Positions 1-64,000 of a stretch of DNA of 64,000 nt are shown here, in pieces. A model generated the notes under the pieces. That model ran no database searches, was not told the origin of the DNA, and saw nothing but the letters and a program-made list of their open reading frames with translations. The translations under genes and the position numbers were made by a program. Positions within the stretch are counted from its first letter, which is position 1. Each line of letters begins with the position of its first letter. The stretch comes from Balneola sp. (GTDB lineage Bacteria > Bacteroidota > Rhodothermia > Balneolales > Balneolaceae), in contig JANQSE010000002.1 of NCBI GenBank assembly GCA_028284195.1, positions 310,001 through 374,000 on the forward strand, given 5' to 3'.

Positions 1-1322
1 AGCGTGGACTGGAAGTTCCGGCATATGTAAAAACATCATTAGCTCCCGGTTCAAGAGTAGTAACAGAATACTTGAATGAAGCAGGACTTACAGGTTATAT
101 GGATCGGTTAGGGTTCAATCTTGTGGGTTATGGATGTACGACCTGTATCGGTAATTCGGGGCCGCTTCCTGAGCCGGTAGAAAATGCAATTAAGGAAGGT
201 GATCTGATAGCTGCAGGTGTTCTTTCAGGAAACCGGAATTTTGAAGGACGAATACATCCATGGGTAAAAGCTAATTTTCTGGCTTCACCTCCTCTCGTAG
301 TTGCGTATGCGCTGGCAGGAACTGTGGACATTGATTTAAAAACCGAACCACTTGGAAAAGATAAGGATGGAAATGATGTATATCTGAAAGACTTGTGGCC
401 TACTACTGAAGAGATTGCGGAACATTTAGACAATGCAATTCGTCCTGAGTTATTCGATGAACTTTATTCCGATATCTTTGAGTCACCGGCCTGGGAAGAT
501 ATTCCTGTTTCAGGTGGTGACTTGTTCAACTGGAATGAAGACTCAACATATATTCAGGAGCCACCATTCTTTATGAACATGAGTCAGGAGGCTGAGCCAA
601 TTGCAAGTATCGAAGGAGCTCGTGTATTAGTTAAGGTTGGGGATTCTATCACTACTGATCATATTTCTCCAGCAGGTAACATAAAGGAAGATGCTCCAGC
701 AGGTGAATACCTGAAAGAACATGGTGTTGAGAAGAGAGATTTTAACTCCTATGGTTCCCGTAGAGGAAATGACCGTGTGATGACACGAGGTACCTTTGCG
801 AATGTACGGTTCAAAAATCAACTGGCACCAGGTACCGAAGGTGGATTTACCAAATATCACCCAACCGGCGATATTACTACCATTTATGACGCCTCTTTGA
901 AATATAAAGAAAGCAACACCCCTTTGATCGCTATTGCAGGCAACCAGTATGGAACAGGCTCATCAAGAGATTGGGCTGCCAAGGGAACAAATCTGCTGGG
1001 AGTAAAAGCAGTTATTGCTGAATCTTACGAAAGAATCCATCGGTCAAATCTGGTGCAAATGGGAGTGCTTCCTCTTCAGTTTAAAGAAGGGGATACACCG
1101 GAATCTCTTGGGCTTGACGGCTCGGAAACATTCACGATTTATCTGGATGATAACATTAAGGCAAGGGAAGCAGTGAAAGTTACAGCAGTTAAAGAAACCG
1201 GGGAGGAAATCAACTTTATGGCAAACAGCAGAATTGATACTCCTGTTGAAGTAGATTATTATCGCAATGGAGGCATTCTGCATACGGTACTTCTTGATTA
1301 TTTAGAGAAGGGCAAGGGTTAG
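1..1322 (+). CDS. acnA: Aconitate hydratase, C-terminal part (cut by window edge)
   Basis: Aconitase interconverts citrate and isocitrate in the TCA cycle using a [4Fe-4S] cluster. The reading frame is open from the first bases of the window; codons from position 3 read into the family motif ending [13 protein letters not shown], so the 5' part of the gene lies outside and the ATG/TTG codons near 72 are internal. The [10 protein letters not shown] segment near 130-160 carries two of the cluster cysteines (CxxC). Downstream are the swivel-domain motifs [21 protein letters not shown] and [16 protein letters not shown], which are typical of the monomeric AcnA/IRP-type enzyme rather than AcnB. 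The gene ends convergently with the next gene, with only 31 bp between stops. Identification is very secure; the exact start cannot be seen. Confidence 0.96.
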
Positions 1323-1353
1323 AGATTACCTTATCTGTTCTCAGAATTGGTTA

Positions 1354-2487
1354 TCAACCCAATCCATGCATAGTAAATTTTCTGGCTGCTATGCTGCTCA
1401 ATGGTGTATGAAGCAGCACATGAATTAATGCTTTTTTTGCAAAAGGTATTTTGTGCTTTCTACCCATTTTCATATTCCATTCTGCTCTTTTAGCAGCTTT
1501 TTTCACCACTTTTTTATGCTTGCTTTCATAAGCATGTAACAGCTCTTTTTCCCTGGAAGGGTTTTCAAGGCATACTTTTAATATCTCAGCCAGTTTCCAG
1601 GCACCAAGCCAGCCAAGGTTCATTCCCTGCCCGCCAATCGGGCTTACAACATGAGCTGCATCACCTACAAGGATTATTTTGTTTTTCACAAAATACTCAG
1701 CCATAAAGTGCTGAACTCCAAAACTACTAAGCATACTATGGTTGATGCTAGAGAGATCATAGCCAAGCCTTTTTAACACCAAGCCAGATAATTTTTCCTG
1801 TGTAACATGTTCAATAAACTGGTTGGTTTTTACCACCCAGCGTCTCATTCCATTTGGGAGTGGGAAACATTCTACCATTCCCTGTTTTGGCAAAAATACT
1901 ACGGCATCTTTTCCAAATGATGTGTTTTCTTCAAAATCTCCCATTATATAGGTATCGGGATATCGCTTTCCTCCAAAGAAAATTCCTGTTTCCTGCCGGA
2001 CAAAGCTATTCTTGCCATCGCAGCCAATCACAAAATTTGAAGTAATGCTTTCTTCGATTCCATTCTTGTTAAAACGGACCATAATATTTTTTTCGTTTTG
2101 GGTTACTGCTACAACTTCAGCCTCCCGGATAAGCCCATTTGGATTTAGTTTGGTGAATTGTTTTTCAAGAATGCGTTCGGTTTCGAATTGGGGGCAGGCC
2201 AGGACGAAGTTGAAGGGTGGTTTAAGCTGGCTGAAATCAACCTCACCCATTTTCTTTTTCCCATCATGAGCAATTCCCTTTTTTATTTGAACTCCCGCCT
2301 CCAAAAAATCATCAACAATTCCAAGTTGCTTAAACAGCCCAAGGGAAACCGGGTGAATTCCAAGTGAGCGGGAATCAGTAACCGGAGCAGCCCGTTTTTC
2401 TAATATAGTACATTCTATCCCTTTTTGTGAAAGGCAAATTCCAAGGAATAGCCCGACCGGTCCACCGCCTGCAATTATTATCTTCAT
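1354..2487 (-). CDS. FAD-dependent monooxygenase (PHBH/UbiH-like)
   Basis: This 377-residue protein is a class A flavoprotein monooxygenase. The N-terminal Rossmann motif GGGPVG (7-12) binds FAD ADP, the GCDGKNSFVR segment (155-164) is the conserved DG motif linked to NAD(P)H use, and GDAAHVVSPIGGQGMNLG (from 275) is the FAD ribityl motif. Length fits the PHBH/UbiH fold. The C-terminus is rich in basic residues. The substrate cannot be read from the sequence; aromatic or quinone-like compounds are usual for the family. It lies 3 bp downstream of yraN on the same strand, so it is probably the last gene of that transcript. An alternative assignment is geranylgeranyl reductase-like, but the motif set is closer to the hydroxylases. 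Confidence 0.85.
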   Translation of the reverse strand: MKIIIAGGGPVGLFLGICLSQKGIECTILEKRAAPVTDSRSLGIHPVSLGLFKQLGIVDDFLEAGVQIKKGIAHDGKKKMGEVDFSQLKPPFNFVLACPQFETERILEKQFTKLNPNGLIREAEVVAVTQNEKNIMVRFNKNGIEESITSNFVIGCDGKNSFVRQETGIFFGGKRYPDTYIMGDFEENTSFGKDAVVFLPKQGMVECFPLPNGMRRWVVKTNQFIEHVTQEKLSGLVLKRLGYDLSSINHSMLSSFGVQHFMAEYFVKNKIILVGDAAHVVSPIGGQGMNLGWLGAWKLAEILKVCLENPSREKELLHAYESKHKKVVKKAAKRAEWNMKMGRKHKIPFAKKALIHVLLHTPLSSIAARKFTMHGLG

Positions 2488-2490
2488 TTT

Positions 2491-2856
2491 TTACCGGAAT
2501 GCATCCTGTATATGTGTGAATTCAGGAGCTGTGTTTTTCTTTTGAATGATGCCAATCACATCGAACCGCATGGGTGAGCCCTCCATTTTGCGTTCATACA
2601 TCCAGGCTTCTGCTGCCTTAAATACATGCTCAACTTTTACTTCTGTAACGTATTCTTCGGGCCTGCCAAACTTATCGGAAGAGCGCATTTTTACTTCTAT
2701 AAAAACGATAGCAGTATCATCGTAAGCGATGATATCAACCTCAGATTTTTCAAAAAAATAATTCCGCTCCAGAATTCGCCATCCTTTGCTTTCCAGGTAA
2801 GCGCATGCTAACTCTTCCCCTTCATTACCAATTTGGCGGGTAGTACGTTTAGTCAT
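2491..2856 (-). CDS. yraN: YraN/UPF0102 family endonuclease-like protein
   Basis: This 121-residue protein matches the small UPF0102 family, which has a restriction-endonuclease-like PD-(D/E)xK fold and is thought to act on DNA, though its role is not established. The N-terminal GNEGEELA (10-17), D41 in the SEVDII segment and E54-V-K56 in FIEVK form the expected catalytic pattern. Length is normal for the family. Its start overlaps the end of the upstream GbsR-like regulator by 8 bp, so the two are likely translationally coupled. Family assignment is secure; the biochemical function remains inferred from fold. Confidence 0.9.
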   Translation of the reverse strand: MTKRTTRQIGNEGEELACAYLESKGWRILERNYFFEKSEVDIIAYDDTAIVFIEVKMRSSDKFGRPEEYVTEVKVEHVFKAAEAWMYERKMEGSPMRFDVIGIIQKKNTAPEFTHIQDAFR

Positions 2857-3418
2857 TAGGGTTCTTTCCTGTCAACGATTCTTTCACCTCAACTAATTTA
2901 ACAAGCTGCTTCAGGAAACCCAGATTCTTTTTGCTGATGTAGGGGAGCAGCGCATCGGTAAAGCGTTCAAACATCTCAAGAAATTCGTTGTAGTTTTCTA
3001 TACGTTCTTTAAAAGCGACGCTTTCTTCATCATTGAGGCCTCCAGATTCCAGAGTAGCAATACATTCTTTTAGCTCTGCCCGGATTGGGGCTATTTCTCT
3101 TTGCTGGCGTTCTTTTATAATGGTAGAAACCACTTTCCAAACATCGGTTTCAGCAGTATAAAAATCTTTTCGGGTACCGGGTTTTTGCTGTTTATGGATG
3201 AGTTCCCATTCTAGTAATCGATGAAGGTTCATATTTGCGTTGCCGCGGCTTATGTCCAGCTTGTCCATAATTGCATCGGTATCCAATGGCTGAGACTCTG
3301 CATACAAAAGCGCATGAATTTGAGACATTGTTTTGTTGATCCCCCAGGCTGATGCCATATCGCCCCAAAGTTTTACGAATTGATCTAATGCATCGCTATA
3401 AGCCTGTGTTCTTTCCAT
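2849..3418 (-). CDS. GbsR/MarR-type transcriptional regulator
   Basis: The protein has a winged-helix DNA-binding region: residues about 45-85 include the MDKLDISRGNANMNLHRL recognition-helix segment, typical of GbsR-like MarR relatives, followed by a helical C-terminal half (about 110-185) likely to dimerise. I place the start at the ATG at 3418; a TTG two codons upstream (3424) is possible but has no better ribosome-binding sequence. GbsR proteins elsewhere repress osmoprotectant uptake or synthesis genes, yet no such genes are nearby, so the target is unknown. It heads a short operon with yraN (8-bp overlap). Confidence 0.85.
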   Translation of the reverse strand: MERTQAYSDALDQFVKLWGDMASAWGINKTMSQIHALLYAESQPLDTDAIMDKLDISRGNANMNLHRLLEWELIHKQQKPGTRKDFYTAETDVWKVVSTIIKERQQREIAPIRAELKECIATLESGGLNDEESVAFKERIENYNEFLEMFERFTDALLPYISKKNLGFLKQLVKLVEVKESLTGKNPND

Positions 3419-3466
3419 CTCCAAAAGTAAACAGAAATAAGAAGAAAGGCAGGGAGGAGGTTTTAA

Positions 3467-4213
3467 TTAGGTTTTCAGTTTATTGAATAGGCGTTTTACC
3501 TGGCCGTCGCCAAAGCCATAAATCGGTTCACGATGATGGAATTTTTGAAAAACAGGCTCGAATTTTTCATCGCCCAATTCATTCATAATTTCCAGTAAAA
3601 CTTTATCGGGCCGTCCTAATTCTTCATTTTCAGGAAACCGGTCAGAATTTGCCTGGATGGTGTTTTTGAGGAAAGGAAATTTTGTAAGAAGAGGCTGGGC
3701 TTTTTCCATAATCAATTGATGTTTTCCTTGCTGATAAAGGGACCAAAGAGACGTAAAAATCGCAAGCTCGTCTTGAGATAGAGAAGTGCGCACCTCGTAT
3801 GCATTTACAAGACCTTCGGTTGAGAGGCCTCCGAACCCATACTCAAGATCGGTTTCCGGTCTTATAAGATAGATGTTTTCAATGGTTGTATGATTGGATA
3901 TCAAACTGCAAACAAACCATAGGTTGACCTGGCAAAACAAATCGTCCTCAAACCATAAGTTAACGGATGTATTTTCGGCAACCTGTAAGAGTTTGTTGAA
4001 CTCGGAAGCGATGTCTGCTGAATAATCGAGCTCGAGATCAGGATAGATGCTGCTTAGATAATGTTCACGAGTCGCAAAAAACTGATCTAAATCAGAACCG
4101 GTTACAGGGCCATCCAAAAGGCATTCACGAGCCACAATTAACTTTCCCTGAAGTGATTGAGGAAATTGCTCTTTTAGTGCATCGCCATTTAATACGTGGA
4201 TCTCTTTTCCCAT
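3467..4213 (-). CDS. DUF1835 domain-containing protein
   Basis: The 248-residue protein opens with the DUF1835 pattern: HVLNGDAL at 6-13, then a segment ending ARECLLDGPV. This family is found in Firmicutes and Bacteroidota and has no firmly known function. A leucine/arginine-rich C-terminal helical region follows and the sequence has no signal peptide or membrane segment, so it is probably cytoplasmic. It is 42 bp or more downstream of the GbsR-like gene in a run of same-strand genes. I recognise the domain but cannot assign an activity. Confidence 0.75.
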   Translation of the reverse strand: MGKEIHVLNGDALKEQFPQSLQGKLIVARECLLDGPVTGSDLDQFFATREHYLSSIYPDLELDYSADIASEFNKLLQVAENTSVNLWFEDDLFCQVNLWFVCSLISNHTTIENIYLIRPETDLEYGFGGLSTEGLVNAYEVRTSLSQDELAIFTSLWSLYQQGKHQLIMEKAQPLLTKFPFLKNTIQANSDRFPENEELGRPDKVLLEIMNELGDEKFEPVFQKFHHREPIYGFGDGQVKRLFNKLKT

Positions 4214-4228
4214 GATAGAGGAGCTTTG

Positions 4229-4588
4229 TTATAGTAAAAGCAGAGCAATAGCAAGAATGGCTGGAAGTGCCTGCACAAAGAATATTCTTTTGTTAGCTGT
4301 AACGGCTCCAAAAATGCCCGCAATTGCTACACAGCTAAGAAAGAAAAGAGCGATGTTTGCCTGCCAAACCGGGTCATTAATAAAAAAAGACCAGATCAAT
4401 CCGGCGGCCAAAAAGCCATTATACAAACCTTGGTTAGCAGCCAGTGTTTTGCTTTGTTCAAAGAAATCATCAGAAAAGCCTCGAAACACTTTTTTAGCTC
4501 TGGTTGTCCATGCAAACATTTCGAGCCAAAGGAAATAGAGGTGTAAAAGAGCAACAAAACCGATTAAAACCTGAGCTGCAATTTCCAT
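4229..4588 (-). CDS. DUF1304 family membrane protein
   Basis: This 119-residue integral membrane protein shows four predicted hydrophobic helices (about 4-26, 50-70, 75-95 and 98-118). The N-terminal motif HLYFLWLEMFAW and the central NQGLYNGFLAAGL are the hallmarks of DUF1304, a small family of unknown function found in many bacteria. It sits 15 bp upstream of the DUF1835 gene on the same strand and probably shares its transcript. No ligand-binding residues can be proposed. Confidence 0.85.
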   Translation of the reverse strand: MEIAAQVLIGFVALLHLYFLWLEMFAWTTRAKKVFRGFSDDFFEQSKTLAANQGLYNGFLAAGLIWSFFINDPVWQANIALFFLSCVAIAGIFGAVTANKRIFFVQALPAILAIALLLL

Positions 4589-4702
4589 AATAAAAGGGAT
4601 TTATTTAATGGAACGTACTTTGATTCGGGCTAAAATCAAAGTGATGAAATAATACCGAGGGTCCACGGATCATTTTTCTTCTTAAGGTTTCGGAGGTATA
4701 AA

Positions 4703-5896
4703 TTATTTGAGGCTTCCCAACCCTTTCCTGAACCTATCCATCGCTTCTTCAAGATCACTCATAGAAGCAGCATAGCTCATTCGAAGTCCATCGGGTTCTC
4801 CGAAAGCATCTCCCGGAACTACAGCTAGTCCGAATTCTTCCAGCAAATAAAGGGAAAGATCGGTGGAGGATTCAATCTTGTTTCCGGAAGTTGTCGTTGT
4901 GCTGAAATAAGAAGAAATATCAGGGAATACATAAAAAGCTCCGCCCGGGGTAAAACAACTTACCCCGTCAATATCATTAAGCGATTTTACCATAAAGTCG
5001 CGGCGCTTTTTAAATTGCTCTCTCATTGCAAGTACTTCACTAAGATCACCATTATAGGCTGCTTCAGCCGCTTTTTGGGAAATTGAGGAAGGAGCAGATG
5101 TTTCCTGGCTTTGGATTTTTGAAACTGCGCCAACAATCTCTGCAGAGGATGCCAGATATCCCAGCCGCCACCCGGTCATAGCGAACCCTTTAGAAAAACC
5201 ATTTGCTAAAAGTGTTCGATCCTTTAAATCAGGGGCTGCATTTAAAATACTAACATGATCGTCTTCAAAAACAATGTATTCATAAATCTCATCAGAAATA
5301 ATGTGTACCTGGGGATGGCTTCGAAGAACATCTGCAAGCCCTTCAAGCTCTTTTTTGGTGTAGCATGCTCCGGTGGGATTTGATGGTGAGCATAAAATAA
5401 GTGCTTTGGTTTTTGGTGTAATTGCATCCTCAAGTTGTTGAGGTGTAAGCTTAAAATCGTTTTTAAAGGAAGTTCTCACAACAACAGATTCACCCTCTGC
5501 CAGGCGCACCATTTCTGGATATGAAACCCAGTAAGGAGCCGGGATAATAACCTCATCTCCTTTATTTACGATAGCGAGTAATCCAAAACCAACCGACTGC
5601 TTTGCCCCGTTTGAGCAGATGATTTGTGATGGATCATAGTCCAGTTTGTTGTCTCTTTTTAGTTTTGCTGAAATAGCCTCGCGTAGTTCGGGTGTTCCGG
5701 CATTCATGGTATAGCCGTGAAACCCATCATTAATAGCATTAATTGCAGCTTCGCAAATGTGTTTCGGAGTTTTAAAGTCTGGTTCTCCGGCGCTTAAAGA
5801 TACAATTGATTTGCCCTGGCGTTTAAGCTCTTTGGCTTTTCCGGTAATTTTTAAGGTAGCGGATGGCTGAAGGTTTTGAGCCCGGTTTGAGATCAT
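4703..5896 (-). CDS. Class I pyridoxal-phosphate aminotransferase (aspartate-type)
   Basis: This 397-residue protein belongs to the aspartate aminotransferase Ib-type fold I enzymes, which transfer amino groups between aspartate or other amino acids and 2-oxoglutarate. The PLP-binding lysine is K236 in SKGFAMTGWRLGYL; D202 in DEIYE contacts the pyridine nitrogen, and SPSNPTG (170-176) and the N-terminal SLSAGEPDFKTP are conserved. Length is standard. There is a 114-bp gap to DUF1304 and 72 bp to coaD, so it may be transcribed separately. Substrate preference (aspartate versus prephenate or aromatic amino acids) cannot be settled from motifs alone. Confidence 0.93.
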   Translation of the reverse strand: MISNRAQNLQPSATLKITGKAKELKRQGKSIVSLSAGEPDFKTPKHICEAAINAINDGFHGYTMNAGTPELREAISAKLKRDNKLDYDPSQIICSNGAKQSVGFGLLAIVNKGDEVIIPAPYWVSYPEMVRLAEGESVVVRTSFKNDFKLTPQQLEDAITPKTKALILCSPSNPTGACYTKKELEGLADVLRSHPQVHIISDEIYEYIVFEDDHVSILNAAPDLKDRTLLANGFSKGFAMTGWRLGYLASSAEIVGAVSKIQSQETSAPSSISQKAAEAAYNGDLSEVLAMREQFKKRRDFMVKSLNDIDGVSCFTPGGAFYVFPDISSYFSTTTTSGNKIESSTDLSLYLLEEFGLAVVPGDAFGEPDGLRMSYAASMSDLEEAMDRFRKGLGSLK

Positions 5897-5968
5897 GCTG
5901 ATTATGAATGAAATGAGAATTAGGTTCGGGCAGAAAATCCCAAATAGTTGGGTAAAAGTGAAACGATT

Positions 5969-6463
5969 TTATTTATCGCTCAATTTTTTTTGAAGGGCTT
6001 CAGCTACATTTTTAGGAACAAAAGAAGTAAGGTCGCCTCTCCAGTATGCTACTTCTTTAACCAGCGATGCAGATATGAAAGTGAATTCTTCATCCGGCAT
6101 TAAAAAAACGGTGTCAACTTCGGGTGCCAGCCGTTTGTTGGTAAGCGCCATCCTGAACTCATACTCGAAATCAGATATTTGCCGTACCCCTCGAATAAGG
6201 GTGCTCGCTTTTACCTTTTTAGCATGATTTACTAACAGCCCTGTAAACTGATCAACCTCAATGTTTTCTGCCCAATCTTTTCCTTGCAGACATTCTTTAA
6301 TGAGAGCTACTCTTTCATCCCCCGAAAAAACAGCGTTTTTTCGATGGTTCACTGCTACCGTAACCAGCACCTTATCAAAAAGATTGGTGGCTCGTTCAAG
6401 TATATCGAGATGTCCGAATGTAATAGGATCAAAAGATCCGGGATATAGAGCAATGTGTTTCAT
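5969..6463 (-). CDS. coaD: Phosphopantetheine adenylyltransferase
   Basis: CoaD converts 4'-phosphopantetheine and ATP to dephospho-CoA in coenzyme A synthesis. The nucleotidyltransferase signature is complete: YPGSFDP at 7-13 and T15-F-G-H18 (the TxGH form of HxGH), with the RGVRQISDFEYE segment for phosphopantetheine binding and the ISAS loop late in the protein. The 164-residue length is typical. It lies 9 bp downstream of rsmD on the same strand, an arrangement common across bacteria, and the pair is very likely one operon. Confidence 0.97.
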   Translation of the reverse strand: MKHIALYPGSFDPITFGHLDILERATNLFDKVLVTVAVNHRKNAVFSGDERVALIKECLQGKDWAENIEVDQFTGLLVNHAKKVKASTLIRGVRQISDFEYEFRMALTNKRLAPEVDTVFLMPDEEFTFISASLVKEVAYWRGDLTSFVPKNVAEALQKKLSDK

Positions 6464-6472
6464 GAAAGAGAT

Positions 6473-7027
6473 TTACTTGGAATCTACCGGATGCTTTTCA
6501 AAAATACTAACAGTTGTTCTTCCATAAGCCTTACTGAAAAAGCAATGTGGATGGTTGTTGTAGTTGTGATATTTGTCGTGTTCCAGGATAAACCACCCAT
6601 CTTCATTGAGCCATTCTTTTTCTAAGATCTGATTTATCATTTCTTCCATCCATTCATAATCGTAAGGGGGATCACAGAAAATAAAGTCGTAGGTTCCGCT
6701 GAATCCATTCAGGAATTGTTGCACATCCAACACCTGGGCCCGAACTTGCTTTTCGATATCAAACTCTTTTGCTACTTTTTCGATGAGTCGAATGTTTTTT
6801 GGATCAATATCCACGAAAGTTACATGCTTTGCCCCTCTCGAAATGGCCTCAAAACCTAAATTTCCTGACCCCCCAAAAAGATCGAGTACTGTAGAATTCT
6901 CCAGGTATTTATATACTTCAATTTTGTTGAAGATACTTTCTTTAGTTCGGTCTGTGGTGGGGCGTACATCCAATCCTTTGGGAATTTGAATTCGCCGTCC
7001 TTTAAGTTTTCCGGTAATAATGCGCAT
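6473..7027 (-). CDS. rsmD: 16S rRNA (guanine(966)-N2)-methyltransferase
   Basis: RsmD methylates G966 of 16S rRNA in the small subunit using S-adenosylmethionine. The N-terminal MRIITGKLKGRRI and RPTTDRTKESIFN are family signatures; DLFGGSGNLG (49-58) is the SAM-binding loop and DPPY (119-122) is the catalytic motif of N2-guanine methyltransferases. Length (184 aa) is normal. The gene forms a pair with coaD downstream and is preceded by a 174-bp gap and then the DUF3822 gene on the same strand. Confidence 0.96.
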   Translation of the reverse strand: MRIITGKLKGRRIQIPKGLDVRPTTDRTKESIFNKIEVYKYLENSTVLDLFGGSGNLGFEAISRGAKHVTFVDIDPKNIRLIEKVAKEFDIEKQVRAQVLDVQQFLNGFSGTYDFIFCDPPYDYEWMEEMINQILEKEWLNEDGWFILEHDKYHNYNNHPHCFFSKAYGRTTVSIFEKHPVDSK

Positions 7028-7201
7028 TAGGAATAATAAGTTTAAACCATGTGTATTCTGAACTTTGCCAAAGGCATTCCTTTTGGAGATTTAGAACCCG
7101 TAGGATTTGGAAGTTAAATTAATACGAACTTGAATAAAGAACCAATCCACACAGGTGTTGCCTGAAGAACTATTTGGGAGAGCCAGGTTCAGCAACACAA
7201 G

Positions 7202-8062
7202 TTAAAAGCTTAAAGAAAGTAAAATCGCAGGAAAAGCTGCTGAAAGGTCAAAACCGTAGGTTTCTTCTTCTGCTTCAACACCAATTTGTTGCAGAGTATT
7301 TAAATGTGTGATTTTTGAAGAAGCATCCCAAAAACTTTGAAGTGCTTGTTCGGTTTCGTGGGTATGGTGCCCAAACAAATAAATGTTTTCGTGAAGCCCG
7401 TTCATCCACGATATGTGTGCGGCATGCTGCAACCAATGATACGGCGTGTCCGACACCTGATCAAAATGTATATAGGTAGCTGCCCGAAATTTTCCCAGTA
7501 AGAAAGAGGTGATCGTAATTACATTTTTATGGCAGCCAATCATCATAAAAGACCCACCGGGTTTATGATAGGTTGACCATTTTTGAGCAATTTCAAAATC
7601 ACTGGCAAATTCAGTAGTGGCAATCTGTTTAGTTAAATCGTTAAAGCCCTGCATAACTCCTTTACGCCGGAGGCATAAGAATTTAAAGCTGGTTTTACTT
7701 GACGGGTGCCAGGTAACTTCAACATCTTCACGGTTAATGCCCTTCATTAGAATGGAAAGATGATCTTCTCTCTCATCGGCATTATCGTAAACCACTTTTG
7801 GCAGAGCTGTCCAGCATTCTTCTCCTGGATGAGTTAACACACGAACTGATTGAATGTTATGTTCTTCAAACAGACGATCAAATGCTGTTTTAATAAGTGG
7901 AAAGTGTTCGTGTTGCTGTGTTGTTATTGCTGTATTAACATCAAAATTGAAATCGAAGGAACCAATACGAAAAAGGTGCTTGCTGTTTTGCGAATCGTTT
8001 ACCGCATAGTAAAGGTGGTCAGCAAAAAAACAAACACCCAGGTTAAACGTGGAACCACTCAT
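7202..8062 (-). CDS. DUF3822 family protein
   Basis: This 286-residue soluble protein matches DUF3822, a family largely restricted to Bacteroidota-type bacteria and recurrently placed next to rsmD and coaD. The sequence has alternating strands and helices reminiscent of an actin/ASKHA-like two-lobed fold: an N-terminal lobe to about 130 and a second lobe containing HKPGGSFMMIGCHKN and a C-terminal GFDLSAAFPAILLSL. I see no catalytic motif. Its ATG overlaps the stop of the upstream small membrane-anchored gene by one base (TAATG), indicating translational coupling and a possible functional link. The domain name is fairly secure; the function is unknown. Confidence 0.75.
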   Translation of the reverse strand: MSGSTFNLGVCFFADHLYYAVNDSQNSKHLFRIGSFDFNFDVNTAITTQQHEHFPLIKTAFDRLFEEHNIQSVRVLTHPGEECWTALPKVVYDNADEREDHLSILMKGINREDVEVTWHPSSKTSFKFLCLRRKGVMQGFNDLTKQIATTEFASDFEIAQKWSTYHKPGGSFMMIGCHKNVITITSFLLGKFRAATYIHFDQVSDTPYHWLQHAAHISWMNGLHENIYLFGHHTHETEQALQSFWDASSKITHLNTLQQIGVEAEEETYGFDLSAAFPAILLSLSF

Positions 8063-8532
8063 TAATTCCAGTTGGGGGCGTTTCTCATAGTGGTTCGTTC
8101 TAAACTTCCTATAGCGTCCTCAGTGGTGGGATCTTGCAGTAAATAAAGAGGTGGACGGATGGTATCATTTGTTGTATAAGTAAACCGCTGGCCATCTCTT
8201 TGAGAGAAAACAATCTGTAATACATCAAATCGCTCACCATTGTCTGTAAGTAAACTGTCTTGTATGGCAATCATCGCAGAGTCGGTTTGTATGAACTGAA
8301 CCACAGAGTCCAGGCCACCTTCAGCAGGAGGAAATTTCCCATTACGAATTTCATATTGAATAAGCACATCTTTAATGGTGCTCATGCGCGCGCGCACCCT
8401 TTCAGTCATTGCTTCTCTTTCCAATACTTCCTGGTAAGGTGTAATAATTGAATCATAAAGCAACCATGTTAAACCTAGAATTACAATGCCCAGAAAGATG
8501 CTTAAAACTTTATTGCGCGTATCAATATTCAT
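8062..8532 (-). CDS. Small membrane-anchored protein of unknown function
   Basis: The 156-residue product has one N-terminal transmembrane segment (about 9-27) with a short cytoplasmic lead, then an extracytoplasmic region. The helix right after the membrane (residues 35-65, ending MSTIKDVLIQYEIRNGKFP) followed by a small beta-rich domain resembles the layout of type IV pilin-like or secretion pseudopilin C-terminal domains, but no prepilin cleavage site is visible, so that is only a resemblance. It overlaps DUF3822 by one base and is the first gene of the unit. I do not recognise a named family. Confidence 0.7.
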   Translation of the reverse strand: MNIDTRNKVLSIFLGIVILGLTWLLYDSIITPYQEVLEREAMTERVRARMSTIKDVLIQYEIRNGKFPPAEGGLDSVVQFIQTDSAMIAIQDSLLTDNGERFDVLQIVFSQRDGQRFTYTTNDTIRPPLYLLQDPTTEDAIGSLERTTMRNAPNWN

Positions 8533-8701
8533 GTGAAGTAAAAATCAGTTAATTATAAAGTGTCCAAAACTTTGAGAGGCTAAAAATACATTCGCACCTG
8601 TATATATGCAACCATACTGGGATTGACAAAATTAGGCCGAAAATTATTTATGTGATACATGGTATTAGCTTAGTATTTTCTGTGAAATTAATTAAACGAT
8701 T

Positions 8702-10021
8702 TTGAATAAACGGGTACTTCAGCTCGCCATTCCTAATATTATCAGCAACATTTCTGTTCCTTTGCTAGGCGCAGTTGATACTGCGGTTATTGGTCATTTA
8801 GAGCATGTATATTATTTGGGTGCAATAGCAGTAGGTAGTATCATTTTCGATTTTATTTTTTGGGGGTTCGGATTTTTGAGAATGGGAACCACGGGTTTAG
8901 TAGCACAAGCATTTGGAGCTAAAGACACCCGGCAAACCAAAGTAATTTTGTATAGAGTATTAATGGTTGCCTTTACAGGAGGAGTTGCCATACTACTTTT
9001 ACAGACTCCGCTAATAGAACTTTCTTTATGGGCAATTGAAGCCTCGCCGGAAGTTGAACAGTACACACGGATCTATTACAAGATCAGGATATTTGCTGCA
9101 CCGGCTACTCTGGCTTTATTTGCTGTGAACGGTTGGTTTTTGGGGATGCAAAATGCACGTTATCCGATGATAATTACCATATTTTTAAACCTGTTGAACA
9201 TTGCAGCAAACCTTATTTTTGTATTCTACTTCAACATGAATGTGGATGGCGTAGCATGGGGAAGTTTGCTTGCCAGTTACTGTGCAGCGGGGCTGGCTTT
9301 TGCTTTATACAAAATTACTTACAACAAAGTAAAAGTAGATGTTTCCTGGAATGATTTGAAAGAAATGGACGAGTTAAAAAAATTCTTTTCTGTAAATCGG
9401 GATATTTTTATCAGAACACTGTGTCTTATTTTTTCCTATGCTTTCTTTACAGCAACATCAGCTAAAATGGGGGATGTCTGGCTTGCTGCAAATACAATTC
9501 TTCTGCAACTTTGGTATATAAGTGCCTATGCGGTAGACGGGTTTGCTTATGCCGCAGAAAGCCTGGTAGGAAAGTACGTGGGGGCAATGAATTTTAAAAA
9601 AATGAAGCAGGCCATTTGGGCATGTATGATTTGGGGGTTAGGGTTTGGAGTACTTGGAACGGTTGTTTACTGGATTTTTGATTATAAACTGATCTCCATT
9701 TTTACTGACAATGCAGAAGTAATAGAAACCTCGATGATTGTGATGATCTGGTTGATTGTTGCCCCTGCTATAAACAGTATTTGTTTTATTTGGGATGGTG
9801 TATTTATTGGTGCTACTGCAACCTCTGCTATGCGTAATTCAATGTTGATTGCTACCGTATTATTCTTTGCGCCGGTGTATTATTTGGTAAAGCCATACAC
9901 GGGGGGGCACGCTCTTTGGATAGCAATGACATCCTTTATGGTTATGAGAGGGATAACACTATCTCTTTACGCACCAAAAGAACTATTTTCTAAATTAAAG
10001 GATAAATGGGCACTACCATGA
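8702..10021 (+). CDS. MATE family efflux transporter (DinF/NorM-like)
   Basis: This 439-residue polytopic membrane protein has about 12 hydrophobic segments and begins with MATE-type LAIPNIISNISVPLLGAVDTAVIGHL, in which the proline and aspartate of helix 1 are conserved. The family exports cationic drugs and metabolites using Na+ or H+ gradients. The start is a TTG at 8702: an in-frame stop lies three codons upstream (8693) and no ATG fits the N-terminus. The stop overlaps the ATG of the following phosphatase (ATGA at 10018-10021). Substrate is not predictable; the sequence is closer to DinF-like members than to NorM. Confidence 0.93.
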   Translation: MNKRVLQLAIPNIISNISVPLLGAVDTAVIGHLEHVYYLGAIAVGSIIFDFIFWGFGFLRMGTTGLVAQAFGAKDTRQTKVILYRVLMVAFTGGVAILLLQTPLIELSLWAIEASPEVEQYTRIYYKIRIFAAPATLALFAVNGWFLGMQNARYPMIITIFLNLLNIAANLIFVFYFNMNVDGVAWGSLLASYCAAGLAFALYKITYNKVKVDVSWNDLKEMDELKKFFSVNRDIFIRTLCLIFSYAFFTATSAKMGDVWLAANTILLQLWYISAYAVDGFAYAAESLVGKYVGAMNFKKMKQAIWACMIWGLGFGVLGTVVYWIFDYKLISIFTDNAEVIETSMIVMIWLIVAPAINSICFIWDGVFIGATATSAMRNSMLIATVLFFAPVYYLVKPYTGGHALWIAMTSFMVMRGITLSLYAPKELFSKLKDKWALP

Positions 10022-10527
10022 AGCAGATTTTACTATTACGGCATGCAAAGTCAAGCTGGGAGCACGAAGGTTTGCAAGATTTTGACCGGCCGCTGGCAAG
10101 TCGCGGCCTTCGTGATGCTCCAGCAATGGGGTACTTTATCCGAAAGACAGCGCATAAACCCGATATGATAGTTTCTTCTCCGGCACAAAGAGCAAAAGAA
10201 ACAACAGAGCTTGTGCTTGAGGGTATGAAAGGGAGCACTGAGATTATACATTGGAATAAAGATATGTACTTCGGGTCAATGAAAAATTATCTGGAAGCAA
10301 TACAGCAAGCGGATAAATGGGTAGAACGAATTATGCTGGTGGGCCACAATCCTACTATTGAAAATACAGCGGCAGCTTTGTCTGGTTCGGAGCGTTCCGG
10401 CTCAATAAGAATGCCAACAGCTGCATTGGTGTGTTTAAATACATATGCTGCAGAATGGAAGCAGGTTAACTGGGCAACCTGCCAGTTGGTTTGGATGATG
10501 ATTCCAAAAGTGTTAAAACATATTTGA
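10018..10527 (+). CDS. SixA-like histidine phosphatase
   Basis: The protein belongs to the histidine phosphatase superfamily, small SixA branch. Near the N-terminus, LLLRHAKSSW holds the RHxx catalytic motif with the nucleophilic histidine, and VGHNPTIEN holds the second histidine. SixA enzymes remove phosphate from phosphohistidine on signalling proteins in other bacteria; the partner here is unknown. I chose the ATG at 10018, which overlaps the MATE stop as ATGA; an ATG four codons upstream (10006) is in frame but would give a 16-bp overlap and lacks homology. Length from this start is 169 aa, typical for the family. Confidence 0.9.
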   Translation: MKQILLLRHAKSSWEHEGLQDFDRPLASRGLRDAPAMGYFIRKTAHKPDMIVSSPAQRAKETTELVLEGMKGSTEIIHWNKDMYFGSMKNYLEAIQQADKWVERIMLVGHNPTIENTAAALSGSERSGSIRMPTAALVCLNTYAAEWKQVNWATCQLVWMMIPKVLKHI

Positions 10528-10553
10528 GGCTAGTACAAATATCTGCTTCATCT

Positions 10554-10578
10554 TTTGCGTATGCATTGTTTATATTTG
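10554..10578 (+). promoter_or_regulatory. Possible Bacteroidota-type promoter
   Basis: TATATTTG at 10571-10578 matches the TAnnTTTG minus-7 element of Bacteroidota-type sigma factors, about 38 bp before the ATG at 10616. A TTTG at 10554-10557 could be the upstream element, but the 13-bp spacing is shorter than the usual 17-20, so only the downstream element is convincing. Confidence 0.35.
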
Positions 10579-10615
10579 GGGCGGACAGAACAAAAAATTA
10601 AACCCAATTTTTCGA

Positions 10616-10966
10616 ATGAATTATCAGCAGAATTATTTCTTTTTATGCAAAACACCACTAAGTGCAGAAGGCGCAGAAGACGTGGAAGTAATTACAAAAG
10701 CCGAAGACAGCACTGATTTTCCTCGTGTATTTAAAGAGTATGAGAGCTTACGATCACATGCATTCAATAAAGATAATATTTACAGTGTTGTTCGCGCTGA
10801 TGATATCTACGACCTGATAAGAACTTCATCTGAAAAAGAAGCAAAAGAAGAAGCATATGAAAGGGCAACCCCAGAGATTATTACAAATCTACAACACCGG
10901 GCAATGCAGGGAAAAGATGCCAATGCCAAAGCTATTTTAAAAGAGGTGTACGATCTGGAATCGTAG
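10616..10966 (+). CDS. Hypothetical cytoplasmic protein
   Basis: I do not recognise this 116-residue protein. It has no signal peptide or membrane helix, is acidic and charged, and its second half (about 60-116) is predicted helical with many Glu/Lys/Ala residues. Codon use resembles the neighbours. It stands alone between the SixA-like gene and the MscS gene with its own candidate promoter just upstream and 180 bp of gap downstream, so it is probably a single-gene unit. Coding status is supported by length, composition and the promoter-like element rather than by homology. Confidence 0.65.
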   Translation: MNYQQNYFFLCKTPLSAEGAEDVEVITKAEDSTDFPRVFKEYESLRSHAFNKDNIYSVVRADDIYDLIRTSSEKEAKEEAYERATPEIITNLQHRAMQGKDANAKAILKEVYDLES

Positions 10967-11145
10967 CTCTTTAATTGTTTGCCGGAACATTTTTCTTCGA
11001 AGCATTAAGTTTTACTAAATATGAATGATTGAAGGAAAGTTAAAAAAGAAATATTCAAATTTAACCGATGAAGCCTATACAAAGAAAACAATCTTCTCCT
11101 GTATATTATAGCATCAAATTAAAACTAACACAGAGGAAATACTAA

Positions 11146-11964
11146 ATGGAAAACTTTGAATTTAATACAGACAGCCTGTTAGATCTTGTTTGGACATATG
11201 GCCCAAACCTGGTAAAAGCCGTACTTGTACTCGTACTTGGTTTATGGATTGCAAAACTGATTACCGGCGTAGTAAGAAAAGTACTTGGTAAGAGCAATGT
11301 GGATAAATCACTACAAGGATTTTTGGCGTCATTAGTTTCTATTCTTTTAAAAGTAATGGTTTACATTACCGCACTGGGGATGTTAGGTGTAGAAATGACA
11401 TCTTTTGTAGCTATACTTGGTGCGGCCGGTTTAGCAGTTGGTTTAGCACTTTCAGGTACGCTTCAAAATTTTGCAGGAGGAGTTATGATTCTGCTTTTCA
11501 AACCATTTAAGGTTGGAGATTTTATTGAAGCACAAGGGTATTCAGGATCTGTAAAAGAAATTCAGATTTTTGTAACTATTCTTACTACCGCCGATAATAA
11601 AACCATTATTATCCCGAACGGGCCACTAGCAACAAACTCATTAACAAATTACTCTACTCAACCAACTCGCCGCGTTGATTGGACATTTGGAATTGGATAC
11701 GGTGATGATGTTGATAAAGCCTATGAAGTATTAAAGCGTTTGATTGAAGCTGATGACAGGGTTTTGAAAGATCCTGAACCATTTTATGCAGTAAGTGAAC
11801 TTGCTGATAGCTCTGTAAATTTTACAGTTCGTGTTTGGGTAAATGCAGCAGATTATTGGGGAGTATATTTCAGAATGAATGAAGAGGTATACAAAACTTT
11901 TGGCAAAGAAGGGCTGAATATTCCTTATCCGCAAACAGATGTTCACCTGCATAAAGTTGACTGA
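11146..11964 (+). CDS. Small-conductance mechanosensitive channel (MscS family)
   Basis: This 272-residue protein is a compact MscS homologue that releases solutes on hypo-osmotic shock. Three transmembrane helices occupy about 20-120; the pore helix TM3 is the glycine/alanine-rich stretch around AAGLAVGLALSGTLQNFAGG, followed by the conserved FKVGDFIE and PNGPL segments of the beta domain and a C-terminal alpha/beta domain. The N-terminus is short, as in E. coli MscS rather than the larger MscK/MscM forms. A strong terminator follows directly after the gene. Confidence 0.95.
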   Translation: MENFEFNTDSLLDLVWTYGPNLVKAVLVLVLGLWIAKLITGVVRKVLGKSNVDKSLQGFLASLVSILLKVMVYITALGMLGVEMTSFVAILGAAGLAVGLALSGTLQNFAGGVMILLFKPFKVGDFIEAQGYSGSVKEIQIFVTILTTADNKTIIIPNGPLATNSLTNYSTQPTRRVDWTFGIGYGDDVDKAYEVLKRLIEADDRVLKDPEPFYAVSELADSSVNFTVRVWVNAADYWGVYFRMNEEVYKTFGKEGLNIPYPQTDVHLHKVD

Positions 11965-11984
11965 TTTTGGTTGAACAAATTTTT

Positions 11985-12010
11985 AAAGCCGGTTTTCGCC
12001 GGCTTTTTTT
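11985..12010 (+). terminator. Rho-independent terminator after mscS-like gene
   Basis: AAAGCCGG (11985-11992) pairs perfectly with CCGGCTTT (11999-12006) around a 6-nt loop and is followed by a run of T to 12010, 21 bp after the channel stop codon. Confidence 0.9.
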
Positions 12011-12121
12011 ATGTCATTAATCTGCATTATAAAAAAAAGTGTAGAAACACTATCTTATTAAACTGATTGAAAGAAGGCATGAGCCGGATTAACGAACCAA
12101 GTGGAAAGGAAGGTTGCTATT

Positions 12122-14107
12122 ATGGACCTGGAGCAAAAAAATAACGAAGAAGAAAAAGAAATTACCAACCCTCAGGAATCTCCCGAAGAATCTGTTGAAG
12201 AAACCAATGCTAAGGCGGAAGAATTAGAAGTAGAAAAGGATCAGGAAGAAGTTCAAGATGTTGATGCTGCCCGGCAAGAAGAAATTGAGGCATCAGAAAA
12301 AGAAAAACCAAAAACTGCCGGGGAGCCTGAAAGTGAAGATGTCCCCGAGGTTGAAGACGAACAACCAGAAGTCGCAGATGGAGAAGGCGAAGCAGAAACA
12401 TTAGAAAGTATGGAGCAGGAATCTGATGAAGAAACTGCCTCGGCTTACTACCAAAGGATATTAAATAAAATTAAAGAAACGTTAGAAAGTAACGATTGGG
12501 GTTTGATTGCCAATGAGTTTTCGAATTTGATGCTGCATATTGGTGAAGGCCCTGAGCCGGATAAAGAATCAAAAAATATCCTGAAAGAATTTGAGGAGCT
12601 GCGTACTGATTTTGAAGAACGTAAAAAAGCCCACTACGAAGAACTAAATAAAAAGAGAGAAGAAAACCTCAAAAAGAAAAAAGAAATACTTAAACAATTT
12701 GCTGATATCATTAATGAAGAAAACTGGACAGCAACAAAAGAAGTTTCTCGAATAAAGAGTAACTGGGAAAGGATAACGCAGATTCCAAAAGATGAAATTG
12801 AGCCTTTAAATGAACGTTTCCGCTCTTTTTTAGCAGACTTCGAAAGCCACAAAGTAGATCGTTTGGTTAAAAAACTTCAAAAGGAAGAAGAAAATCTGAC
12901 TTTAAAACTTTTGCTGTTAGACAAGATGGATTCGCTAAATGCCGGAAATGATAAAGAAGATGTAGATTTTGAGTCTCTTAGCACAGAGTTTGACAGTTTG
13001 CTTTTTCAATGGAGAAAAATTGGGCGTGTACCTAACGAAAAAAATCAGGAAACCTGGGATCGTTTTAATTCAGCTCAGGATACGTTCAATGAAATGCGTT
13101 TCAAAAATGACAAAGAATATCGAAAGAAAGTTGAGGCTTCGCTGAAAAAGAAAAAGAAGTTAATTGCAGAAGCTGAGACTCTGATGGATGAAGAGAGTAT
13201 CGCCAAAGCTGCCCGTCGTGTAAACCAGCTTCATAAGGCATGGAAGAAAACTGGGAATCTTCCACAAAAAGATGAGAATGAGTTGTGGGAAAAATTCAAA
13301 GCTGCAACCGATGCTTTTAATGATAAGAAAGCTGAGAATATCGATGTACTTAGGGAGCAGGAGCAAAAGAATTATGATAAAAAGCTGGAACTGATCGAAA
13401 AGGCTAAAGAGTTGCAGGATATTGAAGATTTTGATAAGGGGCATCAAAGCTTGCAGAATCTTATGAGCGACTGGCAAAAAATTGGACCTGTTCCAAGGAA
13501 AAAATCGTCTAAAGTCTGGAAGAGTTTTAAAGAAACAATGGATGTTTTCTATCAACGCAGGCGGGAACACTTTAAAGATCGCAGAGGGGAAGAGAAGAAA
13601 AACCTGGCAGCAAAGAAAGTGATTTTGAAAAAACTGGAAGAACTTGCAAGTTATGAAGACCTGGCCAAAGCGGTAGAAGAAGCAAAGAAACTGCAGGCTG
13701 AATTTAAAGATATAGGGCACGTTCCAATCAAAACAAAAAACAAGATATGGAAGGAGTACCGAAAAGCGTGTGATGTGATCTATGAGCGTTTTCGTTCTTC
13801 CGGATCAGATTTAGGAATGGAACGTAAATTGATTTCACAAGGGGTGGAACCTGCCAACCGGAAACAAGTCATAAAGCTGCAGAAAGAGCAAAATTCTCTG
13901 AAGAAAGATATTTCTAAACTGGAGGCAGAGAGTATCCAGTACGAAGAGGCTAAAACATATTTTAAGCCAACGAATAAAGGAAATAAGCTGCGTGATGAGC
14001 TCCAGGAAAAAATTGAAAAAACAGAAAAAGAACTCGAAGAAAAACAAAGCAGGCTAAAAGACATTAATAAAGAGGTTAGAACCCTGATGTCTGGGGAAGA
14101 AGAGTAG
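12122..14107 (+). CDS. DUF349 repeat coiled-coil protein
   Basis: From the ATG at 12122 this is a 661-residue, very acidic then highly charged protein. Residues 1-110 are a low-complexity Glu-rich tail; the rest is helical with five DUF349 repeats, each about 70 residues and carrying a W-x-x-[IT]-G-x-[VL]-P core followed by LW or VW plus KF, for example near FQWRKIGRVP, HKAWKKTGNLP and SDWQKIGPVP. A GTG at 12101 would add seven residues, but GGAAAGGAAGG at 12103-12113 is a good ribosome-binding site for the 12122 ATG. DUF349 proteins are widespread in Bacteroidota and Actinobacteria with no agreed function; a scaffold or nucleic-acid role is plausible. The extreme C-terminus is a coiled coil. 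Confidence 0.85.
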   Translation: MDLEQKNNEEEKEITNPQESPEESVEETNAKAEELEVEKDQEEVQDVDAARQEEIEASEKEKPKTAGEPESEDVPEVEDEQPEVADGEGEAETLESMEQESDEETASAYYQRILNKIKETLESNDWGLIANEFSNLMLHIGEGPEPDKESKNILKEFEELRTDFEERKKAHYEELNKKREENLKKKKEILKQFADIINEENWTATKEVSRIKSNWERITQIPKDEIEPLNERFRSFLADFESHKVDRLVKKLQKEEENLTLKLLLLDKMDSLNAGNDKEDVDFESLSTEFDSLLFQWRKIGRVPNEKNQETWDRFNSAQDTFNEMRFKNDKEYRKKVEASLKKKKKLIAEAETLMDEESIAKAARRVNQLHKAWKKTGNLPQKDENELWEKFKAATDAFNDKKAENIDVLREQEQKNYDKKLELIEKAKELQDIEDFDKGHQSLQNLMSDWQKIGPVPRKKSSKVWKSFKETMDVFYQRRREHFKDRRGEEKKNLAAKKVILKKLEELASYEDLAKAVEEAKKLQAEFKDIGHVPIKTKNKIWKEYRKACDVIYERFRSSGSDLGMERKLISQGVEPANRKQVIKLQKEQNSLKKDISKLEAESIQYEEAKTYFKPTNKGNKLRDELQEKIEKTEKELEEKQSRLKDINKEVRTLMSGEEE

Positions 14108-14167
14108 TTGTGCTTGAAGTTTTATTCGTTTACCATTATTTACATAATTACAAAATAAGGTTGATGA

Positions 14168-15028
14168 TTGGAAAATAATCTAAAGATAAGGTTTTGGGGT
14201 GTCAGGGGGTCAACCCCTTGCGCAAATCCGGAAAATATGAGGTATGGAGGAAATACTTCCTGTATTCAAATTTCCATTCCAGGGGCTAAAAAACTTTTAA
14301 TTGCAGATTGTGGTACTGGTTTCAGGAATCTTGGAAACGAGCTCACAAGTAATGGCAAATATATAGAAGGGCGAGTTTTTATTACACACCCGCATTGGGA
14401 TCATTTGCAAGGCTTTCCTTTCTTTAAACCTTTTTATGATAGCAGAAATTCTTTTGAGGTATATATGCCCCCTCAAGATGGAGATGGTTGTAAAAAAATT
14501 CTTCAAGGCCACCTGTCTAATACGTTTTTTCCTGTATCAATAGACATGCTTGAATGTGAATTGGATTGCATTACAGTAGTAGAACAAAAAATGGATTTTG
14601 GAGATTATAGTGTGGATTATATGTGGGCTAATCATACTGTGCCAACAGCTATATTTAAATTCAATATCCAAGGAAAGAAAATTGTTTTTGCACCAGACAA
14701 CGAACTACCCATTGATGCCGATGACGATCCCGAGTTTGTGGATCGATTTCGTGAGTTTGTGAGAGGCGTTGATATTTTGATTCATGATGCCCAGTTTACA
14801 AAAGCACAACATCAAGAGCGATTGGGTTGGGGGCATTCTGATTGGGAAACCGTGTTTGAAACCACCAAAGACTTAAATATTTCGAGGCTTTGCTTAACTC
14901 ATCATGATCCGGATCATACAGACGAAAATCTGGATAAGATTAATTTTGAGTTGGCGAGTGTAAAAGAGGAGTTTTTTAAGGAAGCATCAATAGTACAAGA
15001 AGGGCAGGAAATATATCTGCTCCTTTGA
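14168..15028 (+). CDS. MBL-fold metallo-hydrolase
   Basis: The 286-residue protein is a metallo-beta-lactamase-fold hydrolase. THPHWDH (73-79) is the HxHxDH metal-binding signature; later conserved ligands are seen in the WANHTVP, FAPDNE and THHDPDH segments. The N-terminal RFWGVRGSTPC is typical of a subgroup related to PqsE/cyclic phosphodiesterase-like enzymes often attached to signalling systems, and the GGNTSC segment follows. The start is a TTG at 14168, immediately after an in-frame TGA and with AAGG 7-8 nt upstream. The natural substrate is not known; phosphodiester hydrolysis is likely from the subgroup. Confidence 0.88.
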   Translation: MENNLKIRFWGVRGSTPCANPENMRYGGNTSCIQISIPGAKKLLIADCGTGFRNLGNELTSNGKYIEGRVFITHPHWDHLQGFPFFKPFYDSRNSFEVYMPPQDGDGCKKILQGHLSNTFFPVSIDMLECELDCITVVEQKMDFGDYSVDYMWANHTVPTAIFKFNIQGKKIVFAPDNELPIDADDDPEFVDRFREFVRGVDILIHDAQFTKAQHQERLGWGHSDWETVFETTKDLNISRLCLTHHDPDHTDENLDKINFELASVKEEFFKEASIVQEGQEIYLLL

Positions 15029-15065
15029 AAATTATTATGTGGGCTCTATATCAGAAGCAACAACA

Positions 15066-15089
15066 AATACCAATACCTGCGTTGGTATT
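15066..15089. other. Intergenic perfect hairpin
   Basis: AATACCAA (15066-15073) and TTGGTATT (15082-15089) form a perfect 8-bp stem with an 8-nt loop between the MBL gene and the glycosyltransferase pair. No T-run follows, so it is not a standard terminator; it could be a regulatory or processing hairpin. Confidence 0.4.
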
Positions 15090-15138
15090 GTCTCGGTATT
15101 TTGGGTATAAGCTCCGATTGTTAGTTAAAGGTGTTTAG

Positions 15139-15744
15139 ATGGGTAAGAATAAAGTGATCGTTTTTGTCAAAAACCCCGTGCCGGGTAAAGTAAAAACCAG
15201 GCTGGCAAAAACAATAGGCAATAAACAAGCTTTAGAGATATATCTTGAACTGTTATCAATTACCAGGCAAGAGGTTTTAAAAGTACAGGCAGATAAAGAA
15301 GTTTGGTACGCTTGGAAAGTTATAAACGATGATATTTGGGACGAAGATATATTTTATAAGAAGGTTCAGGTTCAGGGAGACCTGGGAGAAAAAATGAAGC
15401 ATGCCTTTCATACTTCTTTTTTGGATGGGTATAAAAAAGTTGTTTTAATTGGAAGCGACTGCCCAACTTTAACCAGACAGATATTAGAAGAAGCATATGA
15501 GAAATTAGAAAATCATGATGTTGTATTCGGGCCTTCAAAAGATGGTGGTTACTATTTAATAGGAATGCGCTCTTTTCATCCGCAGGTGCTTGAAGATATT
15601 AACTGGAGTACAGAGCAGGTTATGGCACAAACCGAAAAACAAGCACAAGAAATTGGCCTTACTTTAGCAAAACTGAAGCCATTGAACGACATAGATACCG
15701 AAGAAGATTGGAAAGAGTACCTGGTGCAGGTTACAAATAGATGA
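15139..15744 (+). CDS. TIGR04282-type glycosyltransferase (arsenosugar-type DUF2064)
   Basis: This 201-residue GT-A-like protein has the family N-terminus VFVKNPVPGKVKTRLA, the metal/nucleotide-binding IGSDCPTLT and the DGGYYLIGM motif of the DUF2064/TIGR04282 family. Members are annotated as putative arsenosugar glycosyltransferases from a genomic association; direct biochemical proof is thin. The stop overlaps the ATG of the next gene by four bases (ATGA), and the two families are often adjacent or fused, so they almost surely act together on the same sugar product. No arsenic genes are present in this window. Confidence 0.88.
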   Translation: MGKNKVIVFVKNPVPGKVKTRLAKTIGNKQALEIYLELLSITRQEVLKVQADKEVWYAWKVINDDIWDEDIFYKKVQVQGDLGEKMKHAFHTSFLDGYKKVVLIGSDCPTLTRQILEEAYEKLENHDVVFGPSKDGGYYLIGMRSFHPQVLEDINWSTEQVMAQTEKQAQEIGLTLAKLKPLNDIDTEEDWKEYLVQVTNR

Positions 15745-16424
15745 TAAGCATCATAATTCCGGCTTATAACGAAGAATCTGTAATACAGAAAACTCTGCTG
15801 TTTCTTAAAGAAGCAACTACTGGCACAGATGCAGAAATTATTGTAGTTGACGGGGGCAGCACAGATAATACGGTTCAGATCTGCAAAGGTCAGAAGGTTC
15901 AGGTTTTTTTGTCTGATTCCAAAGGCAGGGCAGCACAAATGAACTTTGGAGCGAAAAAAGCTAATGGAGAGTTACTTTACTTTCTTCATGCAGATTCTAT
16001 CCCGCCCGCAACTTTTTTGAACGATATTAGCAGAGCCCTCGCAAATGGTTATAAGGCAGGTTGCTATCGCCTTGGTTTTTATCCTGATCATTTTCTTCTA
16101 AAAGTATATGCCTGGTTCACCAGGTTTGATATTGATCTGTTCCGGTTTGGAGATCAAAGCCTGTTTGTAACAAAATCAGTATTCACAAAAATTGGCGGAT
16201 TCAGAGAAAATCTGGCAGTTATGGAAGATCAACAAATTATAACCGACCTGAAAAAAATGGTGAACTTCAGAATTATTCCTAAACAGGTTATTACCTCTTC
16301 CAGGAAATATGAACGCATAGGAATGCTTAAACTTCAATTCATTTTTTTTGTAATTGTAGTAATGTACTATATGAGGATAAACCAAGACATTATGGTCGAT
16401 TTTTATTCCCGTCATATAAAGTAG
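15741..16424 (+). CDS. TIGR04283-type family 2 glycosyltransferase
   Basis: A 227-residue GT2-fold enzyme: ISIIIPAYNEESVI at the N-terminus, VVDGGSTDNT as the nucleotide-sugar DxD-like region, and LHADSIPP followed by MEDQQIITD (the acidic catalytic ED near 165). A hydrophobic C-terminal stretch (about 195-215) suggests membrane association. It belongs to TIGR04283, the partner family of TIGR04282, and starts inside the end of that gene (ATGA overlap). The proposed role is glycosyl transfer to an unidentified acceptor. The 104-bp gap downstream leads to an export-related cluster. Confidence 0.88.
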   Translation: MISIIIPAYNEESVIQKTLLFLKEATTGTDAEIIVVDGGSTDNTVQICKGQKVQVFLSDSKGRAAQMNFGAKKANGELLYFLHADSIPPATFLNDISRALANGYKAGCYRLGFYPDHFLLKVYAWFTRFDIDLFRFGDQSLFVTKSVFTKIGGFRENLAVMEDQQIITDLKKMVNFRIIPKQVITSSRKYERIGMLKLQFIFFVIVVMYYMRINQDIMVDFYSRHIK

Positions 16425-16528
16425 TTTGTTAATAAACTGTAAATGATTAGGAGCTGGAATCTGAATTATAAAAGGAAATTTGTATCTTCTTCACTCATTA
16501 TAATTGTTAGCAATCTATCGTTCGTTAT

Positions 16529-18637
16529 TTGAAGAAGTTCGTTCTATTCATTACCGTGTTTTTATGTCCATTCTTTGTCAATGCTCAATTCTCTTTTGAA
16601 AGAGCAGAGACCGACGCAGGAATACTTGGCCTATCCATTACAAACTTTGGAACCATTGGTAAACCAGATGTAAGAAATAATCCGGAGGGCGGCTTCAGTA
16701 TGCGGTTTCCAACATCAACCGGAACTGAACATTTATTTGAGGCAGGGATTTGGATTGGGGCAAGGGTTGATGGTGGTGCAATAAGAGTTTCTACATCATC
16801 AGTAACAAATCCTTCAGGATATGCAAGGGGTTCCGCAGGTTTTGAATTTACAGCAGATGATATTTTAAAGAGAAGAAGTACCGAGCCAGACAATGAGTTT
16901 TTTTCTGTTTCTGCCGTGAGTGAACGGGATATATTAGCTCAATTTACAGATCGCCGAAGAAGCATAGACGGTACAACTCCAATAAGCGGCCATGATAATC
17001 CGCTATATACTGATGTAAAGCTTGAAAGTTATAACTGGGGTTTCCCTTTCACTGAAAACTTTACCATTCTGCGTTACGACATTACCAATAACAGCGATAT
17101 ACATGCTACACCTGAAGTATGGGATAGTGTATACGTTGGAATGTATGCCGACTTAGTGGTTAGAAATGTAAACAGTGCTACTGAAACAGGCGGAGCTTTT
17201 TTTAACAAAAACGGTGTGGGCTTTATGGATTCATTATCCACCATGTATGCGTTCGATGCGGGTTCACCGGATAACCCAAGCATTAATACCTATGGTGCGG
17301 TTACGTTAATTGGGGCTGAATACAGAGATTCTTTTTTCCATCCTTCAAACCCTGATACAGCAGCTGGCATGTTCACAAGTTCCGGATTTAGTGTTCCTGA
17401 TCTGGGGCCTAGTTATTGGTTGTTTAGTGCCGGAGCTGGAGATTTTATTGCCCCTTCTAATGATGGAGATAGGTATGACAGAATGAGTCAGCAATTTCCT
17501 TATCAAGCTAACGAACAAGCACTAAGGGAAGATGGACAGTCCGCCAATGGAAACTATATTTCTTTTATTTCAATGGGGCCGTTTCCTCAGGTTAATCCCG
17601 GAGAAACTATAACCGTTTATTTCGTATTTAGTGCGGCTTTAAAACCAGATGCATTTCAAGGGCCAACCGGTAAAGATGATGACACCGAAGAAACACGGAT
17701 TAATATGGTTAACACCATTAATTCTGCCGGCAGTGTTTTTCGTGGAGAAGATAAAAACAATAACGGTGTTCTTGATCCCGGAGAAGATACCGATGGAAAT
17801 GGAGAACTAACCAGGTACCTGTTCCCAACCCCTCCCGATAATCCCAAAACAAGGATCCAATTAGAAGCAGGTAGAGTTTCTATTTATTGGGATAGAACTG
17901 CAGAGCAATCGGTTGATCGGGTTTCCGGAGAAATGGATTTTGAAGGTTACCGCATTTATAGCTCAGACCTGGGAGATGATGTAAACCCAAATCCAAGGCT
18001 AATCAGAGAGTTTGACACTCCGGGAAATAATATTGGATTTGATATTGGTTTTAATGAAGTGGAATTATCTGAACCTGCAACCTTTGAAGGAGACACTACT
18101 GAATATTATTATCGATATGATTTGGACGGTTTATTAAGCGGGTGGCAATACCAGGTATCGGTAACCGCATTTGATCAAGGCGATGACGATTTTGGGGTAG
18201 AAAGCCTGGAAACCAGTACAAACTCAAATGCGGTTCGGGTATTTCCCGGAACCCCCGTTAACGAAAATTTTGGAGATAGTGGATTTGAGGTTGGGGTATA
18301 TCCAAATCCTTATAGGGTAAATGCTGCCTGGGATGGACCGAACGAAGGCGACCGGAAACTCTATTTTTATAATTTGCCATCTAAAGCAGAAATTAGGATA
18401 TATACTATTGCCGGCGACATTGTAGCCGAGCTCGATCATGATTCAGAAACGTATAACGGAGACATCTCCTGGTTCGATAGCTTTAGCGATGACCCAAGAG
18501 TATTGCCTGGAGGTGAACACGCATGGGACCTTCAGAGCGAAGCAAACCAAATCTTAACTACGGGTTTATATCTATTTACCGTAAAAGATTTGAACACTGG
18601 AAAAATAGAGAAAGGAAAACTTACAATAATTAAATAA
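16529..18637 (+). CDS. Exported protein with T9SS type A sorting domain
   Basis: This 702-residue protein starts at a TTG (16529) followed by a clear Sec signal peptide (residues 1-19, ending VNA, then Q). The body is beta-rich with unknown function. Around residues 400-430 the segment DKNNNGVLDPGEDTDGNGEL resembles paired EF-hand/thrombospondin-type calcium loops. An FN3-like region follows (about 445-560), and the C-terminus carries VYPNPYRVNAAWDG and ends GLYLFTVKDLNTG plus a KGKLTIIK tail, the form of a type A T9SS sorting domain. It is inferred to be exported by the type IX system and anchored or released outside the cell. It heads the cluster running to 28153. Confidence 0.8.
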   Translation: MKKFVLFITVFLCPFFVNAQFSFERAETDAGILGLSITNFGTIGKPDVRNNPEGGFSMRFPTSTGTEHLFEAGIWIGARVDGGAIRVSTSSVTNPSGYARGSAGFEFTADDILKRRSTEPDNEFFSVSAVSERDILAQFTDRRRSIDGTTPISGHDNPLYTDVKLESYNWGFPFTENFTILRYDITNNSDIHATPEVWDSVYVGMYADLVVRNVNSATETGGAFFNKNGVGFMDSLSTMYAFDAGSPDNPSINTYGAVTLIGAEYRDSFFHPSNPDTAAGMFTSSGFSVPDLGPSYWLFSAGAGDFIAPSNDGDRYDRMSQQFPYQANEQALREDGQSANGNYISFISMGPFPQVNPGETITVYFVFSAALKPDAFQGPTGKDDDTEETRINMVNTINSAGSVFRGEDKNNNGVLDPGEDTDGNGELTRYLFPTPPDNPKTRIQLEAGRVSIYWDRTAEQSVDRVSGEMDFEGYRIYSSDLGDDVNPNPRLIREFDTPGNNIGFDIGFNEVELSEPATFEGDTTEYYYRYDLDGLLSGWQYQVSVTAFDQGDDDFGVESLETSTNSNAVRVFPGTPVNENFGDSGFEVGVYPNPYRVNAAWDGPNEGDRKLYFYNLPSKAEIRIYTIAGDIVAELDHDSETYNGDISWFDSFSDDPRVLPGGEHAWDLQSEANQILTTGLYLFTVKDLNTGKIEKGKLTIIK

Positions 18638-18647
18638 AGGCTTAACT

Positions 18648-21341
18648 ATGAAAAAACTGATACAGATTTTTGCAGTTGCGGTATTTATGATGTTGCCATT
18701 GTTTGTGCAAGCACAGGATACAGTTTCTGTAAGAGAATTAAACACTTATGAAGGGCTTACGGAATATTCCCAGGATGCACTTCAGGCGCACCCTTTAAAT
18801 GGGGTAAAAGTAACTTATACCGGGGTTATCGTTTCTAATCCAAAATCTTCAGGTAATGCAACTCCAACTGTTGATGGAAATGGTAATGTTACTGATATTG
18901 GGCGTATACATGTATTCATTACTGATACTGCTGCTATTAATCAAGGAAGAGATGGTATGTCAATTCAGATCGTAGAAAGTGATTGGGAGTTACTCGAAAA
19001 CTTTCAAAGAGGTGATGTAGTTACTTTTGTAGGTGAAATGAGATTTTTTAATCAGACAGTTCAAATGACTGCTGATGAGGCTACTCTTCGAGGAACCGTA
19101 GCTACAAACTTTCCTGGATTAGCTCCTTTATTAGATCCATGGGAAGTTACTATTGATGAATTGGTAACTGCAAACGGAGATGGTACTTTCCAAATGGATA
19201 TTACCAGCTACCAAAAGTATAATGGTTCATATGTTAGGTTTACAGGTGCAACTGTAAGCAATATTTCGTTAGGTACCAGAGTAGATTGGGCTCTTAATGA
19301 AAATGGATCAAGAATTTATGTATATGATATCTCATTGAGATATAGAAATGATCGTCAATCCGGTTATCTGCCCGGTTGGAATTACCGAAGATTACCAGGG
19401 CTGGAAGGTGAAGAAGATGGAAATTTTGTTCCCCCAGTTGCAGGTGCAGTAGTAAATGCAAGTGGATTTTTAAACCTTCAAGGTGATGATCCGGATGGTT
19501 TAGCTGCTCCAGGGGAAACACTATGGAGTTTAAGTATGTTTGAGGATGGTATTCTTTGGACAACTGATGATGTTACCGGTAACCCGCTACGTTGTGAAGA
19601 TGGACAATTATGTAATGGAGAAACTTTGGATTGGCCAAGCGACCTTGAAATAGTAGGTTTGCCACCGGTATTTAGTAATGCAGCACAATCTGACTCTTCA
19701 GTAACTTCATCTGAAAGGGTTACTGTTTCTGTTGATGTGGTTGGCGTTGATGCTGCAACAATAACAGGCGTTACTGTTACTTACACAAGTGGAGATACTA
19801 CGATAACAACTTCTATAAGCAATGTTGGTGATACATACGCTGTTACTTTACCTAGGTATGATAACTTTACTCCTGTTTCTTTCTTCTTTGAAGCAACAGA
19901 TAGCGAAGGGTTAACAGGAAGGGATCCCATATCAGGTAGCTACGGATTTTTTGTTCAGGACATGCCAATTAACTCTCTTGCAATTATTCAGGAAACTGCT
20001 GATGGCATGGCTGGCCCTAGCGCACTGGCTGGTGCCGGGGAGATTCCGGTTGAAATTTCCGGGTTAATCGTGGCTGATGAGGAAAGTGATGGAGTTGTAA
20101 TCCTTCAGGAAGCAGCAGCAGCCTGGAGTGGAATTTTCCTGGAGCTTACAAATGAAACAGAAGCTCTTGTGAGAGGAGACTCCATAACTATTACTTCTGC
20201 AGAGGTTGCGGAGGCGGCTGTAGCCAGTAACTCATTAACTCTTACTCAACTTGTAAATCTTACATTCACAGTAAATTCAAGTGGTAATGACATTGCACCT
20301 GTAATACCTACAATCACAACCGATACTGTTCAGGTACTACAAAATGGCGGTGAATTGGAGAATTACGAAGGTATGGTAGTTAAATTTGAAGACGTAGAGC
20401 TTGTTGATAGAGGAAGGTTCGGAGAATATACATTTAAAAACACAGATGCCGATTCAGCAGATGGGGCAATCTTCAATGAAGATATTCGATCAAACAGCGA
20501 GATTGGAGCAATCAATGCCGAATTTGATTTTAATCATACAGTACGTGAAGGAAAAACAATGAATGCTTATGCAGTTGTTGCTGCTTCTTTCGGAGCTCCG
20601 AAATTCCATCCCAGAAATGCGGACGACATTATGGCTGCTGATGGTAACGCATTTACTCCGGTTCTGGACTTTGCTTTAACGGCACCAGAAGACAGCGCAA
20701 CAGCCATTGTTAATGGAGACCTTCAGGTTGTATGGGGTTCTTCTGAAGATTTTGATGGCGATGATGTTACTTATGAATGGGTACTCTATTCAGAAGATAC
20801 TACTACAGTAATTGTAACGGTACCTTCTGATGAAAATTCCACAGCTGCAACAGTAACATTAGACTTCGCAACCTTAGATGGGATTTTAGCCGATCAAGGG
20901 TTACAAGTAGGCGAGTCTGCCAGCTTTGTTTGGAATGTAAGAGTAAGCGATGGGTCTGATACATTGGGAGTAAGAGGATCTTATGGAACCAGTGGAGATG
21001 ACTGGGAACCTATTTACAGGCATATAACTGCAGAACGTGCTATGCAGGTTTCTAATGAAGGCGATTCTGATGCACCAGTAACTTTTGCATTAGATCAGAA
21101 TTACCCAAATCCTTTTAACCCGAGCACAACTATTAAGTTTGCTCTTCCTGCAACAGCAGACGTAACACTTACAGTGTATAACATGCTGGGGCAAAAGGTG
21201 AGCACACTCATCAACAGGAAGATGAATTCGGGATTTCATTCTGTGCCTTTCGATGCAAGCAACCTTGCAAGTGGAATGTACATTTACAGAATTCAGGCGG
21301 CATCATTTGCAAGTACCAAGAAAATGATGCTCATCAAATAA
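18648..21341 (+). CDS. Large secreted protein with OB-like domains and T9SS sorting domain
   Basis: 897 residues with a signal peptide (MKKLIQIFAVAVFMMLPLFVQA, cleaved before QD). Residues about 40-310 and 440-640 have repeated patterns of the form NG-x-V-x-[VY]-TG-x-[VI] that resemble OB-fold domains of extracellular nuclease-associated proteins; this is a weak fold inference. A short Ig/FN3-like stretch lies between them and near 690-790. The C-terminal 80 residues (FALDQNYPNPFNPSTTIKF through KKMMLIK) are a textbook type A T9SS sorting domain. It starts 10 bp after the preceding cargo gene and is followed by a terminator-like hairpin. Confidence 0.85.
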   Translation: MKKLIQIFAVAVFMMLPLFVQAQDTVSVRELNTYEGLTEYSQDALQAHPLNGVKVTYTGVIVSNPKSSGNATPTVDGNGNVTDIGRIHVFITDTAAINQGRDGMSIQIVESDWELLENFQRGDVVTFVGEMRFFNQTVQMTADEATLRGTVATNFPGLAPLLDPWEVTIDELVTANGDGTFQMDITSYQKYNGSYVRFTGATVSNISLGTRVDWALNENGSRIYVYDISLRYRNDRQSGYLPGWNYRRLPGLEGEEDGNFVPPVAGAVVNASGFLNLQGDDPDGLAAPGETLWSLSMFEDGILWTTDDVTGNPLRCEDGQLCNGETLDWPSDLEIVGLPPVFSNAAQSDSSVTSSERVTVSVDVVGVDAATITGVTVTYTSGDTTITTSISNVGDTYAVTLPRYDNFTPVSFFFEATDSEGLTGRDPISGSYGFFVQDMPINSLAIIQETADGMAGPSALAGAGEIPVEISGLIVADEESDGVVILQEAAAAWSGIFLELTNETEALVRGDSITITSAEVAEAAVASNSLTLTQLVNLTFTVNSSGNDIAPVIPTITTDTVQVLQNGGELENYEGMVVKFEDVELVDRGRFGEYTFKNTDADSADGAIFNEDIRSNSEIGAINAEFDFNHTVREGKTMNAYAVVAASFGAPKFHPRNADDIMAADGNAFTPVLDFALTAPEDSATAIVNGDLQVVWGSSEDFDGDDVTYEWVLYSEDTTTVIVTVPSDENSTAATVTLDFATLDGILADQGLQVGESASFVWNVRVSDGSDTLGVRGSYGTSGDDWEPIYRHITAERAMQVSNEGDSDAPVTFALDQNYPNPFNPSTTIKFALPATADVTLTVYNMLGQKVSTLINRKMNSGFHSVPFDASNLASGMYIYRIQAASFASTKKMMLIK

Positions 21342-21352
21342 AATAAACCACA

Positions 21353-21391
21353 TAAGAAGAGCCATGTACAACAATGGCTCTTCTTACTTTT
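21353..21391 (+). terminator. Terminator-like stem after the T9SS cargo gene
   Basis: TAAGAAGAGCCAT (21353-21365) pairs over 13 perfect bases with ATGGCTCTTCTTA (21374-21386) around an 8-nt loop, then CTTTT. It ends or attenuates transcription from the T9SS cargo genes into the lipoprotein/TonB genes. The right arm contains the ATG that would otherwise be taken as the start of the next gene. Confidence 0.8.
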
Positions 21392-21400
21392 CAAGAAGCT

Positions 21401-22909
21401 TTGCCAATACGATATCAAATAATTATAGCAGCAATTACTCTGGGAGTTCTCTGGAGCAGTTGTAAAGAACCTATCAGTGGTGAACTATCAGAAAATCGGC
21501 CGCCAAAAACCAATCTTACTGTAGAAGCGATAAATCGTGGAAATGACTTTCGCTTGTCCAGTCAGATTGAAATTTCCTGGTTTGGGTCTGATCCTGATGG
21601 CTATGTCATCGGGTACGAGTTTGCAATAGGTGATACCTCTGAGTCTGCTTATACTTTTACTACCAGAACGGATAGTACTTTTATTTTACCGATAACCCCT
21701 GGCCAGGATGTTGACGATGTACTTTTTAAGGTGCGTGCGGTAGATAACGATAGTCTTCGAGATCCGCTGGGGGCAAGATTAGTATTTCCGGTTGTAAATT
21801 CTGATCCTCAGGTTTCAATAAATAGAAATCAATCTCCCCCTGATACTTTGTATTCGGTTTCCAGCTTTGGTTGGAATTTTAGTGATCCGGATGGATTTCT
21901 AAATTTGTCTAAAACAGAAGTAGCGATTAATGATACAGTAAATGGTTGGGTTGAAATACCATTTACAGAAAGTGATGATGGGCAATTATTTATTTCTCTT
22001 GAAGCAGATAACTCAACCTCAGGCTCAAAAGATGCGCAGGTTTTTCTGGGTAGGAGCTACTCTACGTTCCAATTAGATGGACAAAACGTAACAATACCCG
22101 TAGAGGTAGGCGCGTCGAATACTTTTTATGTACGTGCCGTTGATGCTGCAGGTGCAGTAAGTGAACTCGATTCCTTAAGCTGGTACATTAAAGAACAAAC
22201 ATCTAATACACTATTCCTTCATGATTTTGAAGGGCCCAGTGCATCAGAGGCTTTTCAATTTCATTTAAACCTACTTCAACAAAACGGTATAGTACCTGAT
22301 ACGTGGATAATAAATACAGGAGAAGTAACACAGGATAAAGTGCCGTTATCTGAGGCATTTCCCACGGTGATAGATCCGACTCTCATTAAGACATTATCTA
22401 AGTGGGATCATATATATTGGATATCTAATGATATCGATAGAAACATTACATATGCCCAGGAAATTTTAGAAGAATTCTTTGATTTAGGTGGTACAGCTTT
22501 TGTTAACATTCCTATAAAGAATATTAGTGAAGAAGATCCGGTTTTTAACTTTCTTCCTGTAGATTCAATTGCGAGCGGGCAGTTTCTCATATTGGAAGAC
22601 TCTTTGGTTACTCCTACTCACCCTTCTGTTACAAATACATTGCGTGTTGAATCAGGAGCTTTTGCATTGAGTTCGGTTTTTCCAACAAAAGGGGTAAGCG
22701 GAAGCACTGCTTTATACCAGGCTAATTTTGTGAGACGAACAGCTTCTGGCGGAATAAGAGCTTATGAGGACTTTCAATTTGTAGCTATCGAAAATACAGA
22801 AGGGAATCTCATTTACTTTAGTTTAGACCTTGTTGACTTGGATGGAAATAACAATGTGGTTGATATGATTCAGGAACTTGCAGTAGATCGTTTAGGTTTT
22901 AAACAATGA
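21401..22909 (+). CDS. Surface lipoprotein with FN3-like region
   Basis: Read from the TTG at 21401 the product is 502 residues with a short lipoprotein signal ending VLWSSC. A farther ATG at 21374 is open but lies in the right arm of a 13-bp terminator stem, so I prefer TTG, which this window uses several times. Residues about 35-110 and 130-220 are FN3/Ig-like (WFGSDPDGYVIGYEF, WNFSDPDGFLNL). The C-terminal half (about 265-500) is an alpha/beta domain reminiscent of class I amidotransferase-like or DUF4350-type folds, without visible catalytic triad. The stop overlaps the TonB-receptor ATG (ATGA). Function unknown; the position suggests a surface partner of the receptor. Confidence 0.75.
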   Translation: MPIRYQIIIAAITLGVLWSSCKEPISGELSENRPPKTNLTVEAINRGNDFRLSSQIEISWFGSDPDGYVIGYEFAIGDTSESAYTFTTRTDSTFILPITPGQDVDDVLFKVRAVDNDSLRDPLGARLVFPVVNSDPQVSINRNQSPPDTLYSVSSFGWNFSDPDGFLNLSKTEVAINDTVNGWVEIPFTESDDGQLFISLEADNSTSGSKDAQVFLGRSYSTFQLDGQNVTIPVEVGASNTFYVRAVDAAGAVSELDSLSWYIKEQTSNTLFLHDFEGPSASEAFQFHLNLLQQNGIVPDTWIINTGEVTQDKVPLSEAFPTVIDPTLIKTLSKWDHIYWISNDIDRNITYAQEILEEFFDLGGTAFVNIPIKNISEEDPVFNFLPVDSIASGQFLILEDSLVTPTHPSVTNTLRVESGAFALSSVFPTKGVSGSTALYQANFVRRTASGGIRAYEDFQFVAIENTEGNLIYFSLDLVDLDGNNNVVDMIQELAVDRLGFKQ

Positions 22910-25872
22910 TGCTTATGAAAAAACTTCTTTTCTCATTTGTTTTAGTTATCAGTGGGTTGCTGTCAAGCAATATAATAGCCCAATCAACGGGTAGTATAAA
23001 AGGAATTGTTACCGAAGCAGAGACAGACGAGGTTTTGATTGGGGTAAATATTCTGGTTATTGGAACAAGTTTTGGAGCTGCCACAGATATTGACGGAAAA
23101 TTTGAGATAAAAGATATTCGCCCTGGAGAATATTCGATTAGAATTACATACATCGGTTATGAAACAGTATTACTCACGGGAATAAAAGTTGAGGCCGGCG
23201 AAACAAAGGAAATTAATCATAAGTTAAAACCCAAAGTTTTAACAGCAGGTGATGAAATCGTCGTTATTGGGGAACGTCCTATTTTTGATGTGGAAAAATC
23301 CACAACTTCAACAAGTATTTCCCGGCAGGAGATTGAAGCTGCCCCCGTGCGAAAAGTCGAAGATGCTGTTTCATTACAAAGCGGTGTTATCAAAGACCCA
23401 ACCGGATTATATATAAAGGGTGGGAGAGCTTATGAAACCGGTTATGTGGTAGATGGTGTTTCTGCTCAGGATCCGTTGGCAGGTACAGGCTTTGGTCTTG
23501 ATCTTGGTGCAAATTCGTTTAGCAATATTGAAGTAATTACAGGTGGTGTTGGCGCTGAATATGGTGATGTAACATCCGGCGTGGTTTCTGTTAGTACCCG
23601 TAATGGCGGGGATACATACGAAGGCAGTTTTTCTCATAAACGAGACAATCTCGGTTCTAATGTAATGAGCAACCAGGCTAACTACTTCCAGGATGTGTAT
23701 GAGTTGAGTATTGGAGGGCCGGGGATTCTTGCCGAAAAAATTCTGCCAAAATTAGGCTTAGATATTCCAGGTAAAATTACCTTTTACGCTACCGCACAGG
23801 TTGGTTTAGAAGATGGTTATACAAAGCTATCAGCGAATCAAATCCAGTCTTCAATTGTAGGTTCTGAGTTTTGGTCGCCACGCCAGGGAAACCGATGGAA
23901 CGGCATGGTTAAAATGACTTATAACATAAAACCCGGAATGAGGCTACAGGCCGCATATCAGAGATCTCTTACTATTAACCAAAACACCCGAATGCTTCAG
24001 ATAACCGGAGCAAACTCACAGGTACAGCCAGGATTTCAGTTCGCTTTTTCTGATGGTTTTCTGGATAATGCAAACACATATACGCACGATTCTAACCTTT
24101 CATATTTAAAATGGACACAAACACTAACTCAATCATCATTTTTTGAAGTTCAGGTTAGCCGTCTGTTCACCCAATTACGAGCCGATGCTAACGGAAGAGA
24201 TTGGCGCCCGGATAATGTAGATGGAGAGTTTGACCCTGAAAGTATTGTCACTTTTCCAGGAAATGAATTCGAAGGAACCGATGACTTTACCTATATACTT
24301 GCCGGCCCCGGGTATTTTAACAATGGTGGAATAGCAACGCTTTGGCACGATCATTTCGCAGAAGAATTAACAGTACGATCAAGCTTCACAAAATTCTTTG
24401 GTGGAGAGCAAAACCAGCTTGTTATAGGGTTCGAATCAAAATTTAATGATTACCAGTGGATCGATATTACGAGGCCCTGGATTGGCGCACCCATAAGAAT
24501 TAGTGATACAGAAGTTTCCGAAACATTCAGGGTTGGAGAAAATTTTGATGCATGGAGAGTAAAACCAAAGAGAGGTGCGATCTTTATTACTGATAAAATT
24601 CGATACAATGGGTTAATTGCAAATATTGGCGGTCGTTTTGAGTATTGGGCCCCCGGTAAATATGTAGATGACAGAATTAAAGATGCACTTAATCCAAATG
24701 TATTCTCAACCATACCAGAGTTTGTAGCCCGCGATTATCAGGATGAAAGCACAGAAATTTTAGGCTTACGATACAAGTTCATTTTCTTACCCAAGATCAA
24801 TGTTTCATTTCCGGTACGGGAAAACCAGGTTCTGTTCTTTAACTATGGCCACTCGGCGCGGATACCGCATCCAAGTTTTGTATATGCAGGACTTGATCCT
24901 TTCTTCCAGGATCAATCAGACCTTCCAAGCCTGGGGAATCCGAACCTGAATCGAGAGGTTGATATTTCTTATGAAATTGGGCTTCGGAATCAGATTACCG
25001 CTAATGATGCCTTAAATATTTCTGCGTTCTGGAGAGATAAATACGATTTCGTTACCTCAGAAAGAATTACTGTAGATGATGTTGACGGACGCCCGGTAAC
25101 AAAAGCATTCAGAATAAATGGAGACTTTGCCCGCTCCCGCGGGGTTGAGGTTTCATACCTGAAAAGGTACCGTGATCTGTTACGCGGCCAACTTTCATTT
25201 ACATATAGCAGAGCAGAAGGTTTAAGCTCTACTAATGATGACAACCTGAACGACATTAGTGCCAGACAAAACGTTGGTAACAACGTAGAAACCCCGCTTG
25301 CATGGGACAGGCCGTTTGATATTAAAGGGAACATTACTTTTACATACGACCGGGAAGACGGCCTTTTTGATTTGGCTGTTCTTAATCAATTCCAGGTGTT
25401 TCTGTCTGCAGTATGGAGAAGTGGTTCAAGATACACGCCATTTGAACAAGTGGGTGTTGAAAGAAATCCGATTACAGGAGAAGAAAACTGGAGACCTATC
25501 TATGAACAGTTAGATGATCCTGCCAAACGGTTTAGCGAGGTCGGCCCGGCGTGGTTCTATATGGATTTAAATTTCAGAAAATGGTTTACTGTTGGTAAAA
25601 CACGGGTATCTACTTTTCTTGAGATTACAAACTTTCTTAACAACAGAAGTGCCGTAATCATAAATCCGGTTACAGGCGAAGGGTACAAGCAATACCCAAC
25701 AAACCAGGCAGATTTGATCGCTCTTCGAAATGATCGCTCATACGATGTTCCAAACAATGTAAGAGATCCGAGATACCTGGATCCAACAGACAATGGCTTA
25801 CCGAGGTATGAAAACCCGGCTAATTTCCTTCAACAAAGACATATCATCTTTGGCTTATCAATGAACTTTTGA
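22906..25872 (+). CDS. TonB-dependent receptor with carboxypeptidase regulatory-like domain
   Basis: A 988-residue outer-membrane protein. After a signal peptide (about 1-26, best read from the ATG at 22915) comes a CarboxypepD_reg-like domain (about 28-110: GSIKGIVTEAETDEVLIGVN, then TDIDGKFEIKDIRPGEYSI), a plug domain (about 120-235) and a beta-barrel ending in an aromatic F. This resembles SusC-type/Oar-type receptors that take up substrates or display surface factors, although no SusD partner follows. A calcium-like or ligand specificity cannot be read. It overlaps its neighbours by 4 bp at the 5' end, and the next gene's ATG overlaps its stop (TGATG). Confidence 0.92.
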   Translation: MMLMKKLLFSFVLVISGLLSSNIIAQSTGSIKGIVTEAETDEVLIGVNILVIGTSFGAATDIDGKFEIKDIRPGEYSIRITYIGYETVLLTGIKVEAGETKEINHKLKPKVLTAGDEIVVIGERPIFDVEKSTTSTSISRQEIEAAPVRKVEDAVSLQSGVIKDPTGLYIKGGRAYETGYVVDGVSAQDPLAGTGFGLDLGANSFSNIEVITGGVGAEYGDVTSGVVSVSTRNGGDTYEGSFSHKRDNLGSNVMSNQANYFQDVYELSIGGPGILAEKILPKLGLDIPGKITFYATAQVGLEDGYTKLSANQIQSSIVGSEFWSPRQGNRWNGMVKMTYNIKPGMRLQAAYQRSLTINQNTRMLQITGANSQVQPGFQFAFSDGFLDNANTYTHDSNLSYLKWTQTLTQSSFFEVQVSRLFTQLRADANGRDWRPDNVDGEFDPESIVTFPGNEFEGTDDFTYILAGPGYFNNGGIATLWHDHFAEELTVRSSFTKFFGGEQNQLVIGFESKFNDYQWIDITRPWIGAPIRISDTEVSETFRVGENFDAWRVKPKRGAIFITDKIRYNGLIANIGGRFEYWAPGKYVDDRIKDALNPNVFSTIPEFVARDYQDESTEILGLRYKFIFLPKINVSFPVRENQVLFFNYGHSARIPHPSFVYAGLDPFFQDQSDLPSLGNPNLNREVDISYEIGLRNQITANDALNISAFWRDKYDFVTSERITVDDVDGRPVTKAFRINGDFARSRGVEVSYLKRYRDLLRGQLSFTYSRAEGLSSTNDDNLNDISARQNVGNNVETPLAWDRPFDIKGNITFTYDREDGLFDLAVLNQFQVFLSAVWRSGSRYTPFEQVGVERNPITGEENWRPIYEQLDDPAKRFSEVGPAWFYMDLNFRKWFTVGKTRVSTFLEITNFLNNRSAVIINPVTGEGYKQYPTNQADLIALRNDRSYDVPNNVRDPRYLDPTDNGLPRYENPANFLQQRHIIFGLSMNF

Positions 25873-26864
25873 TGAACAGATACTCTAAAATAGCTTTTTT
25901 ATTACTACTGTCAGCTGTGTTTCTGATGGGTGAATCGCTGGCACAAGAATTTGGTAAAGATCGATCCGGAACCCAGGGATTTCAATTCACAAAAATTACG
26001 GTTGATGCCCGAAGTGCCGCTATGGGAAATTCAAACATGGCAGATGCAACGGATGGTTCCAGCCTTTACTGGAACCCGGCACTTGCTTCTAAAATAGGCA
26101 CATCTTTTTTATCAATATCTCATACCGAGTATTTGGTAGAAACCAATCAGGAATATTTCGGATACATCCATAAGTACAAAGATTTTGCAATTGGTGGTTC
26201 TGTACAGTACTTCAACTCGGGAGATCAAAAAGAAACAACGGAAACAAACCCTTTTGGGACCGGCAGAACATTTCAAACTCATCACCTTGCCGCAGGTTTA
26301 ACTGGATCGCACAGAATCACCAACTTATTCAGCTATGGGATAACATTTAAGTATTACTACCTCAATATTTATGATATTACCTACCAAACGGGGGCCATCG
26401 ATTTTGGCTTTTCTTATGATGTGGGTGATACCGGCCTTCGGTTTGGAGTTAGTATCAACAACTTTGGATTTGACGCTTCTCCGGAAGGATCAGTAATTAA
26501 TGACACACCTTCAGGGAGAGATACATTAAGTGCAGAAAGCAGAGTATCGTTACCTACCCGGTTTATTATTGCGGCAGCATATAATGTAATTGAAAAAGAA
26601 AAAAGTAGTTTGGTTGTTACCGCTCAAATCACCAACCCAAGTGATAACGCGGAAGAATTTAGTATTGGTGCTGAATATGGTTTTATGGATCAGTTCTTTT
26701 TGAGAGGTGGGTATGAGTTTGGAAAGCAGGAACGTTTACTGCCAAGCTTTGGAGCTGGGGTTAAAATTCCTTTTTCGGGCCGCACACTTACAGCAGATTA
26801 TGGTTTCTCCAATTTTGATCGCCTTGGAGCAATTCACAGAATTTCGTTAGGGTTTAATTTATGA
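25872..26864 (+). CDS. PorV/PorQ-like outer-membrane barrel protein
   Basis: 330 residues from the ATG at 25872 with a signal peptide ending SLAQ. The body shows the PorV/PorQ (UPF0164) N-terminal core TVDARSAAMGNSNMADATDG and LYWNPALA, followed by alternating amphipathic strands typical of a 14-stranded FadL-like barrel ending in an aromatic residue (NL). In Bacteroidota, PorV shuttles T9SS cargo to the attachment complex and PorQ is a related component; this copy's placement right after two CTD cargo genes and a TonB receptor fits a cargo-handling role, but which of the two it is cannot be decided here. Its ATG overlaps the receptor stop (TGATG). Confidence 0.82.
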   Translation: MNRYSKIAFLLLLSAVFLMGESLAQEFGKDRSGTQGFQFTKITVDARSAAMGNSNMADATDGSSLYWNPALASKIGTSFLSISHTEYLVETNQEYFGYIHKYKDFAIGGSVQYFNSGDQKETTETNPFGTGRTFQTHHLAAGLTGSHRITNLFSYGITFKYYYLNIYDITYQTGAIDFGFSYDVGDTGLRFGVSINNFGFDASPEGSVINDTPSGRDTLSAESRVSLPTRFIIAAAYNVIEKEKSSLVVTAQITNPSDNAEEFSIGAEYGFMDQFFLRGGYEFGKQERLLPSFGAGVKIPFSGRTLTADYGFSNFDRLGAIHRISLGFNL

Positions 26865-28153
26865 TGAGTAATACTAAACATACCATTCTTATTATTATGG
26901 CAGTGGCTGTTTTCGGCAGTGCCTGTGAATCAATTTTTGGATCAAAATCTGATGATACGAACGATGAAATTTTCAAAGAGGGCAGAATCGATCCAAGACT
27001 CGAGAACTTAGATGGATATGCGCCTGTGCAGCCTTTCTGGGGTGGTTTTGATGCTCCAAATGATGTACATATTGGATTTGATACTTTTGTATATGTAACA
27101 GATAACCAGGGAGTACACTTACTGGACAGGGCAGACCTTTCTCCGCGCAGAACAATAAATTTGAGAGGAGCAAATGCAGTAACGCAAGACAGATTATTGA
27201 ATATATATGTTTCTGCAAGAATTGATACAGTAATACAATCTATTGATCCGGCTATTACCTGGGATCTTCCCGCAATATTCAAAATCAAAAATCTGAATGG
27301 TGCCGGAGAATTAGAAATAGTAGATACTCTGATTTTCCCCTTCGACGATGCCAGTTTAAGTACTTCAGCTGCACAAAATGCCCGTCTTAATCGTAGTTCT
27401 TCCAATAATTACGAAAATGTTGAAATTACCGGGCTAACCATACTTGCAGACAATACACTCTATGCAACAAGAACAGGCCCTCAAAATAATATAAACCAGA
27501 TTGCAGCCCCTGATAACACTATTCTGGAGTTTCAGCGCATTGAAGAGAATGGCGTGCCGACTGAGAAAATGATAAATATTCGCCAAATCGTGACTTTGAA
27601 CCCAACAACGCCTTCATTACGAAGTGCTGTGGGTCTAAGCTCGATTGCTTCATTTGTTACACCACCTCAACGCGATCGGCTTACTGATGATCGAAGTTTT
27701 TTGATTACACAATCATCGCAATCTCAGCAGATCGACTTTCGTGTGCTATGGATTAATGCTGTTGAAACAACAGACGGCCTTGTGTTCCAGCAAAATTCGT
27801 TATTGCTTTCTCAGGATACTTCTCAGGCTAATGGGTTTTTGTACGAAGCAGGGAAGTTTCTTAACCCAACCGATATTGCATTTTCCGGAGATGACGACTC
27901 CTTTATTTTTGTGGTAGATGCAGAAAGAAATATGCTGTTCCAATTTCAGGCAAACGGGCAGGAAGGCGTAAACCCTCCGGCAGGAGTTGAGGCAGGCAGC
28001 AAAAAGATAATTGTTTCTTTTGGTGAAGAAGGGGCGGGGCTAAAGCAATTCAGAAATCCGGGTGGCGTAGCATATTTTAGAACGATAGTATATGTAGCAG
28101 ATACCGGAAATAACCGCATTGCACGGTACAAGCTTACTACTGATTTTGAATAA
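26861..28153 (+). CDS. NHL-type beta-propeller lipoprotein
   Basis: A 430-residue lipoprotein: signal peptide ending FGSAC (Cys near residue 22), then repeated NHL/six-bladed-propeller elements such as PNDVHIGFDTFVYVTDNQGVHLLD, NPTDIAFSGDDDSFIFVVD and the C-terminal FRNPGGVAYFRTIVYVADTGNNRIARY. Such propellers bind proteins or sugars at surfaces. The ATG overlaps the PorV/PorQ-like gene's stop by four bases (ATGA). It is the last gene of a tightly spaced four-gene set 21401-28153. No enzymatic residues are visible. Confidence 0.82.
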   Translation: MMSNTKHTILIIMAVAVFGSACESIFGSKSDDTNDEIFKEGRIDPRLENLDGYAPVQPFWGGFDAPNDVHIGFDTFVYVTDNQGVHLLDRADLSPRRTINLRGANAVTQDRLLNIYVSARIDTVIQSIDPAITWDLPAIFKIKNLNGAGELEIVDTLIFPFDDASLSTSAAQNARLNRSSSNNYENVEITGLTILADNTLYATRTGPQNNINQIAAPDNTILEFQRIEENGVPTEKMINIRQIVTLNPTTPSLRSAVGLSSIASFVTPPQRDRLTDDRSFLITQSSQSQQIDFRVLWINAVETTDGLVFQQNSLLLSQDTSQANGFLYEAGKFLNPTDIAFSGDDDSFIFVVDAERNMLFQFQANGQEGVNPPAGVEAGSKKIIVSFGEEGAGLKQFRNPGGVAYFRTIVYVADTGNNRIARYKLTTDFE

Positions 28154-28168
28154 CGGAAATGATGAGAG

Positions 28169-29380
28169 ATGAGAAAGTATTATTTCTTTTTAGCAGTACT
28201 TTTCGCCTCTTGTGTAACAAAACCTTCCAACCAAAACCCACAGCTTCTTTTAATTTCTTTCGATGGTTTTCGGGCTGATTATCTTTCAAAAACCGACACA
28301 CCTAATTTCGATCGGTTGATTGAAGATGGAGTTACTGCTGAAGGGTTGATCCCAATTTTCCCAACTAAAACTTTTCCAAATCACTATGCAATAGTTACCG
28401 GATTATACCCCGAAAATAACGGATTGGTTGGTAACAATATGTACGATCCTGAAATGGACGCAAGATACACGATGAGCGATCGGTCGGCAGTAGAAAACCC
28501 GGATTGGTATTTGGGAGAACCAATTTGGAATACGGTTGAAAAAGCAGGGAAAAAGGCAGGTTCTATGTTTTGGGTAGGTTCAGAAGCTCCCATTCAAAAT
28601 ATGAGGCCAACCCACTGGAAAACCTACGATGGCAGAATGCCTGACGAGGATCGAATAGATACGGTGCTAACCTGGATGACAAGAGATAAAGATCCTGTCG
28701 ATTTTGGAACGGTATATTTCAGTTTTGTTGATAGCCGTGGACACCGTTACGGCCCTGATTCTGACGAAGTAGTTAAAGCGATCCAAAAAGCAGATTCGCT
28801 TGTTGGCTACTTGATAGACGAGCTTACAAAATTAGATCCGGAATCAAAGATCAATATTATGATCGTTTCTGATCATGGAATGTCTGAGGTTTCTACGGGA
28901 AGAAAAATTGTGCTGGATGAATACATTGATCCGGGAGATATTAACATTATATCGTACTCTCCTGCTTTAATGTTTAATGCCGTTAACGATAATGAAGAAG
29001 AATTATATAATGCTCTAAAGTCCAGTGAAAATCACTATAAAGTATACAGAAAGAGTGATATTCCGGATAGATATCATCTGAAAAACAGCCACCGGGTTCC
29101 TGAGTTTTTGATGGTTGCAGAAGATGGTTACACTATAAATACGTTGGAATATTTTGAGAGAAGAGGGCAGGATTATCCAAACGGTGGTGCTCATGGGTTT
29201 GATAACAATAACAAAAAAATGGATGGACTTTTTATAGCTCATGGCCCGGCATTTAATAATGGAATAAAAATGGAGCGGTTCGAAAACATCCATCTTTACG
29301 GAGTCATGGCTAAGATCCTGAAAATAAAACCTGCCCCGAATGATGGAAACCCGGAATCAGTTAAAAAAATGCTCAGATAA
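28169..29380 (+). CDS. Lipoprotein ectonucleotide pyrophosphatase/phosphodiesterase family protein
   Basis: This 403-residue protein has a short lipoprotein signal (LFASC, Cys near 15) and the alkaline phosphatase superfamily NPP-type domain: LLISFDGFRADYL with the first metal aspartate, FPTKTFPNHYAIVTGLYPENNG with the nucleophilic threonine, DSRGHRYGPDS with metal ligands and VSDHGMSEV with the later Asp-His pair. It hydrolyses phosphodiester or pyrophosphate bonds of nucleotides or lipids outside the cytoplasm. It lies 15 bp after the NHL lipoprotein and may belong to the same transcript. The physiological substrate is not known. Confidence 0.9.
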   Translation: MRKYYFFLAVLFASCVTKPSNQNPQLLLISFDGFRADYLSKTDTPNFDRLIEDGVTAEGLIPIFPTKTFPNHYAIVTGLYPENNGLVGNNMYDPEMDARYTMSDRSAVENPDWYLGEPIWNTVEKAGKKAGSMFWVGSEAPIQNMRPTHWKTYDGRMPDEDRIDTVLTWMTRDKDPVDFGTVYFSFVDSRGHRYGPDSDEVVKAIQKADSLVGYLIDELTKLDPESKINIMIVSDHGMSEVSTGRKIVLDEYIDPGDINIISYSPALMFNAVNDNEEELYNALKSSENHYKVYRKSDIPDRYHLKNSHRVPEFLMVAEDGYTINTLEYFERRGQDYPNGGAHGFDNNNKKMDGLFIAHGPAFNNGIKMERFENIHLYGVMAKILKIKPAPNDGNPESVKKMLR

Positions 29381-29449
29381 TTTGGATTGCATCTGTCTGA
29401 GAAGCCTGAGATATTACTAATCATCTACTAGAAACTATAAAATCAATTT

Positions 29450-29785
29450 ATGCCTTACGTTGTAACAGAACCATGCATCCAATGTAAATACACTAATTGT
29501 GCTGCCGTTTGCCCGGTGGATGCATTTCGGGAAGGGCCGAACTTTCTTGCTATTGATCCTAACGAATGTATTGATTGTGATGCCTGTGTATCAGAGTGTC
29601 CCGTTGAAGCCATTTATCCTGATGACGAAGTGCCCGAAAAATGGGAACATTATATTGAACTAAACGAGAGGCTTTCTGAGGCTTGGGAGGATCGTGTTAT
29701 CAACGAAACGCAGGATGCTCTTCCTGATGCTGACGATTGGGCAACAAAAGAAGAAAAACTGGGAGAATTGCAGGAAGATTGGTAA
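29450..29785 (+). CDS. fdxA: 7Fe-type ferredoxin
   Basis: A 111-residue FdxA-type ferredoxin. The N-terminal CIQCKYTNCAAVCP carries the cysteines for the [3Fe-4S]/[4Fe-4S] pair and CIDCDACVSECP the second set; the acidic C-terminal extension with PDDEVPEKW is typical of FdxA-type low-potential ferredoxins. It is a general electron carrier; partners cannot be inferred. It stands alone between the phosphodiesterase (69 bp) and folP (64 bp). Confidence 0.94.
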   Translation: MPYVVTEPCIQCKYTNCAAVCPVDAFREGPNFLAIDPNECIDCDACVSECPVEAIYPDDEVPEKWEHYIELNERLSEAWEDRVINETQDALPDADDWATKEEKLGELQEDW

Positions 29786-29849
29786 TAGTTTTTGTGATTG
29801 GCAAAGCCTGCTAACAAATAACTATTAACCATCATAATTCTTGTAATAA

Positions 29850-30665
29850 GTGAATACCCTGGATTTTACAACTTCTCAAATAATGGGCATTATTAATGCC
29901 ACACCCGATTCTTTCAGTGATGGGGGGCGGTACTTAGATGTGGCGCGTGCGCTTGATCGTATTCATCTAATGAAAAAGTATGGAGCTGCTATTATCGATA
30001 TTGGTGGAGAATCAACAAGGCCGGGCTCCGAACCTGTTTCAAAACAAGAAGAGATTGAACGGGTTATGCCGGTTTTAGAATCGGCAATTTCTGCTTTTCC
30101 TAAACTTACTTACTCCATCGATACCACTAAATGTGAAGTGGCTAAAATTGCGCTCCAATCCGGGGCAAGAATAATTAATGATGTAAGCGGGCTGCAAAAA
30201 GAACCAAAGCTGGCTGATTTGGCAGCAAAGCATAATGCAGCTTTGGTAATAATGCATTCCAAAGGTGATCCCAAAACCATGCAGAATGCCCCACAATATG
30301 ATGATATTGTTAAAGAGGTGTATGCTTTTTTCGAGAAACAAATTGCTTTTGCCCGGTCGCGGGGAGTTGCAAATATTATTATCGATCCCGGCATAGGGTT
30401 CGGCAAATCGTTAGAACATAATTTAAAATTGCTCGCCCACCTTGATAAATTCAATAAAATTGGCGTTCCTGTTTTAGTTGGAGCATCACGTAAATCCATG
30501 ATAGGGAGTATTTTGGATGCACGGCCTGTTGAAGACAGAATAACAGGAACCGTTGCTGTTCATTATGATGCCTTGATCAAAGGAGCAAAAATACTTCGTG
30601 TGCATGATGTGAAGGAAGCTTCCGATTCATTACGTATATTCCAGGCAATTCAATCACAACGCTAG
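29850..30665 (+). CDS. folP: Dihydropteroate synthase
   Basis: FolP condenses 6-hydroxymethyl-7,8-dihydropterin pyrophosphate with p-aminobenzoate in folate synthesis; sulfonamide drugs act on it. The 271-residue sequence has GIINATPDSFSDGG (pterin site), IDIGGESTRPGS, INDVSGL and the C-terminal RVHDV signatures of a TIM-barrel DHPS. The start is a GTG at 29850; no ATG is suitably placed. The next gene, cdaA, follows after 12 bp, a pairing frequently seen in Bacteroidota. Confidence 0.96.
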   Translation: MNTLDFTTSQIMGIINATPDSFSDGGRYLDVARALDRIHLMKKYGAAIIDIGGESTRPGSEPVSKQEEIERVMPVLESAISAFPKLTYSIDTTKCEVAKIALQSGARIINDVSGLQKEPKLADLAAKHNAALVIMHSKGDPKTMQNAPQYDDIVKEVYAFFEKQIAFARSRGVANIIIDPGIGFGKSLEHNLKLLAHLDKFNKIGVPVLVGASRKSMIGSILDARPVEDRITGTVAVHYDALIKGAKILRVHDVKEASDSLRIFQAIQSQR

Positions 30666-30677
30666 ACGGCCAAAACA

Positions 30678-31493
30678 TTGTTTCCCATCGGATTTTTAGA
30701 ATTCGGAATTAAGGACTTTATTGAAACCCTTGTAATAGCAGGGGTATTGGTGTATTTGTACAGATGGATTAAAGGTACATTTGCCATACAAGCCACCATC
30801 GGGATTATCTTTATCATTTTTGTGAATTTTATTATTCAGCTTCTTGGATTTGATACCATCAATTTTATGCTTAAAAGCATTTTGGATGTAGGTATTTTAG
30901 CTGTTTTTATTCTTTTTCAACCCGAAATCCGGAAGCTTCTGTACAGGATTGGTAACAACACCAGCTTCGATCGTTTTTTTACCCGTACTGGTTCCAACGA
31001 AATGATTGACGAGATTATAGATGCCACAAAAAAGATGGCCAAAGAAAAAACCGGAGCGTTAATAGTATTTGCTCGTTCATCTTCTATTCAGGATTTAGTA
31101 GATGCCGGTGTTAAAATAGATTCGGAAGTTAAGGCGGAATTGCTCACTACTATTTTCCAAAAAGATACCCCGTTGCATGACGGTGCGGTTGTAATTCGCA
31201 ACAATCGGATTGTTGCTGCCAGCTGTTATTTACCCATCTCACAAAATCCAAATATCTCACAATCATTTGGTACGCGCCACAGAGCTGCAGTTGGTATCAG
31301 CGAAACAAATAATGTACTGGTATTGATTGTATCGGAAGAAACCGGCCGGGTTTCTTTAGCAAGAAATGGTACGCTCAAGAGTGGATTAACCATTCAAAAA
31401 CTCCGGGCCGAAATGGAAGAAACACTCGGTCAATCTGATTTTAATGCAGAAATGAGTTTTAGCTCTTCTCAGCCCGAGATGAATTTGAAGTGA
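30678..31493 (+). CDS. cdaA: Diadenylate cyclase CdaA
   Basis: CdaA makes the second messenger cyclic di-AMP from two ATP. It has three N-terminal transmembrane helices (about 10-80) followed by the DAC domain with the catalytic D168-G-A and R200-H-R202 motifs in LHDGAVVIRNNRIVAA and GTRHRAAVGISE. The 271-residue size is typical for the membrane form. It begins at a TTG (30678) 12 bp after folP. c-di-AMP usually controls potassium and osmolyte balance; an MscS channel lies elsewhere in this window but no direct link is visible. Confidence 0.95.
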   Translation: MFPIGFLEFGIKDFIETLVIAGVLVYLYRWIKGTFAIQATIGIIFIIFVNFIIQLLGFDTINFMLKSILDVGILAVFILFQPEIRKLLYRIGNNTSFDRFFTRTGSNEMIDEIIDATKKMAKEKTGALIVFARSSSIQDLVDAGVKIDSEVKAELLTTIFQKDTPLHDGAVVIRNNRIVAASCYLPISQNPNISQSFGTRHRAAVGISETNNVLVLIVSEETGRVSLARNGTLKSGLTIQKLRAEMEETLGQSDFNAEMSFSSSQPEMNLK

Positions 31494-31562
31494 TAACCAA
31501 TCACGAATTTCAAAACTTTCCCGTACATTCCAAGCCAGAAACGATCTCCAAAAGGGAACTCC

Positions 31563-33710
31563 ATGTCAGAAAGTACAAATCCGGGCAAAGAAAACTGGAA
31601 GAAGAACACAGAGAAATTATTAAAAGGTGAAAGTGTCGAATCTTTGAACAGGCTAAGTCCTGAAGGATTCAAAATCCAAGCCTTGTATGACGCTGAAGAT
31701 GTAGCAAGAAGAAATGCAGATGCTGGCTATCCGGGAGAATTTCCATTTACGCGCGGGCCTTATCCAAGTATGTACACGCAGCGGCCCTGGACCATTCGCC
31801 AATATGCCGGGTTTTCTACCGCTGAGGAATCCAATAAATTTTATCATCAGGCACTCAAAAAAGGCCAAAAAGGATTGAGTGTAGCCTTTGATCTGGCAAC
31901 ACATCGGGGATATGATTCGGATCATCCAAGAGTAGTTGGTGATGTTGGAAAAGCCGGAGTTGCCATCGATTCAGTAGAAGACATGAAGATCTTGTTTGAT
32001 GGCATTCCTTTGGATAAAATGTCTGTTTCTATGACCATGAACGGTGCAGTGATCCCGATTCTGGCTGCATATATTGTTGCTGCCGAGGAGCAGGGAGTGG
32101 ACAGAAACCAATTAAGCGGAACCATTCAAAATGATATTCTGAAAGAGTTTATGGTTCGCAATACCTATATCTATCCTCCGCAGGAATCAATGCGTTTGGT
32201 TTCTGATATTATTGCTTACACCAGCGAACACATGCCCCGTTTTAATTCCATTTCAATTTCAGGATACCACATGCAGGAAGCAGGAGCAGATTCGGCATTG
32301 GAACTGGCATTTACTTTAGCCGATGGGTTAGAATACGTAAAAACAGCAGTGGAAAGTGGTTTGGATGTGGATTCCTTTGCTCCACGATTGTCGTTCTTTT
32401 TTGCGATTGGGATGAATTTTTTAATGGAAGTGAGTAAGCTGAGAGCTGCTCGAACGCTTTGGGCAGAGTTGATGAAAGAACACTTCAAGCCAAAGAACTC
32501 AAAATCCATGATGCTTCGAACACATTGCCAAACATCTGGTTGGTCATTGACCGCCCAGGACCCTTTGAACAATGTAATTCGAACTACCATTGAGGCAATG
32601 GCGGCTACACTTGGTGGAACCCAATCGCTGCACACCAACAGTTATGATGAAGCAATATCTTTGCCAACCGAAACTTCATCCCGAATCGCCAGAAATACGC
32701 AAACAATTATCCAGGAAGAAACAGATATAACACACACTGTTGATCCGCTTGGTGGTTCTTACGCCATAGAGTCGATGACACATGACTTAAAAGAAAAAGC
32801 AGGATCTATTATCAACGAAGTGATGGAAATGGGTGGAATGGCCAAAGCCATCGAGCAAGGCTATCCAAAACGGAAGATCGAAGAAGCGGCTGCTATCAAA
32901 CAAGCAGGAATTGATAAAGGTGATATCACCATTGTTGGAGTGAATAAATATGTGAACGAAAAAGAAGAACCGGTTGAAATTCTGGACATCGATAACACAG
33001 AAGTTCGTAATCAGCAGGTAAAACTAATTGATGAAATAAAAGCAAAGCGTGATAATGCAGCTACCAAAGGAGCATTGGTTGCTTTAACAGAAGCGGCTAA
33101 AACCGGAAAGGGAAATATTCTTGATCTGGCGGTAGAAGCAACCAGAAAAAGAGCAACGGTTGGAGAAATATCATCGGCGTTGGAGCAAGCCTGGGGGCGG
33201 CACACAGCAACCAATCAAACCATAAAAGGAGTGTACGAAAGCGTGTATAAGTCAGACGAGGGTTATCAGGAGATTAAATCCAAGATCGAAGAGTTTGCAA
33301 AAAATGAAGGCCGTCGGCCAAGAATATTGGTTGTAAAAATGGGGCAGGATGGCCATGACCGTGGTGCAAAAGTTGTAGCCACCGCTTTTGCCGATATGGG
33401 TTTTGATGTGGATGTAGGGCCTTTGTTTTCAACCCCTGACGAGGCAGCAAAACAGGCTATTGAAAATGATGTGCATGTGATTGGGGTTTCGACACTAGCC
33501 GCCGGCCATAAAACACTGATCCCAGAGTTGATCGAAATTCTTAAAACAGAAGAAGCCGGAGATATTGTGATTGTGGCAGGCGGAGTGATTCCGATTCAGG
33601 ATTATGATTTTTTACATGAGCATGGTGTTTCGGCTATTTTTGGCCCAGGAACTAATATCCCGAAAGCTGCTTCTAAGGTGATTGATGAAATCAAGGCAAA
33701 AAAAGCATGA
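31563..33710 (+). CDS. scpA: Methylmalonyl-CoA mutase (large subunit/single-chain type)
   Basis: A 715-residue adenosylcobalamin-dependent mutase interconverting methylmalonyl-CoA and succinyl-CoA. The substrate-binding barrel has [18 protein letters not shown] near the N-terminus, YHMQEAGAD and the [14 protein letters not shown] segment, and the C-terminal B12 domain has D596-G-H598-D-R-G601, the DxHxxG cobalamin lower-ligand motif, plus GPGTNIP. A clear ribosome-binding AAAAGGGA sits upstream. No separate small subunit is present nearby, so it may act as a homodimer. The meaB gene overlaps its stop (ATGA), a classic pairing. Confidence 0.97.
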
Positions 33711-34669
33711 CAGTTCATGAACTTTTGCAAGGAGTTCAGGCCGGGAAACGCCGGCATCTGGCTAAAGCAATAACTTTAGTTGAAAGCAACAGGGAGCAGG
33801 ATCAAAAACTGGCGCAAGAGCTTATAAGCAAAGTTCAGTCGGGAAAAGAAACCATTAGGGTAGGCATTTCCGGAGTGCCCGGGGTTGGCAAAAGCACATT
33901 TATAGAAGCTCTGGGAAGTTTATTAATTAATCAGGGTTTAAAAGTGGCCGTTCTTGCGGTAGATCCAAGCAGCCCTGCTACAGGTGGCAGTATTTTGGGA
34001 GATAAAACCCGTATGGAAAAGCTCTCCTCAATGAGAGAAGCATTCATTCGTCCGTCGCCAACATCAGGAACATTAGGGGGAGTTGCAAAACGAACCCGTG
34101 AGTCTATGATCTTATGCGAAGCCGCCGGGTATGATGTGATATTGGTGGAAACAGTAGGAGTTGGCCAAAGTGAGTTTGAAGTGGCTTCAATGGTCGATTG
34201 TTTTTTGGTGTTGATGCTACCTGGTGCCGGGGATTCTTTGCAGGGCATAAAGCGGGGTATCATGGAAATCATTGATATTCTGGTTATCAATAAAGCGGAT
34301 GGCGATCAGGAAAAGCTGGCGAAGCTTGCGGCAACAGAATACCAAAATGCTTTTCATTTGCTTACCCCGAAGTTTGAGAATATTCCTGTTCAGTTTGCAA
34401 CGGTAAGCTCTGTCAGAAAAAAAGGAATAGATGAAACCTGGGAAAAAGTAATTACTTTTATCAAGGCGTTAAAAAAAGAGAGCTTATTTCAATCTCAAAG
34501 AAAAGAGCAGGAACTAAATTGGTTTAAACGACTGGTTGAGGATGAGGTTTTGAGAAAGATTTGGAATACTGTTGAAAATAAAAAAGCCGCAGAAAAATTT
34601 AAGGCAAAAATTGCTTCGGGAGAGATTTCTCCATCACAGGCTGCGATGGAATTTTTGAATCAGATTTGA
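33707..34669 (+). CDS. meaB: Methylmalonyl-CoA mutase chaperone GTPase MeaB
   Basis: The 320-residue G3E-type GTPase protects and reactivates methylmalonyl-CoA mutase by gating cofactor exchange. Walker A is GVPGVGKST (56-64); [29 protein letters not shown] and the NKADGD base-recognition motif follow, and the C-terminal helical dimerisation arm is intact. The ATG overlaps the mutase stop by four bases, implying coupled synthesis with its client protein. Together with the acyl-CoA dehydrogenase just downstream it points to propionyl- or branched-chain-acyl catabolism. Confidence 0.96.
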
Positions 34670-34768
34670 GCCTCTGAATTAATACAGTAAGCTTAAAAGA
34701 TTGGAAGAAGAACACCCACAATTCGTATATTAGCCTTCACGAAAAAATTTAAAATATCAGCGATACCA

Positions 34769-35932
34769 ATGGAAACACTTGAGCAAATTGTCCCGCCTTT
34801 AACTCAGCTCACCGAAGATGAACAAATGTTAAAAGAAGCGGCTGCTGATTTTGCAGAAGCATCGATTAAGCCACTTGTAGAAGAGATGGATGAAAACGCA
34901 AAGTTGGATCCGGGCCTTATTAAAGAATTTTTCGAGATGGGTTTGATGGGAATTGATATCCCTGAAAAATACTCAGGCGGCGGCGGTACCTTTATGATGT
35001 CGGTTGTGGCGATCGAGCAAATTTCACGTGTTGATGCTTCAGCAGGTGTTTTTATGGATGTACAAAATACGCTAGTGAACAATGCTTTTGTAAATTACGC
35101 ATCAGATTTTCTTAAAGAAAAATATCTTCCACAGCTGGCCACTGAAAAAGTGGGAGCTTACTGCCTTTCCGAAGCAGGTTCGGGCAGCGATGCTTTTGCA
35201 TTAAAGTGTAAGGCAAAAGAGGACGGTGATCACTACATACTAAATGGAGCGAAGCTTTGGATTACCAATGCAAACGAAGCTGATATTTTCATTGTGCTGG
35301 CAAATGCAAATCCTGAAGCAGGTTATAAAGGTATTACAGCCTTTGTGGTTGAGCGTGGTTTCGAAGGGTTTTCCGTTTCTAAGAAAGAAAATAAACTTGG
35401 GATCAGGGCAAGTTCTACATGCGAAATTTTATTGGAAGATTGCCGCGTACCGAAAGAAAATGTTCTTGGTGAATTTGGTAAAGGCTACAAAGTGGCCATA
35501 GAAACGTTGAACGAGGGAAGAATTGGTATTGGTGCACAAATGGTCGGCATCGCTCAGGGTGCTTTTGATGCCGCACTTGCTTACATCCAGGAACGTAAAC
35601 AGTTTGGGAAAGCTATTTCCGAATTTCAGGGAGTACAATTTCAACTAGCCAGAATGGCTACCGATATTGAAACGGCAAGATTACTTGTTTACAATGCAGC
35701 CCGTATAAAAATGGCGGGGCACCCATTTCTTAAAGAAGCTGCAATGGCAAAATTCTATTCTTCAGAGGTAGCAGAAAGGGTAGCTTCGATGGCCGTTGAT
35801 CTTTACGGTGGAAATGGTTTCGTAAAAGAATATCCTGTAGAGAAGTACTACCGTGATGCCAAGATCGGTAAGATTTATGAAGGTACTACCAATATGCAGT
35901 TAATGACCATCGCCAAGTTGCTTCTTCGATAA
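34769..35932 (+). CDS. Acyl-CoA dehydrogenase
   Basis: A 387-residue flavoprotein of the short/branched-chain acyl-CoA dehydrogenase type, which introduces the first double bond into acyl-CoA. The AYCLSEAGSGSD segment and WITNANEAD FAD/substrate motifs are present, RKQFGKAISEFQGVQF is conserved, and the catalytic base is E371 in YEGTTNMQ. It is separated from meaB by 99 bp and thus perhaps expressed with the B12 genes. Chain-length specificity cannot be set by eye; a short-branched-chain type is likely from the context. Confidence 0.93.
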   Translation: METLEQIVPPLTQLTEDEQMLKEAAADFAEASIKPLVEEMDENAKLDPGLIKEFFEMGLMGIDIPEKYSGGGGTFMMSVVAIEQISRVDASAGVFMDVQNTLVNNAFVNYASDFLKEKYLPQLATEKVGAYCLSEAGSGSDAFALKCKAKEDGDHYILNGAKLWITNANEADIFIVLANANPEAGYKGITAFVVERGFEGFSVSKKENKLGIRASSTCEILLEDCRVPKENVLGEFGKGYKVAIETLNEGRIGIGAQMVGIAQGAFDAALAYIQERKQFGKAISEFQGVQFQLARMATDIETARLLVYNAARIKMAGHPFLKEAAMAKFYSSEVAERVASMAVDLYGGNGFVKEYPVEKYYRDAKIGKIYEGTTNMQLMTIAKLLLR

Positions 35933-36164
35933 AAATTCTGGTCATTCTGTAGAAGACTGGCTCTAGGACATGCTTTTTTACCATTCGATACTATAACCGA
36001 TACTGATTCCGACCGCTGTCGAGACTGGATTCGGTATAGGCAGGTTCTGTATAAACCGTTTCTTTATTTCAAACACACACAAATTTAACTCATTTTAAAT
36101 GGAATGATGAATAGGGATACTTAGTTAAGAACCTAACTATTAATCAAAATACACTCTAATACCG
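35933..36164. other. Intergenic stretch with an imperfect palindromic repeat
   Basis: No gene is seen here. An imperfect inverted repeat, ATACTGATTCC (36000-36010) facing GGATTCGGTAT (36027-36037), encloses GACCGCTGTCGAGACT. The core CGACCGCTGTCGAGAC recurs with one change at 62793-62808, and GTCATTCTG at 35941-35949 recurs at 62775-62783, so this is a copy of a dispersed repeat. A possible promoter for the PAS gene could lie near its end, but no clear element is seen. Confidence 0.5.
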
Positions 36165-37421
36165 ATGGGAAAGCTGGATTCTCAAATTTTGGAGCAAATA
36201 AAAAAGTGTGGAAAAGACGAAGCTTCTCAATCTAAACTTATTGAGCTGTTTACAGGGCTAGTTCAAAAGATTGATACAGCCTTCGATCAATTGTCTTTAC
36301 TGGAAAACGCTGTCAAACATGACTATGATTCGATCCTTATAACCGAGCTTAGTCTGGAAGCTCCCGGCCCTAAGATCGTATATGTAAATGATGGCTTTAC
36401 GAAAATGACCGGTTATACAAAGGAAGAAGCCATTGGGAATACCCCGCGAATGCTGCAGGGAGAAAAAACAGATCAACACGTGTTGGACCGATTAAAACAG
36501 CGGCTTATTGATGGCCAGGCATTTTTCGGGCATACCATTAACTATCGAAAAGATGGGAGTGAATTTGTTAACCAATGGGATATCCATCCGTTAACCAATA
36601 AAGCCGGAGAAATAACGCATTGGGTGTCTTATCAAAGAGATATTACTGACAGGCAGGAATCCAGTAAAATGCTTTTTGATGCCAATATTGATTTTGAAAA
36701 GCTGGAAGAAGAATCGAAACGAACTTTTATTGACCTGGATATACAAGGCAATATTGTGGCGAGTAACAAATCATTCAGAGAAACTTTGGCATTAGATGCA
36801 GACGAGCTAAAGGAAGTGAAGATCTGGGATTTGGTTTCTGAAAAAGATAAAGACCAGGTGAAAGAATTGTTTAACGACTTTAATGCTACTGGAGTTAAAA
36901 ACAGTGTATACAATTGGGAATTTCAGAAATCAAGTGGTGAGATCATTCTGTTTGAAGCAGGTGTGCGATGGTTTGTAAGCAACGACGAAACCATAATAAG
37001 AATCCATTTTGATAATATCTCGCTTAGGGAAAAAGTGATTAATGCCCTCAATAAAAAGGCCCAAACGCTAAACCTCCTTCTTGAAAGCCCCGAGGAATTT
37101 ACATTAAAATTTAAAAGGGCAGATAACGGTAAAATTTACTGCAGCTATGCGTCAAACTCTTTTGGGAGCATAACGGGATTTTCTAAATCTGAAATTTTAG
37201 ATGGAGGTATCGAAATTGTGCTTCAGGAAAGCTCATTGTCAATTTTTAAGGAAGGCATTGAAAAGGCTTTTGAAGGCCATCTCTGTTCACAAAAATGTGA
37301 ATATTTGTGTAAAGAAAGTAATGGAGTTAATGTTATTCAATCTTTCCGTCCGGTGTGGGATGACAAGGAAGAAAACGTGGTAGCCGTAAAAGCAGTAGGC
37401 CTTTTGGAGCTAAGTGCCTGA
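36165..37421 (+). CDS. Triple-PAS sensory protein with a cysteine-less LOV-like domain
   Basis: A 418-residue soluble protein made of three PAS-type domains, about 50-165, 175-290 and 300-415, with no kinase, cyclase or receiver domain. The first resembles LOV flavin domains closely (YVNDGFTKMTGYTKEEAIG, MLQGEKTDQHV, INYRKDGSEF, SYQRDIT), but the photoadduct motif GRNCRFLQ reads GNTPRMLQ, with proline in place of the cysteine. It could still bind flavin or another ligand. The output is probably through protein contact, possibly with the membrane hybrid kinase two genes downstream. A single SufE gene lies between them. Confidence 0.82.
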   Translation: MGKLDSQILEQIKKCGKDEASQSKLIELFTGLVQKIDTAFDQLSLLENAVKHDYDSILITELSLEAPGPKIVYVNDGFTKMTGYTKEEAIGNTPRMLQGEKTDQHVLDRLKQRLIDGQAFFGHTINYRKDGSEFVNQWDIHPLTNKAGEITHWVSYQRDITDRQESSKMLFDANIDFEKLEEESKRTFIDLDIQGNIVASNKSFRETLALDADELKEVKIWDLVSEKDKDQVKELFNDFNATGVKNSVYNWEFQKSSGEIILFEAGVRWFVSNDETIIRIHFDNISLREKVINALNKKAQTLNLLLESPEEFTLKFKRADNGKIYCSYASNSFGSITGFSKSEILDGGIEIVLQESSLSIFKEGIEKAFEGHLCSQKCEYLCKESNGVNVIQSFRPVWDDKEENVVAVKAVGLLELSA

Positions 37422-37498
37422 TTAACAAAAAAGATTGAAAGAACCACGCCAACGAGCTTTTATAGCGTATAATAATTTCGTTTTGTTATCTTCAATCC

Positions 37499-37930
37499 AT
37501 GCATATAGAAGACGTTCAAAACAGGATCATAAAAGAGTTTGGTTTATTCGAAGACTGGACCGAAAGGTACAAGTACATAATTAAGCATGGTGATAAATTA
37601 GCACCACTTAATGAGAAGGATAAAGTGGATAGCAATTTAGTAAAAGGATGCCAAAGCCGAGTTTGGCTGGTTGCCTCAATTAATGAAGCAGGAAAAGTAT
37701 GCTTTGAAGCAGATAGCGATGCAGCAATTACCAAGGGATTAGTATCACTTGTAGTTAGGTTATATAATGAGCAAGCACCGGAAGACATTCTTGAAACCAA
37801 CCCCGATTTTATCTCTGAAATTGGTATGGAGCAACACCTTTCACCTACCAGAGCAAATGGCCTTGCCTCTATGGTAAAGCAGATGAAGATTTATGCTATG
37901 GCATTCAAATCGAAAGTGGAAATTTCTTAA
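37499..37930 (+). CDS. sufE: SufE family Fe-S assembly sulfur acceptor
   Basis: SufE takes sulfur from the SufS cysteine desulfurase and raises its activity during iron-sulfur cluster assembly. The 143-residue protein matches the family over its length: N-terminal IIKEFGLFEDWTERYKYII, the active-site C51 in VKGCQSRVWL, and the C-terminal SPTRANGLASMV. No other suf gene is in the window. It sits between two sensory genes with gaps of 77 and 41 bp. Confidence 0.94.
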   Translation: MHIEDVQNRIIKEFGLFEDWTERYKYIIKHGDKLAPLNEKDKVDSNLVKGCQSRVWLVASINEAGKVCFEADSDAAITKGLVSLVVRLYNEQAPEDILETNPDFISEIGMEQHLSPTRANGLASMVKQMKIYAMAFKSKVEIS

Positions 37931-37971
37931 CTCAAAAATAGCAATTAACATACTTTAACCGAACCATAGGT

Positions 37972-39798
37972 ATGGCGGAAAAATTTTCTCTTACAGGGCT
38001 TTCGGGAGTTCATGTCCAAAATGAGCAAAAGAAAAGTCCAGTTGATAAGCAGCCTTTTAAGATGCCGGTTCTGACCATAGTATCCTATTCGCTGGCAGGA
38101 ATCTGCGCATTCTTTCTTATTGCCTTTGCATTAGATGAATCCATGTCTGTTTCCTGGTTTTTTATATCAGAAACGGTTGCTTTCATTCTTATTCCAACTT
38201 TAGTAAAACAAGGCTTCAGTAAAACCGGAAAGTTTTTACTGATTATTTATGTTGATATCGCCATTATCATTTTAAGTTCAATTTTTGCTGATGCAGGAGA
38301 TGTTCAATATTTTTTAATTCCCACAATGGGGTTGGCTATTCTGTTATTTGATTATGATGAACTGAATCTCAGAAATATTTCCATTTTTATTTCCGTCATT
38401 TCATATTTCGTTGTTGATTACATCACCATAGACAGAGTATCTCTTACAGAAGAAACCATTGATTATGTAAAAATGGGAATAACCGCTGCGGCATTTATTA
38501 CCACGTGGATCATCTTTAACACATTTTCTGAATCAAAAGAGCGGGCAGAAACAAAGATCAGAGAATTCCTTGAAAAAGAACAGGAACTTAACAAGCAGCT
38601 AAGCGATCAGCGGGATGAACTGGAATCAAATGTAGAACAGCTGGAAGAGGCAAAAGAAGAACTGGTAAAAACCAGTCGCGCAAAAACGGATTTTCTTGCC
38701 ACAATGAGCCATGAGATTCGAACACCTATGAATGCTATTTTGGGTATGTCGCATTTGTTAAAAGAAGACAACCCCCGGGAAGATCAGCTTGAATCTATAA
38801 ATATTCTGGATTTTTCAGGAAAAACATTGCTTGCTTTAATTGATGATATTCTGGATTTCTCTAAAATTGATGCCGGGAAAATTGAATTTGAGGAAACTAA
38901 TTTTGAACTGAAAAAACTGGTCAGCACTATTTCAGAAACGTTCAAAATCACTGCAAACAACAAAAAAGTTGAGCTGATTACCGAAATTGGTGAAAAACTG
39001 CCAAAATACCTTACAGGTGACCCTGCAAGGCTGACCCAAATATTAAATAATCTGGTAAGCAATGCATTAAAATTCACAGAAAAAGGCTGGGTAAAAGTAT
39101 TAGTGCAGCTTCTTGGAGAAACCGAAAAACATGCCAGGGTTCGGTTTCAAGTAATAGATACCGGAATTGGAATTGAAGAAGATCGTTTGGGATCGGTGTT
39201 CGAAAGCTTCACACAAGCGAGTACTAAAACAAAACGATTGTTCGGGGGTACAGGCTTAGGTCTTACTATTAGTAAACAGCTGGTTGAACTACAAGGTGGA
39301 ACAATATCGGTAGAAAGTAAGCTAGGCAAAGGCAGTACATTTACAGTAATACTTGAATTTGCCAAAACATCCAGGAAAGAAGTTTCTGATGCAGGTATTG
39401 TTGAGGAAGAAGGAGGTAATTTGCAAGGCATTAAGGTTTTGGTTGCCGAAGACAACCTTATAAATCAAAAAGTGATACAGAGCTTTCTTTCTCGTTGGAA
39501 TGTTGAGGCCAAAATGGTTGAGAATGGGGTTGAGGCAATAAAAGAATTAACGGCCAATAAATTCGATATCCTATTGATGGATCTTGAAATGCCTGAAATG
39601 GATGGTTTCGAAGCTGCGGCCGCAATTCGTAAGCTGGATAAGTCTGCTAAAAGAAATATTCCTATAGTTGCATTAACTGCAGCGGCTTTAGATGAAGTAA
39701 AAGAAAAAGTATTTGCGGTAGGGATGACGGACTATGTAACCAAGCCATTTAATCCGGTTGAGTTGAGAAAAAAGATTGCCGAGTTGACTCAAAAATAA
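37972..39798 (+). CDS. Membrane hybrid sensor histidine kinase/response regulator
   Basis: A 608-residue two-component hybrid. Six hydrophobic segments (about 25-185) form a membrane sensor, followed by a coiled coil (185-235), a HisKA domain with H247 in MSHEIRTPMNAILGM, an HATPase_c domain (ITEIGEKLP through KGSTFTVILEFA, about 340-465) and a receiver domain at the C-terminus with EDNLINQKV, phosphoacceptor D537 in LLMDLEMPEMDGF and the K in VTKPFNP. No DNA-binding output is present. The ligand of the membrane sensor is unknown; the soluble triple-PAS protein upstream could feed into it. Confidence 0.92.
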   Translation: MAEKFSLTGLSGVHVQNEQKKSPVDKQPFKMPVLTIVSYSLAGICAFFLIAFALDESMSVSWFFISETVAFILIPTLVKQGFSKTGKFLLIIYVDIAIIILSSIFADAGDVQYFLIPTMGLAILLFDYDELNLRNISIFISVISYFVVDYITIDRVSLTEETIDYVKMGITAAAFITTWIIFNTFSESKERAETKIREFLEKEQELNKQLSDQRDELESNVEQLEEAKEELVKTSRAKTDFLATMSHEIRTPMNAILGMSHLLKEDNPREDQLESINILDFSGKTLLALIDDILDFSKIDAGKIEFEETNFELKKLVSTISETFKITANNKKVELITEIGEKLPKYLTGDPARLTQILNNLVSNALKFTEKGWVKVLVQLLGETEKHARVRFQVIDTGIGIEEDRLGSVFESFTQASTKTKRLFGGTGLGLTISKQLVELQGGTISVESKLGKGSTFTVILEFAKTSRKEVSDAGIVEEEGGNLQGIKVLVAEDNLINQKVIQSFLSRWNVEAKMVENGVEAIKELTANKFDILLMDLEMPEMDGFEAAAAIRKLDKSAKRNIPIVALTAAALDEVKEKVFAVGMTDYVTKPFNPVELRKKIAELTQK

Positions 39799-39959
39799 GT
39801 TGTGAGCTTATTCTTTTTGAAGGTTCTTCTTCATGATTATTTTAAATAAGGAGTGGAATAAATCGATCCATCAAGCTTTTCAATTTTATCCATACCAAAT
39901 TTGGTAGATTAAAAAGAAAAGCCCAGAAAGTGTAAGTCGTTGGTTTTTTTATTTGCAGA

Positions 39960-40010
39960 AGTACACCCGAGAGGATTCTCCCAAAGGGATGCCTTCGGCG
40001 GAACCTCTGA
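39960..40010 (-). repeat. tRNA 3'-end relic with palindromic T-loop insertion
   Basis: AGTACACCCG (39960-39969) is identical to the 3' acceptor region of the adjacent tRNA-Arg (40047-40056) and is followed, at the same distance, by GATTC (39974-39978, versus 40061-40065). Here GATTC is separated from GAAC (40001-40004) by a 22-nt insert (39979-40000) containing TCCCAAAGGGA and GCCTTCGGC hairpins, while AGAGG (39970-39974) and CCTCT (40004-40008) keep the T stem. It looks like a duplicated tRNA 3' half interrupted by a small palindromic element. Confidence 0.6.
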
Positions 40011-40011
40011 T

Positions 40012-40044
40012 AAAAAAATAGCCTCTGGAAATCATCAGAGGCTA
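40012..40044 (-). terminator. Rho-independent terminator of tRNA-Arg
   Basis: On the minus strand TAGCCTCTG pairs with CAGAGGCTA (plus-strand arms 40019-40027 and 40036-40044) around an 8-nt loop, and seven T follow (plus-strand A run 40012-40018), directly after the tRNA 3' end. Confidence 0.88.
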
Positions 40045-40048
40045 AAAG

Positions 40049-40122
40049 TACACCCGGCAAGATTCGAACTTGCAACCGCCTGATTCGTAGTCAGGTACTC
40101 TATCCAGTTGAGCTACGGGTGC
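40049..40122 (-). tRNA. tRNA-Arg (anticodon ACG)
   Basis: The minus strand folds into a full 74-nt tRNA: acceptor GCACCCG with CGGGTGT, D-arm GCTCAACTGGATAGAGC-like core (TAGCTCA to TAGAGTA), anticodon stem CCTGA/TCAGG around loop CTACGAA (anticodon ACG, read as ICG), and T-arm GCAAGTTCGAATCTTGC. The 3' CCA is not encoded (ACTT follows), so it must be added. It is followed by its own terminator. Confidence 0.95.
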
Positions 40123-40183
40123 ATTTAAAAGGCAGTAAATTTTGAAGAGTGCCAAAGATAAAGACTTCTAATCCGCTTTACAA

Positions 40184-40219
40184 TACAAAGCCTTCTCTTT
40201 TAAATAAGAAGGCTTTGTA
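40184..40219 (-). terminator. Stem-loop after ahcY
   Basis: TACAAAGCCTTCT (40184-40196) and AGAAGGCTTTGTA (40207-40219) form a perfect 13-bp stem with a 10-nt loop, 24 bp past the ahcY stop codon on the minus strand. The following T content is weak, so it may act as a terminator or as an mRNA 3'-end stabiliser. Confidence 0.7.
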
Positions 40220-40242
40220 CGAAATTAAAAAACCGAACAGTA

Positions 40243-41550
40243 TTAATACCTGTACTGATCTGATTTGTATGGCCCTTTAATTGGAACACCAATGTATTCG
40301 GCTTGTTCTTTGGTGAGTGTTTCCAACTCCGCCTCGATTTTTGAAAGATGCAACCGTGCTACTTTCTCGTCCAGAGATTTTGGCAGTACATGTACACCAG
40401 GTTCGAATTCTTCCGGTCGGTTCCAGAGTGCGATTTGTGCGAGTGTTTGATTGGTGAAACTGTTGCTCATCACAAACGATGGGTGGCCTGTTGCATTTCC
40501 GAGATTCATAAGTCTTCCTTGTGATAGCAGCACTACTTGTTTGCCGGACTTTAGGGTAAAAATATCAACCTGCGGTTTAATATTCTCTTCTTCGGAATTT
40601 TCTTTTAACCAGGCTACATCAATTTCGTTATCGAAGTGGCCGATGTTACCTACAATTACTTTGTCTTTCATACTTTCAAAGTGGCGTCCGGTAACAATGT
40701 CTTTGTTACCGGTTGCTGTTACAACTATATCAGCTCGTTTAGCCGCTTCATCCATAGTCTTTACTTCAAAGCCATCCATTGCTGCCTGAAGAGCACAAAT
40801 CGGATCAATTTCTGTAACTATAACACGAGCTCCGGCGCCTTTGAGAGAGGCCGCTGTTCCCTTGCCCACATCACCATAACCGGCAACAACAGCAACTTTT
40901 CCGGCCATCATTACATCAGTAGCACGCCGAATAGCATCTACTGCAGATTCTTTACAACCGTATTTATTGTCGAATTTAGATTTGGTTACCGAATCATTTA
41001 CGTTAATTGCAGGGAGAGTAAGTGTACCTTTTCTTTCTCTTTCAATAAGGCGAAGAACACCAGTGGTAGTTTCTTCAGAAATTCCGTTGATACCCGGTAT
41101 CAATTCCGGGTAGTTGTCTAATACCATATTGGTTAAGTCTCCACCATCATCAAGAATCATGTTCAACGGCTGCCCATCCGGAAAAAACAGGGTTTGTTCA
41201 ATACACCAGTCGAATTCTTCTTCTGTCATCCCTTTCCATGCGTAAACCGGAATGCCTGCTTCGGCAATTGCAGCAGCTGCATGATCCTGGGTGGAATAAA
41301 TGTTGCATGATGACCAGGTAACATCCGCACCTAATTCAACCAGGGTTTCTATCAAAACAGCAGTTTGAATGGTCATGTGTAAACAACCGGCAATGCGGGC
41401 ACCCTTCAATGGTTGTTCGTTTTTGTATTCTTCACGAATGGCCATCAAGCCCGGCATTTCAGCTTCAGCAAGCTCGATTTCCTGACGTCCGTATTTTGCC
41501 TGGTTAATATCTTTTACTTTGTACGCTAATTTCTCTTTTACTTCTGACAT
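40243..41550 (-). CDS. ahcY: S-adenosylhomocysteine hydrolase
   Basis: AhcY splits S-adenosylhomocysteine to adenosine and homocysteine, recycling the methyl cycle. The 435-residue enzyme has the NAD-binding [33 protein letters not shown] with the substrate-binding lysine and aspartates, and the C-terminal [11 protein letters not shown] tail used in the active-site cap. Length is that of the bacterial type. It is 13 bp downstream of a thioredoxin-like gene on the same strand and ends before a strong stem-loop. Confidence 0.97.
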
Positions 41551-41563
41551 GTTTTAGATAATT

Positions 41564-42100
41564 CTAAGATTGTTTGTTTTCTTCTATAATTGCTTTGGCT
41601 TTTAAGTAATCACCTTCTGTTCCTCGACTCCCAACTTCTGCCTGAATAAGATACCCATCCGGGTCAACAAATATTTTGAAAGGGATACCAAAACTAATCA
41701 CTTTGGGCCCTATCAGGTTAGTATCAAGCAGGAAATTAAAATCATATCCTTTTTCTTCCATAAATGCCTGCACTTCTTCAGGTGTGTCTCCATCCTGCAG
41801 GTTTACAGCAAAAACTGCAAAATCATCTTTGTACTCTTTTCGAAGCGAATCCATTGCCGGAAATACCTGTAAGCATGGCCCGCACCATGTTTCCCAAAAA
41901 TCGATTAAAACTACTTTTCCTTTATAGTCCTGAACAGAAACTTCATTTCCGTCAAGGTCGGTAAAAGTTGAGTTCCAGATAATCTCATCAATTTTTAGTT
42001 GTTCTTCGGTTAGCTCACGAGGGTTTTGCCGCGGCTGCGCACAAGAAATAAAAAGACTGATGAATAGAAGTATAGTTAGTTGTGGGATATATTTTTTCAT
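41564..42100 (-). CDS. TlpA/ResA-like thioredoxin lipoprotein
   Basis: From the ATG at 42100 this is a 178-residue lipoprotein: signal peptide MKKYIPQLTILLFISLFISC with the lipidated Cys at 20, then a TlpA-like thioredoxin domain with W72-C73-G-P-C76 and the FGIPFKIFVDPDG cis-proline region. A farther ATG at 42151 would add 17 residues in front of the signal peptide and is less likely. Such periplasmic or outer-membrane-anchored thioredoxins reduce disulfides in cytochrome maturation or in secreted proteins. It is just upstream of ahcY on the same strand. Confidence 0.9.
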   Translation of the reverse strand: MKKYIPQLTILLFISLFISCAQPRQNPRELTEEQLKIDEIIWNSTFTDLDGNEVSVQDYKGKVVLIDFWETWCGPCLQVFPAMDSLRKEYKDDFAVFAVNLQDGDTPEEVQAFMEEKGYDFNFLLDTNLIGPKVISFGIPFKIFVDPDGYLIQAEVGSRGTEGDYLKAKAIIEENKQS

Positions 42101-42168
42101 AGCACAATTATTTAACAATCGAAGATAAGGTATAGTTCGGAGAAATGGCATATTAAGACTTGATTAGG

Positions 42169-42200
42169 TTGATAGTTAAAGCAAACAAATCCTATCTTTA
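42169..42200 (+). promoter_or_regulatory. Possible promoter of lhgO
   Basis: TTG at 42169-42171 and TATCTTTA at 42193-42200 (one change from TAnnTTTG) with a 21-nt spacer, ending 3 bp before the ATG, would imply a very short or absent leader. The match is suggestive only. Confidence 0.3.
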
Positions 42201-42203
42201 TGA

Positions 42204-43409
42204 ATGCCTGAAAAAACATATGATTTCACTATTGTTGGAGCCGGTATTGTGGGGCTTTCAACAGCGTATAAGTTGTCTTTTGCTTTTCCTGATGCGGATG
42301 TTCTTGTTCTTGAAAAAGAACCGAGAGTAGCGGCACACCAAACCGGAAAAAATTCAGGGGTTATTCATTCCGGCATTTATTACAAGCCGGGAAGCTATAA
42401 GGCCAAAAATTGTATTAACGGCAGGCACCAATTGGTTGATTTTTGTAAGAATAATAATGTGCAAATAGATATTTGCGGCAAGGTAATTGTAGCAACCGAT
42501 GAACATGAATTACCGCGGCTGCAAGCAGTTTTTGAGCGGGGGTTGGAAAACAAAATTGAAGGGCTTGCAAGAATTTCTGTTGAGGAATTAAAAGACATTG
42601 AACCCCATGCACATGGAGTTGGAGCAATTCATGTGCCCTGTGCCGGTATAGTTGATTATTCCGGGATGTGCCAAAAGCTTCTGCAAAAAATTGAAGAAGC
42701 AGGTAATACTGTTTTATTTGATCAGGAAGTTATGGGTATTAAGACAGGGCAAAGTAACCTGACGATTAGAACTAAACAGGAGAATTATAATTCGCAGTAT
42801 TTGATTAATTGTGCGGGTTTGTATTGCGATCATGTGGCAAAATTTGCCGGCGTAAAGCCGCCGATACAGATTGTACCTTTTAAAGGAGAATATTATGAAT
42901 TGAAGGAAGAGGCTGAATATTTAGTTAATCACTTGATTTATCCGCTTCCTCATGAGGATTTTCCTTTTCTTGGGGTTCATTTTACCCGCATGGCATTAGG
43001 AGGAATAGAATGCGGGCCTAATGCGGTTCCGGTATTTAAACGCGAAGGTTATGAGAAGCTTTCTTTTGATATAGAAGAGGCTTTAGAGATGATGAATTAC
43101 CCGGGGTTCTGGAAACTTTCGTTAAAGCATTGGCGCATGGGTGTGGATGAATATCGCCGTTCACTATCAAAAAGTGCTTTTGTTAAAGGGTTACAAAAGT
43201 TAATTCCGGAAGTTAAAGCCGAACACTTGAGAGTGGCTCCATCGGGTGTGCGGGCAATGGCACTTTTACCAAACGGGGAAATTCTGGATGACTTCCATTT
43301 TGAAGTTGCCGAGCGTCAGCTTCATGTACTTAATGCCCCAAGTCCGGCAGCAACCGCAGGACTGGCTATTGGAGATGAGATTGTAGAAAAGGTCAGGGCT
43401 TTATTTTAA
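42204..43409 (+). CDS. lhgO: L-2-hydroxyglutarate oxidase/dehydrogenase
   Basis: A 401-residue DAO-family flavoprotein. GAGIVG (12-17) binds FAD, and the NSGVIHSGIYYKPGSYKA segment, KGEYYEL and HFTRMALGGIECGPNAV are hallmarks of LhgO, which oxidises L-2-hydroxyglutarate to 2-oxoglutarate and feeds electrons to the quinone pool. The C-terminal LNAPSPAATAGLAIGDEI closes the FAD site. The gene is divergent from the tlpA-like gene and is followed by a 107-bp gap before the chimeric lipoprotein. Confidence 0.93.
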   Translation: MPEKTYDFTIVGAGIVGLSTAYKLSFAFPDADVLVLEKEPRVAAHQTGKNSGVIHSGIYYKPGSYKAKNCINGRHQLVDFCKNNNVQIDICGKVIVATDEHELPRLQAVFERGLENKIEGLARISVEELKDIEPHAHGVGAIHVPCAGIVDYSGMCQKLLQKIEEAGNTVLFDQEVMGIKTGQSNLTIRTKQENYNSQYLINCAGLYCDHVAKFAGVKPPIQIVPFKGEYYELKEEAEYLVNHLIYPLPHEDFPFLGVHFTRMALGGIECGPNAVPVFKREGYEKLSFDIEEALEMMNYPGFWKLSLKHWRMGVDEYRRSLSKSAFVKGLQKLIPEVKAEHLRVAPSGVRAMALLPNGEILDDFHFEVAERQLHVLNAPSPAATAGLAIGDEIVEKVRALF

Positions 43410-43516
43410 AGGACTAGCCAATTACCCAAATTTTTCACCTAATTTAAATTTTTTTTGTAACAATATCCGGGGAGAGTGCTCTTACACCAGGTAAAGGATT
43501 AACCAAGATGTGAGGT

Positions 43517-44854
43517 ATGTTCCAGATGCGATATAAGATAGAAATAGTGCTGCTGCTATGGCTGGCAGGAGTGCTTTGGCAAGGATGCGGCAATATTACC
43601 AACGAAACAGAACCTGAACCGGCAGCGCAACCCTTAGCATTTAGCTATATATCCCGCACAACAAGCGATAATAAAGCCAAACAGCCCGAATCGCGGTATG
43701 CATGCTTTATAAGCACCAAAACCGGTACAGCAGAACTACCCTGGAGATTCTGGAATGTATACCTGCATTACCCCGAAGCGGTAGCCGCCGCTGCCGGAGC
43801 CAACCAAGCCCTGGTCAGGATCCGGTTGAGCTCAGAGGAAACCGGTGGGTTAGAAAAGATCGCCAATTGCAACATACCTGCCAGCCGCCAAGCCTTAGCA
43901 ATGGCAAAAGGGCTGCTGCTGAAAAACGTTAAAAGCAGCCCAGTTACCCGGAAAGGCAAGCCGTGGGGCTCGCCCAACAGCGAAGGGTTTTACTGCCCGG
44001 AGTATTACCATTGGGGAGATGAAACGCAAACCTGGTGCTTAAACTCCGATGGAGTTGTCAGCCTGCCGGAAGTTGTGATAGAGCAAGAAGAAGGCCCGCC
44101 ATCGGGGGAAGGGGCAACAGACCCATACACCCCGCCGCCTACCGGGGATGGCGACACCGGAGCAAGTGGAACCCCATGTACCAACTGTGATCCAAATGAA
44201 GAAAAAATAGAAGTTATAATTGATACATCTTTTAAGAATAATCCATGCCTGGATGCTGTGTATAAGCAGGCAGGTGAAGCGGTTGCTTATAAAAACATTC
44301 TCCAAAATTTTGACGGAGAGTTCTCCGTTGCACATTTGAAGTTAAGTGCAGGAGTAAGTCAAACTAATCCTAATGCCAATGCAGTTACCAAAGCTCCAAA
44401 CAACTACATTATTGAGATTATGTTTAATCCAAATAAATTGAATCGACCCAGTTTAAGTGTAGCCAGAACTTTGATGCATGAATTGATCCATGCCGAGATG
44501 TATAGAAAACTATTATCTCTGGCGAATCAAGGAGACTTGAACTATTCGGGTTGGTCAATACAGGAACAAAGAAGTTATGTTAATAGCATAAGAAATAATT
44601 TTCCTGGTATTTACGATTATTACAGAAGATATGTAAAGAATTGGCAGCATGAACAAATGGCCCAGCATTATCGTGGGCAAATTGAACAAGGTCTGAGGCA
44701 GTTCGATAATTCAAAACCTCAATCTTTATATAATACTTTGGCTTGGGTAGGATTACAAAACACAGCAGCATGGAATAATCTAACGATAGCTCAAAAAGAA
44801 AACATAGCAGAGACCTCCGAAAACTTTGATAATTCAGGCCCATGCGGAAATTAA
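43517..44854 (+). CDS. Chimeric lipoprotein with HELIH metallopeptidase-like C-terminal domain
   Basis: A 445-residue protein I do not recognise as a whole. It has a lipoprotein signal (GVLWQGC, Cys24), an N-terminal region to about 220 that ends in a Pro/Gly/Asp-rich linker (GPPSGEGATDPYTPPP and GTPCTNCD), and a C-terminal domain with H321-E-L-I-H325 in LMHELIHAEMY, the zinc-binding HExxH motif; later histidines in NWQHEQMAQHY may supply the third ligand. The context and motif resemble SprT-like or polymorphic-toxin metallopeptidases; that is inference. Base composition changes sharply at the linker: sampled 60-base lines are 60% (43741) and 70% GC (44101) before it but 40% (44341) and 37% (44461) after. 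A secreted protein starts inside its last codons. Confidence 0.78.
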   Translation: MFQMRYKIEIVLLLWLAGVLWQGCGNITNETEPEPAAQPLAFSYISRTTSDNKAKQPESRYACFISTKTGTAELPWRFWNVYLHYPEAVAAAAGANQALVRIRLSSEETGGLEKIANCNIPASRQALAMAKGLLLKNVKSSPVTRKGKPWGSPNSEGFYCPEYYHWGDETQTWCLNSDGVVSLPEVVIEQEEGPPSGEGATDPYTPPPTGDGDTGASGTPCTNCDPNEEKIEVIIDTSFKNNPCLDAVYKQAGEAVAYKNILQNFDGEFSVAHLKLSAGVSQTNPNANAVTKAPNNYIIEIMFNPNKLNRPSLSVARTLMHELIHAEMYRKLLSLANQGDLNYSGWSIQEQRSYVNSIRNNFPGIYDYYRRYVKNWQHEQMAQHYRGQIEQGLRQFDNSKPQSLYNTLAWVGLQNTAAWNNLTIAQKENIAETSENFDNSGPCGN

Positions 44855-45324
44855 CTCTGATAACGATTCTTACTTATCTGGTTCAGGTTAGCTTTACTTT
44901 TGACGTTTATGCCCAAAATATTCCCATGACGTGCATCTGTTTTAGCGATCAAACTCCGTTTATCAATATCAGGATAAATAAAGACTCGACTTTAACTGAG
45001 TTTCAGATCATAAATGAAGGATATGAAACGGAGGAAAGTCGTAAAAAAGTTTTTGATGAATATGATAAAAATCCTTGGGTTTTTGCCTTTGCACCAGAAG
45101 ATCTCTTTTATCAGACTTACTATAGTTATGGGGAAAAAACATCTTCTCAGGTTACTTCTCTTGAGAATGAAAAGGCTTGTATTGAGTTTGTAACTGTGGA
45201 AGAGATCAGATCGAAAAGCTTTATAAATGCAAAAGAAGCTTCTGACTCAATATTCATTTTCTTTAAAAAGATTGCCGACAATGAATATCTCAGGTGGGAA
45301 GCATTGTGGCATGCTATTGAGTGA
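44842..45324 (+). CDS. Small exported protein overlapping the metallopeptidase gene
   Basis: 160 residues with a signal peptide (about 1-24, ending YAQ) and then a compact globular region with two cysteines near the start (MTCICFSDQ) and a third at the CIEF segment. I do not recognise it. Its ATG lies inside the last five codons of the upstream metallopeptidase gene, a 13-bp overlap typical of translational coupling and, in polymorphic effector systems, of a cognate inhibitor. Whether it is a partner, immunity factor or unrelated surface protein is open. Its A+T-rich codon use matches the 3' half of the upstream gene. Confidence 0.7.
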   Translation: MRKLTLITILTYLVQVSFTFDVYAQNIPMTCICFSDQTPFINIRINKDSTLTEFQIINEGYETEESRKKVFDEYDKNPWVFAFAPEDLFYQTYYSYGEKTSSQVTSLENEKACIEFVTVEEIRSKSFINAKEASDSIFIFFKKIADNEYLRWEALWHAIE

Positions 45325-45349
45325 GTACTTTGATACATCCAGCTTATCA

Positions 45350-45773
45350 ATGATGATAAAACTGCCCATATTGTTTCTTTTATTATGTACTCCGGTTGGT
45401 TTATGTAAAGCTCAAGTTGCTAAAGACACGGTTTTTATCAGTTTTAATAATGGCACAGATCTTATTAAGAAAAAGCCTGGTACAAAAGAATATATATGGC
45501 TAAAGAATTTTCAGTATGAAAAAGAGATGACTGCATATAATCAAGCTATAGAAAAATTTAAGAAGCATGAAAGTGATAGTCTTTTTCTTCCAACAACAAT
45601 TTCAATATTTCCAACCAAGCCCCGGTGATTTAGAGTTGATGAAAACATTTGCGCAAGCCGGGTTAGATATAGATGGATACATTATAGACGAACAAGGAAT
45701 TGTTAAGTACGATAAAAACACGATAGAGAATGACAATTCTACCATGACCACCCACACCCGGTGTGCTTACTAA
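45350..45773 (+). pseudogene. Probable frameshifted gene for a small exported protein
   Basis: From the ATG at 45350 a signal peptide (MMIKLPILFLLLCTPVGLCKAQ) and about 70 residues are read, then a TGA at 45626-45628 stops the frame. The next forward frame (+1) contains an uninterrupted continuation from the overlap to 45773 with a coherent sequence, FQPSPGDLELMKTFAQAG, GLDIDGYIIDEQGIVKYD, so the simplest reading is one ancestral gene broken by a 1-nt change around 45590-45620. It could instead be two genuine ORFs. No homology is recognised. It lies 26 bp after the previous small exported protein. Confidence 0.5.
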
Positions 45774-45799
45774 ATTAATAAACATTTTTACCTCCATTC

Positions 45800-46012
45800 A
45801 TGATGAAACCGACAATACTTTTACTTTTTATCCTGCTTATCCAAGGGGTTGTATATGCTCAATCAAAAGAAGCGGGGAACAAAAAATCCAACCCAACAGC
45901 CTATACCTGCCCGGACCCGAACACGTTGAATGATCCTCATAATATCTCTGAGAAGCTTTCGAAAGGTGATTCAACCCAAAGAGGTCATAAAGGTTTGTTG
46001 ATCTTTCATTGA
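45800..46012 (+). CDS. Short exported peptide or gene fragment
   Basis: Seventy residues: a signal peptide ending VVYAQ, then 45 polar residues ending HKGLLIFH before a TGA. The leader resembles that of the preceding frameshifted gene in pattern (MM-lead, aliphatic core, AQ end). It may be a real small secreted protein or the 5' remnant of a longer cassette gene cut off by the FAD dehydrogenase locus 27 bp downstream. No function can be proposed. Confidence 0.45.
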   Translation: MMKPTILLLFILLIQGVVYAQSKEAGNKKSNPTAYTCPDPNTLNDPHNISEKLSKGDSTQRGHKGLLIFH

Positions 46013-46039
46013 TATTTATCAAAAATAGCCTCAAACTCT

Positions 46040-48916
46040 TTGCAGATAGATACCAGTAAAAAGTTTTTGATTAGAAGAGACAAATTAACACGTCGGCTTT
46101 ACGCCCAGGATGCCTCCATGTATCAGGAGCTCCCGAAGGGTGTCGCTTTCCCAAAATCCGGGGATGACATTCAAAAACTTGTACGAAAAGCTAATACCGA
46201 ACATTTTTCAATAACAGCCCGAAGTGCAGGTACAAGCCTTGCCGGACAGGCTACCGGTTCGGGAGTTATCATGGATGTGTCCCGGCACATGAATCAAATT
46301 CTTTCTCTGGATGCATCTTCAAAAAAGACGAACGTTCAACCCGGGGTTATCAGAGATTCTCTGAACCGGGAAGCCGCAAAATACGGGTTGCTTTTTGGTC
46401 CGGATACTTCAACCACAAACCGATGTATGATTGGAGGTATGATTGGAAATAATTCTTCGGGTTCATTTTCAATTAAATACAAAACCACGCGTGAGCATAT
46501 AAAAGAAATGGAGGTAGTTTTAGGTGATGGAAGTGTAGCCAGATTTAAGCCACTCACCAAAAATGAATTAGATAAAAAGTTAGCACTCAAAACTTTCGAA
46601 GGGCATATCTATCGAAGTATGATTGCCATTCTTGAACAGAATAAGGAACTCATTCAAAAGAGCTATCCTCATCCCGGAATCATCCGCAGAAATACAGGCT
46701 ATGCTTTAGACAGATTACTTGAGATGGAACCATTCACCAAAGGAGGAAGAGCGTTTAATTTATGCGAACTATTGTGTGGAAGTGAAGGAACCTTAGCTCT
46801 GACGGTATCGGCAACCTTAAATCTGGAGGAAAAGAGCTCAATCCAAAAACTGGTCATTCCTCAATTTGATTCTATCAACGAAGCTATGGAGGCTGCCGTA
46901 GAAGCTATTAAGTTTAATCCGAGTGCTGTAGAATTAGTAGATGATGTTATTCTGGATGCTACGAAAGCAAATCCTGAGCAAGTGCAAAACCGATTTTTTT
47001 TGGAAGGGGAGCCCAAGGCTATTCTCATTATTCAATTTGAAGGGAATAACAGCGAAGAACTGGATTCAAAAATAAGCAGCCTGGTTCAGTCGCTTAAAGA
47101 AAAAAACCTTGGGAGAGCGTATCCGTTTTTCGATGAGGGAGATAAAATGGAAAGTGTGTGGGAGCTGCGAAAGGCAGGCCTTGGTTTGTTGATGGGATTG
47201 GGGAAAGATTCCCGCTCACCAACTTTTTGTGAAGATACGGCTGTTCGTGTTCAGGATTTGCCGGACTATGTGAAGGATTTTCAGATGTTGCTTAAAAAGC
47301 ATGGTACGGATTGTGTGTTTTATGCACATGCATCAGTAGGGGAACTTCATCTTCGGCCAATGATTAACACCACCAAACCCAAAGGTATTGAAACCATGAA
47401 AGCGATGGCGGTAGATGTTGCTGAACTGGTGAGGAAATACAAAGGATCTCTTTCCGGAGAACATGGTGACGGCCGGGCCCGATCGCCTTATATAGAAAAA
47501 GTACTGGGCAAAAAAATGATGCCTGTTCTAAAACAGGTTAAAGAGGTTTGGGATCCTGAATACATTTTCAATCCTGGAAAAATAATTAACGCTAAACCCA
47601 TAGAAACGGATCTTCGATTTTCGCCCGGATATTATTCTGAGCCGGTTAAGGCTACGTTTCATTGGAGAAAAGAAGGCAGTTTTAATGATGCGTTGGAGCT
47701 ATGCAATGGAGCCGGAGTTTGCCGGAAACTTGCAGAAAGCGGCGGTACTATGTGCCCTTCGTATATGGCTACTAAAGACGAAAAAGACTGCACAAGGGGG
47801 AGAGCAAATGTATTCCGTCAGGTGTTTGAAGGGAATAATCCGGAACGGTTTAAGTCCGATGATTTGAAAGAAGCACTGGATTTGTGCCTGAGTTGCAAAG
47901 CATGCAAAAGTGAATGCCCTGCAAATGTAGATATGGCAAAGATGAAAGCGGAGTTCATGAATGAGTGGAATAAGAATAATCCTTCCTTGAGCACTTATTT
48001 CTTTGCGTATGCTCCAAAGCTGTATCCTTTAGCAGCTTTATTCCCGTCCTTTTCGAACTGGATAATTCAGAGAGGGCTTGTAAAGAATATGCTTCAGAAA
48101 GTTGCAGGAATCTCAATTCAGAGAACGTTACCTCTTTTTGCATCTCAAACGTTTAAAAGATGGTGGAAATTCCGCAATCATTTTCAAGCCGCCAAAAAAG
48201 TGGTGCTGTATGTAGATACGTTTACCAGTTATTATGATCCTGAAAATGCAATTGCCGCTGTTGGTGTTTTAGAAAAGCTTGGGTTCGGGGTTTTAGTTAC
48301 AAACATTAAGCAGCTGGGCAGATTCCATCTTTCAAAAGGTTTGTTGACAGAAGCAAAAAAAATTGCACATTCAGTAATTGATGAATGGAAGCAGTATGCT
48401 GTTCAGGGAATTCCAATAATAGGTTTGGAGCCTTCCGAAATTCTTACTGCGAAAGATGAGTTTCTGGATTTGTGTGATAATTCTAAGTTGGAAGATGCGG
48501 AACTGGTAGCGAAACATTGCTATACGTTCGAAGAGTTTTTGTATGAAAACCTCGAATCCATTCCTCAAATACAAAATAACGATGGATTTAATGTTGTTGT
48601 TCATGAACATTGCCATGCTAAGGCATTAAGTAAAAAAGGCCTGTCAAAAAAGGTTTTGGAAAAGTTTGGATATGAAGTAGAAGTACTGGATTCCGGTTGC
48701 TGTGGTATGGCCGGAAGTTTTGGTTATGAAATCGGTAAAGTTAATATCTCAATGGAAATAGGAAACCAAAGGCTTTTTCGGGCAATTAATCGCAGTTTCA
48801 ATCGTAATAAAATCTGTGCATCGGGTTTCTCTTGCAGGCATCAGATTTTTGATGGAACGGGTAGAAAAGCGAGCCATATTGCACCATTGATTTATGAGAA
48901 GATTGAAACAAGTTAA
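46040..48916 (+). CDS. FAD/Fe-S oxidoreductase, GlcD-GlcF/D-lactate dehydrogenase type fusion
   Basis: A 958-residue fusion starting at TTG 46040. The N-terminal FAD_binding_4 domain has ARSAGTSLAGQATG and the flavoprotein C-terminal domain includes HASVGELHLRP and GEHGDGRARS. The second half carries two 4Fe-4S sets: CNGAGVCR with TMCPSYMAT, and CLSCKACKSECPAN, then the CCG-type motifs EHCHAK and DSGCCGMAGSFGYE. This matches the large bacterial FAD/Fe-S oxidases of 2-hydroxy acids (D-lactate, glycolate or related) that deliver electrons to quinones. Which 2-hydroxy acid is used is not decided by motifs. Its neighbour downstream is a secreted haem protein. Confidence 0.92.
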   Translation: MQIDTSKKFLIRRDKLTRRLYAQDASMYQELPKGVAFPKSGDDIQKLVRKANTEHFSITARSAGTSLAGQATGSGVIMDVSRHMNQILSLDASSKKTNVQPGVIRDSLNREAAKYGLLFGPDTSTTNRCMIGGMIGNNSSGSFSIKYKTTREHIKEMEVVLGDGSVARFKPLTKNELDKKLALKTFEGHIYRSMIAILEQNKELIQKSYPHPGIIRRNTGYALDRLLEMEPFTKGGRAFNLCELLCGSEGTLALTVSATLNLEEKSSIQKLVIPQFDSINEAMEAAVEAIKFNPSAVELVDDVILDATKANPEQVQNRFFLEGEPKAILIIQFEGNNSEELDSKISSLVQSLKEKNLGRAYPFFDEGDKMESVWELRKAGLGLLMGLGKDSRSPTFCEDTAVRVQDLPDYVKDFQMLLKKHGTDCVFYAHASVGELHLRPMINTTKPKGIETMKAMAVDVAELVRKYKGSLSGEHGDGRARSPYIEKVLGKKMMPVLKQVKEVWDPEYIFNPGKIINAKPIETDLRFSPGYYSEPVKATFHWRKEGSFNDALELCNGAGVCRKLAESGGTMCPSYMATKDEKDCTRGRANVFRQVFEGNNPERFKSDDLKEALDLCLSCKACKSECPANVDMAKMKAEFMNEWNKNNPSLSTYFFAYAPKLYPLAALFPSFSNWIIQRGLVKNMLQKVAGISIQRTLPLFASQTFKRWWKFRNHFQAAKKVVLYVDTFTSYYDPENAIAAVGVLEKLGFGVLVTNIKQLGRFHLSKGLLTEAKKIAHSVIDEWKQYAVQGIPIIGLEPSEILTAKDEFLDLCDNSKLEDAELVAKHCYTFEEFLYENLESIPQIQNNDGFNVVVHEHCHAKALSKKGLSKKVLEKFGYEVEVLDSGCCGMAGSFGYEIGKVNISMEIGNQRLFRAINRSFNRNKICASGFSCRHQIFDGTGRKASHIAPLIYEKIETS

Positions 48917-48936
48917 CATTCAACAAGTTATGCTAT

Positions 48937-49602
48937 ATGAAAAAACAGATACTACTTTTCACTGTGTGTTTATGGTCTGTTCCTTTGCTTGCTCAAATTG
49001 ACTACGTAAGCGAGATACAACCCATCTTTAATAGCAACTGTAATGCCTGCCATTCTGCAGGGCAGAATAGTTTTAATTCCAGTTCTTACAGTGCTGTTAT
49101 AGCCAGTACAAGCCCCTCAAATAGATATAACAGAAACCATGTTATCCCGAATGATGCTGCTGGAAGCCCTTTGGTTGATAAAATTGAGCCTAACCCTCAA
49201 TTTGGAAGCAGAATGCCACGGGGCGGGCAGCTTACCACAGATGAAATTAACAAAATAAAGCAATGGATTAATGAAGGAGCACAAGAGCAGGTTTCTACTT
49301 CGAATGAAAATGATGCGTTGAATCCAACACAATTTAAACTACTGGGTAATTACCCAAATCCGTTTAACCCAAGTACTACCATTCGATTCCAGATACCGGT
49401 TAGTTCCGAATTTCGGATAACAATTTATAATGCGAATGGTCAACTGGTAAATACAATATCGGGGAATGCTTCTGCAGGCTTGAAGGAAGAAACAGTAGAT
49501 TTATCCAGGCAACCCAGCGGTATTTATTTTTACAGAGTCAGAGCAGTAGCCAACGGAAGGTTTTCCCTTGTCGGTTCAGGAAAAATGACACTGGTTAAAT
49601 AA
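48937..49602 (+). CDS. T9SS-exported monohaem c-type cytochrome-like protein
   Basis: 221 residues: signal peptide (about 1-20, ending LLAQ), a small cytochrome c-like domain with C35-N-A-C38-H39 haem site and a likely axial Met93 in SRMPRGG, and a C-terminal type A T9SS sorting domain (about 128-221; NYPNPFNPSTTIRFQIP through KMTLVK). The haem part resembles planctomycete-type single-haem domains that also use a late Met. The combination suggests a surface-exposed electron carrier or sensor. It follows the FAD/Fe-S dehydrogenase by 20 bp and its stop abuts recN. Confidence 0.85.
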   Translation: MKKQILLFTVCLWSVPLLAQIDYVSEIQPIFNSNCNACHSAGQNSFNSSSYSAVIASTSPSNRYNRNHVIPNDAAGSPLVDKIEPNPQFGSRMPRGGQLTTDEINKIKQWINEGAQEQVSTSNENDALNPTQFKLLGNYPNPFNPSTTIRFQIPVSSEFRITIYNANGQLVNTISGNASAGLKEETVDLSRQPSGIYFYRVRAVANGRFSLVGSGKMTLVK

Positions 49603-51309
49603 TCAATTTCTGTGTGTTGATTTCTGAATAAGTTCTTCTGCGCTTTTAAGAGAGTTTTCAGAAATCTCAGCTCCACTCATCAGGCTGGCCACTTCGTGGA
49701 CATGCTCTTCGTTTGAAAGCGAACATATTCTTGTAATAGTTCTTTCTTCTAACTCCTGCTTATCCACTTTATAATGATGGTGCGCCTGGCTTGCAATCTG
49801 TGGCTGATGGGTAATAGCAATTATCTGACATTGAGAAGATAGTTTCCTCATTGCCCGGCCTACTTTTTCAGATACTTCGCCACTTATGCCGGTATCTATT
49901 TCATCGAAGATCATAACGGGCAGGTTTTGTTCTTTTGCGAGGATGGATTTCAGAGCAAGCATTACCCGGCTTATTTCCCCACCGGAAGCAATCTTAGCCA
50001 AAGGCTTTGGTTCCTCACCTTTGTTGGTAGAAATAAACAAGCGTACTTCATCGCAGCCACTTTCAGTACATTCTATAAGCTCACCATTTATTTCGATCCA
50101 GCCACTTGGAGAGCTTAACCAGGACACCGAAACTTCAAAGTTTGCGTGATTGATTCCAAGTTTGCCTAATTCATTTTCAATGTTTTTAGAGAGCTGGTTC
50201 CCGATCTCAATTCTGGTGTTGTGTAAATCAACAGCTGTATCAGAAAGTACTTTTTGTTGCTCGTTTATTGATTTCTCTAATTTCTCGATTTCCAGATCAA
50301 AATTATCCGCAATAGAAAGTTCTGCTTTTACCTCGTTCAGATAATGAATTAACTCCGGTATATCCCGCTGATACTTTTTTTGGAGCCGGTTCAGCTCACT
50401 TTGGCGCTGGCGCAATTCTTCCAATCTGGAAGGATTGAATTCTATGCTGTTACGATATCGTTCCGCAAAAAGAATAGCTTCATTAATACTTACACGGGCA
50501 GCATTAATCTCTTCCAGATAAGTAGCAAACTCCGGTTCAATCCGGGCTAAATCTTCAAGTGTGATTTTTAACTGATTGAGTAACTGAGAAAGACTGACAT
50601 CATCCCCATCATTGATATCAGCAATCAAAGCTGCTTTTTGGTCCAGCACCTCAGCATTGTCCAGCAAATTCATTTCAGAAAGTAGTTCTTTCTCTTCATC
50701 CTCTGAAAGTTTTGCTTGTTCTAACTCGTTTACCTGAAAGCGGTATAATTCTGTTTTTTCCTGAAATTCTTTTTCTCTTTTTTTGAGCGACCCAAGTTCC
50801 TGCTTCAAAGCCTTCATAGCTGCGAACTTTTTCTGATACGCTTTGAGCTTAGGTTCAATTTCGCCAAAACCATCAATAACGCTCAAATGATTTTCTTCCT
50901 TCAATAGTAGTTGGTGATCGTGTTGCCCATGTAAATCTACCAGCTGATCTCCTACTGATTTCAAAACAGCGATATTTACAGGAGTATCATTGATAAAAGC
51001 CCGGCTTCCTGTTTGTCGGATCTCTCTTCTTAAAACAAGGTATTCACTGAACTCAATTTCCTGCTCCTGAAGTAAGGTTTTTAGCTCAGTATTTTCAAAA
51101 GACTTGATGGTGGCTTCTGCGATTGCCCGGTCTGCACCCTGACGTATCACTTCCGTATCAGCCCGCTCACCCAAAATCATATTTAAAGCACCAATAACAA
51201 TCGACTTTCCGGCACCCGTTTGCCCTGTTAAGATATTGAGGCCCTCTCCGAAGCTGACTTCAAGTTCATCAATTAAGGCAAAATTTTTTATATAAAGAGA
51301 ATTTATCAT
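49603..51309 (-). CDS. recN: DNA repair protein RecN
   Basis: RecN is an SMC-like ATPase acting early in double-strand break repair. The 568-residue protein has NLYIKNFALIDEL-like N-terminus, Walker A GQTGAGKS (29-36), the LASGGEISRVMLALKS signature and the MIFDEIDTGISGEV Walker B, with a long coiled coil between. Its length is normal. It ends base-to-base against the cytochrome gene (stops at 49602 and 49603) with no spacer, so the two must share their termination region. Confidence 0.96.
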   Translation of the reverse strand: MINSLYIKNFALIDELEVSFGEGLNILTGQTGAGKSIVIGALNMILGERADTEVIRQGADRAIAEATIKSFENTELKTLLQEQEIEFSEYLVLRREIRQTGSRAFINDTPVNIAVLKSVGDQLVDLHGQHDHQLLLKEENHLSVIDGFGEIEPKLKAYQKKFAAMKALKQELGSLKKREKEFQEKTELYRFQVNELEQAKLSEDEEKELLSEMNLLDNAEVLDQKAALIADINDGDDVSLSQLLNQLKITLEDLARIEPEFATYLEEINAARVSINEAILFAERYRNSIEFNPSRLEELRQRQSELNRLQKKYQRDIPELIHYLNEVKAELSIADNFDLEIEKLEKSINEQQKVLSDTAVDLHNTRIEIGNQLSKNIENELGKLGINHANFEVSVSWLSSPSGWIEINGELIECTESGCDEVRLFISTNKGEEPKPLAKIASGGEISRVMLALKSILAKEQNLPVMIFDEIDTGISGEVSEKVGRAMRKLSSQCQIIAITHQPQIASQAHHHYKVDKQELEERTITRICSLSNEEHVHEVASLMSGAEISENSLKSAEELIQKSTHRN

Positions 51310-51321
51310 AGGCTAATGATA

Positions 51322-51738
51322 AGTGTTAAATGATAAATGTTAAATGCCGTCATAAATTCTTTTGTGCTGTTTTTACAATGGAGGTCAATATCCTGATTAT
51401 TTCGGTTATATCGTTAATGTACTGCGAGTAGTCACCATCAACTAATTGACTTTTATCTAACAATTGAAGCCAATAGCGTGTCTCTCTTGCTTCTTTAGAT
51501 GAAATACTCATCTTGTGAGCGAATTCTTTTTTGGTTTGAGCAGCACTTGCTTCTTCTATATTTGCACCTATACTTGTTGCCGAACGGAGCAACTGGTTTG
51601 AAATAACGTATTCCCTTTTAGATTGGAGCTTTTGATAAAGCTTGATGATACTTAATGCAAAAACAAAACTTTTATCCTGGATAATATTTTTTTGATTCAT
51701 CATAAACATTTAAAATTTAGTATTGAACATTTAACACT
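51322..51738. repeat. Inverted-repeat-flanked IVS-type element
   Basis: AGTGTTAAATG at 51322-51332 is repeated inverted as CATTTAACACT at 51728-51738, and further TTAAATG copies lie at 51340-51346 and inverted at 51709-51715, so the four-helix-bundle gene between them is enclosed by complementary ends. That layout resembles 23S rRNA intervening sequences, which carry such genes inside complementary-ended inserts, but here the element lies between recN and rluD. Confidence 0.55.
51350..51709 (-). CDS. Four-helix bundle protein (23S rRNA intervening-sequence type)
   Basis: The 119-residue protein matches the IVS/S23 four-helix-bundle family: ILQDKSFVFALSII-like helix 1, LLRSATSIGANIEEASAAQ as the conserved core, and SSKEARETRYWLQLL in the third helix. 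The family is best known from inserts in 23S rRNA genes, where the protein forms pentamers; here it is a free-standing gene between recN and rluD with inverted repeats on both sides. Its function is unknown; in other genomes it also occurs outside rRNA, sometimes linked to accessory elements. The start is the ATG at 51709 or one of two codons just after it. Confidence 0.85.
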   Translation of the reverse strand: MFMMNQKNIIQDKSFVFALSIIKLYQKLQSKREYVISNQLLRSATSIGANIEEASAAQTKKEFAHKMSISSKEARETRYWLQLLDKSQLVDGDYSQYINDITEIIRILTSIVKTAQKNL

Positions 51739-51788
51739 AAGTAAGATCGTTTCAAAGCAAATTCCTTACAAAATGCTTACCATTTAAT

Positions 51789-52793
51789 ATGAGTGAGGAA
51801 AAAAAGAAAACAACCATCTACGAGTTTAAAGTACCACAAGGTCAGCAGGAGTCTATTCGTCTTGATGCGTATATCACCGGGTTTGTAGAAAATGCCACCC
51901 GTAATAAAGTTCAGAAAGCAATTAAAGATGGACATGTTTTAGTTAACGGCAAGAAAGAGAAATCGTCTTATAAAATGCTTCCCGGAGATGAGATTTTTAT
52001 AGAGCTACCCAAAGCTCCGCCCCCCGAAGCAGTTGCCGAAAAACTGGATATCAATATCATTCATGAAGATGAGGATATCATTGTAGTGAATAAAGAAGCC
52101 GGAATGGTAGTTCATCCGGCTTATGGAAATTGGTCGGGTACACTTGTAAATGGATTAATGTATCATGTGGATGAACTGGCCGAAAATGAAGACAGCGAAT
52201 TACGCCCCGGGATTGTTCACCGGTTAGATAAAGATACCAGTGGTTTGCTTGTAGTAGCTAAGAATGATGAAGCCCTGGCGGCACTTTCTGCAAAGTTTGC
52301 AGAAAAGGATGTGGAGCGAACATACTGGGCCATCGTTTGGGGAACACCCGAACGGGAAGGAACGATAACGGGAGATATTGGGCGTTCAAAACACGACCGC
52401 AAGCTAATGACAGTTCTTCCTGAAGGAAAAGGTAAACATGCTGTTACCCATTGGAAAGTACTGGAATATTTTGATTACCTGAGCCTCGTAGAAGTACAAT
52501 TAGAAACCGGGCGAACACACCAAATCAGGGTACACCTCAATCATATTGGGCATAATGTGTTTGGGGATCCAACCTACGGTGGCACATCGGTACGATACGG
52601 GCCAAATACCGGATCCCGGAAAGTCATGTTCCATAAACTAATTACCGGGCTAGGCAGGCAGGCACTTCATGCAAAAACGCTGGGGTTTGAGCATCCCACA
52701 AAAGGTGAAGAAGTAAGCTTCGATTCAGAACTTCCCGAAGATCTCTTGCATGTCCTCAATACGTTGAGAGAGCATTGCAAAGCGGAGTATTGA
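51789..52793 (+). CDS. rluD: 23S rRNA pseudouridine synthase RluD family
   Basis: The 334-residue protein combines an N-terminal S4-like RNA-binding domain (about 20-75, RLDAYITGFV and DGHVLVNGK) with the RluA-family catalytic domain carrying HRLDKDTSG (144-152, catalytic D147), followed by RTHQIRVHL and HAKTLGFEHP. RluD makes pseudouridines 1911/1915/1917 in helix 69 of 23S rRNA. The assignment between RluD and the close RluA-family paralogues rests on length and the S4 domain. It ends convergently with the S41 peptidase gene, 22 bp apart. Confidence 0.9.
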   Translation: MSEEKKKTTIYEFKVPQGQQESIRLDAYITGFVENATRNKVQKAIKDGHVLVNGKKEKSSYKMLPGDEIFIELPKAPPPEAVAEKLDINIIHEDEDIIVVNKEAGMVVHPAYGNWSGTLVNGLMYHVDELAENEDSELRPGIVHRLDKDTSGLLVVAKNDEALAALSAKFAEKDVERTYWAIVWGTPEREGTITGDIGRSKHDRKLMTVLPEGKGKHAVTHWKVLEYFDYLSLVEVQLETGRTHQIRVHLNHIGHNVFGDPTYGGTSVRYGPNTGSRKVMFHKLITGLGRQALHAKTLGFEHPTKGEEVSFDSELPEDLLHVLNTLREHCKAEY

Positions 52794-52815
52794 AGCAAAA
52801 ACAGAACATACCAGT

Positions 52816-54231
52816 TTAATTCTTTTCCAATTGCGAACCATATTCCGAAATAAAATTTTCTCTGTTTGATCTGAATAGCTCAAGATTTGGGTTGTTTTTT
52901 ATCTCTGCAAGTTGAACTGCTTTATTGTAATTGGACAGAGCTTCCTCGTAGAGTTCCGCACTTGTCAGAGCATCTGCATAGCTATCAAAAGAATTTGGAT
53001 AGAATGAGTATAAAACAGTGTTAGTCTTGAGAATTGGAACCGCTTTTTGGGGTTCGTTTATATATTCATATCCAAGATTATTAATATCATTAAAACTCAA
53101 TAGCCCTTCATTATGTAATGTCCGGACTTGGTTAAAAATATTTATCTGGTTCACAGGCCCGGTTTCAGTTTTCAGGAAGTCAAGGAATTCACTCAGTTTT
53201 GTGCTATCAGGAGAGTTTTCTTTTCGAATGGCATCATTCGCATATTTTAAAGCCACAGGGAAAGCATTTGAGTCTGCCACGACTACATCCGGAATAACCC
53301 CGGTTCCCTGAAATCCTTTTTTGGTAACAGGATCTACTTCCACTGAATTAGAGATTGAAGCCGAAAATCCATTACCTACATCATGAATCATCGCACCATA
53401 TCCGGCACCGGCTGTATTCTCTCCAATGATCGTTGCCCTGTTATGATTTTGAAACCAAAAGGGGAATTCTTCTGCGGCTGAGCCGGACTTCTTATTGACA
53501 AGAATAAAAACGGGAGTTTCCGGGTACTTTTTTCCCGGAGCAAAAGGCTCAGTAAAAATTTCATATTCAAAATTATCATACCGAACATAATATTGAGCGA
53601 GATGGACTGGTTCTTCGGCAAAGAAATAGCTGGCTAAAAAAGAAGCCACATAAGGAACTCCTCCCGGATTGTTTCTCAAATCAAAAATGAATGCCTCTGC
53701 ATCGACAAAAAGGTTCATCACGTCCGTAATTTTTTGTCGCGTTGGATTAGCAAACGTCCAGTTCGAAAAATGAGAAATCCGAATATATGCTATATGATTC
53801 TCAAGAAATTTTATTTCCTGAAAACCATAGTTTGTAACCGATCCATATTCTTCGGGATCAGCTGCACTGCTGTTTTGTTCTCTCTGCTCATCAGGATGAG
53901 ATACATATAAATGCAAATCTCCACTAAAGGTTCTCAAATCTTTAGTTAATTGCTTCGCAAGTTCAGCAGGTTTTGTCAAAGTATCATACGCTCCGGTACG
54001 AAACCTGTCCTTCAGGTGATTTCCTATTTCTATACCCTTCTCTACATCAACATAATAGTAAGCTAAAGAATCAGCTATTTTGTTGATCATTATCTCAAGG
54101 CGGAAAGGTTTTATATTATTTGAAGAGTGGCTTTGAGATAAAGCTTGATCTGAAAGTATGTACAGAAATAAGAATATAATGAAAGAAGGTTTGTACATAT
54201 CCAGCACTCTTTTTAGGATGAGTCTATTCAT
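52816..54231 (-). CDS. S41 family (C-terminal-processing/IRBP-like) peptidase
   Basis: A 471-residue exported protein. An ATG at 54231 has AAAGG a few bases upstream, but the ATG at 54198 gives a cleaner signal peptide (MYKPSFIIFLFLYILSDQALSQ), so the N-terminus is uncertain. Residues 50-110 form the S41 N-terminal helical cap, DLRNNPGG (184-191) and S251 in SGSAAE are the core; the PDZ domain found in CtpA-type members is absent, as in IRBP-like enzymes. A C-terminal TPR-like tail (about 380-460) follows. It likely degrades peptides in the envelope. The next gene upstream on the strand is a beta-lactamase-family hydrolase. Confidence 0.88.
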   Translation of the reverse strand: MNRLILKRVLDMYKPSFIIFLFLYILSDQALSQSHSSNNIKPFRLEIMINKIADSLAYYYVDVEKGIEIGNHLKDRFRTGAYDTLTKPAELAKQLTKDLRTFSGDLHLYVSHPDEQREQNSSAADPEEYGSVTNYGFQEIKFLENHIAYIRISHFSNWTFANPTRQKITDVMNLFVDAEAFIFDLRNNPGGVPYVASFLASYFFAEEPVHLAQYYVRYDNFEYEIFTEPFAPGKKYPETPVFILVNKKSGSAAEEFPFWFQNHNRATIIGENTAGAGYGAMIHDVGNGFSASISNSVEVDPVTKKGFQGTGVIPDVVVADSNAFPVALKYANDAIRKENSPDSTKLSEFLDFLKTETGPVNQINIFNQVRTLHNEGLLSFNDINNLGYEYINEPQKAVPILKTNTVLYSFYPNSFDSYADALTSAELYEEALSNYNKAVQLAEIKNNPNLELFRSNRENFISEYGSQLEKN

Positions 54232-54251
54232 AGCCTTTCTATTTTGGGCTC

Positions 54252-55664
54252 TTAATCTCTTATTCTCTCAAATGTATTGGAGTTGCCTAAAGACATATAG
54301 GTAATCTTTCCTTGTTCATCTTCTTTGAATCCCATAATCCTCAATCCATCGGTACTCTTAAAAAGCAGTGGTTTTACCTGGTAAAAAACTCGCCCAAAAC
54401 CAGTTAGTGTTTGATCGTCAGAATTTGCAATAATTTCCTGAGCACTCGGATAATAATTTTCTGGGCAGGTATGGCAATAAGTAGACCATCTGTATAAACC
54501 CGAAAATCTTGATACGTCGGACTTAATTCTGGAGGCATCTTCTTTTTGATCCGTCGGTTCAGCAATGTGCTCCATTATAGTTCTGAGAACCAGGAATCTT
54601 AACCTCGAACCTTCATGATGGTTTACAACGAATACCCCAATATTTTTGTCTGGTACTAAAGACATGAAAGAACTGTATCCTAGCATATCTCCTCCATGTC
54701 CAAAAGTATTTAAACCATTTATTTGATCCTGATAGAATCCATATCCAAAACCATCCACATCAGAATGAACAGACAATTGATGTGTTTGCATGGCTTTAGC
54801 CGATTTTTCACTAAGAATCGAATCGTTTTTAAATCTCCCAAGGTTTAAATGCATCATCATATATTTTCCCATATCTGCAACGGTGCTGTTGATGGAAGAT
54901 GCAGGATAAGTATGATACCACTCCCATGGTTGTGGATTGTTAACACCATTTTCAAGTTCATATCCCGGTGATACAAAAGGCCTGTGTTCTTTCGAAAGAG
55001 TAATACTTGTCATCGACATACCAAGGGGAGACCATATATTTTGTTTCATATAAGATTCTAAAGACATTTCGCTCACTTCTTCAGTTAAGAGTCCCGCAAG
55101 TGCGATTCCGTATGTTGAGTAGGAAGTAAAAACACCAGGTTCTCGTAAACGGATGAGTCGTTCTTTTAAGAACTCTGACAAAGGGATGAGCTCTTGCTCA
55201 CTAAATACCAATCTTCCGGGAAGTTCATCAAAACCGGCACTATGAGTGATAAGATGGGCTGCGGTAATGGGGGAATCGTATGTATTTGGAACTTGAACTG
55301 ACTTTAAATAAGTATTTACATCAGCGTGTAGATCAATTCGTTTTTGATCAGCTAATTTAAGCAGTGCCATTGCTGTAAATGTTTTAGTGATAGATCCAAT
55401 TCTGATAATGGAAGAATCCGGATCAATAAAACTGTTACCAGCCGTTAATGAAGAGATGCCATATCCTTTCTTCAAAAGAACCTTATCTCCTTGAACTATA
55501 ATAAAAGCAAAGCCCGGGATTTGTTGATCTTCCAATCCGGATTGGATTACTAAATCCAATTTTTGTTCAAGTTCAGCTATAGAGTTACTGGAAAGCTGAC
55601 TGAACAGACTCAAAGGGTTCGTTAAAAAAAAGAGAAGAAATAATCTTGATAGAAAAACTTTCAT
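54252..55664 (-). CDS. Serine hydrolase of the beta-lactamase class C/PBP family
   Basis: A 470-residue exported serine hydrolase. After a signal peptide (about 1-22) comes the beta-lactamase fold with S91-I-T-K94 (SxxK), Y182 in YST as the second catalytic element and HGGD (in FGHGGDMLGYSS) as the third. The C-terminal ~100 residues form an extra beta-domain (FSGLYRWSTYC onward). Family members include esterases, D-aminopeptidases and peptidoglycan-acting enzymes; activity against beta-lactams is not implied. It is 20 bp upstream of the S41 gene on the same strand. Confidence 0.88.
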   Translation of the reverse strand: MKVFLSRLFLLFFLTNPLSLFSQLSSNSIAELEQKLDLVIQSGLEDQQIPGFAFIIVQGDKVLLKKGYGISSLTAGNSFIDPDSSIIRIGSITKTFTAMALLKLADQKRIDLHADVNTYLKSVQVPNTYDSPITAAHLITHSAGFDELPGRLVFSEQELIPLSEFLKERLIRLREPGVFTSYSTYGIALAGLLTEEVSEMSLESYMKQNIWSPLGMSMTSITLSKEHRPFVSPGYELENGVNNPQPWEWYHTYPASSINSTVADMGKYMMMHLNLGRFKNDSILSEKSAKAMQTHQLSVHSDVDGFGYGFYQDQINGLNTFGHGGDMLGYSSFMSLVPDKNIGVFVVNHHEGSRLRFLVLRTIMEHIAEPTDQKEDASRIKSDVSRFSGLYRWSTYCHTCPENYYPSAQEIIANSDDQTLTGFGRVFYQVKPLLFKSTDGLRIMGFKEDEQGKITYMSLGNSNTFERIRD

Positions 55665-55690
55665 AAAGCGATGTTAACGGATTTGGGGTG

Positions 55691-56107
55691 TTATTCTTTG
55701 GTGTTAACTGTATAAGCTTTATGAATAATCGTCCACTTGCCTTCAATTTTGGCAAGAATGAAGTAATCAATAAATGGAGCATTCCGGTTTGGGATAATGA
55801 TTTCAGCTTTAGCTACAGCAACATCATTCTCGTAATCGATAGATAAGATTTTCCTCTTTCGTCCGGTATTTTTACCCTCTGTAATTCCATTTATATAATC
55901 CTTACCAAACCAAACATTCAGTTTGCCATTTCGGATGGAGTAAAGATTCAGATCCGGATGGAAAGCCTTGCGCACTTGTTCCTGATTGCCATATGATGTG
56001 CCTTCTATGTAATCATTGATTGTATCAGTAATTAACTTCTTTTCAGTTTGAGCTTGTAAGGAAGCAGATAGGAACAGACCAATAAGGAGTAGTAAAGATT
56101 TTTTCAT
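55691..56107 (-). CDS. Exported lumazine-binding-like/NTF2-fold protein
   Basis: The 138-residue protein has a Sec signal peptide (MKKSLLLLIGLFLSASLQAQ) and a small NTF2-like cone domain. The pattern IEGTSYGNQEQVRKAFHPD with VAVAKAEI and the C-terminal DYFILAKIEGKWTIIHKAY corresponds to the putative lumazine-binding family (Lumazine_bd_2), common as secreted or periplasmic proteins in Bacteroidota with unknown ligand. It is 26 bp from the beta-lactamase-family gene and presumably co-transcribed with it. Confidence 0.82.
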   Translation of the reverse strand: MKKSLLLLIGLFLSASLQAQTEKKLITDTINDYIEGTSYGNQEQVRKAFHPDLNLYSIRNGKLNVWFGKDYINGITEGKNTGRKRKILSIDYENDVAVAKAEIIIPNRNAPFIDYFILAKIEGKWTIIHKAYTVNTKE

Positions 56108-56203
56108 AAGTCAGCTTTTGAATTAACATTTTAAAAAAACTATCAAAAGCATTTTTAAAGAACCTGGAAATGCACTTCGGATTTACAAATCTGGAGAGAA
56201 AAA

Positions 56204-57256
56204 CTAATTCAGGTTTTTCTTGTATTCTCCCGGTGTTATCCCTTTTAATTTTCTGAAGGCTGTGTAAAAAGTAGAATTAGATTTGAACCCGGATTCAATC
56301 CCAATACCTTCAATAGAAAGCGAATGATTGGAAGTTAGCATTTGCTCAGCTGCTTTAACTCTGTACTCATTCACAAAGGTCGAGAAGCTTTTTTTCAGAT
56401 GCTCATTAAGATACTGGGAAAGATAGTTTGGTATGATCCCGATTTCTTTAGCCACGTCAGTAATTTTTAGCTCAGGATTCTTGTAAAGTTCATTTACAAC
56501 GAATAGTTCGTTTAACTTTTCCGAGATAACTTCAAACTCAGAATCTTCAATCTTTTTACTGCCGTATTTTTCTTGTTGTTCAAAGAATACAGATACGGCT
56601 CCCTTCTTAAATATCCATATCAGCATTGATATGTAGAAAATGAAAGAAAAGGAGAGCGCACCAACAACATACGATGTGTAACCGCTGGTAAAGTATGCAA
56701 TTGAAACAACGAATACTCCAAGAATGACATTAACCAGCCATACATCCTTATTATTGGGAGTATAGGATTTTAAAAAGACTTTTTTAAAAGAGGCTCTTGC
56801 TAAAAAGATGGACGAGAAAATATAGGAGAACCAAATCGTATATAATCCAATGCCCAATACACCTTTGCGAGACCAGCTCCACATATACCGATGTTCCCGA
56901 TAAGGGAATAGTTGTACTATGAATACCATAGCTATAATTATTGGAACTATATGAATTAACCAGTTCCATGAAGCATATTTCTTATCCGTAGTTGATCTTA
57001 CATGTAAGTACAAAAATGGGCCAATAAGCAAGCAAGCTAATAACCCAATCTCGATAAAACTTGTTGATATATTATCATAGAAAGCAAAAAAAGCAGATTT
57101 GGTTACCCTTATACTTATAACCAGCAAGAGAGCTGACAAAGAGTACGTGATTTCATTTCTTTGCTTAATGAAAAAAGCGAAGTAGGCACTTAGAAAAAGT
57201 CCATTTACTCCACCAAGTGCACTAAACAAAAAAACCAGTTGATCTTCTAAACTCAT
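56204..57256 (-). CDS. Membrane-bound AraC-type transcriptional regulator
   Basis: A 350-residue protein with about seven N-terminal transmembrane helices (to ~215), then a cytoplasmic AraC/XylS DNA-binding domain with the double helix-turn-helix signature: ITDVAKEIGIIPNYLSQYLN and SIEGIGIESGFKSNSTFYTAFRK, ending in GITPGEYK. Such one-component membrane regulators are frequent in Bacteroidota and sense envelope or extracellular cues. It is likely to control the downstream S41/beta-lactamase/lumazine-binding genes on the same strand, which is an inference from position. Confidence 0.88.
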   Translation of the reverse strand: MSLEDQLVFLFSALGGVNGLFLSAYFAFFIKQRNEITYSLSALLLVISIRVTKSAFFAFYDNISTSFIEIGLLACLLIGPFLYLHVRSTTDKKYASWNWLIHIVPIIIAMVFIVQLFPYREHRYMWSWSRKGVLGIGLYTIWFSYIFSSIFLARASFKKVFLKSYTPNNKDVWLVNVILGVFVVSIAYFTSGYTSYVVGALSFSFIFYISMLIWIFKKGAVSVFFEQQEKYGSKKIEDSEFEVISEKLNELFVVNELYKNPELKITDVAKEIGIIPNYLSQYLNEHLKKSFSTFVNEYRVKAAEQMLTSNHSLSIEGIGIESGFKSNSTFYTAFRKLKGITPGEYKKNLN

Positions 57257-57509
57257 TGTTCAATTTCGGAAATCAGAATGGAAATGGATACTAATAGCTT
57301 GTTAAATAGTTTCAAACTGGTGCTCGCTGAAACTCTTTCCATTATTCGTAAATCCTGATTATTTCTCCACTCCTGCAACCTATTACACTTCAGACATAAG
57401 CGTTGATCATTTTGCAGAAGGAAATCAAAATGGATTTAATTGCACATGTGGATACTGAATCCTGTTCAATACAGGCAGCTTGCGCTAGTAAGGCCAAGTT
57501 AATGGCACG

Positions 57510-57959
57510 TTATTCTGTTTTTCTATTTGAATAATATGCATAAAAACTCAGTACAATTGCCGAAGCAGAAACTATTGTCATGAGAGTTCCCGGTACAAAT
57601 TTTACGAATCCTCCTAAATCCATAAACAAAAAATATCCTAAATCGGCCAGACCGCCAGTTAACGCCGCAAGAAAAATTGCATTTCGGTTTTCCTTCCAAA
57701 CAAAAAATGCCGAGAGGAATGTTACAATACCAATCCATAAAAGATTGAATCCATGCTGACCAATAATTGCTCCGGACGCCTCCGGATAATCCATTTGCAA
57801 TTCACTTGGATCAATAGCATCAGCAATTCCGGAAACCGAAGCTGTTATGTCTCCGGTTAATATGCCTTTCATTGTCATTACTCCTGCAAGAATATGTACC
57901 AGCCCCCAAACAATCCATAGAATTGCGGATACTTTAAATAAAATTGAATACTTCATCAT
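57510..57959 (-). CDS. Small four-helix membrane protein
   Basis: 149 residues with about four hydrophobic segments (6-30, 63-85, 92-115, 117-140). I do not recognise a named family; the length and topology resemble small integral-membrane DUFs with unknown function. The N-terminal ILWIVWGLVHILAG suggests a re-entrant or first helix. It sits alone between the AraC-type gene (253-bp gap with no gene seen) and the Crp-like gene, on the same strand. Confidence 0.75.
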   Translation of the reverse strand: MMKYSILFKVSAILWIVWGLVHILAGVMTMKGILTGDITASVSGIADAIDPSELQMDYPEASGAIIGQHGFNLLWIGIVTFLSAFFVWKENRNAIFLAALTGGLADLGYFLFMDLGGFVKFVPGTLMTIVSASAIVLSFYAYYSNRKTE

Positions 57960-58027
57960 TGATTCTGCTTTATGATTAAATAATCTGCAATATCAATGGA
58001 AACATGCTGAGCATGCATTAATATAGA

Positions 58028-58501
58028 TTAAGATTTTTTCTTCACTAACCTTTCGCTTTTGACTTTACTCAAGGCTTCGGGTGTGACTCCTAAATAGGAA
58101 GCAATCATCCTCTGTGGAATTCTTTGGCTTAAATCAGGATAAGTCTGTGTGAAATGTTCGTAACGTTCTAAAGCAGTTGAACTCATTAATTGGATAATTC
58201 TATTCTGTAAGACTTCTAATCTTTTGATCAATTTTCCCGCATTGTTCTCTTTTTCGATGTTTTTTTCATCTACTAATACAACGGAGTTTTCAAGAGCGTC
58301 GATAAATAACATAGTAGGTTCCTGAGGCGATACATTGTCTCCAATTACCCAGCCTTCAGGCGCAAACATAAATATGTGTTCCTTCCCTTTTTTGTCAATA
58401 GAATAACTACGAAGTAGTCCTGATTTTACATGATAAATCTTGCTGTTTAATTCGCCACTTCTTTGAAGAATCTGTCCTTTTTTGATTTGTAGTCTTTTCA
58501 A
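58028..58501 (-). CDS. Short Crp/Fnr-type cyclic-nucleotide-binding-domain regulator
   Basis: 157 residues read from a TTG at 58501; an in-frame stop lies six codons upstream, so it cannot be longer. It has the cNMP-binding domain core (KKGQILQRSGELNSKIYHVKSG, then MFAPEGWVIGDN) but lacks the usual N-terminal ~35 residues, so it starts at the first beta strands. The C-terminal half has a coiled helix and a Crp-type recognition segment MIASYLGVTPEALSKVKSER. Such short Crp-like regulators are common in Bacteroidota. Whether the missing N-terminus is a natural trait or a truncation is undecided. Confidence 0.8.
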   Translation of the reverse strand: MKRLQIKKGQILQRSGELNSKIYHVKSGLLRSYSIDKKGKEHIFMFAPEGWVIGDNVSPQEPTMLFIDALENSVVLVDEKNIEKENNAGKLIKRLEVLQNRIIQLMSSTALERYEHFTQTYPDLSQRIPQRMIASYLGVTPEALSKVKSERLVKKKS

Positions 58502-58653
58502 TTCTCTTTTCGTTTTTTATGAGATATAACATTCTTCTACCACTAATTGTCGATAACCCTTTTTGAACGTAATGCGTTTAGCTCTGTAAATCAATGAGAT
58601 ATACTAAATATTAGCACGACTTAAAATCATCCTGAAACTTATTTCTTTCTAAA

Positions 58654-58683
58654 TAGTAGAGGTAATCGTTTTTATTTCTACTA
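58654..58683 (+). promoter_or_regulatory. Candidate operator of the PadR-permease unit
   Basis: TAGTAGA (58654-58660) is inverted as TCTACTA (58677-58683) with a 16-nt spacer, 11 bp before the padR ATG. A palindrome in this position suits autoregulation by a dimeric PadR protein, but no experimental support is implied. Confidence 0.4.
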
Positions 58684-58694
58684 ATTAAAAAGAT

Positions 58695-59036
58695 ATGAAA
58701 GAAACAAGACTCGGTGATTTTGAAGAAACGCTGCTCCTTATTGTAGGAATACTCCATCAGGAAGCATACGCTTTTAATATCGCTAAAGAATTCGAAGCTC
58801 AGTTAAACCGTAAGGTTTCCATCGGCGCCACGCACTCCACCCTTAACCGGCTAAGCGAGAAAGGATTTCTCACTTCGAAAATGGGAGACCCCACTTCAGA
58901 AAGGGGAGGCAGACGTAAACGTATCTATGAAATTACCGGAGCTGGTCAACGGGCACTTAAAGATTCCAGGGATATTAAGCTTTCTCTCTGGAGTCAGTTT
59001 CCAGCTTTTGCAGATCTTAAATTTAATGTAGGATAA
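58695..59036 (+). CDS. PadR-family transcriptional regulator
   Basis: The 113-residue protein is a compact PadR: ETLLLIVGILHQEAYAFNIAKEF opens the winged helix, GATHSTLNRLSEKGFL is the recognition helix, and GGRRKRIYEITGAGQRAL the wing. Its C-terminal dimerisation helix is short. Its stop (59034-59036) is immediately followed by the permease ATG, so the two are co-translated. PadR-permease pairs of this type are recurrent in Bacteroidota; the repressor probably controls its own operon, and the effector is unknown. Confidence 0.92.
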   Translation: MKETRLGDFEETLLLIVGILHQEAYAFNIAKEFEAQLNRKVSIGATHSTLNRLSEKGFLTSKMGDPTSERGGRRKRIYEITGAGQRALKDSRDIKLSLWSQFPAFADLKFNVG

Positions 59037-61643
59037 ATGAAGCAGTATCCTCCTGAAATAGCCACCCGGTTTCTGTCATGGTTCCTGAAAAAGGAATTGC
59101 AGGAAGAAGTACTGGGTGACCTAGAGGAGGAGTTTTACCATCTGCTGGAGAACCATTCGCTATTCAAAGCGAAATTACTGTATTGGTTTCAGGTGCTGAA
59201 TTATCTGAGGCCATTTGCCATCAAACATTTTCAATCACCCGAATTATATCCTGCCATGTTTTCTCATAATATTAAAATCGGTTATCGCACCCTTCTCAAA
59301 AACAAAACTTTTTCTCTGATTAATATCGGAGGGCTTGCTTTAGGTATGACTATATCCATATTCATAGCTCTATGGATTTATGATGAATATTCATACAACA
59401 TGAATCATGAGCATTACGACCGGATTGTTCAGGTGATGCGAAAAGACGTTTCTCCGGATGGGGTACGTATTAACAGTTCTATGACCGGTGGGATCGGGGT
59501 AGAGATGGTGGAAACATATGGCCGCTATTTTGAACATGTTGCTATGACTTTCTTCCGCCCATCTCCGCAATTACTTTTATATGGAGAAGAACACTATCGG
59601 GAAATGGGATATTATTTCCAGCAGGACATCCCCCATATTCTGACTTTGAATATGAAACAAGGTACCCGTAGCGCACTTGAAAACCCAAGCAATATCATCA
59701 TCTCTGAAAGTCTCGCTGGTAAAATATTTGATGAAGAAAATCCGATGGGGAAAACTATTTCTTTGATCACGGGCACTGATTTGATCGTTCAGGGTATTTT
59801 CGAAGATTTACCTGAGAATTCCACATTTGGCGATGCAGAATTTTTTGGTTCTATGGCACTTATTTATAATGAAAACCGGCCATTTGTATGGGATAATTAC
59901 AACATGAAAGCATATGCTTTGCTTAAAGAAAATGTACGGTTCGAAGACGCATCGCTGGGGATAAAAGACCTTATGAAGCCTTATCAGGGTGAGAATTACA
60001 GCCCCCGGGAGTTGTTTTTACTTCCTATGAAAGACTGGCACTTCTACGCCACAAACATGTACGGTGAACAGATAACCAGCAAGCTTGTTCAGTTTATACG
60101 ATTATATGGAGCGATTGGGATTTTTATATTGCTCATAGCCTGCATCAATTTTATGAATCTGAATACATCAAGATTTCAGATTCGGGGGAAAGAAGTTGGC
60201 GTACGAAAAGCAATTGGCTCAGTAAGGTCAGAAGTGATAAGTCAGTTTTTAACGGAGTCTTTTCTATATGTGGTTGCAGCCTTAATTATTTCTTTAGCCC
60301 TGGTCTCAGGGTTTCTTCCATACTTCAATGAATTTGCTGCGAAAGAAATCTCATTTGAATGGTTTAATCCATATTTCTGGCTGTCAATAACAGGCTTTTG
60401 TTTGATTGTGGCACTAATAGCAGGGAGCTATCCGGCCTTGTTTTTATCTTCCTTTAATCCTGTTCAGGCATTGAAAGGAAGGCTCAAACAAGGCAAAACC
60501 AATCAGTGGTTACGTCAGGGATTGGTGGTATTCCAGTTTGTTATTTCCATAGTAATGATTATTGGCACCATTACTATTTATGAACAAATTCAGTACGCAA
60601 AAAACCGATCCGCTGGTTATCAAAAAGACGGTTTAATTACGATGACAGGAAGCCGTACGGTGTATCAGAATATGGATGTACTCAGGTCAGAGCTGAAGAG
60701 TACAGGTGTTGTGGAGGAGGTAGCTTCTTCGAATTACCCTCTTACAAACACACTGGGCAACAATGGAGGTTTTAGATTACCGGGTTCAGAAACCCCATTT
60801 GAGATATCGTTTAACACTATTTATGTAAACCCGGAATATGGAACAGCAACTGAGTTTGAGCTAATAGCCGGCAGAGACTTTTCACGAGAATTGGGTGATG
60901 AATCAAAGAATATTATTATAAGTGAGTCTGCCGCACAGTTTATGGGATTGGATAATCCGGTAGGTCAACAACTTATTTCAAAGTATGACTTCAATAATAA
61001 CTCCACGCGCACATTTACTATTGTTGGGGTGATAAAAGACATGATCAAAGGTTCACCATTCGAAGAGCCCAAGCCGTTGATGCTGTTCCCGACCGAAGAC
61101 TCTATGCGACATATTTTTATCAGGACAAATCCGGGTGTTTCGTTTGAAACTGCTATTCCGGAAATAGAAAATACATTTGCGAAAATAGTGCCTGAACATC
61201 CTTTTGAGTACGCATTCGCTGATGATCAGTACTTGACCAAGTTCAGAGCCGAAGAACAAACAGGAAGTCTTGCAGCTTTATTCAGCACCCTGGCTATCGT
61301 GATCAGTTGTCTTGGCTTATTTGGATTATCTGCCTTTATGGTTACGCAAAGGGTTAAGGAAATTGGTATTCGTAAAGTTCTTGGTGCATCTGTTACTAAT
61401 CTCTGGACACTTCTTTCAAAAGATTTCGGAACTCTGGTAGTAATAGCTTGCTTAATCTCCATCCCGATTGCATCCTATGCGATGAATATCTGGCTTCAGG
61501 ATTATGAGTACAGAATTCAGATTTACTGGTGGATTTATGCAGCTGGAGGAGTATCCTGTATTGTAATCACGATGCTTACAGTAAGCTATCATTCGGTAAA
61601 AGCGTCTCTTGCAAATCCAGTTCAATCTTTAAGGTCGGAGTAA
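59037..61643 (+). CDS. FtsX-like ABC transporter permease with prefix domain
   Basis: An 868-residue permease. Residues 1-65 form the 'permease prefix' domain (PPEIATRFLSWFLKKEL, EVLGDLEEEF) seen on ADOP-type permeases; then one transmembrane helix, a MacB-like periplasmic core domain (about 115-330), three helices with RGKEVGVRKAIGS, a second periplasmic core (about 500-690) and a final FtsX block with KEIGIRKVLGAS. No ATP-binding gene is adjacent, so the ATPase is elsewhere or absent. It is usually linked to lipoprotein, peptide or antibiotic export. It starts one base after the padR stop. Confidence 0.9.
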   Translation: MKQYPPEIATRFLSWFLKKELQEEVLGDLEEEFYHLLENHSLFKAKLLYWFQVLNYLRPFAIKHFQSPELYPAMFSHNIKIGYRTLLKNKTFSLINIGGLALGMTISIFIALWIYDEYSYNMNHEHYDRIVQVMRKDVSPDGVRINSSMTGGIGVEMVETYGRYFEHVAMTFFRPSPQLLLYGEEHYREMGYYFQQDIPHILTLNMKQGTRSALENPSNIIISESLAGKIFDEENPMGKTISLITGTDLIVQGIFEDLPENSTFGDAEFFGSMALIYNENRPFVWDNYNMKAYALLKENVRFEDASLGIKDLMKPYQGENYSPRELFLLPMKDWHFYATNMYGEQITSKLVQFIRLYGAIGIFILLIACINFMNLNTSRFQIRGKEVGVRKAIGSVRSEVISQFLTESFLYVVAALIISLALVSGFLPYFNEFAAKEISFEWFNPYFWLSITGFCLIVALIAGSYPALFLSSFNPVQALKGRLKQGKTNQWLRQGLVVFQFVISIVMIIGTITIYEQIQYAKNRSAGYQKDGLITMTGSRTVYQNMDVLRSELKSTGVVEEVASSNYPLTNTLGNNGGFRLPGSETPFEISFNTIYVNPEYGTATEFELIAGRDFSRELGDESKNIIISESAAQFMGLDNPVGQQLISKYDFNNNSTRTFTIVGVIKDMIKGSPFEEPKPLMLFPTEDSMRHIFIRTNPGVSFETAIPEIENTFAKIVPEHPFEYAFADDQYLTKFRAEEQTGSLAALFSTLAIVISCLGLFGLSAFMVTQRVKEIGIRKVLGASVTNLWTLLSKDFGTLVVIACLISIPIASYAMNIWLQDYEYRIQIYWWIYAAGGVSCIVITMLTVSYHSVKASLANPVQSLRSE

Positions 61644-61706
61644 AGCAAAAATTGTTTTTTTATTCAAAACAGGAATTGAAGAAAGCTATCAGTGGATTTG
61701 TAATCA

Positions 61707-62186
61707 GGGTTTCACATTCCATATGTTCACAATGACTTGAATCAGGCCCTGGATTATGGAACGTACACCACAGGGCTTTACGATTATTGCAATCTGCAAA
61801 TCGGATATTCAGATGATGCTGTTGAGACCTTTGATCTTCCTTAGGGGTATCCCGATGAAGGAAAATATGTAACAGCCTACTATTACTGGGTATTCCCGAA
61901 TATGATGTTCAATTTTTATCCATGGGGACTATCCATCAATATTGTGAAGCCTGTTTCCAAGAACAGAACTAAAGCCTCGTTTTTATCTTATGTATGGGAT
62001 GAATCTAAAATTGAGGAAAGTGCAGGAGCTTTATTAGATAAAGTTGAACGAGAGGACGAGTTCGTAGTTGAAAATGTTCATAAAGGACTAAAATCCAGCT
62101 ACTACACTACAGGGAGATTTTCGCCAAAAAGGGAAAAAGAAATTTATCATTTCCATAGATTATTGGCCGAGTTTTTGAATGAATGA
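61707..62186 (+). pseudogene. Decayed 3' part of a Rieske ring-hydroxylating oxygenase
   Basis: Read in frame with 61728, this gives GFHIPYVHNDLNQALDYGTY, then YCNLQIGYSDD, a TAG at 61842-61844 and, after it, YYYWVFPNMMFNFYPWGLSINIV to the TGA near 62186. That matches the C-terminal catalytic domain of aromatic-ring-hydroxylating (Rieske) oxygenases, in which H-x4-H near the first motif binds the mononuclear iron. The N-terminal Rieske domain is missing and upstream codons (61673-61706) are frameshifted, so this is a truncated, stop-interrupted remnant. A small in-frame ATG ORF from 61902 could still be made but would be non-functional. Confidence 0.75.
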
Positions 62187-62233
62187 AACAGAGTTTTTAA
62201 CGCGCTAGACCCGATCATTTTTATGAAATATCG

Positions 62234-62241
62234 TATCTTTA
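62234..62241 (+). promoter_or_regulatory. Possible minus-7 element of gldC
   Basis: TATCTTTA, one base from TAnnTTTG, sits 22 bp before the gldC ATG at 62264. No good upstream element was found at the expected distance, so it is only a candidate. Confidence 0.28.
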
Positions 62242-62263
62242 TCTCAATTCAAAAAAAGATTTC

Positions 62264-62593
62264 ATGCCAAAGAAAGAAATTACGATCACTGTAGAACTTG
62301 ATAACGAAAATATTCCTTCAAACATAATCTGGAATGCGACTGACCTTCATGGAATAGACAAAGCACAGTGCAGAGCTATGTTGTTATCCCTTTGGGATTA
62401 TGAAGCAAAGGATACTTTGAAATTGGATCTTTGGACCCGCGATATGACGGTAGATGAAATGAAGATTTTTTTCCATCAAACTCTGGTTACAATGACAGAC
62501 ACTTTACAAAGAGCTACTAATGATGAACGTATCTCAGGAGATATGATGGATTTCTGTGATTACTTTGCAGAAAAAATGGAAATCAAAAAATAA
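62264..62593 (+). CDS. gldC: Gliding motility protein GldC
   Basis: A 109-residue cytoplasmic protein that matches GldC along its length: EITITVELDNENIPSNIIWNATD, KAMLLSLWDYEA-type and LKLDLWTRDMTVDEMKIFFHQTLVTMTDTLQRAT. GldC is part of the gliding machinery genes in Flavobacteria, and family members occur also in non-gliding relatives, so the role here may be accessory. It stands apart from other gld genes, next to a pseudogene and a repeat-rich gap. Confidence 0.92.
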   Translation: MPKKEITITVELDNENIPSNIIWNATDLHGIDKAQCRAMLLSLWDYEAKDTLKLDLWTRDMTVDEMKIFFHQTLVTMTDTLQRATNDERISGDMMDFCDYFAEKMEIKK

Positions 62594-63166
62594 TTTTCCC
62601 GGCTCTTAACGAAGGGGGAGGTTCTTTATAATAATTCTCAGCCAAATTAAAAAATCATCCAGAAGGAGCGGGAGCGACTGATGGATCCACATAATTCTGA
62701 TCCAGCTCGCTTCTTGATTGGGCAGGCTCATCACTCCATCAACTTCGTTGATTCCGTTCTGAGTGACTCACCTTGTCATTCTGAATCTCACTCGACCGCT
62801 GTCGGGACGGGGGGTCCCCTCTGCAAGAGAGGAATAAAAAAGCAATTACATGAGAAAGGTGCCTGGGAGTGAGTAAAGAGAGGTTAATACATCAAAAACA
62901 AAATCCTGCCAATCCTGGGAATCCGCATATAATCCCGGTAAAACGGGAGCAAGAAATGAAATACAGAGAAACTACCCATTAGCTATGTGGGACTAAAATC
63001 CCATACTTGCGTACAATCTTTATACTATTTCGTGCATAAACAATCTTGCCTCCCGAAGGGATGACTGTGGCAGGTCCCGCCAATACCAGATGCCAAATGG
63101 ACCGGAGTACCCTTAGCGGGCAAATGCAGTACCTCGAATTAAATAAATGATGACCTCCTACCAGAT
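62594..63166. other. Repeat-rich intergenic region
   Basis: No credible gene is present in this 573-bp gap. It holds a partial copy (62775-62808) of the dispersed repeat seen near 36000, with GTCATTCTG and CGACCGCTGTCGGGAC; three 9-bp AATCC units at 62902-62910, 62911-62919 and 62920-62928; and TCCCGAAGGGATG near 63050, which resembles part of the tRNA-relic insert at 39979-40000. A 63-codon open frame at 62681-62872 coincides with the repeats and looks non-coding. Confidence 0.6.
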
Positions 63167-63784
63167 CTATTCTTCGCTATCTACAAACTTATAAACATAA
63201 GCAGCTAAAACGCCAGCGATGATACTTGCTGTAAGGTAAATCCAAAGATTTGCCCATGAGAATAAACCTGCAACACTAACTCCAATGGCTACGGCTGGGT
63301 TAAAAGCACCTCCAGAGATCCCTCCAAGAGTGAAAGCTAATCCGGTAACCGTAAACCCGATGGCAAGGCCAAAATAGCTGTTACCCTCAGATTTTTTGGA
63401 TGTTGCCACATTCAGAATAACAAATACCAGCGCAAATGTTCCCAGAAATTCAGCAAGCATTGCTGACCAAAGATCAACCTCAAGACCGCTTCCTGGTTCA
63501 GTACCAAGCATAAAGTTTGCAATTAATGCTGCTAAAGAAGCACCAATCAATTGCGCTATTATGTAGCCAGGTATGTCTTTTACTTCACAAACACCTCGTA
63601 ACCATGCAGCGATAGTAACTGCAGGATTATAATGAGCTCCTGAAATTGGTCCGCCTGCATAAACCATTACCATAAGAATGGAGCCAATCGCTAAAGGTGC
63701 CAGGGCTCCTGCTTTTGCCACGGCAACGACAATGCCCAGCACTAGGAAAAATGTTCCTATGAATTCAACTGTGTATTTTTTCAT
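63167..63784 (-). CDS. MIP-family aquaporin/glycerol facilitator-like channel
   Basis: A 205-residue six-helix channel of the MIP family. The first NPA motif is at 53-55 (HYNPAVT) and the second at 162-164 (AFNPAVA). In AqpZ and GlpF the residue after the second NPA is arginine or aspartate-flanked arginine, forming the selectivity filter; here it is V165, so water/glycerol selectivity may differ or the true substrate be another small neutral molecule. The length is short for an aquaporin (usually 225-270) but all six helices are present. Transporters of this NPAV type are known only as loosely annotated MIP members. Confidence 0.88.
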   Translation of the reverse strand: MKKYTVEFIGTFFLVLGIVVAVAKAGALAPLAIGSILMVMVYAGGPISGAHYNPAVTIAAWLRGVCEVKDIPGYIIAQLIGASLAALIANFMLGTEPGSGLEVDLWSAMLAEFLGTFALVFVILNVATSKKSEGNSYFGLAIGFTVTGLAFTLGGISGGAFNPAVAIGVSVAGLFSWANLWIYLTASIIAGVLAAYVYKFVDSEE

Positions 63785-63826
63785 CTATCTACGTAATTGT
63801 TAGTATTGTTGAGCAGAATATGCTGA

Positions 63827-64000
63827 TTATTTAGATTCTTTTTCACGCATCTTTTGACATTCACAGTATTTACCATATTTAATGCATAAAGGGTGATCGG
63901 GAGGGGAAGAGATTCGAGCCTTGCAAGGCCCACGGCCATGATGTATCATCAGGTGAGAAAGGTCGGTCCAGTTTTCCCGAGGAAAAAGACCCATTAAATC
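63827..64000 (-). CDS. Endonuclease III-like protein, C-terminal part (cut by window edge)
   Basis: The last 57 codons of a minus-strand gene running off the window. The segment ending LMIHHGRGPCKARISS followed by HPLCIKYGKYCEC has the position and the GR-x-x-C start of the iron-sulfur loop that closes HhH-GPD DNA glycosylases of the endonuclease III family. The cysteines are spaced C-x12-C-x6-C-x-C rather than the classical C-x6-C-x2-C-x5-C, so this is either a divergent member or a different HhH glycosylase. The 5' part lies outside the window. It ends 42 bp from the aquaporin start. Confidence 0.7.
   Translation of the reverse strand, partial: DLMGLFPRENWTDLSHLMIHHGRGPCKARISSPPDHPLCIKYGKYCECQKMREKESK

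Follow-up and report, generated by a model that had tools for sequence, protein, structure and literature searches.

A monohaem cytochrome c gene with a T9SS sorting domain in Balneola sp. and its candidate link to a carrier–YceI–DUF5777 operon

Closest described systems

FoxE, the putative iron-oxidising cytochrome of phototroph SW2 (5MAB), and PccH of Geobacter sulfurreducens (4RLR) resemble, by predicted fold, a small cytochrome encoded in the window, i.e. the whole 64,000-nucleotide stretch of Balneola sp. DNA analysed here. FoxE is the best structural match of the modelled cytochrome domain in VIA-align (Z 11.8, rmsd 2.4, 97 residues), a likeness of predicted fold only to a protein whose iron oxidation is itself putative, and it differs in being larger and in having no tag for the type IX secretion system (T9SS). 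PccH has the monohaem c-type fold in common with the window domain (Z 6.7, rmsd 3.5, 82 residues), and the window protein has a weak Pfam match to PF22297; to our knowledge, PccH has no T9SS domain.

In MtrCAB and other porin-cytochrome conduits, multihaem cytochromes inside a barrel deliver electrons to a surface cytochrome. Transfer of electrons over the outer membrane is the concept they share with the arrangement proposed below, which differs in its single-haem carriers and in its DUF5777 barrel. CjX183/Cbp2D of Cellvibrio japonicus carries no T9SS tag that we know of. According to the available part of its description, its small class I c-type cytochrome is extracellular and is joined with a YceI-like domain and a CBM in one protein acting on LPMOs in vitro (PMC8981238), whereas the window's genome has no AA10 LPMO. 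YceI is also coupled to an envelope redox protein in BcnA–LcoA, where LcoA is an inner-membrane b-type cytochrome (b561), and neither a barrel nor T9SS is described with this pair in the portion of the source available (PMC9113575).

The window protein shares with T9SS type A cargo a sorting domain above the cut-offs of TIGR04183 and PF18962, and its genome encodes PorU. The accessible text of a review of T9SS effectors does not contain the word 'cytochrome' (PMC10202324), and the titles and abstracts consulted in the literature searched (subscription journals excluded) describe no T9SS-exported monohaem cytochrome; DUF5777, and multiheme cytochromes with T9SS in Bacteroidota, likewise gave no match in that literature. 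Taken singly, neither a class I monohaem cytochrome nor a T9SS tag is unusual; their combination as a conserved T9SS-linked family, with its tie to a carrier–YceI–DUF5777 module, was not encountered in the publications searched.

Gene and predicted protein

The gene (48937..49602, plus strand) encodes a T9SS-tagged monohaem cytochrome c of 221 aa, as identified from the ORF, domain searches and conservation; a promoter scan returned one weak site only, below the number obtained in shuffled sequence. The product begins with a predicted signal peptide of signal-peptidase-I type without lipobox (residues 1–19, ...LLA|Q; 48937..48993, plus strand), at whose end A19 is nearly invariant and Q20 invariant among 30 tailed relatives. 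The class I cytochrome c domain follows (residues 20–118; 48994..49290, plus strand), delimited by alignment A2, the AlphaFold2 model and fold matches. It contains the conserved haem attachment motif CNACH (residues 35–39; 49039..49053, plus strand) and, within RMPRGG, the RMP motif, where Met93 (49213..49215, plus strand) is the presumed distal haem ligand. A linker (residues 119–132; 49291..49332, plus strand), with pLDDT under 50 at residues 120–128, leads to the T9SS type A sorting domain (residues 133–221; 49333..49599, plus strand). Both PF18962 (44.5 bits versus a cut-off of 27) and TIGR04183 (44.4 bits versus 23) match residues 139–203 of this C-terminal domain, well over both curated cut-offs. 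The full-length model (pLDDT 82.8) comprises two confident domains joined by a floppy linker; a PorU structure is its top match in the PDB, over about 100 columns.

Evidence for the haem domain

Pfam scores of the cytochrome domain just miss their cut-offs (Cytochrom_C 20.8 versus 21.3; CBB3 21.7 versus 27), and further tests of the domain were therefore required. A tailed relative in L120 lies above the Pfam cut-off (Cytochrom_C 23.6, PSCyt1 26.7). Cys35, Cys38, His39, Met93 and Pro94 are invariant in 72/72 family proteins, which are the tblastn matches at E ≤ 1e-13, and a chance CxxCH artefact is rejected on this conservation. Searching the PDB by sequence with the window protein gave weak cytochrome c6 matches and repeat-driven WD40 matches to the tail. 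Because Ig-like matches of the tail filled the fold search with the full-length model, the cytochrome domain was modelled separately; on 67 aligned domains, AlphaFold2 returned a model with pLDDT 96.0 and pTM 0.88. The best 26 Foldseek matches of this model in the PDB are all c-type cytochromes or haem c domain proteins (best E 1.1e-3), and VIA-align also superposes it on the cytochrome domain of hydrazine synthase (Z 8.7, rmsd 2.6, 93 residues). The domain is thus predicted to adopt a cytochrome c fold and, judging from conservation and modelling, is a genuine class I monohaem c-type cytochrome domain with Met93 as its putative distal ligand.

The sequence-only reading of this DNA had described a monohaem CNACH cytochrome with a later Met ligand, fused to a full T9SS domain. 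Both parts hold, as the ORF is as described, the ligands are invariant, the fold model matches, both sorting-domain models are passed, and PorU and Ccm-like genes occur in the genome. It had left to later comparison whether the CxxCH domain aligns with cytochromes, as it does by Foldseek and VIA-align on the predicted fold, and whether other proteins join CxxCH to a T9SS domain, of which 30 tailed relatives, all with CxxCH, are now collected in alignment A1.

Distribution and two forms of the family

The cytochrome domain is present in 52/97 genomes comprising the window's own genome and its relatives, and its profile matches 199/394 genomes drawn from the phylum. Two forms are distinguished, namely a tailed form of about 216–240 aa with a signal-peptidase-I type start and a T9SS domain, and an untailed form of about 120–180 aa, in which a lipobox-like motif is recognised by pattern in 35/37 proteins. 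The 37 untailed proteins are divided between CxxCH (18) and Cx4CH (19). The window's genome encodes one gene of each form, the untailed one lying on another contig (L130, G000:C4:548000–564000), where a lipoprotein with CGGSACH (Cx4CH) is followed by YceI and DUF5777. This paralogue and its operon had been overlooked by the sequence-only reading. In the cytochrome-domain tree the tail changes seven times on the best tree, one change being forced by starred branches, with too few columns to settle a single gain of the tail. A distant tailed relative (L290, about 3730–4200) has CGCH replacing CxxCH, which represents either an unusual haem site or a loss of function.

Relation to the type IX secretion system

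The window's genome encodes a full PorU sortase (1021 bits), 24 sorting domains and two adjacent Cytochrom_C_asm ORFs, here called CcmC- and CcmF-like on the basis of protein size and gene order. At the 23 other sorting-domain places of this genome (20 stretches), CxxCH occurs in 0/17 other tailed ORFs recognised by a motif script.

In the subset of family genomes with a completeness of 95% or more, 22/25 of those with PorU and 0/15 of those without it have the tailed form (Fisher 2e-8, a test that ignores descent), while the untailed form is found in 22/25 and 10/15, respectively (p 0.13). Across all 97 genomes, a PorU match is absent from 2/30 tailed genomes; both are MAGs, at 90% and 88% completeness, and both contain many sorting-domain candidates. 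A recN tree built for 48 genomes has four changes of the tailed state and five of PorU; with starred branches, independent pairs (n=4) have the tailed form and PorU changing the same way in 1.2 and opposite ways in 0.0 cases on average. After correction for descent the association, with about four changes behind it, is not significant; the link is as expected, yet built on few independent events.

One genome of genus g4 (G010) has neither PorU nor either cytochrome form and carries two DUF5777 operons, with a cupredoxin and a Rieske protein; its congeners (G028, G044, G049, G053 and G056) have PorU and both cytochrome forms.

The carrier–YceI–DUF5777 operon

The untailed gene is followed by YceI (about 181 aa) and then DUF5777 (about 285 aa) in 31/32 untailed loci, where L135 is the exception and the distant L051 is left out of the 32. 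In the window's genome, Pfam assigns these two genes with 56.9 bits (YceI, one of three in the genome) and 264 bits (DUF5777, 'membrane bound beta barrel'), and the operon and the tailed gene lie on different contigs. By presence, DUF5777 accompanies the untailed form in 41/41 genomes; tailed genes without a DUF5777 match occur in 3/30 genomes, all MAGs at 84–90%.

Reading of 80 distinct DUF5777 loci (L227 and L270 being the same place) places YceI just upstream of DUF5777 in 72. The carrier slot is occupied by a monohaem cytochrome in 44, a share inflated because 31 of these loci entered the set for containing the cytochrome, by a cytochrome plus a cupredoxin in one, and by a Rieske protein (16) or a cupredoxin (8) in loci picked by DUF5777; none was found in 11, five of which are near a contig edge. 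Six carrier examples were submitted to Pfam, which returned Rieske for four (37.7–46.1 bits) and plastocyanin/azurin-type domains for two (52.2 and 55.2 bits), and the remaining Rieske and cupredoxin carriers were assigned by phmmer against these examples. As a Rieske protein or a cupredoxin replaces the cytochrome ahead of YceI–DUF5777 in related genomes (L219, L220, L222, L223, L224 and L226), this position is taken as an electron-carrier slot, and the interchange of three unrelated one-electron carriers argues for electron transfer rather than for haem as such.

The tailed form joins the carrier, YceI and DUF5777 only in G053 and G056 (L123 and L120), where it is the fourth gene after untailed cytochrome–YceI–DUF5777, at distances of 3 and 18 bases from DUF5777. 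Elsewhere (L228, G085:C227:1–5000), an untailed cytochrome, DUF5777, a 4Fe-4S protein and NrfD stand in a row. A 4Fe-4S protein with NrfD is typical of quinol-linked inner-membrane complexes, and this row is possibly a quinol-linked version of the module.

Proposed role and competing explanations

The best explanation, given about an even chance of being correct, is that the window protein is a T9SS-exported one-electron carrier acting, outside the cell, as partner to a redox module of the envelope. Sequence, ligand conservation, predicted fold, operon, carrier interchange and the presence of T9SS and Ccm genes are observed, whereas haem loading, export, the direction in which electrons flow and their final acceptor are inferred. 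In this proposal the chain would cross the inner membrane by Sec, the Ccm system would attach haem in the periplasm, where the small cytochrome domain would fold, and T9SS would carry the holo-protein over the outer membrane by means of its C-terminal domain. From T9SS biology, PorU should then cut off this domain, leaving a product bound to the surface or free. The untailed lipoprotein would be the carrier of an envelope module with the YceI lipocalin and the DUF5777 outer-membrane barrel. Such a module would take reducing equivalents out of the quinone pool and deliver them to the outer membrane or across it, with the tailed cytochrome as its external partner in T9SS-bearing species. YceI proteins bind polyisoprenoid quinones. 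Several observations count against the proposed role, namely the separate contigs of the tailed gene and the operon in the window's genome, the few changes behind the PorU link, the tailed genes without a DUF5777 match and the CGCH of L290; moreover, a single haem alone gives no long-range conduction. The passage of a folded cytochrome through T9SS had been called notable beforehand; export is retained here as the proposed route, while the surprise is weakened, since the available part of a review counts folded proteins among what T9SS transports through the outer membrane (PMC9251779).

The wider proposal, that a cytochrome, Rieske protein or cupredoxin with quinone-binding YceI and the DUF5777 barrel forms an unrecognised outer-membrane redox module leading electrons to the surface, and that in T9SS-bearing genomes a dedicated monohaem cytochrome is exported, folded and haem-loaded, as the terminal external carrier, is tentative and rather doubtful. 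If it held, single-haem proteins placed by T9SS could wire the surface of bacteria that have no multihaem nanowires, a role open to testing would emerge for DUF5777 and YceI, and a cofactor-loaded redox cargo would be demonstrated for T9SS. Tailed and untailed paralogues, together with species without T9SS, provide ready-made comparisons.

The main rival of the carrier interpretation is an antioxidant module comparable to BcnA–LcoA, in which a YceI-bound quinol would be kept reduced and would quench lipid peroxyl radicals of the envelope, while the exported cytochrome would scavenge radicals or peroxide at the surface. YceI is indeed the most constant partner in the DUF5777 loci (72/80), and a lipocalin is linked to a redox protein in BcnA/LcoA of Burkholderia, although the available section of that source names neither an outer-membrane barrel nor a T9SS tag as part of the BcnA system (PMC9113575). 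No cytochrome b561 was noticed beside the carrier–YceI–DUF5777 operons, and this rival is considered unlikely.

A role as redox partner of a secreted enzyme, by analogy with the CjX183 domain of Cellvibrio Cbp2D reducing LPMOs in the medium, appears less probable still. The analogy draws on CjX183 being a small class I c-type domain whose secreted parent protein also contains a YceI-like domain, as given in the accessible part of the source (PMC8981238), but no secreted enzyme is constant next to the tailed gene, and an AA10 LPMO partner is rejected, as a search covering the AA10 family found no LPMO_10 in the window's genome.

Neighbouring genes and remaining explanations

The tailed gene is preceded by a gene for a YdiJ/GlcD-like dehydrogenase with FAD, 4Fe-4S and CCG domains (46040..48916, plus strand; domain searches), whose stop codon is 20 bases from the cytochrome ATG in the window. 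It is followed by a convergent recN-like gene (49603..51309, minus strand; conserved synteny), which we take to be recN. The dehydrogenase lies immediately upstream on the same strand in 16/23 tailed family genomes and one gene away in 1/23, an arrangement favouring the earlier suggestion that it could donate electrons directly to the cytochrome. Against this donor, the enzyme is of cytoplasmic type, in a different compartment from the cytochrome; it is missing beside the cytochrome in 3/23 genomes where the cytochrome stays next to recN (G012, G030 and G039), the tailed gene is relocated to another operon in 2/23 (G053 and G056) and lies elsewhere in 1/23, and recN synteny is equally constant. 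The dehydrogenase is not needed for the presence of the cytochrome, and direct coupling, being backed by a neighbour kept in part of the tailed loci only, is rejected as highly improbable; the quinone pool might still connect the two indirectly.

Least probable of all is export of a degenerate cytochrome domain as an apo-protein without attached haem, which the CGCH of the one distant tailed relative and the Pfam scores slightly under cut-off would favour, and against which stand the two Cys, the His and the Met invariant in 72/72 proteins and the CcmC- and CcmF-like genes of the genome.

Arrangements in other genomes

Distant relatives present further gene orders. In L299 (G161), a Rieske gene is followed by one for a 224-aa protein that has no Pfam match and then by YceI and a tailed cytochrome gene, while a Neomarinimicrobiota contig (L051) carries a tailed gene followed by an untailed gene, a gene for a 384-aa CSLCH protein without Pfam match, a CytoC_RC match with two haem motifs and DUF2231. 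The same cytochrome domain occurs within open frames of approximately 800–930 aa (G047:C50, G054:C1, G034:C159 and others), which are possibly planctomycete-type PSCyt1 proteins. One tailed cytochrome gene (L162, G075:C126, 1–7547) lies beside genes resembling those of a phage-tail-like contractile system, where the sheath-like start was judged by eye. Proteins of 369–394 aa in L292, L295 and L298 (without Pfam match in L292 and L298) contain an N-terminal CQACH or CQSCH and adjoin both a further short cytochrome and lipoprotein-like cytochromes, which in L292 include a TIG domain, an order of genes that may represent another conduit-like arrangement.
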